Source: Asterias amurensis | Lineage: Eukaryota > Echinodermata > Asteroidea > Forcipulatida > Asteriidae | Direction: 5' to 3' | Assembly: GCF_032118995.1 (NCBI RefSeq) | Contig: NC_092662.1 | Location: 14,583,701-14,647,700, forward strand | DNA: 64,000 nt | Shown: piece after piece, positions 1-64,000 of the stretch | Numbering within the stretch: position 1 is the stretch's first letter | Layout: every line of letters begins with the position of its first letter | Notes under the pieces: model-generated | Told to the model about the DNA's origin: nothing | The model's input: the letters and a program-made list of their open reading frames with translations, nothing else | The model's database searches: none | Position numbers and translations under genes: made by a program

Positions 1-74
1 GACACCTTGGCATCTTGACGCTCTCGTAAATAATGTCAACCTGTTTATACGGTGTTCGATCTTTTTATGTGAAT

Positions 75-400
75 GTGTCAAGGCCTAGCAGTTAAGCGCA
101 CCGGATTCAAGCTCTTGTGTTCGATCAGCAGAGTGTGGTTTCGAGTCTCGGTCGTGACACTTGTGTCCTCAAGCAAGACACTTAACCATGATTGCTTTGT
201 GAAGTTTGGGAGGTTGTGCTTTCTGCTCTACCAGCCAGGCTCCTAGTGGATGATACCCAAGCCTACATTCGTATGGACTGTAAAGGGGTTATTAAGCCCC
301 AGGAGTAGGTGGCAATGGCCCCTGCAAAAATAGTTGAATATAGCCCGCACCTTGAAGTGGCCTTCAGGCTTTTGCTATCTGTCAACATGCTTAAAAATAA
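75..400 (+). repeat. tRNA-derived SINE, type S
   Basis: The head resembles a Ser/Leu-type tRNA (A-box-like AGCAGTTAAGCGC, B-box-like GTTTCGAGTCTCG), followed by the family body GACACTTGTGTCC and CAAGACACTTAACC and a tail ending near CACCTTGAAGTGGCC. The same body recurs at 18510-18862 (minus), 20823-21450 and 47683-48085. Confidence 0.7.
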
Positions 401-458
401 AATAATAATTCATCTTATGAAGTGTGGCTCCATTATAAAAATTAAAAAAACTTTATAC

Positions 459-3400
459 CTGTATACTTGCGGCCAAGTATGACAGGGGCAGGAAGAGTTG
501 ATGTTTTCTTTAATTCGGGATCAAGGTTGACAGCAGCGAATCCAGCATCTTGGTATCCTCCCGTACTGTAGAACGCTACATCACGACCTATCTTTGGCCT
601 GATGTCTCTGATTGCTGCAACAGCAAATAAAAAGTAAATAACTGCTAGTAACTTAAAATTCTAATTTTATCTTTTTTTGTTATTTATGCAAAATAGATTT
701 AACAACCTCATTTTTCAATCAACGCTCCTTTTTTTAATTTTGGGTTTGAACAAAGAAAAATTTACTTGAGCAGAATTTGAATCAACTGCCACCGGATTAA
801 CTTGGATCCAAAATCATTTGACTGACAATGACTCGAGCAGGCAAGTTGAAACATTGAGACCAATATTTAGAACTCACTATGTGGAAGTAAGGTTAATAAT
901 GAGAAGTCCCGTTGATCCACTTAGCAAAAATGGTAATCCAAGCCAATTTCCTACCTTCCACCCTTGCAGGACAGTTCTTTTCAGAACTGAGATGTCTGAG
1001 AATTCTGAAAATCTACTTTGCAGTGCGTAGATTGAATTGCAAGAAAAACTCTCAAAAAAACATAATCTACACAGCAAATTTAATCAGCTTTCACCCCAAA
1101 CCAAACGGATACCTGACCACGCAATGCCTAAAAAACACATACAAAATAACGCATGCTTTGTTTCATCCCCTCAGGAGTTATAGTTGTGGTTTAACTTATT
1201 TTGGGTTTTACTCGTCTATTCATTCTTCTGACTTGAAACAATGTTGTTTAAAGGCAGTGGACACTATTGGTAATTGTCTAGTCTTCACTAGTCTTCACAG
1301 TTGGTGTATCTCAACATATGCATAAAATAACAAATCTGTGAAAATTTGAGCTCAATCGGTCATCGAACTTGCAAGATAATAATGAAAGAAAAATAACCCT
1401 TGCAACACGAAGTTGTGTGCGTTTAGAAGGTTGATTTCGAGACCTCAAGTTCTAAACTTGAGCTCTCAAAATCAAATTCGTGGAAAATTACTTTTTTTCT
1501 CGAAAACTATGGCACTTCAGAGGGAGCCGTTTCTCACAATGTTTTATACCATCCACCTCTCCCCATTACTCGTCATCAAGAAAGGTTTTATACCAATAAT
1601 TATTTTGAGTAATTACCAATAGTGTCCACTGCCTTTAAGTCTCTTACCGTCTGTAAGCTCAGCTCCATATATCACAGCCTTGGGTCCAGCAACATTGATA
1701 CAATGCTCTAAACTTTCCGCACGCAGATTGAAGTTAATCAACGCCCCGATAACGCCTATCTTAGACAAGCCCAGCCAGTAACAGGCAAACTCTGGCCGAC
1801 TCTCCATGAATATAGCGACCGTATCTCCCTTTTGTAGACCCTTCTCGAAGAAATAATTAGCGATGGCATTGGCGAAGTTGTTGACATCCTTGAAGGTCCA
1901 GCTCTGGTCTTCAAACCGAAAGGCAATTTTGTTCGGGTGTAGTTTAACGCGAGCTTCAAATACATCATGGACCAGTTCTCGGTTACGCTGACGTTTCATA
2001 AGAGTCAACTTAAGACGGACGAGTGTAATTAGTCCTCTGTATAATATAATCAAAACAGAACGGAGAAATTCAGATGACTGTTCAACAATATATATAAAAA
2101 TTACCCTTTTGTATTAGACCAAGAACATCGCCTTCAAAATCGCCTACTGGGCCTCTCCATATCTTTAAGAAGCAACACCAGGCTTGAAATTGTACTCAAG
2201 GTCTTTACTATTTTGTGCTCAAAAAGATAATTTGTTGATACAAGTTTCGCTAGACCATCCATCACATCCCGAGTCTTCTAATGGCGCCAGCCAGTTTCTG
2301 GATCTTCTTTTGTATAGGTGTTATTGAGAGTCTTCTTTTGGTACCCGCCTGACCAAAGATCGTATAGCGCCGCGAAGCGCCCAGTTACTGGATCTACTTT
2401 TGTATAGGTGTTATGTTATTGTGAACTAAAACGGTCCAATTCCAGGAATTTATTCTTGTGTTGTAAGAGAGGGTTATGTATCGAGAGGCTTTAGGCTTTC
2501 ACAATTGTAATTGTATTTCAGCTCAAAAACAGGAGGAAAAGTTCAGCCCCATCCCCTCCTCCACCCAAAAAATAATATTTATATTAATAATTATACTTTT
2601 TGACACCGAACATTGCACAATTTTGACAATAAACAATAGAGACTGTTGCATTGGTTGCAGATTTTGCACTTAAAGGCAGTGGACACTATTGGTAATTACT
2701 CAAAATAAATATTGGCATAAAACCTTTCTTGGTGACGAGTAATGGGGAGAGGTTGATGGTATAAAACATTGTGAGAAACGGCTCCCTCTGAAGTGCCATA
2801 CTTTTCGAGAAAGAAGTAACTTTCCACAAATTTGATTTCGAGACCTCAGATTTAGAACTTGAGGTCTCGAAATCAACCATCTAAACGCACACAACTTTGT
2901 GTGACAAGGGTTATTTTTCTTTCATTATTATCTCGCAACTTCGATGACCGATAGAGCTCAAATTTTCACAGGTTTGTTATTTTGGATAACTTTCCGTATG
3001 GCGCCACCACTTTTTCACCCTTTTTTACAAAAAGGGATATCTCATTGAGGTAAATTAGATACTATATTATTTCATATCGAATGAAAAAGTGGAGGCGCCA
3101 TATGGAAACTTTTCCGTTATTTTATGCATATGTTGAGATACACCAACCGTGAAGGCTAGTCTTAGACAATTACCAATAGTGTCCACTGCCTTTAACTAAT
3201 TAGACGACTGGTTCAACTCATGGAAAAGTGTCCGTATACTGCCACCAATTTCTCATTTGATACTTTTATTATATGAAACTAGAAATACTGAAATGAGAAT
3301 ATCAGTCCTTTCTGTAAAAATTTATGAAAAGTGGTTGCAGGATCTGAGATGAGTGTAGGATGATCCAGAGAGTTTTCCCAATTCAACTACAATTCAATTC

Positions 3401-3758
3401 AATGTTCATTCAACAAGTTCATGGTCATGACTCATTTGGTGTACTAAATCTCTTAACCCTACCCGCCCGGGCCGCCGTAGACCAGTCCCCTGTGCCGTGG
3501 CCGGCCGTAGACCCACGGGACACAGTAACCAAAATGTCAAAAAGTACAACGCCCCCACGACCACCACCCCTGACCCACAGTCCCAGGACCTTCTTACCGC
3601 AAATCACGTGGGAGTGTCCGTACAATAACCTTAGCAAACCTCCACCCTCCAGTCGCCAAGTATGCAACCGCTACTGCAGCACCGACCGTGTACCATTCAA
3701 AGGCAAAATAGCCTCTGAGCACGGCAGCTAAGCCACCAAAGACTCCTAACTTCAACAT
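459..3758 (-). CDS. SLC27A: SLC27A1/4-like long-chain fatty acid transport protein / acyl-CoA synthetase, first three coding exons (partial)
   Basis: Coding exons, in transcript order, are 3758-3598, 2036-1648 and 614-459; all have GT-AG borders and compatible phases, and the last donor is open so the gene continues beyond the left edge. The protein starts MLKLGVFGG, has a hydrophobic N-terminal segment (about residues 20-36), then the GGWRF motif and a membrane-proximal basic stretch, followed by the start of the AMP-binding fold (WTFKDVNNFANAIANYF, VAIFMESRPEF, IGALINFNLR). This order matches vertebrate FATP1/FATP4. Family members sit in ER or plasma membrane and activate long-chain fatty acids to CoA esters, driving uptake. 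The ATP-binding TSGTTG region would lie off the window. I chose the inner Met at 3758 over an in-frame upstream Met at 3839 because it aligns with the family start. Which SLC27 paralogue it is cannot be fixed from about 200 residues. Confidence 0.9.
1252..1634. mobile_element. TTAA-flanked foldback MITE, family 1
   Basis: The ends are inverted copies of AGGCAGTGGACACTATTGGT and TTAA is duplicated on both sides (1248-1251, 1635-1638), as for piggyBac-type insertion. The centre contains a palindrome of the type CGAGACCTCAA...TTGAGG. No coding capacity. It lies in intron 2 of the SLC27A gene, starting about 10 nt after the exon donor. Confidence 0.85.
2674..3191. mobile_element. TTAA-flanked foldback MITE, family 1, carrying a nested element
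   Basis: Same termini and TTAA duplication (2670-2673, 3192-3195) as the 1252 copy, but 518 bp long because another short element (2984-3115) has inserted. Lies in intron 1 of the SLC27A gene. Confidence 0.85.
2984..3115. mobile_element. 132-bp hAT-like MITE nested in a TTAA element
   Basis: Flanked by an 8-bp duplication GTTATTTT (2976-2983 and 3116-3123). Its ends are inverted (GGATAACTTTCC/GGAAAAGTTTCC) and it carries long inverted arms TATGGCGCCACCACTTTTTC. An 8-bp target duplication points to hAT. Confidence 0.75.
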
Positions 3759-3860
3759 GACACTAACAGAAGGAAATAAACGGACTAAAAAACGGACAAA
3801 AAACGCAGCCCGGAAGAGACTTCGATCTATTTTATTCATGTGTGTATTCCTGGTAGGGGG

Positions 3861-4344
3861 CTGGTCATCTCGCCACCTAGCAAGCTCGCCACCAACAAAG
3901 TCGCCCCCTGCAAAGTCGCCCCTAACCGGCTCGCCCCGAGTTGTTACAAAGTCGCCCCCTGACGATGTCGCCCCCTAGCAAAGTCGCCCCCAGAAAATAG
4001 TTGAGGGTTAGGGTTAATAGGGTTAGGGTTAGGATTAGCACATTACTTCATACGGATTTTTTTCTGAAAATGTTTTAACTATATTTTTTTACCATAATTA
4101 TTGTAGCCTTATTTATTTTCCGAACAACATCTGGGGGCGACTTTGCTAGGGGGCGACATTGGCTGGGGGCGACATTGTCAGGGGGCGACTTTGCTAGGGG
4201 GCGACATTTTTTGGGGCGAGATTGCCAGGGGGCGACTTTGTTTCAACCCCGGGGCGAGCCGGGTAGGGGGGCGACTTTGCAGGGGGCGACTTTGTTGGGG
4301 GCGACTTTGTTGGTGGCGAGCTTGTCAGGTGGCGAGATGACCAG
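3861..4344. repeat. Large foldback built of GGCGACTTTG tandem units around telomere-like repeats
   Basis: The left arm (3861-3996) is an array of 12-17-bp units reading AAGTCGCCCCC and variants; the right arm (4129-4344) is the inverted array GGGGGCGACTTTG. The outer ends match as CTGGTCATCTCGCCACC and its complement. The loop contains GTTAGGGTTAATAGGGTTAG at about 4003-4035. No coding frame is convincing. Confidence 0.8.
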
Positions 4345-4440
4345 CATTCATATGGTATGGCACCTTGTGTGCCTCCTATCCATTTTACACCATTTCAGGG
4401 TTTAGCATTTGATACCCGACTGTAATAGATCCGCAAAATA

Positions 4441-4659
4441 AGGCCGTGTCCGAAACGACGACTTCGGCTACAGCTACGTCTAGATCAGCGCGTCTACCAG
4501 TGTTGAAGAATAGCAGACGTGCGCGATCTAGGCCGTGTCCGAAACGACGACTTCGGCTACAGCTACGTCTAGATCAGCGCGTCTACCAGTGTTGAAGAAT
4601 AGCAGACGTGCGCGATCTAGCCGTAGCTGTAGCCGAAGTCGCCGTTTCGGACACGGCCT
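4441..4659. mobile_element. Foldback element with internal 89-bp direct duplication
   Basis: The outer ends are inverted copies of AGGCCGTGTCCGAAACGACG. The left arm and centre (4441-4529) are repeated directly at 4530-4618 with virtually no change, then the inverted right arm follows. No clear target duplication. Confidence 0.7.
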
Positions 4660-5856
4660 AAGATTTGAGGGCGCTGTTCAGTTTTCATGGTTAACAAAAA
4701 AAGCGATTTATTTTGAAACATTTTTGTTTTGTTTTCATGTCATGTACTGTGAAAGGAAAAGTCTCAACAGGGTGGGGAGGGGGGGGGGGAGCAGCTGTCA
4801 GATTGACTTTTTTTTTGGGGGGGGGGAGCAAAACGGTGCGAACTTTCCAGTTCAGCATTTCTGCGAGGAGCAGAGGAAGGACTATTCCAGATTGAAATGG
4901 TGGCGCTCTTTTATTCCTTAATTTTTTCCCGGTTGCACATCATCAAATAAATTCCCATAGCAACCAATAATAATGTTTTTTTAATATTTTTTTTATACTA
5001 ATTTTTTTATACTAAAATACTATAACTGTATTTGAATTTTCAAGTCTTTCAGCCTCTTGAAAATCTATCAAATCATTTGTCCCAGAAAAATCATTTGTCC
5101 CAGAAAAATAAGTGTTTCTCGCTAACCGATTTGCTCCCAAAATCGAATGAAGCAGAAAAAAATCCTGACAATTTTCTGTGCTAAACAAAAACTAACGCAA
5201 ACGTAAAGTAATTATATAGGGCTGGTAACCTAACTATGCAAAGTTAGACTTGTATGTGCTTACAGGTTTTATCAAATCATCCATGATCAAATCATAGAGT
5301 AAGATCAACACGCGCACCTGTTGCGCCACACTGCTTGATTGACAACCGGGCACTACGTGTAGAATGCGCAGATAAATACACACACTTGTTGTGCGTTATC
5401 GATCCGGCCGCCCAGTCACGGATTTACACGCAGAACTGAATGACGTGTGACTTGATGACGTACGGGGATTAAAATGCTCTGATCTTTGTCCGATTTTAGC
5501 TTTTGTACTGCACTCAGAAGTTGTTCAGTTGCCAAACTTTTGTCCTATTGAACACGGAACTGGCGTAGACCTGTCACTGGGTCTTTCAGTGGAGTTTTGA
5601 TTGCTTGATAACGGAATTTCTTTGGACCGTTTATTGCGAGATTTCACCGGTAACTACAGAGCGAGGCCGTACTACCAGCAGAAGTTCCTGGGTGTAAAGT
5701 GTCATTTTTCCCGCGTGTGGTTTTACGGTAGACACGCTATCCGCGTAGTATTTCGCAACACTTTTCGAAGCTGAACTTGTTTTATCTTCTTTGATTATTA
5801 GCAGTTAAATTAGAATGTAGTTTTTTTTAGCGGAATTGAACATTGACAATTTGGCT

Positions 5857-8800
5857 ATGAGGATGGGATGTATTGCATCGATAGCAGCTGATAGAAAAAA
5901 CAGCAAGGGTAAGTGAAAAATGAAATAACTTTGTATTTAAGTAGTTGTGATAATCGTAACCCTTCATCCTCCATATGTCGACCGTCGTTTATGATAGTGG
6001 ATGGATGGTAACGATTATCGCAACTTATAAGTTATAAATATTGTTCTACTGCGTGTGGTGCACAATCGAAGAATAATTTTGCTTTTGGCTATACAATGAC
6101 TTTCGCTTTTAACCAAAAGATAAATAATAAAACAATAACTGATTGTACTGTAAATAAATAATCCAATTAACACGCCCACTCTGTATTCTTGGTTTACAAA
6201 TTAAAAAGACTGTCAACATAGTTTAATTATGTATTTTAATGTGGAATGTTGTAGCTCAAATAATCTGATGACTGAAATTTGTTTATCTTTCATCCATTTT
6301 TTGTTACTTTGCATTAAAATGATTCTTACTACAGCAACCAAATGACTGATTTAATGAAGTGCACATTATTTATGGAGTTAATTTGTAGAAGCAGCAACAG
6401 AACTAGTTGAGATATCACAACAACATAAAATTGACATACATAAATTATTGAGAGTGTTATGTGTAAATTTTGACCTTGTCTGTGCTTAAGTTCCTTAATT
6501 GTCATACTTTACTGGTGATTCATTTAGGTACTTGTTTGCTTTAGCTGCCCCATACTTTTGCCCACCATTGTAAGCTTTTTTAAAAGCTTTAAAAGATACA
6601 TACAATTAAAGGTCTATAATTGTATGTATCAAAAATACAAAACAACCAAAATCTTACTCTAATTCCACCACCCAGAACTATGGGTACTCAAATATCAGCA
6701 TTTTCCATGTAACTGTAATTCAATGTCCAGGAAACATGCTCAGTTTAAGCAGTTATCTAAACATTGAATTAAGTTAGTTTGAATACTGAGGATGTCTTTA
6801 ATCCAATCCCTACTCTCCACTAATATGCATATTTCACACTTCCACCAGTCAATAAAGCTATGATGTCCATTAATTGATGGAAATTCACACACGATCAGTT
6901 TACACAGCGTCCAGCTATATTCAACAGCAAGCGATCATATTTACTTTGGATTGAGACCCGATAAGGTTGACAAGGGTGCGCTGAGCTTACAGACATGTCA
7001 CTATGGAGATTATAACTTTGTATTTGCTTGTTAACTTTTTACAAAAGTGCGTTAGGACATCATGTATACCAGGCCTTGCGCCTAACTGTTTGTAAAGTAG
7101 CCCACCTGCACGACCAGTCAACTGTCATCTAGTAAACTGTTGGCTTCTATTTGCCTCAAGACTTTAATGAAACCCTTTCACACAAGAGAAATTTAGCAAG
7201 GGTCCCTTGCTCAATTGTAGCATGGTAGTAACATTTTACAAATTGTACCTTGTGTGAAAGGACAACAATTTTGTCTACTCTCTAAGTTCCTTGCACAATC
7301 TTTTATTTCTACATTTTGCAACTACGCTAAAGTTAAGCAAAGGACCTCAGTTAACTGATTTTAACTTATCAAATTTTAATACATTTTAATAGGGGCCTAC
7401 TAAACAGTTTGTTATTCACGTCTGAAAAAGATAAGCAAATATGTTGCAAAGTTTGTTTACAATAATTTATACAGCCTCATAATAAGGTAAAACATAAGAA
7501 ATTGTTCCTGTATTTACTTTCACATGACAAACTAGTACTAAATGAAAGCAGCTGTGAATAACGTTAAAGGAACACGTTGCCTTGGATCGGTCTAGTTGGT
7601 CTTTGGAAAGCGTTTGTAACCGTTTGCTATAAAATGCATATGGGTAGAAAGATGTTGTAAAAGTAGAATGCAATGATCCACACAAACATGCCTCAAAATT
7701 AAACGGTTTTCCTTTTACCTCGTCGATTATGAGAGTCAAATTTTTTACCCCCATAATTGGCCGACCGTGTTAGTTCGCAAAGTAAAAGGAAAACCACGCA
7801 ATTTCGAGGCATGTTTGTGTGGATCATTGTATTCTACTTTTAAAACACCTTTCCAACCATGCATTTTATAACAAACGGTTGTAAACGCTTTGTATAGACC
7901 AACTCGTCGGATCCAAGGCAACGTGTTCCTTTAAAGACTCGGTTGATCCTTTGTATGTTCTGACTGAAGCCCACACGGCATGTTGAGAGTTAATGTTTAC
8001 TAGCCCATAGCAGTTGTTGCTATAGACAATGTACACCCAGCCTGTCACGTAGGTTAGGCCAGCTTTGCAAAAATAAACAAGTTTATGACTTGTGTTGTAT
8101 TTCATTCTGTTGAACAGTTGAACTTTAACAGGATTACAACATTTTTCACCCATGAAAGTACAATCTTAGGTCTTTGTTAAAGGGTGTACGACTTTTTGTA
8201 GGACAAAAAACACAATGTCCACAGATATACACTAAACTTACACAGTTTGAAGATAATGATAGTAGAAAGCTTCCCTGAAAATATTACGTGCTGAGGTGCT
8301 GTAGTTTTTGGGAAATGAGTAAAACAGTGTCATGAAAATAATTTTAATTTTAAGCATTACAAACGTATTTTCATGACATTGTTTTACTCATTCCTAAAAA
8401 ACTACAGCACCTCAGTAATTAATATTTGAAGGGAAGCTTTCCACTATCATTATCTTCAAACCCTGTAAGTTTAATGTAAATCTATGGACATTTTGAAAAA
8501 GTACCCAATCCCTTTAAATCGACCCCTGGTCGATCACTCCTCTTCCAAGTCTGAAACTTTAGAGCATTGGGTTTGTCAAGTATCTCTACCAAACTATTAG
8601 TTAATGTTTTATTTGGGGCAGTTGAGATTTTTAAATTCAGTTTGATGTTTCTCAGAGACTCATAATTCAAAGTTTTTTGCGTTTTTTTCCCCCACAGTTC
8701 AACCAGTTCCTTCACTGAACACGTTAAGAGGTGATCTCATATCTCGGGATGAAGCAAGAAATAGACGGAACAAGTCGGTCACAGATCGCCATGCTAAAGC

Positions 8801-11800
8801 CAACAAACTCGCACAGGTAAAATAAAAACAGGGATGACTGTTTTATCTGAATTCAGACATTTTGAAGTCTTGTAAACAATGGATGCTGTATTTTTCTCCA
8901 TTAGCACGGAGGATATTGTCCCCCAAAGCTCCTCTGAATCTAACTATAACTCCAGGGGTTATCAAGAGGTTGAAAGGCCATCATTGTAATGTATCTCCTA
9001 AGATCTTGAGTCCAATTTCAGACTTTTTTGTCAGTCAGTGACTCTCCTGAAAAACAATGACTTTTAAAGGCAAAGTATACCTTGGTTGGTTTTTGGAACT
9101 GTTGCTTGTTTTAACCCTACTAACCTGTGAAAAAAAAACTATGTCAAAAGGTGATTTCGTATTTGAGATATCACTTGAAAATCCGAAGCGATTCGGCCAT
9201 GCAGAAGAATAGTCCGTAATTTGAATACATGGCACACGACCTGAAAGACGTTACTGTCAGTAACCCTTCTCAGGTTCAATTTGTTTGCGGTAAAAAAAAC
9301 TGAAAAATTTTACCGCAACCACACTGCTTCAAAGTGAAATGATTTTCAAAATGCTGTATACTGTCAAAAGCTGCTCCATCTAGGCTTCTAACCAAGTATT
9401 ATTGCCATTAATTTTTAAGAGTGATTACCAAGCAACTTGAGCATTGCTTCCTGGGTAGAAGGTCAACAGACAGAATCAACAGAAATCCCTGTCTATAACC
9501 ATGGAGCTATAAAAAGTTCCGTGGTCTAACAAGCTAGGCTGTTTTAAACTTAATTACAATTCCCAAATCAATCAATAACGGACAGTTGTAGAGTGTCCAC
9601 GTTTTAAATTACATCAGTCTTCTATAAATTAGCTTTTAATTTAATTCCTTTTTTGATTTAGACGATGGCCTATAACACATTAGCAGAGAAGGAGATGATG
9701 TCAACTACATCAACAGAGAGATCTTATCGGTCAGGGCGAGGATTCTTAATTAACTCGGCTATGAACGGCTCTACTAACGGTATGTCAAATAAGTAATACC
9801 CATGATACCCACCCCCCCCCTTCCCCTTGATTTAAGTCAGACTTGGGAATAGTTCATTTAAATTCTAAAAATAATTTCTCCAATCTCTTTTATAGTTTGG
9901 TTTTTAACCCTTACACTGATTGAAATGAGGCACTGTGTCTCAGTGATTTTCCCGAGTTCTGTGAAAAAGAAATTCACAGGCAAATCACTCGAGTTGGTTT
10001 CGAACCCCTGACCTTTGCATTGCTAGAGTAGATATGTCTTACTACTAGACCACCACACTAGCAGTGGCAGCTGGTACTGTACACTTGTGGACAAGTCGTT
10101 ATATCGGCCCCACGCGCTGAGATAGTGCTCTCGCGAGATCACTGCTCTCGCGCGAACTGATGGCTCCCCGATTTCGACGAGTCAAAATCGGGGAGCCATC
10201 AGTTCGCGCGAGAGCAATAATCTCGCGAGAGCACTATCTCAGTGCATAAGGCCGATTTAACGACTTGTCCACAAGTCTACTGGTACTGCAACGAATCCCA
10301 CTGAGAGGTTTTCCTGTGTTTTTTTCTCACAGCTCCAGCAAGTACTGCATTTTGCAGTGCTGAATACACATGGTTGTAAGGGTAAAAACAAAAATGAAAT
10401 ACTTCATCCCGAAGCAAAAAAATTAACACCAATCTCTTTTGTTCCTATATGAGGTTAAAATGCATACCTCTGCATAGGCCTACTTCTCAGAATTATAAGT
10501 AAACATTGAAACACAAAGGCATGCCACAGTGACTTGAAACAGAAAGAGCTTGTTGGCTCACTGCAGCATTGAAACCAATATGTTGGTAAAAATAACTATC
10601 CCGACCCCATGCCATAGTCAGCCTTAATTAAACAGCTCCTATACAAACAAGTACTGACTATATTTAGGCGTGTGGCCTTAACCCAATGTTATAATCTTTT
10701 GTCAGCAGGTTGAATTTTAAGTCTGTAATTGTGTTTTGCAGTTTACAGTAATCTGTAAACAAAGGTATTAAATTTATTCTAGTTCTCCAGTTTTCCAGTA
10801 TGCATATCTACCTGTGAGGAAATGTCATGTAAATTAACCATACTCTCTTAATGTAAAAGAGTTTTTGTTTTGTCTGCCATACCACTCTTGTAAAGAGCCA
10901 TATGGTGGACAACTCTTTTTGAAGTGGAAGATGGGTACTTTCAACTCGATTTAGATTCAAGTTCATTCCAATTTCACTCAAAAAGCATGAAACAGATTGA
11001 CTTTCACTCTCAAAAGTGGGGAAAGTGATACCACTCGGACAAGAGAGTGAAATTTCACCTTCTTTTACATTAAGAGAGTAATATCTGCTAAGGAAAGAGG
11101 GTCAAAGAAAAATGTATGGGGCCAAATAGACTTTTTCTGGGAATCTACAACATAAAATCTCCAACTCTAAAAAAAACCAACAATTTATTGCTGTTTCTGA
11201 AAAAATAAATTCTGAATTCTTTCCTGAAAAAAAATCAACAAATATTACCAATGCCTGTGCTCTAGAGGGATAAACAGCAAGCTTTTTGGAAGTTCTTTCG
11301 TAAAAGCCTCTGGGGATGTATTTAATGAAATAAATATTAAGTTATTTTCATCGATTTATAATTCGACCTTGCCATTAATAGTACACAGGTAAACCACAAC
11401 CACATTTCCTGTTCATTCATTGTACAAGAAAAAACACAACATTTCCGGCTTTTGTTGAAGACCTACTCCGACAAGACAGAATTTTCTTTCATTGGTTTGC
11501 GATAAAAATAGATGAATACGCTCCAAGTGGTTGTTGCTAAGGTAACAGAAAAACAAACAAATCTAAAAACCGTTGTCAAACACACAGAACTTCTGTCGAC
11601 AAGCTGCTTTTTATTTGCAGTAAAGTTAATTTAATCAGCTAGAACGGTAGTTTAAAAGGTTGAAAATCACAAAAAAATAATCCTTGAGGTTTTGAAAGAA
11701 CTCAACCAGCCACCCCCCAATAAAAACCACAAACCCAAACCAAACAAATAAAACATAACAAATTTAAAAATAAAACAAATAAATGTGGATCATTATTTAA

Positions 11801-13573
11801 AGCTTGTAGACCTTTGTTCTTTCCATTCAAAGTAAACAATAATTGGGTTTTGGGTTTTGACTAACTTACATTGTATCAACCAAGGTGTTATCATTTGACA
11901 AAATCTGGACCAAAATGTCTTTTTCATTTGCTGTTGTGAAATTAAGTTGATGTTATCAAAGTGCTCGATCCAATTGGACTTTATCGTTTGCCGATTGCCT
12001 AATTAGTTCTGGTGGTTGGACTATGGGCTGCAGCAATAAAACCCTATAAAGGAGACAGGCTTTTTAGGGGAAATTCCCGTTTGGACCCTCATACAAATAA
12101 TCTACTTTGTAGTGAGTCCCATATAATCAGGACAAAAGAGGTCTGTTCAATCATTGTGTTTTTTAGCCTTGGGAGTAAATGATTATTTCGCTTTCCAACA
12201 AGCACCTTTTTCAGTTATCTGTGAGTCAGAAATAGGCCTGATTGAGCTGTAGTAACAAAACGCTGGAGCTTTTTAAGGGAAATTCCCGTTTTGACCCTCT
12301 AGAAATTAATCTACTTTGTCTTCGCTTTTCAACAAACACCTTTTCAGTAATCTGTGAATTAGAGGGAATAGCTGTATCTTTCATGCGTGTCATTCTTGTC
12401 GCCAGGGACCAGTTTATATCCTTTCATGAAATGAGTTGTAAAATGAAGAATAAAGATCGCATGAGCGCACAGTTTTTTGAAATGGAAAGAGGACTTTATG
12501 GCGCTAGCTATTGTGATTTGCTTTTTTAGGGTCGCAACTCGCACCAACAACCCCCTATGTGTCCTGATAAATTTATCGCCCCCCCCCCAAAAAAAAAAAA
12601 AAATAAAAAAAATGTGCATGCAAGGGTAAAATGTCAAGATGTCCACATCATGAACAGAAAATTTCCGTCCCAAACATGGGTTCTATGATTTTATTGAAAA
12701 AGCAACGAAAAGAAATGTTCATAATACTGGCCTGAAATTCTTGTTTTTTCACGGTTAGAAAACAATTTTGTTTAAAGTGTTTTTAATTAGGAAACAAAGT
12801 TGATCATGATGGCCTGACGTTTCAACCCCAGCAAAATAAGGGCTACGTTTTGTGTTATTTGTAAGTAATTTTGTTTTGCTAAAAAAAATAGTTTATGGCC
12901 TGATGTTTCGGCCCTTGCAGAGTCTTTCTCAAAAGGCCTTCAAGAAAAACTCTGCTAGAGTTGAAACGTCAGACCAAACTATTTTTTTGCGTGGATACCA
13001 AAGGTCCTTTCGGTTGGTAAGCAGTTTGCAAAAGCAAATTCTATTTTCCAATTTCATTTTGTGCATCTATTTTTTTATTTTGTAGCAAGTGAAAGAGGAT
13101 CGTCTTCAACTCTGAGTGAAGGATCAGATCAACCAACGCTCAATGCTAGAAACAAAACCGAAAATGCAAAATCAAGTCTTCCTTTCGCCGTACCAGAAGA
13201 AGAGACTTCCAGAAACTCTAGCCTGAAAGGTCTACAGGACACCAAAGATCAACTAGAAACTCAGGCTTCAGATGTGAATGGTTATGTACCGCACTCCATG
13301 GACAACAAATGTGAAGACAAGAGTCCTGAAACAAACTCTCAATCGAATTTGAATATTCATGAACATGTCAAAGGTCATGAGGATGACTCCAAAGCTAGCC
13401 AGAAAAACAATGAAAAGGAGAAAAGACATGTAAGAGTGAGATTTAATGACAGCCCTACAGAGGTCAAAGTTGAAGAGGTCAGAGACTCTGAGAATGAAAG
13501 GACTGATGTTGCCGGCAAGCAGAATGGCTCTGTGGGAAGCGGGACTTCTCCTAATTGTCAGTCTGCTGGATGA
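5857..13573 (+). CDS. Unrecognised protein with MGCIAS dual-acylation start and RVRF (PP1-docking-like) motif
   Basis: Four exons, 5857-5908, 8698-8816, 9662-9779 and 13086-13573, have GT-AG borders and phases that sum to an exact 258-codon frame with a stop. I do not recognise the family. The first ATG (5857) has a weak context; the second (5863) has A at -3 and G at +4 and would give MGCIASIAADRKNSK. This is an SH4-like signal, with Gly2 for myristoylation, Cys3 for palmitoylation and nearby lysines, as in Lyn and Yes. The rest has no membrane segment and looks disordered, rich in Ser, Asn, Glu and Lys. Near the C-terminus RHVRVRFNDSPTEV (about residues 213-216 for RVRF) fits the RVxF docking motif for protein phosphatase 1. 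A membrane-tethered PP1 partner is inference only. A candidate AATAAA lies at 13812. The gene diverges from the SLC27A gene. Confidence 0.8.
7568..7930. mobile_element. TTAA-flanked near-perfect foldback MITE, family 4
   Basis: The ends are inverted AGGAACACGTTGCCTTGGAT with TTAA on both sides (7564-7567, 7931-7934), and the arms match over almost the whole length to a centre near 7750. It lies in intron 1 of the acylated RVRF gene. A decayed single-ended copy is at about 38460-38640. Confidence 0.85.
8181..8513. mobile_element. TTAA-flanked foldback MITE, family 5
   Basis: TTAA flanks (8177-8180, 8514-8517). Long inverted arms include AACTACAGCACCTCAG and ATTTTCATGACA, with the centre near 8345. 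It ends 184 nt before exon 2 of the acylated RVRF gene. Confidence 0.8.
9068..9440. repeat. Dispersed repeat, family 6 (TTAA at 5' side)
   Basis: It starts with TTAA then AGGCAAAGTATACCTTGG and ends AAGAGTGATTACCAA. The shared internal blocks AAAAGGTGATTTCG, GAGATATCACT and TCAAAGTGAAATGATT recur at 58550-58907 and 60031-60450. Terminal inversion is weak. Confidence 0.6.
9908..10070 (-). repeat. tRNA-derived SINE, type Q
   Basis: Read on the minus strand: GTGGTCTAGTAGTAAGAC, then GGGGTTCGAAACC, then the body GTGATTTGCCTGTGAA and CTCGGGAAAATCACTG. Other copies are at 23258-23405 and 31036-31225. Confidence 0.65.
10080..10279. mobile_element. MULE-like foldback MITE with 9-bp target duplication
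   Basis: Ends TA(C/G)ACTTGTGGACAAGTCG are inverted, flanked by a perfect 9-bp duplication CTGGTACTG (10071-10079, 10280-10288). The inner arms (CTCTCGCGAGA, CGATTTTGAC) are a near-perfect palindrome. A second copy of this family is at 38089-38237. Confidence 0.82.
10842..11080. mobile_element. Foldback MITE with CTCTCTTAATGTAAAAGA ends
   Basis: Inverted ends CTCTCTTAATGTAAAAGA/TCTTTTACATTAAGAGAG with TA on both sides, plus internal paired blocks (CATACCACTCTTG, GATACCACTCGG). The TA flank suggests a Tc1/mariner-like origin. A related copy is at 33191-33437. Confidence 0.7.
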
Positions 13574-13619
13574 TTCGGTGTCAGAAGTGGGATTGCAATT
13601 TAGAGACTCTTACCCTAAC

Positions 13620-13800
13620 CAAGACCAAATTTCATGGCTCTGCTTACCGTTATCAAAGAATCAACGCTAACAAAAGCAGGGAATTCTGCGCTATTATCAA
13701 TCATATTTCACAGATTAGCAGTTAGGGAACAATTGGTGATTGGGCTTGGTGATTGTAAGGGCAGAATTCGGTGGTAAGCAGAGCCATGAAATTGGGACCA
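13620..13800. mobile_element. Foldback element, CCAATTTCATGGCTCTGC type
   Basis: The left end CAAATTTCATGGCTCTGCTT is matched by the inverted AAGCAGAGCCATGAAATTGG at the right. It sits in the probable 3' UTR of the acylated RVRF gene. The same element lies at 20137-20394. Confidence 0.7.
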
Positions 13801-13811
13801 GTATGGTTAGT

Positions 13812-13817
13812 AATAAA
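13812..13817 (+). promoter_or_regulatory. Candidate poly(A) signal of the acylated RVRF gene
   Basis: AATAAA 239 nt after the stop codon, just past a foldback repeat that occupies much of the putative 3' UTR. Confidence 0.4.
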
Positions 13818-14817
13818 GTATTACATCAGATTTATTTAAGTATTCAACATCAAATGTACAATTTGGTTTCACACCGAGCGAGCAGAAGTTTTATTTTTTT
13901 TCACTTTAATTTTAAATGTCGACAAGAGTCAGTTCCTTGTGGCTTGCACCAGAAGATTGTTAGTTTTGTGATTATTTGCTGAAATATGGTTGATGCAGAA
14001 CTTACAAGAAAAACATTTCAGTTGGAGTAGAGTCTGATGGTCTTGTTATATAATATGAACCTTGAGTCTGCAGACACCCGTCTAGTAATTATTTATTTCA
14101 TATTTTCACTACAATAGTAGCATTTTTTTCCGTATATCAAAACTCAAAACAAGAATTAGTGTATGAGAATGCCAAAGAAGACACAATTTCTACATTTCTG
14201 TATATTTTGAACATAAGTATTAAATGTTTCAATCAGAGTATGTCAGTTTGTAATGAAAGTTCTTTTTTTATTTTGTTGACAATATTGTTTCCAATCAAAG
14301 CAGTTTCGGCAAAAAAAATTGGCCCCTAAGTGTAGACCTTGGCAGTATCAGCTTACGATTATAAATATGCAAATCAACTCCTGCATAGATGAAGAGACAC
14401 GCCCCAAACTCTCAGTTTGTGAATGTTGAAACGGTCTCATGTTTACATAGCAACAATAAAACGTACAGAGTCCAAGTAGGGCACAATGCGACCGAACAAA
14501 TAAACGTCCCCTCATTATTTGAATAACTCTGACGAATAATTACTCCGAATATGTAGAAATGGCGCAATACATTTTAATAATGCCTTAGCAACACAGATAT
14601 TAGGAATTACACGGTAATCAACAAGTTGTCATATCAGGTGTTGCTATGTTGATGTGTTTGGGGTGGGTGAATAATTAAATATTAAACCTCATCAATTGTT
14701 GGTCATTCACTACCATGACGACTCAATCAGCTGTGCCTATCTGTCTCTATAAAGCAAAGTGTTAGAGAGGGATGGACCGCTTAGACTAGTGTCGGCCTCG
14801 ATAGATGATTTTGAGCT

Positions 14818-15720
14818 CAGGTTGGGGCGACCTCTTTAAAAACTTATCATTTATCAATTTATCATTTATCAACTTGTAAACCAGGGCTCATGCAGGCATG
14901 GCAGTAAGGTATCTACTGTGAATTCTTAAAAAACAATATTTAAACAAAGAACCAACTGTACTTTATAGTGTTGTAGGTCTCGAGACTGGCCCCAATTTCA
15001 TAGAGCTGCTTAACGGCTGATTTTGTGCTTACTAAGAGAGTATCCATTTTGTAGCGTTGCTAACCGTTAACACCTGGAAAGGTATGCTAACCCTCCAGCG
15101 CTTACTGTATGAACAAAAATGTGACATACAATGCAAATCCATGGTGAACGCGCAACCTGTGAAATACGCTCATGCTTGAGCAAATTTTTCTGCTAAAGTT
15201 AGCACGAAAATTTGCTTCCAATAAACAGCACTGTGATATTGGCTCAAGACAGTCTCGACTCGAGACAGTCTCAAGAATTATTGTGTGGTTTCGGTCTCAG
15301 TCTCCCGCTCGGCCTGCAAATGTCTTGGAAGTGCATCGATCGGGCTGGTCTTGGTCTCGGATGAGGATGACATGGTTTTGGACTTTAAGGTCTTAACTTC
15401 AACACTGGTACTCTCGGACCTCTGTCTCAGCCATAGAACTACTGCAATGGGCTTGTACCAGTCTTCAAATACCACGATCTCTTCTAAATACAATTTTTTT
15501 TCTTTTCATTCTTATAATTAAAGAGGTAAGATATAGGACTATTACTGGCAATTATCTGCAACCAAAATACAAGACTTTGAAACAAACTGTAATTTTATTT
15601 TATTTTCTCAAATTGCTTACTACAGAATTGAAAATGCAGCATGCTATAATAAAACATTGCACAACAAACACTTTGAAAGCAGAAAAATACATACCTCTTG
15701 CCTAAATATATTGAAATAAA
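14818..15720. other. Intergenic stretch with one foldback relic
   Basis: An eroded GGCCCCAATTTCATAGAGC foldback occupies roughly 14988-15245. The remainder is AT-rich with no coding signal I can support. Confidence 0.4.
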
Positions 15721-15756
15721 ACACACGAGCAAACAGAAATCGAAGATCAGACTTAA

Positions 15757-16123
15757 AGACACTGGACACTATTGGTAATTGTCAAAGACTAGTCTCCACA
15801 TTTGGTGTATCTCAACATATGCATAAAATAAACCTGTGAAAATTTGAGCTCAATCGGTCGTCGAAGTTGCGAGATAATAATGAAAGAAAAAACACCCTTG
15901 TCACACGAAGTTGTGCATTTTTAGATACTTGATTTCGAGACCTCAAATTCTAAATATGAGGTCTCGAAATAAAATTCGTGGAAAATTGCTTCTTTCTCAA
16001 AAACTACAGAGGGAGTCGTTTCTCACAATGTTTTATACTACCAACCTCTCCCCATTAGTCGTTACCAAGAAAGGTTTTATGCTAATAATTATTTTGAGTA
16101 ATAACCAATAATGTCCACTGCCT
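15757..16123. mobile_element. TTAA-flanked foldback MITE, family 1
   Basis: TTAA at 15753-15756 and 16124-16127; ends AGACACTGGACACTATTGGT and its inverted partner. Same internal order as the 1252 copy. Lies between the convergent RVRF and PPT2 genes. Confidence 0.85.
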
Positions 16124-16127
16124 TTAA

Positions 16128-17190
16128 GTAGGAGGAGTATCATACCTGCGTACCGTAATGCTATTATTGGAAAGTGGGGTCATCGGAACGTTGCAGTCAC
16201 CATTTTGTACAAAAAACCCCAGATAACTTTAAGTACCGGTAAATATTTTGTAGACAACAATGAACATAATTTTTTGACTTTACAGTACATTTTCATTTTT
16301 TTAAAAAGACTAAACCAATAAATGAAAAAAACTTATTCTATAAAAACTCCACAAACATTGTCATATTTACAAATTCTTGCATATTATATGAAATTATCAA
16401 AATTATCTTATTTTATTTTGTAAAAAAAAAAATAGTTTCCAAAAAATGGAAACAATTCAGACATTTACAAATAATTATAAAATCTTTCATCAGCATAAAA
16501 TGTTGATTTAACTTGATTAAAAACCGCACTTGTCTTGAATAATTTTAAACTTTTGTTTAACAAAATACACTCTGGATAACTATTTTTATAATAAAACAAA
16601 CCAACTAATATTTGATATAGATAAATCTGAAAACTTCATACCCAAAACTGTACAAACTTTGATAAGAGTAAACTACTTATCCAAATCTGAGTAATACAAA
16701 ACTATAACTGAATATAAAATACTACATGATTTAAGAAGGCTTCGCCGGAAGTTAAGTTTCAAATGAAATCTTTTATGAGAAAAAAACCCTGAATCACATT
16801 TATTGTGAAAAGACTTACACATAAATGTTTAACTTTTAATCAACGCTGGAAACTATTTCCCTACCAGTCATTTTGTTACTGATGCTACGTTCTTTATCGG
16901 CAGGATGACACAGTGTTTGATAATTTTGAATAAATACCGATTCTTATATAGCGCATATCACCGTGATGTCCCTATGTGCTGTTAGTATTTTCCTACAAGA
17001 TAATGTGGAGATACGTGAAGTATAATACCTATTCGTTTACATAGTCCCAGCCGATTTTCTACCCTCCGCCCAGATAGCAGTCAAAAGCCTGCCGAACTTT
17101 CCGAAAAATCTACTCAGTGGTGGTAGAATATAGAACAGTTCTCTAAAGAACAAACTCTACATGGCAAGTAGAAACATACATGGTGTTACC
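16128..17190. other. AT-rich intergenic stretch, nothing recognised
   Basis: Very AT-rich with homopolymer A and T runs; no open frame, splice-ready exon or RNA gene is supported. Confidence 0.4.
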
Positions 17191-17194
17191 GCAA

Positions 17195-17525
17195 ACCAAA
17201 TATATATTGATACCTCACCAGGCAATGGCTCATGTCATAGATACCATGTAATTGTGAACAAGGTGCTGTGGTGCAATATGCAGCCAATCAAACCAGGAAT
17301 ACCGTGTCCAACCCTTCTATTCACAATAAGTACACTGGTTTTTTTTAATGTGCATTACACAACACACTTGACCTTCCGCTCTATGTCCCATGCGAAGAAT
17401 GGGGCAATAATGATTAAGTGTCTTGCTTAAGGACACAAGTTTCCACGACAGGGACTCAAACCCACACTCTGCTGATCAGAAACACCAGAGCTTGAGTTCG
17501 GTGTTCTTATCCACTAGGCCACAAT
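17195..17525 (-). repeat. tRNA-derived SINE, type S long form
   Basis: On the minus strand the head has TGGCCTAGTGGATAAGA and TGTGGGTTTGAGTCCC, then GACACTTAATCAT, AGAACCAGTG-like and GGTGCTGTGGTGC-like blocks further in. It is the same long form as 63010-63447. It lies downstream of the PPT2 stop. Confidence 0.65.
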
Positions 17526-17673
17526 TATACTTGATTGTTGTTTCAAAGGAAAGTATACAAGGAATTCATGCAATTAATGGGGTGATAAGTTGTCTGTGAA
17601 TAAGTAACTGACAGTGCAAGGTGCAGAAAGCGTTTTACTGTGTGGTAAAATTAACGGAAGGCACATCCAGAAG

Positions 17674-17679
17674 TTTATT
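17674..17679 (-). promoter_or_regulatory. Candidate poly(A) signal of PPT2
   Basis: Minus-strand AATAAA about 270 nt downstream of the PPT2 stop; the nearest good match on that strand. Confidence 0.4.
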
Positions 17680-17948
17680 CAAATTATTATTACAGATTAT
17701 ATTACGACGCTCCTTTTCAGTTGAATTCTGTTAACATTTAGCGATTTCCCTTGTATAGTAGAGCAAAATGCTACAAAAAATGTGTCAGCTGCTCATTATT
17801 GGCATTCAGTGTGCACCAAATACGTTCACGCTAATTGTTTTGCTATGCAAAATTGTTGAATGAAATTCGCTCCCTGGGATTAACGCAAAACCCAAAGGTA
17901 TAAAATGCTCTAACCTCATGGTTTGCCGTCCCGCCAACAGAAGGTAGA

Positions 17949-20900
17949 TTAAGAGAGCCATGGTTCAATGCAACTATCGAATACAGTCTGATTGCGATGC
18001 CAGTTAGTATGCATAACACCGGATACGTTGTAGGTCTTCAGAGCGTTCCGTTTGTCCAGAGTTCGAAGCCCGAATGAATCATATTTGTATATCTGAAAAC
18101 ATAAAAACAGAATCAAGTAAATTTACAAAATAGACATAGCAGGATCTTTAGTTTTTTAAATTGATTTGAAATACTCAATCACATAATTAAAACCAGGGCC
18201 CAATTTCATAGACCTGCTTAGCAGAAAGCGGTGCTTAAAATGTTTTTGCTGAGCAAAAGTAAGCAGGGTACCAGTCACAGGTTGTACATTGGACATGCTA
18301 TGTGGAATGGTAACCTTATTCTGGTAAGCATGGTCTTGTTGTGCTAAGCTAGCTTTTGTGCCGAAGTAGCGCTACATGAAATTGTGCCCTGGAGTAAACA
18401 CTGAAAAATACAGACAACAGTTTGTGGATGTTGTCACTTAACAAAATAGTCTTAAATTATTACAGCTTTTTTATAACAAATGAAATGATGCAAGACCTCA
18501 TAACAGTATATTTTGCAGGATGTTTGACAAGATTGTGAACTTTTCTTCAAGGAACAAAAGGATTGTGTTCAGTGGATTTATTACTACAAGATGCTTCACT
18601 CTCGGCAGACACACAATGCCTGAAGGCCACTTCAAGGTGTTGCCACCTACTCCTAGGGCTGAAACAGGGTTACCCCCTTTACAGTCCATACGGATGTAGG
18701 CTTGGGTATCATCAGTCCAAAGCCTGGCCGGTGGAGCAGAAAGCACTGCCTCCCCAATTTATGTAGCAAGTGTCACAACCGGGATCCAAAGCCACACCCT
18801 GCTGATCAAATACCAGAGCTTGAATCCGGTGCTCTTAACCGCTTGGCCATGACATGCCGTGAAAGTGTGAAATAAAATTTGTTCTCAATTTATAACATAC
18901 CTCTTGGTCCCTCATTTCCACAATGTTCTCATTGTTGTCATAGAATCCAAAATGGCTGCAAACAAGAAAAGAGGAATCAAATAAAGACACTGGACACTAT
19001 CAGTAATTGTCAAAGACCAGTCTTCTCACTTGATGTAGATCAACATATGCATAAAATAACAAACCTGTGAAAATTTGAGCTCCATTGGTCGTCAGAGTTG
19101 CTAGATAAGTATGAAAGAAAAAAGCACCCTTGTCACACGAAGTTGAGTGCTTTTAGAAGCTTGATTTCAAGACCTCAAATTCTAAACTTGAGGTCATCGA
19201 AATCAAAATCGTGGAAAATTACTTCTTTCTCGAAAACGATGTCACTTCAGAGGGAGCCGTTTCTCACAATGTTTTATACTATCAACCTATCCCCATTACT
19301 CTTCACCAAGTGAGGTTTTATGATGATAATTATTTTGAGTAATTACCATAGTGTCCACTGCCTTTAAAGAGTGCTTTTTGTTCATCCCCTAGACATCAAC
19401 AGTTGATGTTTTTATCAAACGGGTCGTTTCCCCAGTATGGGTTTGTGACATATTCTATTTTTCAAAAGGTCATAACTTTTGAACCAAACATCACACAAGT
19501 GTGTAAGATATGTCAAAATGAAGCTTGTTGTATGCTCTTTTCAGCTGTGTATAAAACCCATTAAGTCAATTGCCCCCTTGTGACTCGTTTTTTGCAGAGG
19601 CCATCACATAATAATTCTCACCTTGACTGCCAGGGGGTGATGACTCCGTCATTCGGCCCACCAATCATAACCATTTGCTTCAAACGCAGAAAATTAGCCT
19701 TCCACTCTGTTAATATTCAGACAAGGAAACTATTTGAATTTTTTTTTTACCATAAACAACCAAATAAATCAAACAAATCCACAAGATTTCAAAATCCTGA
19801 AATTAATCTAACTGTATTAATTTTAACATTCACTTTTTTCATAATGAAACTATTTTGAGCAAGATTTTGGATGAACAAGAGCATTCTGTGGCACAGTTCT
19901 AGTTGTCAGCGTGGACTCTTGGAAAAGCAAACTAAATCGCAGTACTAGCCAAGAACCCAATAGGGAGAGTTTCAGTTTTCAGATGTGAGAGGAAAAAAAC
20001 CAGAGAATTATTCCAGGAAGAACCCACACAGCCAGTCAAGGACTGAAAACCCTATCCATGTAGTGCCCCGATGGGATTCGAACCGGGGTCCTAGAGGAGG
20101 AAGGCTAGGAAAGAAACCACTACGCAAACCAGCCCTGGGCCCAATTTCATGGCTCTGCTTACCGCCGAATTCTGCGCTTATGATCACGTTCCCCGCATAC
20201 TTGCAAGCGCCGAATTTCTGCGCTAGCCTTGTAAGCGTAGAATGCCTAGTAACGTGGAGTACGCACGCACAGATGCCAAAATTAGCCGCTAACCCGTGAA
20301 ATAGGCTTGCCGTAAGCACAGAATTCCCTGCTTCTGTAAGCGCTGATTCTGTGCTTACGGTTAGCAGAGCCATGAAATTTGGCCCTGATGTTGAAGGACA
20401 ATGTATGTTTGTATTGTACTATTGTAGGCGCCATGGACAATCTATCGGTGGAAATGTGCGAAATACAATTGTTGCTATTATAATTATTGATATAATACCT
20501 TGGCTGTTGGTGCTCAATGTCTCATTGTTAAGGACTGGAAGATAGTCATTGCCTTTCTGGTACAAAGATTGATGATGAGGATCTGAAAGGGGAGGGGGGG
20601 GGGAAGAAAAGAAAACTTTGTATAAAATTACTGATTTGGTAGTAATCACTTACAATATGAGGGTGTCGCATAAGGATAGGTGATTATACAAACTAATAAA
20701 ATTCATATAAATATCTTCTCTTTGGTCAAATATACGCAATGCTTTATTATAACAACTGAACTGTATGGCTATACTAAGACTATAAGTAAATGGAATAACT
20801 AAATGATTGGCATGATTGTCTGTGGCGTGACGTGGCCGAGTGGTTAAGAGTACCGGATTCAAGCTCTGGTCGTGACACTTGCACCGTAAAATTAAGGAGG

Positions 20901-23900
20901 TAGTGCTTTCTGCTCTACAGGCCAGGCTTCGGATTGATGATACCCAAGCCTACATACGTATGGACTAAGCTTGGGCGATATCACGATATTATCGCGATAC
21001 AAACTTTGAAACGATTTCGATATCGGATCGATTTGGTTTTAATCGAAATATCGATATATCGCGATATATCGCGATAATCGATTAAATATCGCAATATCGG
21101 GATGTATTTTCTAGCAGAGACATCTTGCACCCCATAGGTTTGGAGTAAAACCAGAAGAATAGGTCATTAGAACACCTCTCTTATGCTGTGACTGTCTCTT
21201 CTACAACTTTCACTGGGAGTTTGAAGACTGATGATGTGAAATTTAATTAATCGCGATTATATCGAATATCGCGATATATTGTCGGCGATATATCGTGAAT
21301 AAAATAATTCGATATCGCCCAAGCTTAGTATGGACTGTAAAAGGGGTAACCCTGTTTCAGCCCCAGGAGTACGTGGCAACGGCCTCTGGAATAAAATAAT
21401 TGTAGCCCACACCTTGAAGTGGCCTCCTGGTCTTGTGTGTCTGGCAACTTGCATAAAAAAAAAAAATAGTCCAACTCAAACTGACAAAGAAATATTATTG
21501 TGTTTTTCCTAAATAAAAAAACCCAAAGAGCTTGAAATAAATCGAGAGGAAAAAACCGATAAGCTACAAAAGGAAAAAGGCTGCATGTACAATTGTAATA
21601 GTTTTGTAAAACACATACCATTCCAATAGTTACATATGGAAACATGTTGACCAAGAGCATGGTAACAGAATCTGTAAGTAAAAGAAAAGAAAAAAATATC
21701 CATACAGTCTGTTCGGAAGTTTGTCAATTTGTCTTTTTCAAACCACTCAATTTGTTTTTTTTCCAGCAGTGGCATTACCAGATTAATTTAATGGGGAGGG
21801 CAAATGGGGCAAAGTAAAATGTAGAAGAAAAGCTTTGATAATTTACTTCTTTTGGAGTACTTCAAAGTTTGTTATTGTTTTATTGTAATCAGTTCATTCA
21901 GATAAAAAAAATGCAGGTCTAAAGTTTCATTCCATTTTGTTTATTCTGGTTGTGAAGCCAAGGACTCTCAGAAAATTGAACTTAACCACTGTATTATAGC
22001 CGAAAACCTGATGGCAAGAAGACAAGGAAATAAGTTTCAGTTTTAGATGTTCGGGAAAACCCCAAATAACTGTACTAGCCAAGAACCAAATGGAGAGAAG
22101 ACAACAAAAAAAGTTTCAGTTTTAGATGTGGGTGGAAAACCCTAAATCATTGTACTAGCCAAGAACCCAAATGGAGAGATCACAAGGAAGGAAGTTTCAG
22201 TTTTAGATGATGGGGATAACCCCAAATAACTGTACTAGCCAAGAACCCAATGGAGAGAAGACAAGGAAGGAAGGAAGTTTCACTTTCAGATGAGGGAGCA
22301 ATTACCCAGGGACTTATTCAAGGGAAACCCACACAGTCTGGGAGGGACTGGAAACCCAATCCACCTAGTGCTTGGGCTGGATTCGAACCAGGGTGTGGGG
22401 TGTCGTGGCTGAGCGGACAAGAGTACCAAACTCAAGCTCTTGTGTTTCAGTTCAGCATAGTGTGGGTTTGAGTCAGGGTTGTGACATTTGTGTCCCTGAG
22501 CAAGACACTTAACTATAATTGCTTCTCTCCACCCAGGGGTAAATGGAGACCTGTGAGGGCAGAGACGGTTCTTGTGATTGATTTAGCCGAGTAGCGCATT
22601 TGTTGCTCAAGGCTGTATACTCCCAAGGGAGCTGAGATGGTTTAAGGAGTGAATTTGAAGCGCTTTGAGACACCGGTTCGGCAGTTAAAAAGCGGTATAG
22701 AAACTCAAATATTATTAATATTAGAATCCTAGAGATGGAAGGCATGGAAAGATACCACTATGCCAAGATGACAAAAGGTTTATCAAAAAGGGGGAAGGCC
22801 ACTGAATGCTCCTCCCTTTCAGAAAATCAGAATGCACTCACGGGCCACCAAGACTGAAACTTTGGTTATGTGACCTATTTATTACACGAGGATGTAATTG
22901 GAGAGTTAAACTTACTTATAAACATCTGCTTTCAGTTTTGGCAGAAACGGGATGTATGACGTATCTGAGGAAATAAAGTAGAGATAAAACGATTGATTAA
23001 TTTACCATGTCAATAAATTGGTGAAACTAAAAGGGACATAACATCATTCAATACTTTATTTGTTGACACTATTCCAGGGCCCAATTTCATAGAGCCGGAT
23101 TTGAACTGCCTGCTTGTGTTTTTTTTCCACAGAACTCCGGAAAGTACTGAGCATAAAGTGCTAACGCACAGTAGAAACCAAAACTAATATTCTTTATCTT
23201 AATGCAACTTTAACATCTAGCACTGCTTTACCCGCTGCTTAAATATAATATTTGAACTGCCTCTAGCTATCTCTGTGGTCTAGTTGGTAAGAAACTGCTC
23301 TAGAATTGGGGTTTGAATCCCACCCGAGTAGCATGCCTGTGATTTCTTTTTTACAAAACTCGGGAAAGCATACACTGCTAACACACATTGGTGTAAAGGA
23401 AAAAAACAAAATTAGATTGGGTGGTTCTGAAAACTGTTGCTTTCAACTCGACGTTTCGATCACTAAGCTCTGATCGTCTTCTGATCCAGCTTTCTCCAGA
23501 AGACGATCAGAGCATACTGATCGAAGCGTCGAGTTGAAACCAACAAATCTTTTCAGAACCACCCCAACTCATTTTAGACATTTTAGTCATTAAATGGTGT
23601 TACCACAAACCTTTCCAAATTGTATTTCCACCCTGCAAAGTTTCAAATCCTACTTAAATCCATTGGACACTTTCGGTAAACATGATTGTCAAAAAGCCCA
23701 CACTTCGTGTTTCAAAACTGATATATAAAATAACAAAACTGTGAAAATTTAGGCTCAATCGGTTATTGGAGTCGGGAGAAAATAACGGGGAAAACCCACC
23801 CTTGTTTCCGCACGTGTCATGACATGTGTTTAAAATAACTCTGTAATTCTCGACAACGAAAATTGATAATTGATTTAATGTTTTCTCGAAAAGTAAAGCA

Positions 23901-26900
23901 TTTCATGGAATAATATTTCAAGAGAAGTCTTTCACCATTACCTTCTGTAAACCCTGTAAGTTATTTGTAAATCTGTGAACTTTTTTTTTTTTTTTTCTGT
24001 GCCGAAAGTGTATAATGGCTGTAAAAACCAAAATTAACAGACTGGGTAGTCTTACCTCCATACTGGCCCATCTGTGGTGACGACAGAGCAATGAAGGTGT
24101 GCACATTATGATCGGACATTGTCTCCAGAATTCCGCGACAGATGATTCCACCTATAGACAAAAAATTAAAAATAACATAATAAAAACTACATTCATTACA
24201 GACGATGTGACCTATGTTTACATTCAAACCACCCTCTGTTGACACAACACTGTACACGTCATGTTTGGCCGAGCAAATAGACGCGTAGTCATGGTAAGAT
24301 TGCGTATACTTTCTAGCTGGCTGCCAAAACACAAAGGTTTTACCTGGCGGTATGCGTGCGAATCATGTTATGGTTTTCGAGTGACGTCAGAGGTCACATC
24401 GTCTATGAGGAAACTTTTACTACCAAATGACAATGCTAAACAAATCATAAGGTCAGGAAGGTGCCTGTTACCTGATTCCGAGGGCCCAGTTTCATAAAGC
24501 TGACAAAAAAATACTGCTTAGCAAATTTCTATGCTTAGCAAAGAATGGTGGAATGGAATTTTGGCTGGGAATCAATTTCTGTTAAGCAATATTTTACTAT
24601 GCTTTGCGAGTTTTTGTGCTTACAGGCTTTACAAAATCGGGCCCAGCTTAAAGTTCTATGCTTAGCAAAAATGGGTCGGGCACCAGTCACAACAGTTTAC
24701 CTTTGTTGAACCATGTTGAACAAGGTAAACTTAATGTAATTTTGGCTTGTAACCTGTTTCTGTTAAGCAATACTCTTCTTTGTTTAGCAATTTCTTTGTG
24801 CTTACAGGCTTTATGAAATCGAGCTAAGCTTACCTTGTGAGTAGCAGATGAGTATAACGCCATCTTGAGCCTGTTGCATGATGGGACGCATAGCAGCGGC
24901 AAACTTGGGTACTTGTTTCCATAATGGTTCCACACTTTGTAAATTTTCAAATAAAGGAATCGATGTAACGCTGGTGCCAGGATGTGCCTATAAAGTAAAA
25001 ACAAAAAACATGTTTTTGTAACGATTTTTTTAATGAAGTATAAATACCAAACCTTATACAACAGTCTCAAGTAGATTGAACTTTATTTGAATTGATGAAA
25101 GCACCTGGGGATGAAAAAATAAGTTAGTTCACACAAGAAAACCACGAAATGCTGTCATTTATAGCTTTTGAGAAAGACTCTGCAAGGGTCGAAACGTCAG
25201 ATTATTAACTCTTTTTTTGCAATACCATACAGTGTAGGTCTGTTTGGTTGGTAAGCAGTTTGCAACAGATAATTAATTTTTCTCACAATAAATTCACCAA
25301 CAACAATTATTTTCTCAAAACAACAGTCCAAGATATTCTTTCACATCCCAAGACCAAACGAGACTTATCATACATACAATAAGGAACAGTACCTGCAAAG
25401 CACTAAATTATTATTTCATCTTACCAGCGATATCATCTCTTCTAGGTGTCGCATTAAAAACCACCTCATTATCCAGATGTAGGCATGCCGTTTTCATACA
25501 GCATAGTGCCAAAATAATCTTGCAGAGCAGGGAAATCATGCTGCAAACTTTCAAAGCTCGACTAAAATAATGTAGTACAACTTCACAGCCCTGAGTTCTG
25601 AAACCAAAATGACATCCGACCCAACATCCTAATAGGCAAACACCAAGAGCTTTGTTTATGGTTTCATTTACAGAACCTGAGAACTAGAGTAGGCCTATGA
25701 GGAATGAGGAAGCTTGCATATTCTTTTTAGAGGGAAACAGACAAATCTGTGAAAAAAAAAAACTTATTATTTCATCTTACCAGCAATATCATCTCTTCTA
25801 GGTGTCGCATTTTACTGGCTCGACTAAAAATTCCATGGACAATGATGACAGGTCTAAAAACCACCTCATTATCCAGATGTAGGCATGCCGTTTTCATACA
25901 GCATAGTGCCAAAATAATCTTGCAGAGCAGGGAAATCATGCTGCAAACTTTCAAAGCTCGACTAAAATAATGTAGTACAACTTCACAGCCCTGAGTTCTG
26001 AAACCAAAATGACATCCGACCCAACATCCTAATAGGCAAACACCAAGAGCTTTGTTTATGGTTTCATTTAACCTGAGAACTAGAGTAGGCCTATGAGGAA
26101 TGAGGAAGCTTGCATATTTTTTTTAGAGGGAAACAGACAAATCTGTGAAAAAAAAAAAAACCTCAGTTGTGATTCAATTCCTTCAATTCCGCTGACGTCA
26201 TGTCTGGGAGTTTGCTTTGTTATACCTCCACGCTGCAACAAAGCGGCTTTACAAATTGAAGCTCAAGCAGGTCTTTAAATATTACTACAAGACACATGTA
26301 TACAAAAATTCAACAAAATATAATCCAATGTTAGCAAAGAATAAATAAAGTTCTTACCAACAGTACCATGTTCTCAAGCTCTTCCTGATAGCTTGCTTTA
26401 CCAAACAATCCATGAACCAAAATAACAGGTTTGTACACCGTTTGTACTGCTTCTAAATTTACATTTTGGAGACAGCACATCACCAGAATAATCCTGCAGA
26501 TTATTTGCAGAGCAGGAGCACAGACCTTAAAAACCATTTTTGAAAAATTATTACAAAAAAAAAAACAGGAAGCTAAATCGCAGTACAATTTTTACAGCAC
26601 AACCACCACGATCAAATAATGTGAGTGACTGTGAGCATGGAGAAAGTGGGTGTGACTTTTTTGAAAGAATAGCGGACCCTTTTAGCTAACGAGTTCGGTA
26701 ACATAACATGTTGTTATTGTGTGAATAGTGCCAACACGAGGAAGTCTTGCACTGCAGTAACACAACAGGAACTTTAGGAATAAATCAATGGTGAAATAAA
26801 CTCAAATAAATATTTTGTGTTTTTCCTTGTGTGAGTCATATATAGTCATACGATTTAATGCACGATACAAAAACAACAAAAACTGCACTTAGTACATAAT

Positions 26901-27610
26901 CATTACAAACAGTACAATCATATTTGACACTACTCCCTAGAACTATGAGGTTCGTTCGGCCATGTTCGTCTCATAGTTCTAGTATAGTAGGAGTAATTTG
27001 ACACTACACTATCTATGTAACCATGGAGGTCTACCTACCCAAAACGGGTCAACTCGTACCCAAGTCAACTCGTACCCAAGTTAGCCCACATTGTTGCCAT
27101 TAAAAGCTGAACAAGGTGGGCTAGTACCCAAGTCAACTCGTACCCAAAATATTTACCTCCATGGTGTGACTGTGTAGTGTGTAATGTAAAAATTGGGATT
27201 CCAAAAATTGTAAGAGATATTTTTAATTAAACAAACAAACTTTACAAGTTTCTTTTATAATCCTAGTCCTACTTCTAGAAATTATAAGGCTAAAAGTAGT
27301 ATAATCCATGCATAATGCTGACTAAAATGCGACAACAACGAGTGATTACCTGTGTAATAAACTGCCTTAAACCAGCCAGCGAATTGTTAACAGCAAAGAC
27401 ACCGTGTACTAGAATGACCGGACGGTACGCGACATTCTCGTGGGGTGATTTGCTCTCAATGCCCGGCCTCGTTGAATGGTGGCTCCCGCTCGCTAAAAAC
27501 TGCCACTCGCCGACCACAGCAACAAACAACGATACCAAAATGACGGTAAAATATTGCCATTTCTGAATTATCTCAGTCTGTAGTAAAAAGTATGCAGTAT
27601 CGGCTGCCAT
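17949..27610 (-). CDS. PPT2: PPT2-like lysosomal palmitoyl-protein (acyl) thioesterase, complete, nine exons
   Basis: Exons are 27610-27350, 24987-24834, 24151-24056, 22964-22916, 21671-21619, 20582-20499, 19706-19622, 18955-18901 and 18092-17949. Every junction keeps phase and the total is 326 codons plus stop, against about 302 residues in human PPT2. Exon 1 encodes a hydrophobic signal anchor or peptide and the first strand [11 protein letters not shown]. The nucleophile Ser137 is in ICYSQGG across the exon 2/3 junction, Asp252 is in [13 protein letters not shown], and His307 is in GVMHTNWH. These give the alpha/beta-hydrolase triad of the PPT family. [18 protein letters not shown] and the C-terminal CIEPWLS are PPT2 hallmarks. 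The family removes acyl groups from thioesters in lysosomes. Two further first exons (see separate entries) can replace exon 1. Introns are crowded with foldback elements and SINEs. Confidence 0.96.
18196..18392. mobile_element. Foldback element, GGGCCCAATTTCATAGA type
   Basis: Ends GGGCCCAATTTCATAGACC and the inverted TACATGAAATTGTGCCCTGG with paired inner blocks (CTTAGCA/TGCTAAG). Intron 8 of PPT2. The family is the commonest in this window. Confidence 0.65.
18510..18862 (-). repeat. tRNA-derived SINE, type S
   Basis: Minus-strand head with CATGGCCAAGCGGTTAAGAG and the following CCGGATTCAAGCTC, then the body and the CACCTTGAAGTGGCC tail. It ends 39 nt from PPT2 exon 8, in the intron downstream of it. 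Confidence 0.7.
18985..19363. mobile_element. Foldback MITE, family 1, in PPT2 intron 7
   Basis: Ends AGACACTGGACACTATCAGT and inverted CTATGGTAATT-side partner; TTAA at 19364-19367, the other flank changed to ATAA. It begins 30 nt upstream (in transcript sense) of the exon 8 acceptor, where the branch point would be expected. Confidence 0.82.
19930..20130 (-). repeat. tRNA-derived SINE, type R
   Basis: On the minus strand a head containing GGTTCGAATCCCATCGGGG is followed by a body with GTCCTTGACTGGCTGTGTGG and a tail with TTGGGTTCTTGGCTAGT. The same element, interrupted, is at 22007-22770. Confidence 0.6.
20137..20394. mobile_element. Foldback element, CCAATTTCATGGCTCTGC type
   Basis: Ends GGGCCCAATTTCATGGCTC and inverted GAGCCATGAAATTTGGCCC. 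Several internal paired blocks of the type TTCTGCGCTTA/TAAGCGCAGAA. Intron 6 of PPT2. Confidence 0.75.
20823..21450 (+). repeat. tRNA-derived SINE, type S, split by a hAT-like insertion
   Basis: The head (GTGGCCGAGTGGTTAAGAG) and body run to 20965 and resume at 21328 with the family sequence through GGGGTAACCCTGTTTCAGCC to CACCTTGAAGTGGCC. The gap is exactly the hAT-like element at 20966-21327. Confidence 0.78.
20966..21327. mobile_element. hAT-like non-autonomous element, 362 bp, 8-bp target duplication
   Basis: The ends TAAGCTTGGGCGATATC are inverted, and GTATGGAC is duplicated on both sides (20958-20965, 21328-21335). The interior is rich in GATATCG/CGATATATCGCG strings. Terminal TGGGCGATAT and 8-bp duplications are characteristic of animal hAT elements. 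No transposase. Confidence 0.88.
22007..22770 (-). repeat. SINE type R with tandemly expanded tail, interrupted by SINE type S
   Basis: Four imperfect 68-78-bp copies of TGTACTAGCCAAGAACCCAA...GTTTCAGTTTTAGATG lie at 22007-22306, then the type R head with ATTCGAACCAGGGT. A type S SINE (22394-22727) interrupts the head, which resumes as GAATCCTAGAGATGGAAGGC. Confidence 0.7.
22394..22727 (+). repeat. tRNA-derived SINE, type S head with GCGCTTTGAGACACC tail
   Basis: Head GTGTCGTGGCTGAGCGGAC, body with GACATTTGTGTCCCTGAG, and tail GAAGCGCTTTGAGACACCGG...AAAAAGCGGTATAGAAAC ending in an ATT-rich run. The same tail type stands alone at 52735-52845. Confidence 0.72.
23258..23405 (+). repeat. tRNA-derived SINE, type Q
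   Basis: CTCTGTGGTCTAGTTGGTAA head with GGGGTTTGAATCCCACCC, then body TGCCTGTGATTTCTTTTTTA and AACTCGGGAAAGCAT. Confidence 0.7.
23421..23566. repeat. Foldback carrying two hammerhead-like motifs head to head
   Basis: The two arms are inverted copies of GGTTCTGAAAA and of the GACGATCAGAGC...GATCGAAACGTCGAG block. Each arm carries the motif AGAAGA-stem-GAAACGTC or close to it (see findings). Confidence 0.65.
23658..24020. mobile_element. TTAA-type foldback MITE, family 3
   Basis: Starts after TTAA (23654-23657) with ATCCATTGGACACTTTCGGT and ends with the inverted CCGAAAGTGTATAATGGCT. Close relative of 37369-37738. It ends 36 nt from PPT2 exon 3. Confidence 0.72.
24484..24826. repeat. Two adjacent relics of the GGGCCCAATTTCATAAAGC foldback family
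   Basis: 24484-24645 runs from GGGCCCAGTTTCATAAAGCTG to TTTACAAAATCGGGCCC; 24646-24826 is a second, decayed unit with CTTAGCAAAAATGGGTCGGG and GCTTTATGAAATCGAGC. Intron 2 of PPT2, up to the exon 2 donor. Confidence 0.6.
25408..25760 (-). pseudogene. Broken tandem copy of PPT2 alternative first exon C
   Basis: This stretch is almost identical to 25764-26158, which holds alternative exon C, so the duplication is recent. It lacks 44 bp in the middle of the exon, corresponding to 25812-25855 of the intact copy. That removes the RPVIIVHG strand and shifts the frame relative to the phase-0 donor, so the exon copy cannot give a working thioesterase N-terminus. An assembly artefact from two haplotypes is possible. 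Confidence 0.75.
25764..26158. repeat. Intact copy of the tandem duplication carrying PPT2 exon C
   Basis: Starts TTATTATTTCATCTTACCAG like 25408 and ends with the same A-run. Differs from the left copy mainly by the 44 bp that the left copy has lost. Confidence 0.75.
25781..25939 (-). CDS. PPT2: Alternative first coding exon (C) of the PPT2-like gene
   Basis: The first in-frame ATG (25939) gives [14 protein letters not shown], then [18 protein letters not shown], ending MILL at a GTAAG donor in phase 0. It is clearly homologous to exon B (both have a KVC/LLCKII-type leader and the RPVI-VHG-F core) and can join the same downstream exon at 24987. Leader length is short (53 codons). It lies in the intact copy of a tandem duplication; the neighbouring copy at 25408-25760 is broken. 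Confidence 0.78.
26358..26537 (-). CDS. PPT2: Alternative first coding exon (B) of the PPT2-like gene
   Basis: From ATG 26537 the frame reads [14 protein letters not shown], a Cys-rich hydrophobic signal-peptide-like stretch, then [20 protein letters not shown], and stops at a GTAAG donor after codon 60 in phase 0. This is the same phase as exon 1 (27350-27610), so it can splice directly to the AHPGTSVTS exon at 24987. It carries the same catalytic-domain first strand and HG turn as exon 1 with a different leader. No second set of downstream exons exists nearby, so it is best read as an alternative first exon with its own promoter. An abandoned duplicate exon is the alternative. Confidence 0.82.
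27021..27164. repeat. Foldback with AACTCGTACCCAAGTC direct repeats
   Basis: Outer ends CCATGGAGGT/ACCTCCATGG are inverted, but the inner units GTCAACTCGTACCCAAGT lie in direct orientation on both sides of a GCCCACATTGTTGCC loop with its partner AAGGTGGGC. Upstream intron of PPT2, between exon 1 and exon B. Confidence 0.55.
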
Positions 27611-27908
27611 GGTTACATAATTTTAGAAGTAATTTCAAGAAATTTCTCTACTTCTTTACAAATTTTCCTTTTTTGACTTTAGACTGGTTACTTTTCTTGT
27701 GTAACCAACAATTATCCCATGTATACTACTGGGCACCGTGCGCCTTCCAGATCTATTTTTAGAAACGGATCACACCATCACCGATCACATTCACGTGACA
27801 TTGTTATTGTTTCGTTTACAAGTAGAGAGAGTGGCTGTTGCCAGCTTGGTGTTGATAGTCCTTTGTGGGAGTTGTTTGCAAAGTTCCCTTGATGGGAAGA
27901 TCATCTAA

Positions 27909-27971
27909 GCAAACAAACAAACAAACAAACAAACAAACAAACAAACAAACAAACAAGCAAACAAACAAACA
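27909..27971 (+). repeat. (CAAA)n microsatellite
   Basis: About 15 units of AAAC/CAAA with one interruption. Confidence 0.95.
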
Positions 27972-28736
27972 AATATCTGTGAAACAGTAGATCAATTTTT
28001 TTTTTTTTAGCCTTCGAGAAAGACTCTGCTAGGGTCGAAACGTCAGGCCATTAACTATTTTTTTGCAAATTAATAAAGGTTTGTTTGTGGGGGAGGGGGG
28101 GGGGGTAGGCGTTACTCCCAGTTCCATTGAGGGTGGTCGGGATCTTTTCTCGTCTTTCCAACTATAGGACCGGGCGCTATGTGGATTAAGTTATCATAAG
28201 CTTTACAGAAATGAAACCATACAAAAAAAAATTAAAAAAGCGATTTTTACTTGACACAGAACACACAGAAAGAAATAAGTGATGACAATATTGTTTCTTT
28301 TAAAATCAATTAACTCTTTATTTCACATTTCGCCTTAACCTGGCCAGCTTAAAGTAACGCGCTAATTTTCTGATACTTTTCTGATAATTATTTTCTGGTG
28401 GGGAAAATACCTCCACCACATCAGCATGTAACTAAGTTTACAGACATTTTGGGAAATTACATTAACAAAGAAATCAGGAAATATTGAAAAGGAGTTTCTG
28501 GACCCTGGGAAAAATTAAAGTTGGATGATGATGTATTGAAGCACCCACTGCAAATTTGGGCAAAGACAGGCAAATAATGTCCATTCAGTTGATCTAGACA
28601 CTATGATCACCCGTGTACATACATGAGCATAGAACTATATTAAAATCTTCCAGGGCTCTAATTTTGAGGGAAAATTTGCAAGATCTCAGGGCTTGTAGCT
28701 CAAAATATTTACTGGATTTGTTTGTGTAAAAGACCA

Positions 28737-28981
28737 GGGCCCAATTACATAGAGCTGCTAAGCACAACAATTTGCTTAGCATGAAATTTCTTCCTAGATA
28801 AAAACAGGATTACCAACCAAATCTCCATTTGTTGCATATTGCTTGTTGCTGGTACTCAGCTGATGTTTGCAAATCCTGAAAATCACGTGGAAATTTGGTT
28901 GGTAATCCTGTTTTCATCTAGGAAGAAATTTTATGCTAAGGAAATTTTGTATGCTAAGCAGCTCTGTGAAATTGGGCCCAG
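28737..28981. mobile_element. Foldback MITE, GGGCCCAATTTCATAGAGC type
   Basis: Ends GGGCCCAATTACATAGAGCT and inverted AGCTCTGTGAAATTGGGCCC. Inner arms GAAATTTCTTCCTAGATAAA and AAACAGGATTACCAACC are paired. The best preserved sister copy is 44153-44382. Confidence 0.8.
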
Positions 28982-29121
28982 GTTTTAAATGAGAAAGCAA
29001 GCATTCAAATATTTTCACTTGAATATGCACTAAGACAATGTTAGAAGAAATTTATCTCATTTGTATTTCATAGTACACATTTGATACTCATTAGACCCAA
29101 AGTGAGGTATTGTTGAAAAAC

Positions 29122-29495
29122 ATGGAAAGACTTGTTACCGGTCGGATGCCAAAATCACTGGTCTTGTTTCTGCGGTGCAAATTTTAAGCCCTGCTATCGA
29201 CACTTCCAAATGCATGGGGAAACAAATATTTGGGGGACTAACCAGAAATTGAGTGCGATATAAATCCATTGTACTGAATCATTACAACAGCTAGGTTAGA
29301 AAACTAAAGGAACATGGAAGGACTTGTTGCTGGCCCGATGCTAAAATCACAGGTCTTGTTTCTGTGGTAACAATTTAAGCCCTGCCTTCGACACTTCAAA
29401 ATCTTGGAAATAAATTTGGGGACTAACCAGAAGTTGAATGCGATATACATCCATTGTACTGAATCATTACAACAGCTAGGTTAGAAAACTAAAAT
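29122..29495. repeat. Two tandem copies of a ~185-bp unit
   Basis: Both copies carry ATGGAA(A/G)GACTTGTT, GTCTTGTTTCTG, and ATCCATTGTACTGAATCATT before the shared end AACAGCTAGGTTAGAAAAC. The copies have drifted by about 10 percent by eye. Confidence 0.7.
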
Positions 29496-29639
29496 AATAT
29501 CTCAGCTGTCCGTAGGAGAAATCATGTCCTGCAGTTTTACTCCAGATGTTATCGTTGTATTCCAGAATGTTCATCCCACTATTGAGACAGGCCTGAAATA
29601 AAAACAACGGAGACCACACAGGCCATGGCCCTATTGCCC

Positions 29640-30060
29640 CTGATCTTGGCTTTGGTGCCCCTTTAGAAGATCCCCATAGACTTGAAGAATTTGCAATGGA
29701 AGTGCCCTTTGGCAAAATGAAAAAGACCCTTTCCTCTCAGATAAAACTCAAGGCCTGTTAGGAACCTTCTTGCTGTTAACATGAAGGTATTGGCCTTGGT
29801 GCCCCTTTAGAAGTTTCCCATAGACTTGAAGAATTTGCAATGGAAGTGCCCTTTGGCAAACTGAAAAAGACCCTTTCCTCTCAAAGATGAAACTCAAGGC
29901 CTGTTAGGAACCTTTTTGCTGTTAACATGAAGGTATTGGCCTTGGTGCCCCTTTAGAAGTTTCCCATAGACTTGGAGATTTTCAATTGACGTGCCCTTTG
30001 GCATAACAAGAAATATCTATTCCTCTCAAAGATGAAATTCCAGGCCTGTCTTTGCTGTTA
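29640..30060. repeat. Tandem ~160-bp repeat related to the GTGCCCTTT dispersed family
   Basis: About 2.6 copies of a unit with TTGGTGCCCCTTTAGAAG, CATAGACTTGAAGAATTTGC and GGAAGTGCCCTTTGGCA. The GTGCCC-rich core is shared with 48123-48275, 53748-53912, 54000-54142, 60505-60655 and 63478-63648. Just downstream of UBL5. Confidence 0.7.
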
Positions 30061-30101
30061 ACATGAATGTTAAAAACATCAGAGAGAGTGACCATTGTTT
30101 T

Positions 30102-30107
30102 TTTATT
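30102..30107 (-). promoter_or_regulatory. Candidate poly(A) signal of UBL5
   Basis: Minus-strand AATAAA about 90 nt after the UBL5 stop, at the edge of the downstream tandem repeat block. Confidence 0.45.
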
Positions 30108-30195
30108 TTAGCCGTCCACAAATCCAGATGGTATGATACTTCACAATCCTTGCAGCGTTGGTTTGAGTTTTTAGGAAAGTCCGTCTCATGTTTGA

Positions 30196-31668
30196 TCATT
30201 GGTAGTACAATTCCAAGTTCATTCCGTCGCCGATTTCATCTGAGAAGAGACATTTTGCAGTTAAGGGAAAAGACATTTAATAGGTTGAAGTAGGTATCTT
30301 TTTTAACAAATGCCTGTTTTGACAAAAGGTTAGTAAGAATGGTGTTGGCAGTGTTGTTGCTAGACCAATTTTAATGGTGGGCTCTAAATCCAACTTAGTC
30401 TATTCCCAATTTGTAATGTTTAGATAGGGGGGCCATCATTACCGAAGTGCTATCTGGGGGGAAATCTGTGCTGGGCAGCACATAGTTGCGATGATCGTAA
30501 CCACACGCACAAGATTCAGCTGAAGTGCAATTATGTTGATAGACTAGTCACCAGATTTGCCCAATTTTTACCGCCTTCAAAAATCATGACACTAATTCTA
30601 AAAACACGGATTTGATCATTTATGTCTGAATCGATGCATAATACTGAAAACATCAATGAGACAGTATTTTGAAGAAAATAATCATTGCAACTAGGCAGCT
30701 CTTACAGCACAGTGTATTTTACTCAGAATGCTGGGCAAAGGTTGCCAGTTCTTGGCAGGCTGGCCCAGTACCGCCAACTGTGGCTACAACACTGGTCGTA
30801 AACAATACCAACTGATAGTTCAAAATAGTTCAAAGTTCAAAGGATACAGTCTCTGAGTGTGATGTGGTTCTTGAAGATGTTGTACCACTTCTTGAGGACG
30901 ATCTTCTCGTGTCTTGTTCCGGTTTGTGCAGCGATGAGTTTCTTCAGGTCACCTATTGTGTCGTCAGCGCTGACAGGACAAAATGCTAAGGATCATTCTC
31001 ATAATGTTTAGTAATGTTGAACTTTAGACAAACATAGGATTCGGACTGCCTCTAGCTACCGGGCAATCTCGGTAGTCTAGGTGGTAAGACACTGCTCTAG
31101 AATTGCAAGGGTTGTGGGTTCGAATCCCACCCGAGTAATATGCCTGTTATATTTGTTCAAAGGACTTGGGAAAGTACTGAGTATACAGTGCTTGAACACA
31201 TCGTTGTATGGGTAAAAACCACCATTAATATTCAGACAACTAAATGAAGAAATGTAAAGGGAAGCTGGGCTAGTTTTGATAATTTTCCGCACGTCGCCAC
31301 CAATTTATCCGCCCCTAATTAACTCCAATTACGCTGAATTATTATCAACGACTTGCACCATGTGCAATTACAGCCATGGTTTAGTTTGCCATTGATTATC
31401 ATTCAATGTCTGATCTGAGCGAATTAAATATCATGATGGTTGATACAATGATACACAGACACACACGTCATGCACGTACACACCAAACATCATACATGAC
31501 AATTGACATGACAAAGTTAAGTAGTTACAAAATAAAAACAACAACACCAGACAAAAAGTAACCTCCTCGGCTCATTTTAAAGTTTCGTTTATCGTCCTAT
31601 ATAAAAAGATACTTGCACTTGATGCGAACTTTCTTTCCAAGGCGGTCGTTACACGTTATTTCAATCAT
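30196..31668 (-). CDS. UBL5: UBL5 (Hub1) ubiquitin-like modifier, complete
   Basis: Exons 31668-31613, 30969-30848 and 30239-30196 join in phase to give exactly 73 residues, the usual length. The sequence starts [19 protein letters not shown], continues [18 protein letters not shown], and ends with the di-tyrosine YYQ tail and no Gly-Gly, as in Hub1. The conserved Asp22 that binds HIND motifs of spliceosomal partners such as Snu66/SART1 is present (NADD). UBL5 acts non-covalently in pre-mRNA splicing, and also in the mitochondrial unfolded protein response in worms. One visible change is [10 protein letters not shown], where vertebrates have YEIHDG. A candidate poly(A) signal lies about 90 nt downstream of the stop (minus-strand AATAAA at 30102-30107). 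Confidence 0.98.
31036..31225 (+). repeat. tRNA-derived SINE, type Q, best copy
   Basis: CTCGGTAGTCTAGGTGGTAA, then GTGGGTTCGAATCCCACCC (B box), then TATGCCTGTTATATTTG and ACTTGGGAAAGTACTGAG. It sits in UBL5 intron 1, 67 nt upstream (in transcript sense) of exon 2. Confidence 0.75.
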
Positions 31669-32806
31669 TTTGCAGTTATTTTCTTAAGGTTTCCAGAACA
31701 CAAAATGACATGCACACGCAGTTTTTACTCGATCTTCTATATGATAAGATGGCCTATCAGTAACAGAGAGGGCGCCTTGCCAAATGAGAAATGTCAAAGA
31801 AAACAACAGAGGGGGCAGTTTATCTTGCCCCAGAGCGCCCACTAAATTATAGGCTTAGAGTGCAAATTTCAACCTATTTAAAAATAAACGAAAAATACTT
31901 CAAAGTCTCACTGCTTTTTACATTAAAAGGGAAATTATTTATTTACTCTTTATCATATTAATACACCAAGTGAGAATACATGTCTGTAATAACAATATTA
32001 CCTAACCCGAGTGTCTTCTTCTTTCAATTTTTGTTGAGGGTCGAATTTTTGGTGGGAGACTTTTCAGAAACTTTTACCTGTAGACTGGGGGCGGAGGAGG
32101 GGGAGAGGTGTTTCATTACAGGGGGGGGGGGGGTTATTACAAAATTAATTCTCACTGGCCCATGCAGACACGAGGAATGCACCCCCACAAAAACGTGCAT
32201 TTTCCAGTGCGGGGGGGGGGGGGGCACTTTCTTCGTGTACATTTTTTACTCTAAAATGATGGGAGAAGAGAAAAGCCTAAGCCGTGCGCTGTGCGTTGTG
32301 CAAGGAGTCAGTAACATTAAGTTCCCTATACAAATAACGCAAAATAACAAACACCTATAATTAAGCCACACAGAAACTGCTTCTTGTTTACATGGATTTC
32401 ATTGTTCACCTTTTATTTCTAGCAACCACATTAGTTAAACGTTTTGTTTAAAGGTATATAATGCTTTTCTTTGAAACTAGTCCCTTCCGCTAATGACCTG
32501 CTTGCTTTTCTATACAGATAATGCCATTGCATTGAACTAAGTTAAAGCTTTCAACCGTTTTTGTTGTCACTTTGCTGACTGTAATGAAGACAATGTGGAT
32601 AACCAGCTGCTTCGATGAGCGTCAGTGAAAATAATACAATCTGTAATGTTTCTGATACCTTGATCATAAACGCGAATTTCAAGTAGATTTGTGTTTAAAT
32701 TATATTTAGGTAGTGAAGCGTCAGCTGCGAGAATTACTCAAAATCAATGAACAAGAGAATACCATCCACAGCTCCACGTTTGACTCGACTGTCCAAGTGG
32801 TTTAGT
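31669..32806. other. Intergenic region between cystatin and UBL5
   Basis: Holds the UBL5 upstream region and two long G runs (near 32120 and 32208-32224). No gene is supported. Confidence 0.4.
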
Positions 32807-35074
32807 CTATTGAAAGTAAACAAGTTCGTCGTCAAATTTCATTCCGTCTTTGGCGCTGACGTAACTAACATCTCCACCATTGGACTTGTAGAGACGAAGG
32901 TGCAGGTATTCAGCACCACCAATGTGAACCTGCAACAGAAATAAAGAAAATACTTCTGTCAAAAACATCCGAATCTGAATGACTGGTCGGCAAAGCGTCC
33001 TATTGGAAACAGTACACCATTTTTTGCAGTAAACCATGAAGAAACTGCAGCTTTAGACATGGGCTTGGGACTGACCAAACGCAATTCACAATTTAAGGGA
33101 ATCGTTTCTCAAAATGTAATACATTACCGATAGCTGCAGTGCTTCTTATACCAAGTGTTAATTTATGGTCATTCATGTTTCGAGTAATTATCTCTCTTAA
33201 TTTAAAAGAGTCATTAAAAAACAATCGTTTCGTCCGCAGGCCATACCACTCTCGCAAAGAGCCATTATGGCGGACAACTCTATTTACAGCGCGAAAGCTC
33301 TAAATAGGCTCGATTTTGAATGGAGTTCGTTCAAATTTTCACACACAAAGAGTGACACAGATTGACTTTCACTCTCAAGAGAACGAAACTGACACCACTC
33401 GGACAATGGAGAGCGTGAAATGTTTACTCTTTTACTTTCAGAGGGTCCGGTACCAAAACCCTCTCTCAGACCGGTGTCAGATGCAATTGTGTCCGCCATG
33501 CAATACTGTCCGCTCCGGACACTTTTGCGTATGCAATCGTGTCAGGGGGCTATGCAAAAACCGTCCGGTGGACATGTGCGCGCGTAAGCGAGCGTGCATG
33601 CACAGTGAACATACAGCATGAATATTATTGACGTGTTTTATGATTGCACCGGATAATTTACTGCATGGACGGTTTTGCACGGGGCGGACACAACTGCATA
33701 TGCAAATGTGTCCGAGCAGACACAATCGCATTATGCAGCAGCGTCCGGGCGGATATTTTTGCATATGCAATAATGTCCTCCGGATAGTATTGCACAGAGC
33801 ATGCGACAGTGATAATATTTTACTTTAGTAGGCCTTTACCTTGATGAAATAGTTGACTCCGTTGACCAGCTGTGTTCTGTAGGTCGTCGCTTCGTACATC
33901 TCGAGTTCTCTGTTGACATCAGTCTCCACGTCAGATCTCACCTATAAAAAAAACCAAAGACTTTTGTTTTAAGAATGGATGCAGTGAATTATTTTTGAGT
34001 AAAAAGAAAACCCCTTACTTATAGCAAAATAGTGCATCTCTGCCTGCTTTTCTCAAAATTTGCCGCTCTGGTCCAGTTAGACTTGACTCAAGTCCCAATC
34101 CCGTGCCATCCCCAGGAAACTATTGTTTTGTGATGCTCTGGACCTCGCACACGAGAAAGGACCTTGAATCAAGTCTATGGTCCAGTCGGATCTTACAGCT
34201 GGCATTGACCAGCGGACCACTAATATTAGGAAGAACGCTTCTTCTTTGTTGTATCTCTGTCATTGTCTACCACAGTTTAGTTTGTGTAATAAATTATTAT
34301 TTACCTGGTCAACATAACCCTGAATCTCCGGAGTGGCATCCCTGGGCTCAGTCAAAGATCCAGTTCCATAGATCTCTGAAAGTAAAGTTGTATCAACCAC
34401 GACAAAATTAAAGCATGATTATGGCATTATTTTGGGAACTATTGGTATATTACTTAAAACAATTGTTAGCATAAAAACTTACTTGGTGTAACGACCAATT
34501 ATTGAGAGCCGTTGATATTATAAAACTTTGTGAGAAACGGCTTCCTTTGAATTAAGTAACGTATAGTTTTTGAGAAAGAGATAATTTCTCACTCAAATAT
34601 TAAAAGAGTTCAGCTGAACCCCATTATATTATAGGCATCTAAAAGCCCACAAAATGTGCAACAAATGTTTTTTTCCCATTTCTCTTGCAACTTCGACGAC
34701 AAATTGTTATCTTATGCATTATGTAGGAGTGCACCAAGTGAAATACTGGTCTCTGACAATACCAAATTGGAACCCTTCGATTGTTTTGATAAGGGACAAC
34801 CGGTTATAAACACTGGTCATTATCAAAGGTTTAAACACCCCCACGTGACGCGCTCTCCACCAATAGGAATAGCGAAACTGTCTGAGGTATTTATGAATCC
34901 TATACAATAATTATTATGAAACTATTTTTGTTAAAAGCTTTACCTGAATACAGAGAAAACTAGCCACTTTTGAAAAAAAACAAAAAGTAAATTTTAGAGT
35001 TTTTTACCTTTTACGGAGACGGCCAAAAACATGGCACCAATGAGTAGGAATACGGATAAAATTCTGCCGGCCAT
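32807..35074 (-). CDS. Secreted stefin-like cystatin (cysteine protease inhibitor), complete
   Basis: Exons 35074-35008, 34375-34305, 33941-33840 and 32929-32807 join in phase to 120 residues. The N-terminus MAGRILSVFLLIGAMFLAVS is a convincing signal peptide. The mature part has a short N-terminal trunk with Gly, the first hairpin QLVNG (residues 70-74, fitting QxVxG), NYFIKVHIGGAEYLHLRLY, and a C-terminal DELVYF that matches the stefin end (HDELTYF). No disulphide-forming cysteines are seen. Stefins block papain-like cathepsins by wedging the trunk and two hairpins into the active site. Classic stefins lack a signal peptide, so this is a stefin fold with a secretory leader. The intron between exons 3 and 4 holds two mobile-element relics. 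Confidence 0.95.
33191..33437. mobile_element. Decayed foldback MITE, CTCTCTTAAT type
   Basis: Starts TCTCTCTTAATTTAAAAGAG, shares the inner CATACCACTCTCGC and GACACCACTCGGACAA blocks with 10842-11080, and loses its right end where the next repeat begins. Cystatin intron 3. Confidence 0.65.
33445..33800. repeat. Cluster of GTCCG / ATGCAAT motifs
   Basis: About ten alternating copies of TGCAAT or TGCATATGCAA and GTCCG/CGGAC blocks, partly inverted about a centre near 33610. It looks like an imperfect foldback. One octamer-like ATATGCAAATG is present. Cystatin intron 3. Confidence 0.55.
34425..34800. repeat. Decayed family 1/2 TTAA-element relic without ends
   Basis: Retains TTGTGAGAAACGGCTTCC, GTTTTTGAGAAAGAG and GCAACTTCGACGAC in family order, but no terminal repeats. 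In cystatin intron 1, starting about 50 nt upstream (in transcript sense) of exon 2. Confidence 0.55.
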
Positions 35075-35315
35075 TTTCACAGTTTTGTCAGGCAAGTTGC
35101 TGAGTGAGAATGAGAAGTCGTCGATGCTGCGTTCGGTCAAATCGGAATGAATTTTCAAGAGCGATTCATGAGAATTTATAGTTTTTTTAGGAGACGTCAG
35201 CTGTTGGCTTATCAGAAGTTGACTGGGTTGAATTAAAGGTCTTGGTCACGGGTCCGCCAATCAAACAGACTGATTAGATATGATAAAAATCGTTATGCCT
35301 GTCACTTTTTCTTAA

Positions 35316-35865
35316 AGGTACTGGACACGTTTGGTAATTACTCGAAATATGTTAGCTTTAAAAAAAACTTGGTAACGAGCAATGGAGAGAGCTGTTGATA
35401 GTATAGAGCATTGTGCAAGAAAGGACTCACTCTGAAGTAACGTAGTTTTTGAGAAAGAGGTAATTACTCATATGAGAAAGATTTCTTGGCCTAATTTCAT
35501 AAAGTTGTTAAGCAAGAAGTAGGCTATACTACTTGACAAACTTTGCTAAGCAAAACTTGAGTCGGGCACCAGCCACGACAATGCAAACTTAATGTGATTT
35601 GGGTTGGTATGCCTAACTTGTTTCTGCTAAGCAGTACTATTCTGTGCTGCAAGTTTTGTGTGGCAGGCTTTATGAACTTGGGGCCAGGCCTCAAACCCTT
35701 TTCGGGCATGTGACGACACTAGTGCAACAATGGTGGTTTTTATTAGTTTTCTAGCAACTTCGATGACCAATTGAGCCAAAATTTCCACAAGATTTGTTTT
35801 TTATGCATATGTTGCAATTCACCAAGTGAGAGTGTTTGGCAAATTACCCAACGTGTCCAGTGTCT
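35316..35865. mobile_element. TTAA-flanked MITE, family 2, with nested foldback
   Basis: TTAA flanks (35312-35315, 35866-35869); ends AGGTACTGGACACGTTTGG and inverted CCAACGTGTCCAGTGTCT. An insertion of the GGCCTAATTTCATAAAG family occupies about 35489-35690. Lies 240 nt upstream of the cystatin start. Confidence 0.75.
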
Positions 35866-36146
35866 TTAAAAAACATCAAAAACTTATCACAGCCTGAAAC
35901 TATTGTGAATTGCACAGATGTTGCGCTCAATAATATTTCGCAAAACAAGGTATCTAGACAATCTGAAAGTAAGACAATGGATTAATTAATCGTTTAAGCT
36001 TTAAAAGCTGATTACATTATTACCAGCTGTGTCATTTTTGTCTGAACTAGTTCTGGTTCATTGTCATTCCTGTCACAAGCATGGTCTATAGTTAAACGTC
36101 GAATTTTTGCAGGATACGGGACTTCAGTCTATCTCGATACACAAAG

Positions 36147-36356
36147 ATGACATATTATGAAAGAATGACATTCTCGAATTTATTTGAAAATATTATGAAA
36201 GACGACCCTACGCCTAATACTTCAATTGAAATCGACGACGAAGTCGATGTATCGATTAATTTATGTCCTCCATTGGGCATGATAATAAGCTATACAGGTG
36301 TGTCTTTTATTATTATTATAGCCGGCCTCAAAGTATTTAAAGAAGATTTCATCTGA
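36147..36356 (+). CDS. Possible small hypothetical protein with one membrane segment
   Basis: An uninterrupted 69-codon frame starts MTYYERMTFSNLFENIMK, has an acidic middle (EIDDEVDVS), and ends with a hydrophobic stretch (about residues 44-62: LGMIISYTGVSFIIIIAGL) followed by KVFKEDFI. It overlaps none of the repeats I can name and its codon mix looks gene-like. No splice partners, homologue or promoter were recognised, so it may equally be chance or the last exon of something else. Confidence 0.25.
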   Translation: MTYYERMTFSNLFENIMKDDPTPNTSIEIDDEVDVSINLCPPLGMIISYTGVSFIIIIAGLKVFKEDFI

Positions 36357-36524
36357 GCAGGTAATTAAAGTCATGAAAAACTAGCCTGAACATCTGACGT
36401 CACACTTCGAGGCTTGTGAATTAGCCCAGAGAGTGTGCTCGAGCCTAGGTCAATCCCGCCCATAATCACCGTTCACCTACATTCATTTTGCTTTGAGATA
36501 TATGCCGCAGTCAAATCATATAAT

Positions 36525-36996
36525 GGGTGCGTTCGTTTAGCTTCCCTGGGTCGACCCCGGTGTGTGGCGGTTTTCTTTTTTAGGACGAACGTGGGTTATT
36601 ATCTGCACACGTTCGTCCTGGGAAAAAAAACGCCACTCACCGGGGTCGACCTGGGGAAGCTAAACGAACGCACCCAATACAACATCATTGGGTGCGCTCG
36701 ATTAGCTTCCCCGGGTCGACCCCGGTGTGCTCATTCAGGACGAACGTGGACAGATAATTACGCCAAATTCGTCCTGGAAAAGTCTTGTTTTGTTTGTATC
36801 CAGGACCGTGTGCAGGTAATTACTCACGTTCTTCCTGGAAACAAAGGGTGCGTTCGTTTAGCTTCCCGGGGTCGACCCCGGTGTGTGGCGGTTTTTTCCC
36901 CCAGGACGAACGTGTGCAGATAATTACCCACATTCGTCCTGGGAAAAAAACCGCCACACACCGGGGCCGACCCAGGGAAGCTAAACGAACGCACCC
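36525..36996. mobile_element. Three consecutive foldback units with GGGTGCGTTCGTTTAGCTTC ends
   Basis: Units 36525-36675, 36690-about 36840 and 36846-36996 each begin GGGTGCG(T/C)TCG(T/A)TTAGC and carry GGACGAACGTG...GTCCTGG arms. Units 1 and 3 are near-perfect palindromes ending GAACGCACCC; unit 2 has lost its right end. Confidence 0.75.
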
Positions 36997-37368
36997 AAAA
37001 TCACTCACCCTTCTCGCGGTGACGTCAGTGCATCTCGGGCCAGCCCCAAGTGACCCGATCCACAAGTGGGGCACTTGGAGATTAACGTTTTAGGAGATTA
37101 ACGCAAATAATGTAACCAGGAAAGAGCAGTGTTAATAATCAAAAATCGTTTAATTTCCACCACCTCCAAACACGAATACTTAAAAACTACATTTACAACT
37201 TCATATTATGTAAAACTGGAATGTGACAAAAATTCCGATTAAAAATGCTTGTAAAACTACTAATTGCAGCGACTTCAACAATATTAAATGTACAATTTCA
37301 AAATTTTAAACTGCATTGAATAGACTGTTATGTGATAAAAAAAAAAATCACGGATAAAGATGTATTAA

Positions 37369-37738
37369 AGCCATTAGACACTTTCGGAACAGATTTTTTT
37401 TTTAAAGTTCACAGATTTACAAATAACTTACAGGGTTTACAGAAGGTAATGGTGAAAGACTTCTCTTGAAGTTTTATTCCATGAAATGCCAAATACTTGT
37501 TGAGAAAACATTAAAACAATATAAAATTCTCGATATCGAGAATTACGGATTTATTTTAAAGACACGTCATGACACGGCGAAACGTGCGGAAACAAGGGCG
37601 GGTTTTCCCGTTATTTTCTCCCGACTCCAATGACCGATTGAGCCTAAATTTTCACAGGTTTGTTATTTTTATATACAAGTTGTGATACACAAAGTGTGGG
37701 TCTTGGACAATACTGTTTACCGAAAGTGTCCAATGGCT
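37369..37738. mobile_element. TTAA-flanked foldback MITE, family 3
   Basis: TTAA at 37365-37368 and 37739-37742; ends AGCCATTAGACACTTTCGG and inverted CCGAAAGTGTCCAATGGCT; central palindrome TTCTCGATATCGAGAA. Confidence 0.85.
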
Positions 37739-38088
37739 TTAAGAACACCAATTACATCACAAATTCCATCTATATATAAACGTACTTTGGGTAAAAACAA
37801 CAGTTAGAAAACAGACTGAGGATCACACATTGCCCAAGCATCGAATCGAGAGAGAAATAGGGGGTGATGGGGGGGGGGGGTGTTAGCGGACTCAAACAAG
37901 TGATATGCCAGTGCTGAATTTCAAAAAGCTGAAAATAGTATGTAACAGCTTGACCCTTTTCTAAGTTGCTAAGCAGTTACCATTTTTCACGTCAGGTACA
38001 TACGTGCAGGCGTCATACGTGAGCATAAGCCCAAAGTGGTGACGTCACCTAGTAAATAAAATTCTGACGTTCACGTTCACGTGTTTGC

Positions 38089-38237
38089 TAGACTTGTGGT
38101 CCCACGCGGTGCGATAGTCGAGTTGTGGCGGTATTCTCGCGAGATCACTGCTCAAACAGTTCGCGATCTCGCCATAGCACCGCCGCAACTCGACTATCTC
38201 ACCGCGTGGGACTCTTAACGACTTGTCCACAAGTCTA
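38089..38237. mobile_element. MULE-like foldback MITE with 9-bp target duplication, second copy
   Basis: Ends TAGACTTGTGG and CGACTTGTCCACAAGTCTA, flanked by CGTGTTTGC on both sides (38080-38088, 38238-38246). The inner arms CCCACGCGGTG and CGAGTTG differ from the 10080 copy, though TCTCGCGAGATCACTGCTC is shared. Confidence 0.82.
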
Positions 38238-38949
38238 CGTGTTTGCTCGCGTAACGAGTAGTCTGGTTCCCTGACCAAAGATTCCTTGACGTCTCTTGTT
38301 ACAGAGCCTAGTCGGTGATTTTTGGGTCTGGGAACCAGACTAGCGTAACGTGCAGCTAAAAAAAAAAACCTATCACGTGAGCACGCTGTTTCCCCCCCCC
38401 CCCCACATGCTTGTGTCAATTTACGAAAAATACACGAGGCTTTATTTCGTGACATTGGAGGAACACGATGCCTGGGAACGTGCGAGTTTCACGTCTGTGA
38501 AAAGCGTTTGTAACCGTTTGTTATGAAATGCATAATGATGTTTTAAAAGAAGAATATAACAATCCATACAAATATGCATTGGTATGAACTAACAAGGTCG
38601 GCGATTTTGTGGGGTCAAAGATTAAACTCCGCAACTGCCGTGCCCCCATTTAAACAAGCAGCAACTAAATGTAACTAAAGATTCTTTAATCCCGATACTG
38701 TTAAACAAAGCAAATTTTACAGAAGCAATATTCATACCAAGTAAGCCAATAAAAACATAATTTACCTATTAATTATAAACAATAAAAACAAAATTTACTA
38801 ATTATTTATAAACAATTAAATTTGGGTTGAACAAAGATTGATTACATTGCAGTGGGATTTGCCGGCGTTGTATCGACCGAGCTGTCAAGCCCTAATGTTG
38901 GGGGTCTCCCTATTTCGTCAATATCTTTGCATGGTGTCAGTTATATTGA

Positions 38950-39440
38950 CATGATAATTGTCAAAAGACCAGTCTTCTCACTCGGTGTATCTCAACATAC
39001 TATGCATAAAATAACAAACCCGTGAAAATATAAACTCATTGGTCGTCGAAGTTGCGAGAGAATAATGGAAGAAAAAATACCCTTGACGCTTAAGTTGTGT
39101 GCTTTCAGAATATGCTTGAATTCGAAACCTCAGCTGAGGTCTCCAATTTCAGATGCTTGAATTCGAAACCTCAGCTGAGGTCTCCAATTTCAGATGCTTG
39201 AATTCGAAACCTCAGCTGAGGTCTCCAATTTCAGATGCTTGAATTCGAAACCTCAGCTGAGGTCTCCTATTTCAGATGCTTGAATTCGAAACCTCCAATT
39301 CAGTTCAAATAATATTTTAGTGAGAAATTACTTCGTTTTCAAAAACTATGTTGCTTCAGGGGGAGCCGTTTCCTATTACGTTCTATACTATCAACAGCTC
39401 TTCATTGTTCGTTATACATAGTAAGTTTTTGTGCTAACCA
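38950..39440. mobile_element. Family 1 MITE relic containing a 41-bp minisatellite
   Basis: Retains CACTCGGTGTATCTCAACAT, TCGTCGAAGTTGCGAGA and GGGGGAGCCGTTTCCT in family order, without intact TTAA ends. Its central palindrome has expanded into the array at 39112-39297. Confidence 0.7.
39112..39297 (+). repeat. 41-bp minisatellite, about 4.5 copies
   Basis: Each unit starts ATGCTTGAATTCGAAACC, contains the palindrome CCTCAGCTGAGG and ends CTCCAATTTCAG. Copies are almost identical. Confidence 0.9.
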
Positions 39441-39652
39441 ATGGTGTCAAGAAAACAAAAAGAACAAAGCTTTCAGGAGAGACATTCACTGAAATGCCGC
39501 CAAACAGCAAGCCTTATCAAAGTCAACTTCGCAAATCGTTGTATTAAAAAAAAAAACTCTTGCTGCACAGTGCACAATACTTTCTCTGTATGATTCCGAT
39601 TGAACATGCAAGTCTTCTACTACTTTTACGAGCTATAAATTCACAGGGCCCA

Positions 39653-39847
39653 ATTTCATAAAGCCTGTAAGCACAAAATCTTGCTAAGCACAAACATAAT
39701 CCTACTCCGCTGAAACAGTTTACCAGCCAACAATCCATAAAGTTCATACCGTTACCACCGGTGCCCCATCCATTTCTTGCTCAGCAAATTAATTTGCTGA
39801 TGAAGAGCAGCATTTTCTGTTCATAAACTGCTTTATGAAATGAGCCC
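39653..39847. mobile_element. Foldback relic, GGGCCCAATTTCATAAAGC type
   Basis: Ends GGGCCCAATTTCATAAAGCC and inverted GCTTTATGAAATGAGCCC. Confidence 0.65.
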
Positions 39848-40320
39848 TGTTCTTTCCCTTTATAATACCCAGCCTCATTTAACATAAACAGCAATTTACA
39901 CAGCAGTATAGCTCTGGCAAAAATTAAAAATCAAACTTATTGACGATGACTAGAGCAAGCTAGTCGAAACGTCGAGACCAATTATTGTACCCGGCTGATT
40001 TTCTACCTTTCGCACAGGTAGTATTTATAAGCAGGACAGTTCTTTTCAGAACTAAGAAGTCTCCCGAATTCTGAAAATAAACTCTGCGAATAGTACACAC
40101 AATGGTGTTACCACAAACCTAGTTTGGAAGAAAAACAATGACATTGAACACAATCGGTTGCGTTTATTTTCACAAAAATGAATCGTGGTATTTGAATTGA
40201 ATTGAAACGATCTAGATTATTATTATTATTTTTTAGAAACAACGACAGTTTTCGGAACAAAACTGGTTGTTGCGTTTATTCATTTTCACAAAAATGAGCC
40301 TTGTGTGGAATTGGAACTTT

Positions 40321-43290
40321 TTAAATTTCTTTCTTTGGGGTTAATGAATGCTTCTCAGAAGTACTAGGACGATCATCTTTATAATCATCCTGATCATCTT
40401 TCTTACACTCTTTCTGGTTTTCATCTTCACATTCCTCGTCATCATAATCTTGGTCATCGTCTTGAGGGTCCTGGTAGTCTTCATAATCCTGCTCACTATC
40501 TTCATCCTCCTCATCCTGGATGTCTGAAGAAACATCTACGTCTATTGGCTGTTGGGAGTACTCGTCTGGTCCTGAGTGGGAAAACATTGATGTAATAATA
40601 ATAATTTGGGAGGCTATAATCATCCTTACTCGCAGCCAAGAGCTGAATTGCGAAGGACGTGTTCGAGAAACAAGCATGCAAGGGCGCCTGCCAGCCACAT
40701 CAACCCATTATGACCACGGAGCACAGCCAAGATCGAAAGTGTTGATTTTTCCCGAGGGAAGAAAACGGGGCGGTCTGGAAAACCCTCGTGGCACAGCAGA
40801 GAACCAACGTTTAACTTTAACTCAACTCACATAATTATGTGATTTATGAAGAAAAAAAACAATTTCATAGAGCTGCCGTCGATTTCACCAAACTCTTCCG
40901 AACTTAGGATTAATCTTATAGGACTTAGGACGGGTTCAGTTCTGTATCAAAAGACGTAGGACGCATTGAACCCATCCCAAGTTAGGACGGGTTCATACTC
41001 TTCCTAACTCGAGATAGGATTAATCCTATAGCGTTTCGTGAAATCGGCTGCTGCTTTTTTAACGGTAAGCAAATTTTCTGTACGAACATACCCAAAGTAA
41101 CAAGGCATTGCTATAGTGTCCACCATGTCTCGAAAAGGCTATAATAATAGAAAGGTTCATTAATATGCAACTTATTATCCACCTGTGACGTCACGCTATT
41201 TGTTCCAGCACTCAACTATTTTGCATGGATGGCGCGATATCGTTTCAAAACCATTGATCTTTTGGAGATAAAAGTTTAAATCATTAGATCATTGATCTCT
41301 TTTATGATACCAATAGTTAAAACATAGGCCATTGCGATGGCGCTAAATCACATGGAACGAAATAATATTATGGAACAATAGCATGGGTCACAGGTGCATG
41401 TTAGAGTACAGTACACTCGGTAGCCCAAGTTGAGCCATGGGGCTAAACTGAACATGGAAACAGAGTACAGTCAGACCAGGGGAAAACGTTATTTATTTAT
41501 TTAAAATCCTGGCTAAAAGATTTAAAGAGTGTATAAACACAAACAAGCAAAATTTAGTACTTAGAATAATGGAGAGGTGACAATAGGTTGGAGTGTGAGT
41601 AAGTAATGTTCCAGTTAATTTGTATAATGGACCAAACGAAAGGACCTTTTAAACATACCTGTTTTTTGACGTTTACTTGGTTGCTCACTGCTGGTCCAAA
41701 ATCTTGGTCTTTCGACTGCTGCAAGGAAGGTATTGTTACGGTCTCCAGTTACATTGGTGTGATTGTGAACAGAGCTATCTTGATGATGATGATGTGTAAC
41801 AGTGGATGGTCCTACTGGAACTGGGACAGTAATGATATGCGGACTAGGCTGGGTCACATATTGGGGCTGGGGCACCCTGCCTTTGGTTTGCAGCGTCTTT
41901 AGAACGGATTGTTGGTGTTTTGGGGCCAGCTGTTTGCCATGGCTGGTTGTTGGTTGGCGTTTTGGGGCCAGCTGTTTGCCATGGCTGGTTGTTGGTTGGC
42001 GTTTTGGGGCCAGCTGTTTGCCGTGGCTGGTTATTGGTTGGCGTTTTGGGGCCAGCTGTTTGCGATGGCTGGTTGTTGGTTGGCGTTTTGGGGCCAGCTG
42101 TTTTCCGTGGCTGGTTGTTGGTTGGCTTTTTGGGGCCAGCTGTTTTCCATGACTGGTTGTTGGTTGGCGTTTTGGGGCCAGCTGTTTGCCATGGCTGGTT
42201 GTTGGTTGGCGTTTTGGGGCCAGCTGTTTGCCGTGGCTGGTTGTTGGTTGACGTTTTGGGGCCAGCTGTTTGCCATGGCTGGTTGTTGGTTGGCGTTTTG
42301 GGGCCAGCTGTTTGCCATGGCTGGTTGTTGGTTGGCGTTTTGGGGCCAGCTGTTTGCCGTGGCTGGTTGTTGGTTGGCTTTTTGGGGCCAGCTGTTTGCC
42401 ATGGCTGGTTGTTGGTTGGCGTTTTGGGGCCAGCTGTTTACCATGGCTGGTTGTTAGTTGGCGTTTTGGGGCCAGCTGTTTGCCGTGGCTGGTTGTTGGT
42501 TGGCATTTTGGGGCCAGCTGTTGACCATGACTGGTTGTTGGTTGGCGTTTTGGGGCCAGCTGTTTGCCGTGGCTGGTTGTTGGTTGGCGTTTTGGGGCCA
42601 GCTGTTTACCACGGCTGGTTGTTAGTTGGCGTTTTGGGGCCAGCTGTTTGCCGTGGCTGGTTGTTGGTTGGCATTTTGGGGCCAGCTGTTGACCATGACT
42701 GGTTGTTGGTTGGCGTTTTGGGGCCAGCTGTTTGCCGTGGCTGGTTGTTGGTTGGCGTTTTGGGGCCAGGCCTGGCCGGGCTGCAGTGCAGCGAATGGCT
42801 GAACGTTGTGCTTGTCTGGGTTGAGGTCGTCTTTGATGGTTAGCAGATCGTGCCCGGTTAGCATTCTTTGGAGCTGTATTTGAAATGCAAATGCACTTGA
42901 AATTGCTTTTGTAATTTTATGTTCACATTTCATACAAAATTAAATACACAATTTACAAGTATAAAAAAGAAGTGAAAATGGGCTTTAATCAGGAATATCG
43001 TGAGTAACTATCCATGAAAAAAAAGAGGACAAGAGAAAACCGGGCAAGAACAAAAGAGGACAAGATAATATTCCTATACTTTTGTACACAGAAAGTTAAG
43101 GGAAAAAAAGAGGAAAATCAACCCCCCCCCAAAAAAAAAAAGAAGAAGAAAGAAAATCAGCTGAAAAGAGGAAGTCTCACATGCCTGTTAAAGTATACAA
43201 TACAAATGTCATCGAAGTTGATTGATGTAATGGATAAAATCATGTTCAGACTATGAATATATTATACATCTGATGGCTACACGTACCCAT
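40321..43290 (-). CDS. Unrecognised 489-aa protein: about 20 basic 14-residue repeats, His cluster, acidic tail
   Basis: Exons are 43290-43287 (ATGG, inside a mostly untranslated exon 43336-43287), 42873-41659 and 40571-40321; phases agree and give 489 codons plus stop. The correct frame of the 42-bp repeat is fixed by the flanking unique sequence, since the other two minus-strand frames hit stops just past it. It begins MAPKNANRARSANHQRRP, then about 20 copies of LAPKRQPTTSHGKQ (residues about 37-322), a linker with PSPHIITVPVPVGP, a HHHHQDSSVHNHTN patch, SKRQKTG (a possible nuclear signal), and an Asp/Glu-rich tail (about 425-470) ending KKEI. The composition suggests a disordered nuclear or nucleic-acid-binding protein; function is unknown. 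A candidate AATAAA (minus strand, 40275-40280) lies 41 nt after the stop. Confidence 0.75.
40858..41046. repeat. Foldback relic with CTTAGGATTAATC arms
   Basis: ATTTCATAGAGCTGCC at the left and CGTTTCGTGAAATCG at the right enclose repeated AACTTAGGA/TAGGACGGGTTCA blocks. Related in its ends to the CCAATTTCATAGAGC family. In the intron of the repeat-protein gene. Confidence 0.5.
41915..42775 (-). repeat. Coding minisatellite, 42-bp unit, about 20 copies
   Basis: The unit in coding sense is CTGGCCCCAAAACGCCAACC followed by AACAACCAGCCATGGCAAACAG (42 bp); it encodes LAPKRQPTTSHGKQ. Changes fall mostly at four sites (R/S/C, P/L, H/R, K/Q). There is no length change that breaks the frame, since 42 is a multiple of three. 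Confidence 0.95.
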
Positions 43291-43336
43291 TGTCTCCTCA
43301 GTTGTAGCAGGACAATCAGCAGTTTTCCTTGCGAGT

Positions 43337-45290
43337 CTGTAAACTACATAAAATAAAAGCAAACGAACATTATAACATTTCCTATAAATTATATCCTATG
43401 GTCTCGACAGCACTGGGGAACACGGTTGAGCCAAATGTCTCCTACTCTGTTCACAAAAATCGCCCTAAATATTGGCGCGAAATGAGCTACGATTGGCTCA
43501 CATTGAGTAAAGACTGGCTCAGTCAGAACTGAGTCACTTGCTCAATTTTGACTGAGCCTGACTTGGCTCAATGAGAGCCAATCATGACTCATATTGAGAC
43601 AATCTTTTTTTGCCATTTTTGAACAGAGAAACCGGAAGTTTTGGCTCAAACTGAGCCGGGTTTTTTCCCCAGTGATAAAGTAACCATGTAATATTATTAT
43701 TTGTTTTATAGGTTAAAACACATCCAGACTTCGCAGCCATTACCTACCTGTTCCTGTGCACGCAGTGCTCCCTCTATTTCCCTTCCTCTATCTCCTTTAC
43801 TGCATCAAAATGTTGTTCTTAACAATTTTAATGGATGTTAAATTCGCATCTGGGGTAATGGAGTATTTCTATTACGGTGTATTACATGTACCGACGAGTA
43901 TTATATTTTTGTTAGCCCCGACGGTGTAAAATGAGCGCGAAAATTTAACGGCACGACGGTATTTCTCATTTCGGGAAATCCCCTTTGACGTACGCCCTCT
44001 TCGGCTACAGATTTCAGAAATTAAAATAGAGTAGACTGGTTGTTTTTCACGTGTTCACAATGTACGTCGAACTTAACTGCGAATCTTCCAAACCATGAAG
44101 GTCATGTGAAATAAAGCACTGCTCAAAGGCGACAACGTTGGCCAGGGCCCAATTTCATAGAGCTGCTAAGCACACAAATTTGCTTAGCATGAAATTTCTT
44201 CCTTGATAAAAAACAGGATTACCAAATAAAGTTTGTTGCATGCTTGTTACTAGTATTCAGCTGTTAATTGCTTATCCTGAAAATCACGTGGACATTTTGT
44301 TGGTAAATCCTGTTATCGTCAAGGAAGAAATGTCATGCTAAGCAAATATTGTGCTGAGCAGCTCTATGAAATTGGGCCCAGGTGGGCTAGCAGATCTCTC
44401 AGCGTGATTCACGAGACTCGAAGTGTGACGGCCGAGTGTTTATTTAGGCTAATTAAATCGCAGCACTTCACAACTGTATTATCATTATGCGAGTTCACTT
44501 ACACTGTATATAAACATAATTGGTACATATCTCAAATACAAAAACACACAAGTTCGTTATTGTCAAAGTTTACTGTTTTTATACATTTTCTTGCCATTTT
44601 ATGAGAATAAGAAGACTATTAACGGAATAAACCAAACATCTCATAAGTACATTACAACGAACTTGCCACACATACAATTCTCTAGTTGAAATACAGTACC
44701 TTGGATGCGTTGATTACTTATTTACTGTAAAGTAATGTCATAAAATGTAATGCTCAACTTTTGATTTCAAATATTTTTAATGAAGGTTGAGCCCCTGAAG
44801 TTGTATCACTGGAAGTGAATTTTTTTCCTGAAAGAGGGACGGGAAATTGTCCAATTTAATTTTGCAAATACTCATTTTCAAAAATGTCCTCATTTGTATG
44901 GTAAAAATATAACCTTATGTTGAAATGATGTGAATTACCATTATTTTGATGTTACCCCTTCAGTACAAAATTTGAAGTCTTGACTTTTGAGATTAATTTA
45001 AACATTTCATTTCAAATTTGTATAACCTTTATCATGATAATATATCAATGTTTTTAAAACTATATTTACATTTATAAGCAGACATTGCTTTGTTTTTGCC
45101 TTTATATTTATTCAAATTATCGTATAAAAAATAACAAATGGCTTAGCAAGAGCTCTGAAAAGGTGCCATTGCAGTGCAAGCAGAAACTACATTTAATAGG
45201 CCATTACTGGCGACTCTCGTTATAATTGAAGTCCTCTAAAGTTTAAAATAGTTTCATCTTTTTACATATTATTTACAACAAATTAATTTT
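43337..45290. other. Upstream region of the repeat-protein gene
   Basis: A possible 5' untranslated exon ends at a donor near 43748 (minus strand). A TTGGCTCA/TGAGCCAA-rich foldback lies at about 43420-43675 and a GGGCCCAATTTCATAGAGC MITE at 44153-44382. The rest is AT-rich and unassigned. Confidence 0.4.
44153..44382. mobile_element. Foldback MITE, GGGCCCAATTTCATAGAGC type
   Basis: Ends GGGCCCAATTTCATAGAGCT and inverted AGCTCTATGAAATTGGGCCC are near perfect. Inner arms CTTAGCATGAAATTTCTTCC and GGAAGAAATGTCATGCTAAG are paired. Confidence 0.85.
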
Positions 45291-45294
45291 AAAT

Positions 45295-45695
45295 GCAGGG
45301 TTTACTTTTGGTAATTGTCAAAGAACAGTAACCTGGCATGGTGTATCACAACACACATACAATAACAAACTTTAACAAACCTGTAGACATTTGGACTAAA
45401 TTGGTCATCAAAATTGCAAGAAATGATGAATGAAAAATAAAAACATGGAGTTGTGTTCCTTCAGATGTCTGAGAAGAGATTTCAAATTTCAAATGTTTGG
45501 GGTTATAAATGACGCCTTTCTCTAAAACTACACCACTACTAGTAGTACATCAAAAGGGGTAAATTCATGCCGTGTTTTATAATCCCAAACGGCTCTCCAG
45601 TCCTCTTTACAAAATAAGTTTTTTTGGTCATTAAGTTGAGGAGTCGTTAGTACCCAAAAGATACCCCAACTTAAAAGGTGTCCAGTACCTTTAAG
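45295..45695. repeat. Decayed TTAA-family MITE
   Basis: Right end GGTGTCCAGTACCT followed by TTAA (45692-45695); the interior keeps TTGGTAATTGTCAAAGA and TGGTCATCAAAATTGCAAG. The left end is lost. Just downstream of HMCES. Confidence 0.6.
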
Positions 45696-45773
45696 GAAAT
45701 TTGTATCTATCTACACGTTCAAGATTTTAAGTGGCACTGCATCCATTTTCTTTGAAGGTGGTTCACAAAACCT

Positions 45774-48700
45774 TCAAAAGAGTTTGCTTTTCTTGGATGG
45801 GGGGCCATCTTGTTCCGTTTCAGCCTTGACGCTCACTTCTGGATTTGCCTTGCTTAACCAAGCCGTCATTGCTGTTTGTTTCCGTGGTGATGACCTCGAT
45901 TTCGATATCGGTGACCCTTGTTTGACAGGAGGCGTGGTTTCTTGCCCCATTTCTTTTTTGACAGACGTCTCCTTTTTGGGAGTGAAACCCTTGCTTAGCC
46001 ACGAACTCATCAGTTTACTGCTAGCTGTCTCCTTCACCGGTTTACTGTCAAAGACCAAAGTTTCAATAAGTGTCAGTTTTAGATGTGCGAAAACCCCAAC
46101 TAGGGAAAACCTAGGCAAATTTAGTAGGGCCCCTGAAAACCGTGTTATAGTGGTTGTACTGCTTAATTGCAATCCCAAGGTTGTGGATTCGAATCCCACC
46201 AAGCTTACCGCCAAGGAGTTTAACATTACAATAATGACTTGTGAATGGCAGAAAACAAATCAAACTTTCACACTCATTTTTTTTGGAACGCAAATTTGCA
46301 CATCAATTGCTTACAAACTTTCGCTGTTAACTTTTCGTTACGTCTTTCTCCTTAACACATGACTTACTCAAGATTGATTGGTATTATGCAATCAGATGCC
46401 TTGTATCTCGAGTTGTTGACATTCATTGACACGGGATGAGAGGTCAAGCTAGGCTCTACATTGATGAGCTCCAACGCCTATGGAAAATGGAAAATAGTTA
46501 ACAAATAGTATTAAAATTTTCTGCCCCAGTTAACATTTTTATGGCTTCCGACTGGCACCCCTAAACAAACATAACAACAAAATAGGGAGACCGCTAACAA
46601 AGGGGTAGATAGGTCAGTTGGTAGAGCACTGGCATGGTTCAAACCCTAAATAATTTGTTGCTACAGTAAATTTTTCCTTGTTCAAAACCCAAATTATTTA
46701 AAAATTTACCCAGTCAGTTTTCCTTTTGGCTTATTACGTTGATATTTAAGATTATAGAGTCCCATCCCCTTGACGTGATCCCATGGCTGTCGCTTTCCAG
46801 ATTGTATCGTAAACTCGGATGTGATTCCTGGCTAACCGGCAGCGAGCTGTTACATGGCTTCTGACAAGCACCCCCGAACAAAGATATTGAGTTATAAGGA
46901 GACTGCCAACATAGGGGCGGACAGCTCAGTTGGTAGAGCGATGGTATATAAATCCGGTCATTGGTTCAAATCCTCGCCTGGTAAATTTGTCTTTGTTAAA
47001 CAGGTTAGGTTTTATGGTACATATCTACAGCTAAATAAGATAGAAACAGACAGTGGGTTCCATTACCAAATGTATACCAGGCCCTTTAAAGACACTTGAC
47101 ACTATTGGTAATTTTCAAAGACCAGTCTTTTCACTTGCTGTATCTCAACATATGCATACAGTAACAAACCTGTTACTGAGCTCAATCGGTCACCGAAGTT
47201 GTGAGATAATAACGATAAAAAAAACCTTGTCACACGAAGTTGTGTGCTTTCAGATGCCTGATGTCAAGACCTCAAAATTCTTAGTCCGAGGTCTCGAAAT
47301 CAAATTCGTGGAAAATTACTTCTTTCTCGAAAACTACATTACTTCAGAGGGAGCCGTTTCTCACTATGTTTTATACTGTCAATAGCTCCCCATTACTTGT
47401 TACCAAGTAAGATTTTATGCTAATAATTAGTCTGATTAATTACCAATAGTGTCCACTGCCTTTAAGTCAGACCGCCTTTTGTTTTGGACTCACTTTCCGT
47501 ATCGGTACAGTGCCGTAATCCAGCCATGACTTTACAGCCTCATCCCCATCCAGTATAGCTGGCATCCGGTGATGTAACCAACTCATGGATTCAGACGAAG
47601 CTAAGGTGATCACAGTGTAGGAATACAGAGGTTCCCCTCCCTAAGAATATCAAAAACATGTTACTAATAATTTAGTTTTTGGCGTGTCGTGGCCATGAGG
47701 TCTAATTGACTGGACCCAAGCTCAGGTGTTGTCAGCAGAAGAGTGTGGGTTCGATACCAGGTCTTTACACTTGTTCCCTTGAGCAAGGCACTTAACCTTA
47801 GTTGCTTCGTAAAAAGTTGGGTAGGTAGTGTAGTGTTACACTTAACCGATATGGGCTATCGACCCAAATCAACTGCCACCAGGGGCATGTTGCCCCCTAC
47901 GCCCGGGGCTGAAACAGGGCTACCCCCCTTCAGGGTATGTAACGATGTAGGCAAGATTATAATCCACCAAGAGCCTGGCTGCTGGAGCAGAATGCACTAT
48001 CCTTTCCAACTTTTTACAAAATGTCTATTGTAAAGTGCCTTGCTCAAGACCACATGTGTCATGAGCAGATTCACACCGGTTCATCTTTTTGAAGAAGAAA
48101 AAAAAGCCCAACTGAATATTTCCAGTTACAGGTCCTCGAATTAACTCAGGGCACCCACAGTAATTGCCGTGGTGCCCTATGCTTTTGCTGTGGTGCCTTT
48201 TCCAAATCCTAGTATTTGCTCAGAAGTTGTCCTTTCTAGAGGACAATGGCTGTTCGCCTTCAAGAGTGAATGTCAAGGCAAGTGCCCAATTTCATAGAGT
48301 TTCTTAGCAGAATTTATTGCTTAACGATTTCCTGCTAATGAGCAAAAATGAGCAGGATACCAATCACAAATGGTACATAAGAAATGGTAATTTGGCCGGT
48401 AAACCTATAATGCTAAGTATAATTTGGTTAAGTGCTTAGCTGATTGGGCCCTGGAGGTAATAATCTGTGCGTATTTTGAACACACTTTTGAGGAGATGAA
48501 GAGATACAAACCTGAGGTGGGTACCAACAATCAAACAGCCCAGCCATCGTAACGAGCCGGTGACCTTTCCACTCTGACCCTTCTGTGACCTCGTCCTCTG
48601 GGAGGCAATCAGGTTGTTCTGGTGGTTCCGATTCAGATTGAGAGGTTTTCGAGGCAAGGTTTTCTATCGGCGCGTCTTGAGGGAAGTATATGAAGTAAGG

Positions 48701-50694
48701 TTGTTTCTTCTTGCCATCCTTTGATGTCAGCCACTCGTAGTACCTAGAGACGGAACCAGTAGGTTTTTAGGGAAGGTAAAAGTTTTCACTCTTAAAGAAA
48801 TCACTCTTAAAACAACGGCAAAAAAGCATATTGGTTAGAAGCCTGCGGCAGCTGAATAGTATAAAGCATTTAGAGAAACATTTCACTTTGAAGTAATGTG
48901 GGTTTGTACAATGATACAAGTTTTAAAGCCCCCAAATTTGAAATTTCTCAGATTTTGTGTATTCCTATTGGGGATTATTCTTCCTGTGTGGACATAAAAG
49001 TCATGACAGGGATTTGAACCAACCTCCCGATGACTAAACCACTAGGACTTGAACTCAATGCTCTAAACCTGTCTGCCACGACACCTTATAAATGAAACGA
49101 GTTGTTTAAATATCTAGTTTTAACAATGAATGTTTTTAAATATAACATAATTCAATTTACCCATCAACCAAGACAACACATCGCTGTCCTTTTTCTGCCA
49201 GTCGGCTAAAAGTGCGTTTCTCCATCATTCCTTCTCGTCTGCAATTGTTCATCTTGTAAGCAACACTCATATGGTCACCGTCTTTATGCCAGGACGGGAC
49301 AAGACCCCATTGCATTGGGGCCAGTTGACGATCATCAGATGCAGCATCGCTGTCAAAATGCTTTGCAGAGACAAGCACAGGCCTGTAGGAAAATAGAGAG
49401 AGAGGGACTCAGCTTATGTCATGAACTTTGGTAGTTTTAATCACGTTAACACTTGGCAGCCATGTTGAAGGACTGGACCCCTGTCTTTAACTGCACGGAT
49501 AAAGACAGTTACCTGCTTTACAGATCCAGTGATTCCATTGGGTACAATGACATGAGCTTTCCATAGATGCCCAAACAGTACACTCCTGTCACGTCCGCAA
49601 TAGAATTTGACTGTGTATCTGTATATGAAATGAATGTTGGTCAAAGGTGAAAATACACGCCGGTTTGGAGGCAGGTCTCTGGCGTTATTCACAAGCCTCA
49701 AAGTGTGACATGAGATGTTCAGTACTTATAGGCCTACTAAATGTTGAAGCACCTTTAATTAAACACGATACTACTTTGAAGATGATCACGTTTTTTTTTA
49801 ATGAGCAGTTCACTTACGAAATACCAGTCGGAGTCAGATTGAACGATGGATAGTATTTCCGCCTGAGAATTTGGCCCTCGCTTGGCTGTTGTTTGCCAGT
49901 TTGTGTCGTCCCTCGTTGTTTGCCGTTGTTGGTACCTGTATTCCCTCGTTTACCAGATGTGCTGCTTGGATTATTCCATCGTGGTCGTACTCTTCTACCC
50001 TGCCTATTGGTATAGGCACAGGCTCGTCGAGTCTGGTCCGGATCAAGCGTGCTATGACATAAATAACAAGATAATTTACTCATCCGCAACAATTTCCCCA
50101 TTTCTATCATATATCGCAAATCTGCCTAGCTGCTGAATGGCCAAAGCAAAAGGCATGTTAGTAGGATGGAACAAAGGAGCTTCGCACAGAGGTAAATAAG
50201 CCCCCTTTTCCTTCCCACAGTGCCTTTCAGCAATACAGCAAAATCAGTCCGAGGCAGGCGGCAATCGTGATGAGATCTATGGTCCAGTAAACTTTGTAAA
50301 AGCAAAGGAAAAACAAAGCTCTCTAAACACAGAGTGCAGCCATTGATTGGACACACAGTAGTCATGGTATTTATTGATCATTTAGTTAAAAAGATTAATA
50401 GGGCCTATTTAAACATTAAATAATCATAATATTTAACACGTCATCATCAATATTGTAATTAAATCACTGCATGCCACAACATTTAGTAATAATTTTTTTA
50501 TTTCTTAAATTTATTGAATGACAAATTTAAGAACTTAAATAAAGAAATGGATGGTTACACATCACTAATAATAGTTGCACAAACCCTTGTTGAGCACTTA
50601 AGTTTAAACATTTCATATAAAACATGTGCGAATTGAATTGAACTCATTGTTATATTTAAATATTATATTCTCACCAAGCTGTCCTACCGCACAT
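45774..50694 (-). CDS. HMCES: HMCES, SRAP-domain abasic-site DNA-protein crosslink protein, complete
   Basis: Exons are 50694-50675, 50051-49818, 49382-49161, 48743-48512, 47640-47494, 46477-46368 and 46044-45774. All junctions keep phase, giving 411 residues against about 354 in human. The start MCGRTAC supplies the catalytic Cys2 that links to abasic sites in single-stranded [30 protein letters not shown] (catalytic Glu about 162) and [10 protein letters not shown] (His about 259-260) are the SRAP core. The C-terminal tail is basic and disordered, with two short Trp-Leu motifs (LMSSWLSKG and AMTAWLSKA) that resemble the paired motifs and PIP-like end of vertebrate HMCES. It protects replication forks from abasic lesions. 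The extra length lies in an inserted polar loop after residue 30 and in exon 4. The gene diverges from PKN. Confidence 0.97.
46540..47035 (+). repeat. Two tandem tRNA-headed repeats
   Basis: Each copy runs ATGGCTTC(C/T)GAC, CACCCC, GGAGAC(C/T)GC, then a tRNA-like D arm (AGGTCAGTTGGTAGAGC or AGCTCAGTTGGTAGAGCG), GGTTCAAA(C/T)CC and AAATTTTTCCTTGTT or similar. The second head (46913-46985) keeps a better D arm but no full cloverleaf, so neither is a working tRNA gene. HMCES intron 5. Confidence 0.6.
47090..47461. mobile_element. TTAA-flanked foldback MITE, family 1, in HMCES intron 5
   Basis: TTAA at 47086-47089 and 47462-47465; ends AGACACTTGACACTATTGG and inverted CCAATAGTGTCCACTGCCT. It starts 29 nt after the exon 5 donor in transcript sense. 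Confidence 0.85.
47683..48085. repeat. Two type S SINEs tail to tail
   Basis: A plus-strand head (GTGTCGTGGCCATGAGG, GTGTGGGTTCGATACC) runs into an inverted second copy that ends with a minus-strand head (CATGAGCAGATTCACACC). HMCES intron 4. Confidence 0.6.
48274..48452. mobile_element. Foldback relic, CCAATTTCATAGAG type
   Basis: Starts GTGCCCAATTTCATAGAGTT and ends AGTGCTTAGCTGATTGGGCCC; paired inner CTTAGC blocks. HMCES intron 4. Confidence 0.6.
48990..49085 (-). repeat. tRNA-like SINE head fragment
   Basis: Minus strand: GTGTCGTGGCAGACAGGTTT, then GGTTCAAATCCC and GTCATGACTTTTATG. Only the head remains. HMCES intron 3. Confidence 0.55.
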
Positions 50695-52420
50695 GTTTAC
50701 AAGTTAGACCGTCAACTTTGAAGTTGGATTTGAGTTCAGCAGATAAATGAAGCATGCGTCTTCAACTGTCTACACCGTCATCATTCAAAGCACCAGACAA
50801 AACTGCTTTTATACCCACTAAATTCCGGTTTTGAGAGGTTCTTATAAATACAAAAAACACAACTTCACAAAAACATGCATGGACCTGCCCACAATAACAT
50901 TGCAGTCAGCTATTTATGGAAACTCGTTAGTTTTTACATGGTAACCGTTCCATATCATTTGGTTTACGCAAAAGGAAACAGAGATACCAGGAACTATTTT
51001 TTTGCCCGACGTTTTATAAACTAGAGAGGGCGCTATTTCAAAGGACCGTTAAAAATAAACTTTTCTTCAAGTTCCGTATCGGTGCTTAGGAAAACCGTCC
51101 CGAGCTCGGGACAGTTTATTGCATGACAAACTTAATAACATTGGGCAAGGAGGTTGATTCAATTTTTCATAAGAGAGCGCTTTCAAAAGAAATTGATAGA
51201 ATTTCTTGCCACGTCCATATCCATTTGACGTTTCTACTTTCGTTCTGTTATTATTCCTAAAGTACTTCTATACCGCTAACAGTTTTGTAACAAATTGTTT
51301 TTACAAACCATTGAACTAAATTCACCTTAAAATTAGTTCAACGTAGGCCCACAACGAGTTAAATAAATTAATAATGACAAGATTGGCATAAATATAATAA
51401 TGCATACCTCATTATCTTCGGCTAGCAAAATGTATAAGTGTATTTTCAGTTATGCAGCTGATTGCAAAATTAAAATTGTCGAATGGTTACTTATTAACTT
51501 ATTCATATTTACCGCCTCGAGAAGTGAACATGAAATTATTACAATCTCTTCAAATTTTTCTCTTGTCTTACACATTCTGTACCACCATATCACTGCATAA
51601 AGCAGTCTTTCACATTTTTGCCCGTCGAAAAAAGGGGCGGGAAACTTTTGCACGTCTGCATTTAAAATCAAAGAAATAATTCATTCAAAATAAAAGGCAC
51701 ACGTGGTGATTTAATTTTCACCGGAAACCATGGTCCTTTCATCAAAGATTATTTCCGAGTATTTGCGTGGCCCCAACTACTAATTACATTTACAAAAAAC
51801 AAAACTGAATTCCTCTGCATACAGTCATTGCAAATTACTGTGGTTTTTCTCCCGCCCATGCACGTGTCCATGTAAATAACTCAATTAAAAATCATCATAA
51901 AACGCAGCCTCGTTATAATGAACTCGAAAGCTTCCGCCAATTAAAAGATCCCTGTGTAAACTTTGGGGCGTTCCATGAACTACTTCTTACAACGCTCCTG
52001 ATTGGCCAATCCTAGGCTACAAACACCACGTGATCTATGGCAGGCTATGCACTCAGCAGTGTAAAAATCTACATCGGGAAGTCGCGTCGAAATTTGACTT
52101 ATTTTTCTAAGATAAAACATCATTTTCTTACGTTTTTACATCATGCCATAGGATAAGTGTATATCGAACTGTCCGTCCGTTACTTATTTTTTGGAAAAGT
52201 GTTAAGGAATTTTGCAGTGAGATTGAATTTCTTGGCCGTTCACTTCACTGGTTGACTGGTCATCACTGCTGAATTTATACCCCATTGGATTGCATGAAGA
52301 AGTTCTACGTATGAAATGTGCAGTTGTCCGCAACGAATTCTGCAACAACCTACGCAAGTCTGTTTATGGTGGTGATGCCTGGCCCTGGTGAATTCCAGTT
52401 TTGATATTTGAACCAAGAAG
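50695..52420. other. HMCES-PKN intergenic region
   Basis: AT-rich, with no repeats I can name. It includes the PKN 5' untranslated region at its right end and the facing CCAAT boxes near 52000. Confidence 0.4.
51960..52100. promoter_or_regulatory. Likely shared promoter region between HMCES and PKN
   Basis: HMCES (minus) and PKN (plus) start 1.7 kb apart and point away from each other. Around 51999-52010 two CCAAT boxes face each other (GATTGGCCAATCC), a common feature of animal promoters. No TATA box stands out. Transcription starts are not visible from sequence. Confidence 0.4.
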
Positions 52421-52789
52421 ATGGCGACAGAATCACCTTCATTTTACCAGGTTTGTGGTTCTGTTTGAAAGAATACTGTATTTGTAAAGGAGTCGGTTCT
52501 TGTTGTGCACTTTATTGTGTGAACGTTCATAAATCAACTCGAATCTCGAATTCAATTCAATGGCATGCCAAGTGGGTTGGTCACTGCACTGTCATTTTTA
52601 CATGTCAAGAGTTGTGCAGTGTAGTAGTAAGAAGATATGGCATTCTATAGTTTATGTGGGGTGTAAAGTTACTAATTTGTGACTTGTGTGATTATTTTAT
52701 GAAGATGTTAAATTAAAGGGGTAGGCTAATAATGTGAAGCGCTTTGGGACACCCTCCGGGTGTGAAAAGCGCTATATAAAAACGGGTTA

Positions 52790-52846
<57 letters not shown>

Positions 52847-54549
52847 GCAAGAGTATAAACTATAAGAAGTTGTTGACATTATTTGTAATTTGTAATTTTT
52901 TGTTTTTGTCTTAAATTATTTTTAAGTTTTTAGTGGAAAAGAGAGCAAAATGTAATTTTAATCAATCATACAGTAAAATATTCAAATAAAATTAATTGGT
53001 TATCAACATTGTTGTTTAAATTACTATTTTAAGTTCAAAGTCGTATACAAATTTGACACTTAACATGTCTTATTAATCCCACACATGACATGGTACTCAA
53101 TTTAATTGGGTCTCAGAATTCATAACTCAGAATTCCTATCTTTCTGAATGTTTGTATATACTCAGCGCCTTGAGTACATTGTTTGGTAGATATGTGCGCT
53201 ATGACTTCAATATTATGTTATTATACAATAATAAATTTATTTACATGTATGATATCCCAAGGTTTTGGCATCAAGTCTTTTGTACTTGGCAGATAGAACA
53301 ACTAAAACAATTTATACTTCCACCGCGGAAAACCCACAGAAACAAACAAATGTCCATGTAAGGGAACTTGTCTGATTGAAGGAAATCTTTGTTTTAGAGC
53401 AACCAGACGTTCAAATTTCCTGTTGTACTGTGGACCCAGTTCAGGAAGTTGAAGAAAATAAATCCTATTCCTAGGCGCTAATTTCTGCGCTTAAGATTGA
53501 ATCACATGTATCTGTTCACTTGTTGACGTTAGCGTTTGTGGTCAAATATTTGCAGCCTTAGTAATGGATGTACAGGCTGTTGTGGATAATTTGACCTTTG
53601 CATAGCCTTTCGGATGCCTGTTGTTTACCACAGTTAATAACATGGGAGGCAATGACATCTACTTCTTGTGTTAAAATTGTTGTTCTTCTTTATTCCTGGC
53701 AACCAGTAGGCCCTATTTAACAAATTTGCCATTATCAAGCTTCTAAATGACCCCCTGGCTCCCACAGCAATTGCCATGGTGCCCTGAGCTTTTGCTGTGG
53801 TGCCCTTTCCAAGGTTCCAAATACAAAGTTCAATTTCCCCATTAGACAGAAGTGCCCTTTCCTTACCAGGGGAAAATTGTTGCACCAATTCAAGAGCAAA
53901 ATTCAAGGCCTGCGTATCATGAAATTTTTTTTAAAAGCACACTAGATACCCTGAGAAAATTTTCATGAAAATTGAATATACCATTGGGAGACCCAAGCAT
54001 TGGTTTTGAAGGGGGCACAGCTATTTTTCTGTGATTAGAGGCACTTCTCTATGAGGAGAATTAGTTTGTACTGGAACTTTGCAAAGGGCACCACGGCAAA
54101 AGGACAGGGCACCAAGTGCTGTGGATTTTTGAGGCCTGGTGACCAATGAAGAAAGGTAATGTGAACAGATTTTAATTTTTCTTTGTAAGTGATTTTTGTT
54201 GTAAATCTTTTATTTTATTTTAAGGGAGTTGTTGGTGGGGAGGTAGGCATCGGAAGTCTTGCCTCTCACCTCAGCACCCGTTATGGCACCGACCTTGACC
54301 TCTCCGACGCTGGCTTCCAACAAAACCTGGAGTACATCAAAGAGCAGATCAAGAAGGACATACGCAAAGAACTTAAACTCAAAGAGGGAGCGGAAAACAT
54401 GCGAAAGGTTACGACGGACAAGAAGAGTATTGCGAACATTAACAATATGGTGAAGCAGGCGAATATAAAACTGCACGAATTACGCCAAGAATTGAATGAA
54501 CTTAACGCTCACATTGTGGTAAATACTGATGAAATAACTGCTGCTTCAG
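52421..54549 (+). CDS. PKN: Protein kinase N (PKN1/2-type), first two coding exons (partial)
   Basis: Exon 52421-52450 encodes MATESPSFYQ and ends at a GTTTG donor; exon 54225-54549 continues GVVGGEVGIGSLASH in phase and ends at GTAAG. The second exon holds a complete first HR1 (Rho-binding) coiled-coil: DAGFQQNLEYIKEQIKKDI, ELKLKEGAENMRKVTTDKKS, KLHELRQELNELNAHIVV. This order and the KEGAENMRKVTTD core are diagnostic of PKN, a Rho/Rac-activated AGC kinase of the PKC-related group. The C2-like and kinase domains would lie past the right edge. I see no further exon in 54550-64000, so the second intron exceeds 9.4 kb. The PKN1/2/3 paralogue cannot be assigned from one domain. Confidence 0.92.
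52735..52845 (+). repeat. SINE 3' tail with (TTA)n microsatellite
   Basis: GAAGCGCTTTGGGACACCCTC and GTGAAAAGCGCTATATAAA are followed by about 19 TTA units. This tail type is widespread in marine animal SINEs; here it lacks a head. PKN intron 1. Confidence 0.8.
53748..54142. repeat. Two copies of the GTGCCCTTT dispersed repeat, head to head
   Basis: 53748-53912 reads GCAATTGCCATGGTGCCC...AAATTCAAGGCCTG; 54000-54142 carries its inverted relative ending GGGCACCAAGTGCTGTGG and GAGGCCTGGTG. PKN intron 1, ending 83 nt before exon 2. Confidence 0.6.
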
Positions 54550-57500
54550 GTAAGTTAATTGATTGATTTTCGTGATTGTTGTTGGAACGTGAATCCTTGA
54601 GTAGAGGTTCACAAAATTGTTCAAAAGCAGGCCCGGATTTTTGTTTTTTGTATCGGCCGAAAATGTGCTTGTATCAACATGCAATTTGCGCGTATCTGGT
54701 TGCAATTGGCTAGTATCGGCCCGATATGCTAGCTTGTTCGAGGGGCGAACCCTGATTGAATAGCCAAGGGCCCATTTCCATAGAGCTGTTTACAGCTGAT
54801 TTTGTGCTTACTACATGTATTTGAGCTTCCATTTCCTAGTGCTGCTTTTAAAAGCAAAATTTTCAGCTACAGTTAGCATGAAAATGTGCTACCAATGACT
54901 AGCGCTGAGAAATTGGCCCCAGGCTGTCATGATGTGCTTAATACAATCACCTTCAGTTGAAAGTTTTGACAAATTGTCAGCTCAATGCTGCAATGTAATA
55001 ATCACGTCAAGAGCGATAAGGTGTTTGTAAATGAATGACTTCCTGTATAGTGAGTCACTGACTGTCTTGTGAGTAAGGAGGGGCTTCCTGGTAAAGGAAT
55101 GGCTAGACGATCCATTTGTGTGCGATGGCATGAAAGCTTACTTCAACTTGCCATGACAACTGCAAACATGGCAGCTACATGACACAGTAACCTCATTCAC
55201 GGTGATGATCGTTCTTGCAGCGCCATTTGGTTTCTGCATGCGCTGCTCGCTCATGACCACTGGAATTGGTTAATTACAATGTGTACTTGGGTTTTGCACA
55301 TTTTGATGAGGCGGATCCACACTACATGTACGAGCATGCTAAAGTATGGTAAATGTATGCTGCAAAAAATGCACCCAGTTATCAGACATGCTGAAAAACA
55401 CTGTGCAAAAGTTAAGTGTACATGTAGCCGGCCATTTCCTCTTTTTTTTGCAGTTAATTACAGAGTTGCATGTCTGAGTTTTAGAGCAACTGGTCTCCTT
55501 TAGTTCTTCTTTGATTTTGATTAAAAACATGATTCATTTGAATCGCGTCAAAATACTTCCATTTTGGCACAGGCATCCTGCAACCCCATAACATACAAAC
55601 GTAATAATGTAGGAAAATCTATGAATTCATGTCACGTTCACAGGGTCTGATTTGCAATGGGTAAGCTTACGTGTGACCCTCCACTGTTGTGCGCACACTT
55701 GCCATACTACGTGTTACATATTAGATTATTGACTGCAAGACAGGTAAATTACATAGTGCCTGAATAAGCTTGCTTGCATAGATTAAATACTTTTTAACAT
55801 CTTTCTACACCTCATATAAATATGGCCGCCAGATTTTTTACTTGAAGTAAGCCATTCACATCTCAGGGCCTGTGCCATGTAAATCGTGCAACCTGAAAAA
55901 ATGCACTCAGCCCTGAAGCATTTCCTAGCTTTGTAAACATTGATGGAAAGTAGAAAATCAGAAAATGTGTTTACAAATACATATCCTACAGTGTACTACA
56001 TCATAATCGGCTGGATTAATCCTCACACACAGCAGAATGCTAAAAATAGCTTTTGTAGTCACGGGTCACACAAAGTTTGTGTGTAAATTCTGTAAAGAGT
56101 CATGACATTTTACTGACACAGGGTTGTACAATACAATGTACATGTACAGTACATGTAGTATACATTGTACAAAATGATAGCGCTCCAAACATTTCCACAC
56201 ACCATTGATCCAGACAACACAGACCATTATCTCTGCATGCAGATGTGTACAGTGAACCATTTCCCTTGTATAGCAGTGCAAAATGTCTCAGTTACTCAAA
56301 AATCATCATTCCTATTCAATATTTGCATTCACTCTGCACAAAACTTTCCAGTCAAAATATTTTGCGATGCAAAATTGCTGGATGAAGTTGTTCCCTGAGT
56401 GATGTACACTGTACATTTTAAAAACTGAGACATAAACAGGGTATGGTGAATGGTGATCTGATGTTCTACATATGTACTTCATGTGTTATAAAGACAATTT
56501 AGATGATAGACAATGTAACAAACACATTAAAACCTTATTGATATCTAAGTAAAGTTGTGTGCAAGTACAGGAATATTTTACCGTGAACTTGACAGTAAAA
56601 TGAAGTGATCAACGTTTTCCTTGTATGTATTTCGTCTTGTTTCACAAATGTACTGTACTGTGTTATACTTCACACAGACAACCTTTGAAACAATACCATT
56701 TCAATTTAATGGCGGAACTGACAATACGTACATGTCTGTATACAACACCACTACAAACTATTTTGTTTGATATCCGTGAGCAGCTGGTTAACCAGAGATA
56801 CCTCTCTCATCTTTCTTTTCATCAGCGACAGTGATCAAGTTCTCATTTGCTTCGACCAAAATTACCAGATGTCTCTGGATTTGGGTTACACTATTGACCC
56901 ATGCAGCTCAAATTTCCCGTTGAGTTATCTTAATACTAAGGCTGATACTTATTATTCATTTGGGTTTCATCATTGCACGAACCTAAAAGTAAAGCTGTAG
57001 GCTCATATCCTGGCACTAAATTTTGCGTGCAGCCGTAGGGTAAATCAACTCTGTGAGCACGCTTAAGTTGGTTCTTAGAGGGTTGATATTAACCGTAAGA
57101 AACCAATTAGTTGACGCTAATGCAGTGAAATTATGCTTAAAGGCAAACAACAATAAAAAATATTGTATTTTGCCCATTTTTGTCTTGAACACATTTGTAA
57201 TGAAACTCTGGTCATGAGCTACAATGTATGCATACCTGTGTAATACACACAGAGTGTGAAGCTTTTGTGTGCAAGGATAATTCTATTACATTTTTACCTC
57301 CTGTTTATTTATTGTTGTTTACTACATCACAACCGTAGCACAGAACCTCACTTAATAGTAAACACAAGCTTTAAATCATGCACAGTGCTTAGTTTTCTTT
57401 TGACTCTCAACCTAAATTTATTGCCGTGAACTTTGCAGTCAAATAACAGCGCATGCACTGCGTAATATGCAATGGCGATTTGTGCCACTCTCTTTGTGTT

Positions 57501-58549
57501 TTTGAAGCGGTGCGTTCAGAATTCAGCCGAACTGGCCTCAAGTGCAAAAGGTCATACTGTACATGTGTATACAAGTGTTCAGCGCCTGCATGCACTGGAG
57601 ATCCCGATAACTTCAAGTATACTCATCAATGTCAAAATTTATGGAGCGTTGTATATTGTTATTTAAGAATCATTTGTCTACTATCGCCCCCAGGGGATGA
57701 TGATGAACATGTTATGTGGGTGATGCAAATTGCTAATGCGGAGCACCAAGCAGTCTTGCACAATCACTTCTGACTCCTTTGTTATGGACTGATGCATAAT
57801 AGTGTACATTTGCTGTGTTAAATTGTTCAGTTGTTATAAATTATCTGTTAAGAGTTAAGTTATTATAAAAGAACGTATATTTAACTTTTTCTTAAAAACC
57901 AAAAAACATCCCAATGAACACAAAATTAACTGAGAAAACTCTGTTATTGAATGCATAGGCTAATTTTGAATTAAAAGGCCCTTCACTATAAATGTATATT
58001 AAGTGTACATGTACCAGGCATGATGTTCTTCTCTACTCTGAATTCTGCTTTTTTTTTAGCCCTCAGAAAAATCAACCAACTTTTTTTTAAATAGCCTGCA
58101 AATTCTGTGAAAGCCTTCAAAACCATATGTACATGTACGAGTAGTTCAGCCTGTGTACTCAATAAAATGTTCCTATTTTTTTCAAGGGCTAAATATCATG
58201 CCTTATGTACATCTAAAATGTCATTTTATGTCAGCGAAGGCAGCAGTTGACATCGATTTTTATTTATTATTAAATGCTCTTTAGAAGGAAAATTATAACT
58301 TCGAAAGATGAAGGTCCACAGCTTGAAAACAAACAAAATGGCAGGATTTTTGTGTGCAATGCTCAGTCACTAAGTACCACATGTAAACACAAACACAGAA
58401 CACTGGCATAATCAATTTAATGTCCTTTTAAGAGCAAACTGTAGCCTATTGGGTGGTGTCTTTAGTAGAGTGAGTAGCAAGGCCTTCAGAGTGACATTAG
58501 ATTGTGCTGTTTTTATCCACTCTTTCCGATAATTCTACACACTATTAAA

Positions 58550-58907
58550 GGGAACGTATAGTTTTTAGACCCATTCGATTGTGAAACTGTGAAACTGAAA
58601 ATTTCATTTTAACAGGGGTAGCGTTTTAAAGATTTTGCCAGAAAATTTTGAGCGGTTTTGTCCATGCATGAAGAATAATTCGTAGTTGGAATACACAAGC
58701 TGAGAAAACATACATGTATTCTGAAAGTAATGTTTTCCAGATATAATTTTTTTTTTTGGGGGGGGGTGGTAATGAAAACTGGTATCTTTTTCCACAACCA
58801 CATTACTTCAAAGTGAAATGATTCTCAAAATGCTTTGAAAGCTGTTGTACTTTTTCTAACCAAGTAAGTTGTTATTGCCATCAATTTTAAGAGTGATTAC
58901 CAAATCA
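58550..58907 (+). repeat. Dispersed repeat, family 6
   Basis: Starts TTAA then AGGGAACGTATAGTTTTTAG and ends TTTTAAGAGTGATTACCAA; shares ACTTCAAAGTGAAATGATTC with the other two copies. Confidence 0.65.
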
Positions 58908-60030
58908 TAACTCATTCAAGTGAGTTAATGATAAATAGATCCGATCTGAATATTATCAAATCTCAATCATGCTTTGGAACCTACAGGGCTTAAACTCAAC
59001 ATAACATTAACCCTGTATCTTCTTGTTGTGTTTGCACATGTCCCTGTGTTTGCTTGTGTCCTTTAAACTAGTAAGGCGTGGGGTATTAAGTGTACATGTA
59101 GCCTACATGTTCTGAATGTGTGAAGTTATTATTGTCTAGGAAGATTTATAGCAATAGTGTGATCCACTTAAGATGCAGTCTGCTTCAACTTGTGTGTACT
59201 AAATTTGAATACCTAATTGTGCACAATGTACAGACAGGGAAGGATTTCGTATCCCAGTTTTGCATTTAGACTGAACAAGTTTTGCATTTAGACTGAACAA
59301 GTTTTGTGCTAATTTTGAGTAGCAAATGGAGATTTTTTTTATATTTGTTTTGCACAGATTTTGCTTTAACACAGGGTTTCCCAAGTAAAAAAATAAATAA
59401 AAATTGATCAAATATTAGAAAATTTGCCAAAGGACGTAATAATTAAAACAGGGTCTTCGGAATGTTTTTTACTTGGTGTTTATCTTGGTTTTAAAGTCCT
59501 ACCATCCAATGTGGAACATTCTTAGTGTTTAACTTTTTATTTTATTATAAGTATATTTGTTAAAAAAAAACAATAATAATAACTATTATGGTGTTTTTTT
59601 TGCGCGCATCAGCCAAAATTTGCGGGTTTTGGCACACATTTGGCGTTATCAGCCCAATACGCTAAGCTTGTGCATGGGAGAACCCTGCACATATAATACA
59701 GTTTACATGCACTTTGAAGCATTCGCATACAACGCACATTATGAGTTCTGTAAAACCCCTTGAGTTCGCAAGTACTGACTGTCCCCTGAAGTACTGGGGG
59801 ATCAATCTTAAGTTGACTTCAACCCACATTTACCTGGATCTTGCCTGGATGGAGCCTGGATGGTTTGAAGTTGTACAATTGCAACTATCTTAAATCCCTA
59901 CCCTCGGGGAATCTGAAGCGACTCTTCTTGATTTGCATTGTACCAACTACCCTGGTTATATTATACCCTCTAAAATGCAATCGGTCTTGAAAAAATTTTC
60001 AACATGTAAAAACTGTGCTATCCCCTATGA

Positions 60031-60450
60031 AAGGCAAAGTTGGCCTTAAACCTTTGGTTTGTTCTTATTATTCAATTGTTTTAATCTAGATGTTCATGTA
60101 TAAATGTCGTTACAAATTAATATTAACCTGTGAAAATTTCATTTCAAAAGGTGATAGCAATTTTGAGATATCACTCAAAATCCGAAACGGTTACATGTAT
60201 GTCCACACAGAAAGAATGATCTGTAAACACAAACTGAGAAACTTATAGACTGACAGTAAAATTTATCTGACAGTAAAAAATTTTAGATTCATATTTCAAG
60301 GGATAATACTTCTATTCTATAACTTAATATTATTACTTTGAAGTGAAATGATTCTCAATATGTTTTAAATAGACTACCCATAGCTGCTGTACTTTTAACC
60401 AAATAAATTTGTAATGCCATTAATTTTAAGAGTGATTGCCCTTCCCTTAA
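60031..60450 (+). repeat. Dispersed repeat, family 6
   Basis: Starts AAAGGCAAAGTTGGCC and ends TTTTAAGAGTGATTGCC; shares AAAAGGTGATAGCAATTTTG and GAGATATCACTC with the 9068 copy. Confidence 0.65.
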
Positions 60451-63009
60451 AGGTAGTTTGTACAAAATCTGAAGAAAAAAATGTTCTATGATTTTTATGA
60501 ACAGTCAGTATTACAGGCCTGTAAATAAACCATGACACACAAAGCAATTACTGTGGTGCCCTGTGCTTTTGCCGTGGTGCCCCTTGCAACATTGTAAGGT
60601 GCCCCTTACCAGAGGAAAATTGCATTGCCCCTCCGAGCACGAAATTCAAGGTCTTGTATTAAACTCAGCATTTGAGAACATATACACTTGTACATTATAC
60701 GTTCTTCATCAGTGGGCAAGGACATTTTTGCAATAGTTTTGTACACAGTAATTGATACACGTGTAATAAGGAGTTGAGATGACATTTAAGATGTCATGCT
60801 TGGTTGAACGTGTCATGTCTGTCTCAACCAATTATCTAGATGTTGTACAAGATAAGGATTAGTTGAAGACAACTTGCAGGTGTTCCTAATGATGTCGAAT
60901 AATTCATGTACTGGGTCATGGTTAATCCATTTTAATAAAGCAGGCCAAATGAATAGTTTGTTAGCTGCACAGACTTGTATGGTCATCTTGGTTTGCACTG
61001 TTGGTATGACATTTTTGGCTTTTATGCTTTGTGAAGAACTTGTGAAGGGGTTTGTTTTGTGATGATTTTAGCCAAGACAAAGTCACAATAAAATTAGCAA
61101 AAATTGAATCAAGTACTTTCAAAAGCTGTGGATTTATACTGAGCACAGACTACGGTCTTCTTGGTATACAGTGTATATTTTGTGGATTTTAACACTATGA
61201 AGGGAATCAAAATGTGTTAAGAGGTTTTAAACTAGTTGAATTAAACCTACTGAAACTTGGGTCTGATAATTTTCCTGGGACCGAGGCGAAGTCCTGATGA
61301 AATTATCAAAATTTAATCAAGTGCTTTCAAAAGCGGGACCTGTGAATTTGCACGTAGCGTAGACTACGGTTGTGTCGGTACTCTACATAGAAATGTTTAT
61401 GTGTTTAAACACTTGAATAAAATCTAAGAAAGAGGTCTCAAACTAGTGGTTTAAAAGCATGCTGTGGCTTGGTTCTTGACATATTTACCAAGACCGAGAG
61501 GCAAAGTCGCAATGAAGTTATCAAAATTTAATGTTTTAAAAAGTAAAAAGCAGGATATAATTTGTACAGTGTACAGACTGAGATCCTGGTTCAAATAGAG
61601 GTTTAAAAGTACATAGGTCCCTAGATGTGTACTATGTACTGTGTTCTTATTTTGTGCCTGTGTAACATGTGCTATGTCATTCAAAATACTGATCCCTTTG
61701 TGTGCTTTAATATTTTGGACTGCAAACAATGTCAATTCAGTTGAGTTCAAATCAATTTTTTATTGCATGTCAAGGACTTGTTGGTGATAGAAAATATTTT
61801 ATGTGACGTTTGGATTTGTGTAGTGATTCTGATGTGGTCGAGTATTGATTCAGTTTTTACTGAGAGTATGTAAGTCTACGTTGGACTGTATGCACTGGGT
61901 TCAGGAATCGTGTTAATTTCTCATTCAAAACGCAGGCCTGATATATTCTTTAGGGAAGCAATGAAGGCGATTGCCTCCATGCCCCCTGGTCATTGCCTTG
62001 GTGCCCTTGAATTGCTCGCAGTAGAAATGTACAATTTGTACATAAATGTACATAGGGTGCCTATGAGAACATGTATTGGTGCCCTTGCCCTTTCAAAAAC
62101 GAAGCAAACATACCCTGCCTGGAAACAGTTCACTTTAATTAAAGATTGTATTGGGTTTGCTTTTGCACTGTTTATTGAGGCTAACGGGCCATTCATAATA
62201 GTCAATGTTTAACAAATTTGATATTTCTTTTTAATTGTGGTTGGGTGGGTCAAAAGAAATATAACTGAAAAATCAAAATTCATAATTTTTTTTGGACATG
62301 GTAAAGGCTGCTCGATCTGCTCTATGTTGGAGTCCTTTGACCTGAGAAATCTGCATCATTTGGATTGAGGCATTACTTTGTTCTTTAGTGCATAGAGTAT
62401 ATTGTGATGTAAATCAATATTTAAATGTTGAAATTTGAGGTGGGTAGGTGGCCTGGGTCAAAACATTTTCGAAATTTTGTAACATTGACTATTTTGAATG
62501 GCACCTAAATGTATATAATGTGCCATACTGTTCTGATGTACATGTACTTTGCCGATCAAAGATAACATAAATTTCAGGAGATTCAGCCAGGACACAAATT
62601 ACACTGAGTTCTTTGTACAGCTGAGTCCAGTGCAATGTGTGAAGGTTAATTTCCTGTAGTATGGTTTGGTTCGCTATATATTTTTGCGCGATATCGTAGT
62701 GTTTTCTAAGGTACATGTCGGATCCACTGTCTCGTTTTTTTTGTTGAAACACAATGTCAAGGATGTGTTAAATGCATTAGAAATAAGTATGGACAATGCA
62801 ATCGCCTTGGAAACAGAGTGGCAGTAATGCACGGTTTGTGCAATTAAACCGAATTGTATAATTGTAAATATCAATGCATTTACGATGTCTGGCAATATAA
62901 TAAAATCAACGATCCGAGTCATTTTTTTAAAGGAAATGAAAAATATGTTTACATGCACCAAATCTCTCATAAATTTATGAGATGACTGTATACTAATGTT
63001 TACATTCTG

Positions 63010-63447
63010 AAAATAATAATAACAATTAATAATAATAATTGTGGCTTCTTATATATAGCGCACATGTCCGTCACTCAGTGACGCTCCTGCCGTTGTAACA
63101 TTCAGTATTTTCTTGAAGATGTGGGACTACGTTTGAATTATGAGACCTAATTCTGATAGCACCATGTAATGTTTTTACAAGGTGCTGTGGCGCTTGTTGC
63201 TGCCGATCGAACCAGGAACGCTGGGGCGAACCCCTTCTCTTTTCGATAAGTGCACTGGGTTCTTTTACATGCGTTACAAAACACATGGGACCAACGGCTT
63301 AACGTCCCATCCGAAGGACGAAGCAATCGTGAAGTGTCTTGCTTAAGGACACAAGTGTCACGGCTGGGGATTCAAACCCACACTCTGCTGATCAGAAACA
63401 CCAAAGTTTGAATTCGGTGCTCTTAACCACTCGGCCACGACACTTCC
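63010..63447 (-). repeat. tRNA-derived SINE, type S long form, best copy
   Basis: The minus strand starts GTGTCGTGGCCGAGTGGTTA, followed by GTGGGTTTGAATCCCCAGCC (A and B boxes of a Ser/Leu-type tRNA), GTGTCCTTAAGCAAGACACT, and a body through AAGAACCCAGTGCACTTATC to a tail with CGCTATATATAAGAAGCC and an ATT-rich end. Confidence 0.8.
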
Positions 63448-64000
63448 ACGCTTCTAATGTACATTAAGGTATCAATATCAGGGCTTGGATTTCTTGCTTG
63501 AAGGGGCATGACAATTTTCCTCTGGTCGAAAGGGACACTTCTAGAGAGGAAAATGTAAATTTGTATTGGAACTTTGAAAAGGCCACCACAGTAAAAACAT
63601 GGGGCACCACGGCAAATGCTTTTGGTGCCGTTGGTGACTTCGAGGCCTGCAGTATTCAGTGTACACAACTTTGTTAGTGTCGTTAACTGAAAATCAGAGG
63701 ATTTATGTTCTTGAAGGTTTCTGTTTAAAACTGTTTTGACAGTCTTTCAGTTTTGTGTTTATTTGAAGAAGTGGGCAGTAGAAGTTTTAAATGTTTAGTG
63801 TAGGCGTTGCGCAGTGTGTGTAGGTGTCTGCTTTCAAGCAAAGCACAATTTGTTTCCTCTGCGGTGTTATGGATTTATCTAGGCCTACATGTTGGAAATT
63901 TTAATTTTGCTGAGTCCATGGTGTGAGAGATGAGAAACTATTTTAACGTTAAAGGTTTTTGTTAAAAAGTCGTGGCAATTGTTTTTTAACATTGAAGGTT

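Follow-up and report, generated by a model that had tools for sequence, protein, structure and literature searches.

Enzyme genes with duplicated first coding exons are known in vertebrates, among them GCNT2, UGT1 and PGM1. In GCNT2, each first exon is described as having its own promoter and being spliced separately, and the number of first exons varies by lineage (PMC1885805). Separate promoters are also stated for UGT1 (PMC3325998). The organization of Ugt1, Gcnt2 and Ugt2a has been called vertebrate-specific (PMC1885805).

Here we describe a locus in the starfish Asterias amurensis that we read, with reasonable though not high confidence, as one PPT2 gene carrying a small variable-first-exon cluster, in which first exons are born and die. 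All window positions refer to the stretch of DNA that was analysed, 64,000 nucleotides of contig NC_092662.1 (positions 14,583,701 to 14,647,700, forward strand). The original prediction for this stretch was that three alternative first exons give a PPT2-like thioesterase three different leaders.

Gene layout and the three first exons

Reading the minus strand from 29000 to 17000 and assembling the gene exon by exon gave a complete nine-exon PPT2 gene at 27610-17949; every junction in it has an AG acceptor and a GT donor. Eight constant exons (24987-17949) encode a 239-residue body. Exon E1 opens the gene, and two further first exons, B and C, follow it in the same orientation, ahead of exon 2. 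In the list below, a slash marks the exon end.

27350..27610, minus strand: first coding exon E1, 87 codons, 261 nt, long leader, phase-0 donor CAG/GTAATC
26358..26537, minus strand: first coding exon B, 60 codons, 180 nt, short leader, phase-0 donor TTG/GTAAGA
25781..25939, minus strand: first coding exon C, 53 codons, 159 nt, short leader, phase-0 donor CTG/GTAAGA
24834..24987, minus strand: constant exon 2 (AHPGTSVTS...ICYSQ), acceptor TTTATAG
24056..24151, minus strand: constant exon 3
22916..22964, minus strand: constant exon 4
21619..21671, minus strand: constant exon 5
20499..20582, minus strand: constant exon 6
19622..19706, minus strand: constant exon 7
18901..18955, minus strand: constant exon 8
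17949..18092, minus strand: constant exon 9 (MHTNWH...CIEPWLS, stop)

The three predicted first exons were recovered at these positions: each is open, begins with ATG and ends in a phase-0 donor (GTAATC, GTAAGA and GTAAGA, respectively) that can be joined in frame to 24987. Joining E1, B or C to the constant body there gives proteins of 326, 299 or 292 amino acids, in frame and with no stop.

Each first exon has a length that is a multiple of three and encodes a hydrophobic leader followed by a [KR]PVI-VHG-F strand, and in each the donor comes exactly 15 codons after HG-F. When all six frames of the window were scanned for [KR]PV[ILV][LIVM][VI]HG[LIVMF][FY], three places were found, which are E1, B and C only. 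We ruled out a chance motif, since all three matches carry a GT at the same distance of 15 codons past the motif. The leaders form two classes: that of E1 is long, and those of B and C are short and related to each other (63, 36 and 29 residues ahead of PVI in E1, B and C). Comparison of the E1 leader with the B or C leader at the protein level gave no meaningful match. The best 15-residue mean hydropathy is 2.49 for the E1 leader, 2.45 for B and 2.47 for C. Of the three, only E1 has a sequon for N-glycosylation: NNS, at residue 75, right after HGVF.

The joined proteins all cover positions 1-254 of the Pfam profile Palm_thioest (PF02089), with scores of 237.8 (E1), 232.7 (B) and 239.1 bits (C), so that C fills out the profile no less fully than E1. 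On its own, the constant part covers positions 28-254 (218.9 bits). Since the constant part starts at profile position 28, each first exon provides the same missing piece, positions 1-27, made up of the first strand, the HG-F loop and, going by the known alpha/beta-hydrolase fold, the first helix. The predicted exchange of the leader along with the first strand and the HG-F loop is borne out in this respect. The best structure match to all three joined proteins is human PPT2, 1pja (339.4, 331.4 and 339.1 bits for E1, B and C; 309.5 bits for the constant part alone), while PPT1 chains score 50-57 bits. Both the full-length profile and the closest solved structure thus place the proteins in the PPT2 family, nearer than PPT1. 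The Ser in CYSQG, the Asp in GGPxDG and the His near HTxWH, the catalytic residues, align to human PPT2, and all three lie in constant exons. By homology, the gene product is a PPT2, predicted to be a lysosomal thioesterase. It had further been proposed that the HG oxyanion region could change between isoforms. The loop residue does vary (HG-V/L/I-F), but the difference is mild and the catalytic Ser, Asp and His stay in constant exons. Pfam matches of the bare first exons, one each, fell under the curated cut-offs and were treated as noise.

Other open frames were noticed in the window. On the minus strand, 41615-42916 holds a 433-residue frame in which a unit of about 14 residues (QLAPKRQPTTSHGK type) is repeated in tandem; at E 0.001 it matches nothing in Pfam, and long frames occur on the opposite strand of this interval too. 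A frame at 1613-2113 (minus strand) matches AMP-binding enzymes (PF00501, 85.9 bits), and one at 54189-54566 (plus strand) has an HR1 repeat (PF02185, 52 bits).

Homology, constraint and a broken fourth copy

B and C are clearly duplicates of an exon. They are identical in 22 of 52 columns by blastp (E 3e-15), and B as a query matches C within the window (E 1.7e-13). Their DNA aligns inside the exon with z 10.8, a score reached by 0 of 200 shuffles; the 160 nt of flank on each side gave no alignment (z 0.1 upstream, z -0.4 downstream). A protein comparison of the three sequences links the E1 core to C with E about 1e-6 and to B with E about 2e-5. The DNA of E1 does not align to B or C above shuffles (z 1.4 and 0.6), and its relationship to them is seen at the protein level, in the core. 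Two marks of a variable-first-exon cluster are present: tandem homologous first coding exons (B and C, by DNA and protein) and a single downstream set of constant exons in compatible phase. The predicted duplication of a first coding exon is real, and all three exons fit one constant body.

The comparison of B with C covered 51 aligned codons; the first nine codons of B were left out, as were the first codon of C and a gapped one. In this alignment 22 residues are the same in both exons, with differences at 66 of 153 bases. NG86 gave dN 0.53 and dS 1.27 for the 51 codons, dN 0.40 and dS 1.52 for the 27-codon core, and dN 0.72 and dS 1.06 for the leader. LWL85 gave dN 0.45 and dS 0.99. YN00 gave dN 0.63 and dS 0.83, a ratio of 0.76, for the 51 codons, and no value for the core. 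Between E1 and B or C synonymous sites are saturated and give no estimate. We also ran 20,000 neutral simulations in which the number of base differences equalled that observed. The 22 of 51 identities were reached in 0.35% of runs, neither copy had a stop in 8.4%, and both held in 0.04%, a figure that spans the whole time since duplication and is compatible with a recent death of B or C. For the core the same joint figure was 0.095%. For the leader, which by itself does not deviate from neutrality (P 0.29 for identity in the simulation), it was 8.7%. Concentration of the B/C base differences at third positions was not significant (Fisher test, p 0.17 over the 51 codons and p 0.09 over the core). 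Constraint on B against C is shown by the simulation, the other tests being weaker, and is best supported for the core.

The original list of first exons holds for E1, B and C and misses a fourth, broken copy, C'.

25405..25762, minus strand: C', a broken copy that repeats the C unit (25763-26158) head to tail, donor CTG/GTAAGA kept, exon end 25425

C' and the C unit are identical at 349 of 352 aligned bases, about 1% divergence. The leader and donor are retained in C'. A 44-nt deletion takes out RPVIIVHG and shifts the frame, so C' cannot make the enzyme. C' arose recently by duplication of C and lacks the core; it illustrates what becomes of an unconstrained copy after only about 1% divergence. 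First exons are born and die at this locus, a further mark of such clusters, as so young a copy with a frame-breaking deletion shows. Identity this high falls in the allelic range of marine invertebrates, and C and C' could in principle be two haplotypes joined by the assembly into a false tandem duplication. We consider this improbable: the two units adjoin exactly, and the assembly was built from HiFi reads that are reported to average 12,511 bases and could span the pair (PMC10625585). The same paper reports 13.47 Gb of RNA-seq. Even if the duplication were false, E1, B and C would be unaffected.

Genome copies and competing explanations

We searched the starfish's own genome (491.5 Mb, 23 contigs) with a loose first look, after which only candidates were scored. 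The joined B protein had 12 matches up to E 10, of which 10 are in the PPT2 gene; one of the remaining two is weak and on contig C14 (E 1.5), and the other is a short fragment of exon 3 at a distance of about 270 kb. The E1 query matched itself once, the C query had three matches (itself, C' and B) and the B segment matched itself and C; the B query missed E1 and the E1 query missed B and C, so short, diverged first-exon copies elsewhere could escape these counts. By these searches, a single PPT2 body was found. At the PPT1 locus on contig C20, scanning 12 kb for the motif P-x-x-x-HG gave one match, PLVMWHG preceded by a leader.

A possible second PPT2 about 270 kb away on contig C15 was rejected. 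In the 40 kb read there, just an exon-3 fragment was present, with 19 residues aligned locally. This short piece (G000:C15:14879130-14879198) includes the donor, and its flanks resemble by eye repeated sequence within PPT2 intron 3; a repeat may have picked it up from the gene. We also rejected a dispersed repeat as the agent that spread B or C: among the 41 listed matches to 25400-26540, the lone dispersed piece holds no exon. This piece, 81 bp in the interval between B and C (window 26184-26264), has 40 other matches among those listed, 93-98% identical (40 of 648 candidates scored). Apart from PPT2, two full-length COX1 matches were noticed 16.4 kb apart on a chromosome contig (C5:658874-660214 and 675294-676634, G000), either a tandem mitochondrial insertion or a misjoin. 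COX1 is found on C23 as well, read with TGA as a sense codon.

Signals around the first exons were compared. The CpG observed/expected ratio in the 500 nt upstream is 0.52 for E1, 0.71 for B and 0.36 for C, and inside the exons it is 1.11, 0.15 and 0.46 (window 0.66); CpG is high in the E1 exon only, not upstream of E1. CpG and TATA counts gave no clear promoter signal above E1, B or C; one TATA-like string lies above B, and near B and C there was no TATA that convinced. With the Kozak consensus as the yardstick for start contexts, that of E1 (ACCATGG) is the closest of the three. The B donor matches 6 of 9 consensus positions, which 15% of GT sites in the window equal or exceed; the donor of constant exon 6 likewise scores 6.

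These differences bear on whether E1 alone is used, with B and C as untranscribed relics that were once used and are not yet broken like C'. Dead copies do occur at the locus, as C' proves, and E1 has both the highest exon CpG and the start nearest to Kozak; the YN00 ratio and the non-significant codon-position test allow weak constraint. We nevertheless think this explanation unlikely. B and C, with a dS between them that ranges from 0.8 to 1.3 by method, have kept frame, start and donor, neutral simulation seldom yields such a pair, and C completes the Pfam profile like E1. That at least one of B and C is used as a first exon is, from the sequence, quite likely.

B and C could also be first exons of separate, partly duplicated PPT2 genes: tandem gene duplication is common, and B and C have their own starts. 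The original prediction named this as an outcome that would count against it. We reject it as extremely improbable because the own-genome searches gave one constant body: all matches to the constant exons are at the PPT2 locus except the exon-3 fragment and the weak C14 match, and B and C lie inside the gene, in its orientation. That B or C serves as an internal exon, spliced behind E1, is hardly more probable. We examined 26 AG sites that lie inside B and C or up to 200 nt above them; seven are stop-free through exon 2 and four of these are in frame: one for B (12 nt into the exon) and three for C (51 nt above, and 21 and 75 nt into the exon). At the other 22 the frame is broken or shifted. 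Both exons come with their own start, and a product of E1 and a second such exon would presumably hold two first strands.

The simplest reading is one PPT2 gene with a choice of first exons. In it, E1, B and C arose when the first coding exon was duplicated, each with a start, a secretory-type leader, the first strand, the HG-F loop and the first helix. Each transcript would take one first exon and splice it in phase 0 to the sole exon 2 acceptor, and every first exon would most likely be started by its own upstream promoter. The outcome would be the same thioesterase body with a different N-terminus, the leader, strand, loop and helix being exchanged together. Transcription of B and C is presumed in this scheme, as would be any difference in sorting or substrate. 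A more specific version is possible, and we hold it as doubtful: the long E1 leader may remain as an anchor in the membrane, E1 would place the sequon beside the active site, B and C with their short leaders lack the sequon, and one body would serve different compartments or acyl substrates. First-exon choice would then swap an address label together with the oxyanion wall, in an old cluster outside vertebrates, which we put forward just as tentatively.

Comparison with known first-exon clusters

The original prediction remarked that exon duplication at the start of this enzyme is not familiar from vertebrates. For PPT2 this stands: no duplicated first coding exon turned up in the titles and abstract openings among the literature matches listed, and nothing was found in the literature on PPT2 in starfish. 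The novelty is narrower in that vertebrate enzymes with duplicated first exons are known, in GCNT2, UGT1 and PGM1. The finding also bears on PPT2 itself: its sorting and its role are not as well understood as in the case of PPT1.

Like starfish PPT2, the gene of the I-branching enzyme, GCNT2, is described with three very similar tandem first exons, an N-terminal hydrophobic segment and shared constant exons (PMC1885805). Its promoters and separate splicing are stated; those of the starfish cluster are presumed. The variable exons of GCNT2 encode a larger portion of the enzyme than the PPT2 first exons do. Those of UGT1 carry the whole substrate-binding domain; those of starfish PPT2 supply the first strand, loop and helix only. 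The likeness to UGT1 is that variable first exons are joined to a shared constant part; duplicates and pseudogenes are reported among the UGT1 first exons (PMC1885805). Human PGM1 also resembles the starfish gene in its paralogous alternative first exons (about 51% identical proteins) and shared later exons, but it is described with two such exons and two promoters (PMC7101342). The starfish gene has three intact exons and one broken exon, and its leaders are swapped. PGM1 is a metabolic enzyme of the cytosol and has no secretory leader.

The starfish case would show that the first-exon-cluster route evolves outside vertebrates, and it sets intact copies next to a freshly broken one. The locus would be a small and tractable case of the birth, retention and loss of first exons. 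Set beside GCNT2, UGT1 and PGM1, it is apparently a known kind of gene in a new place.
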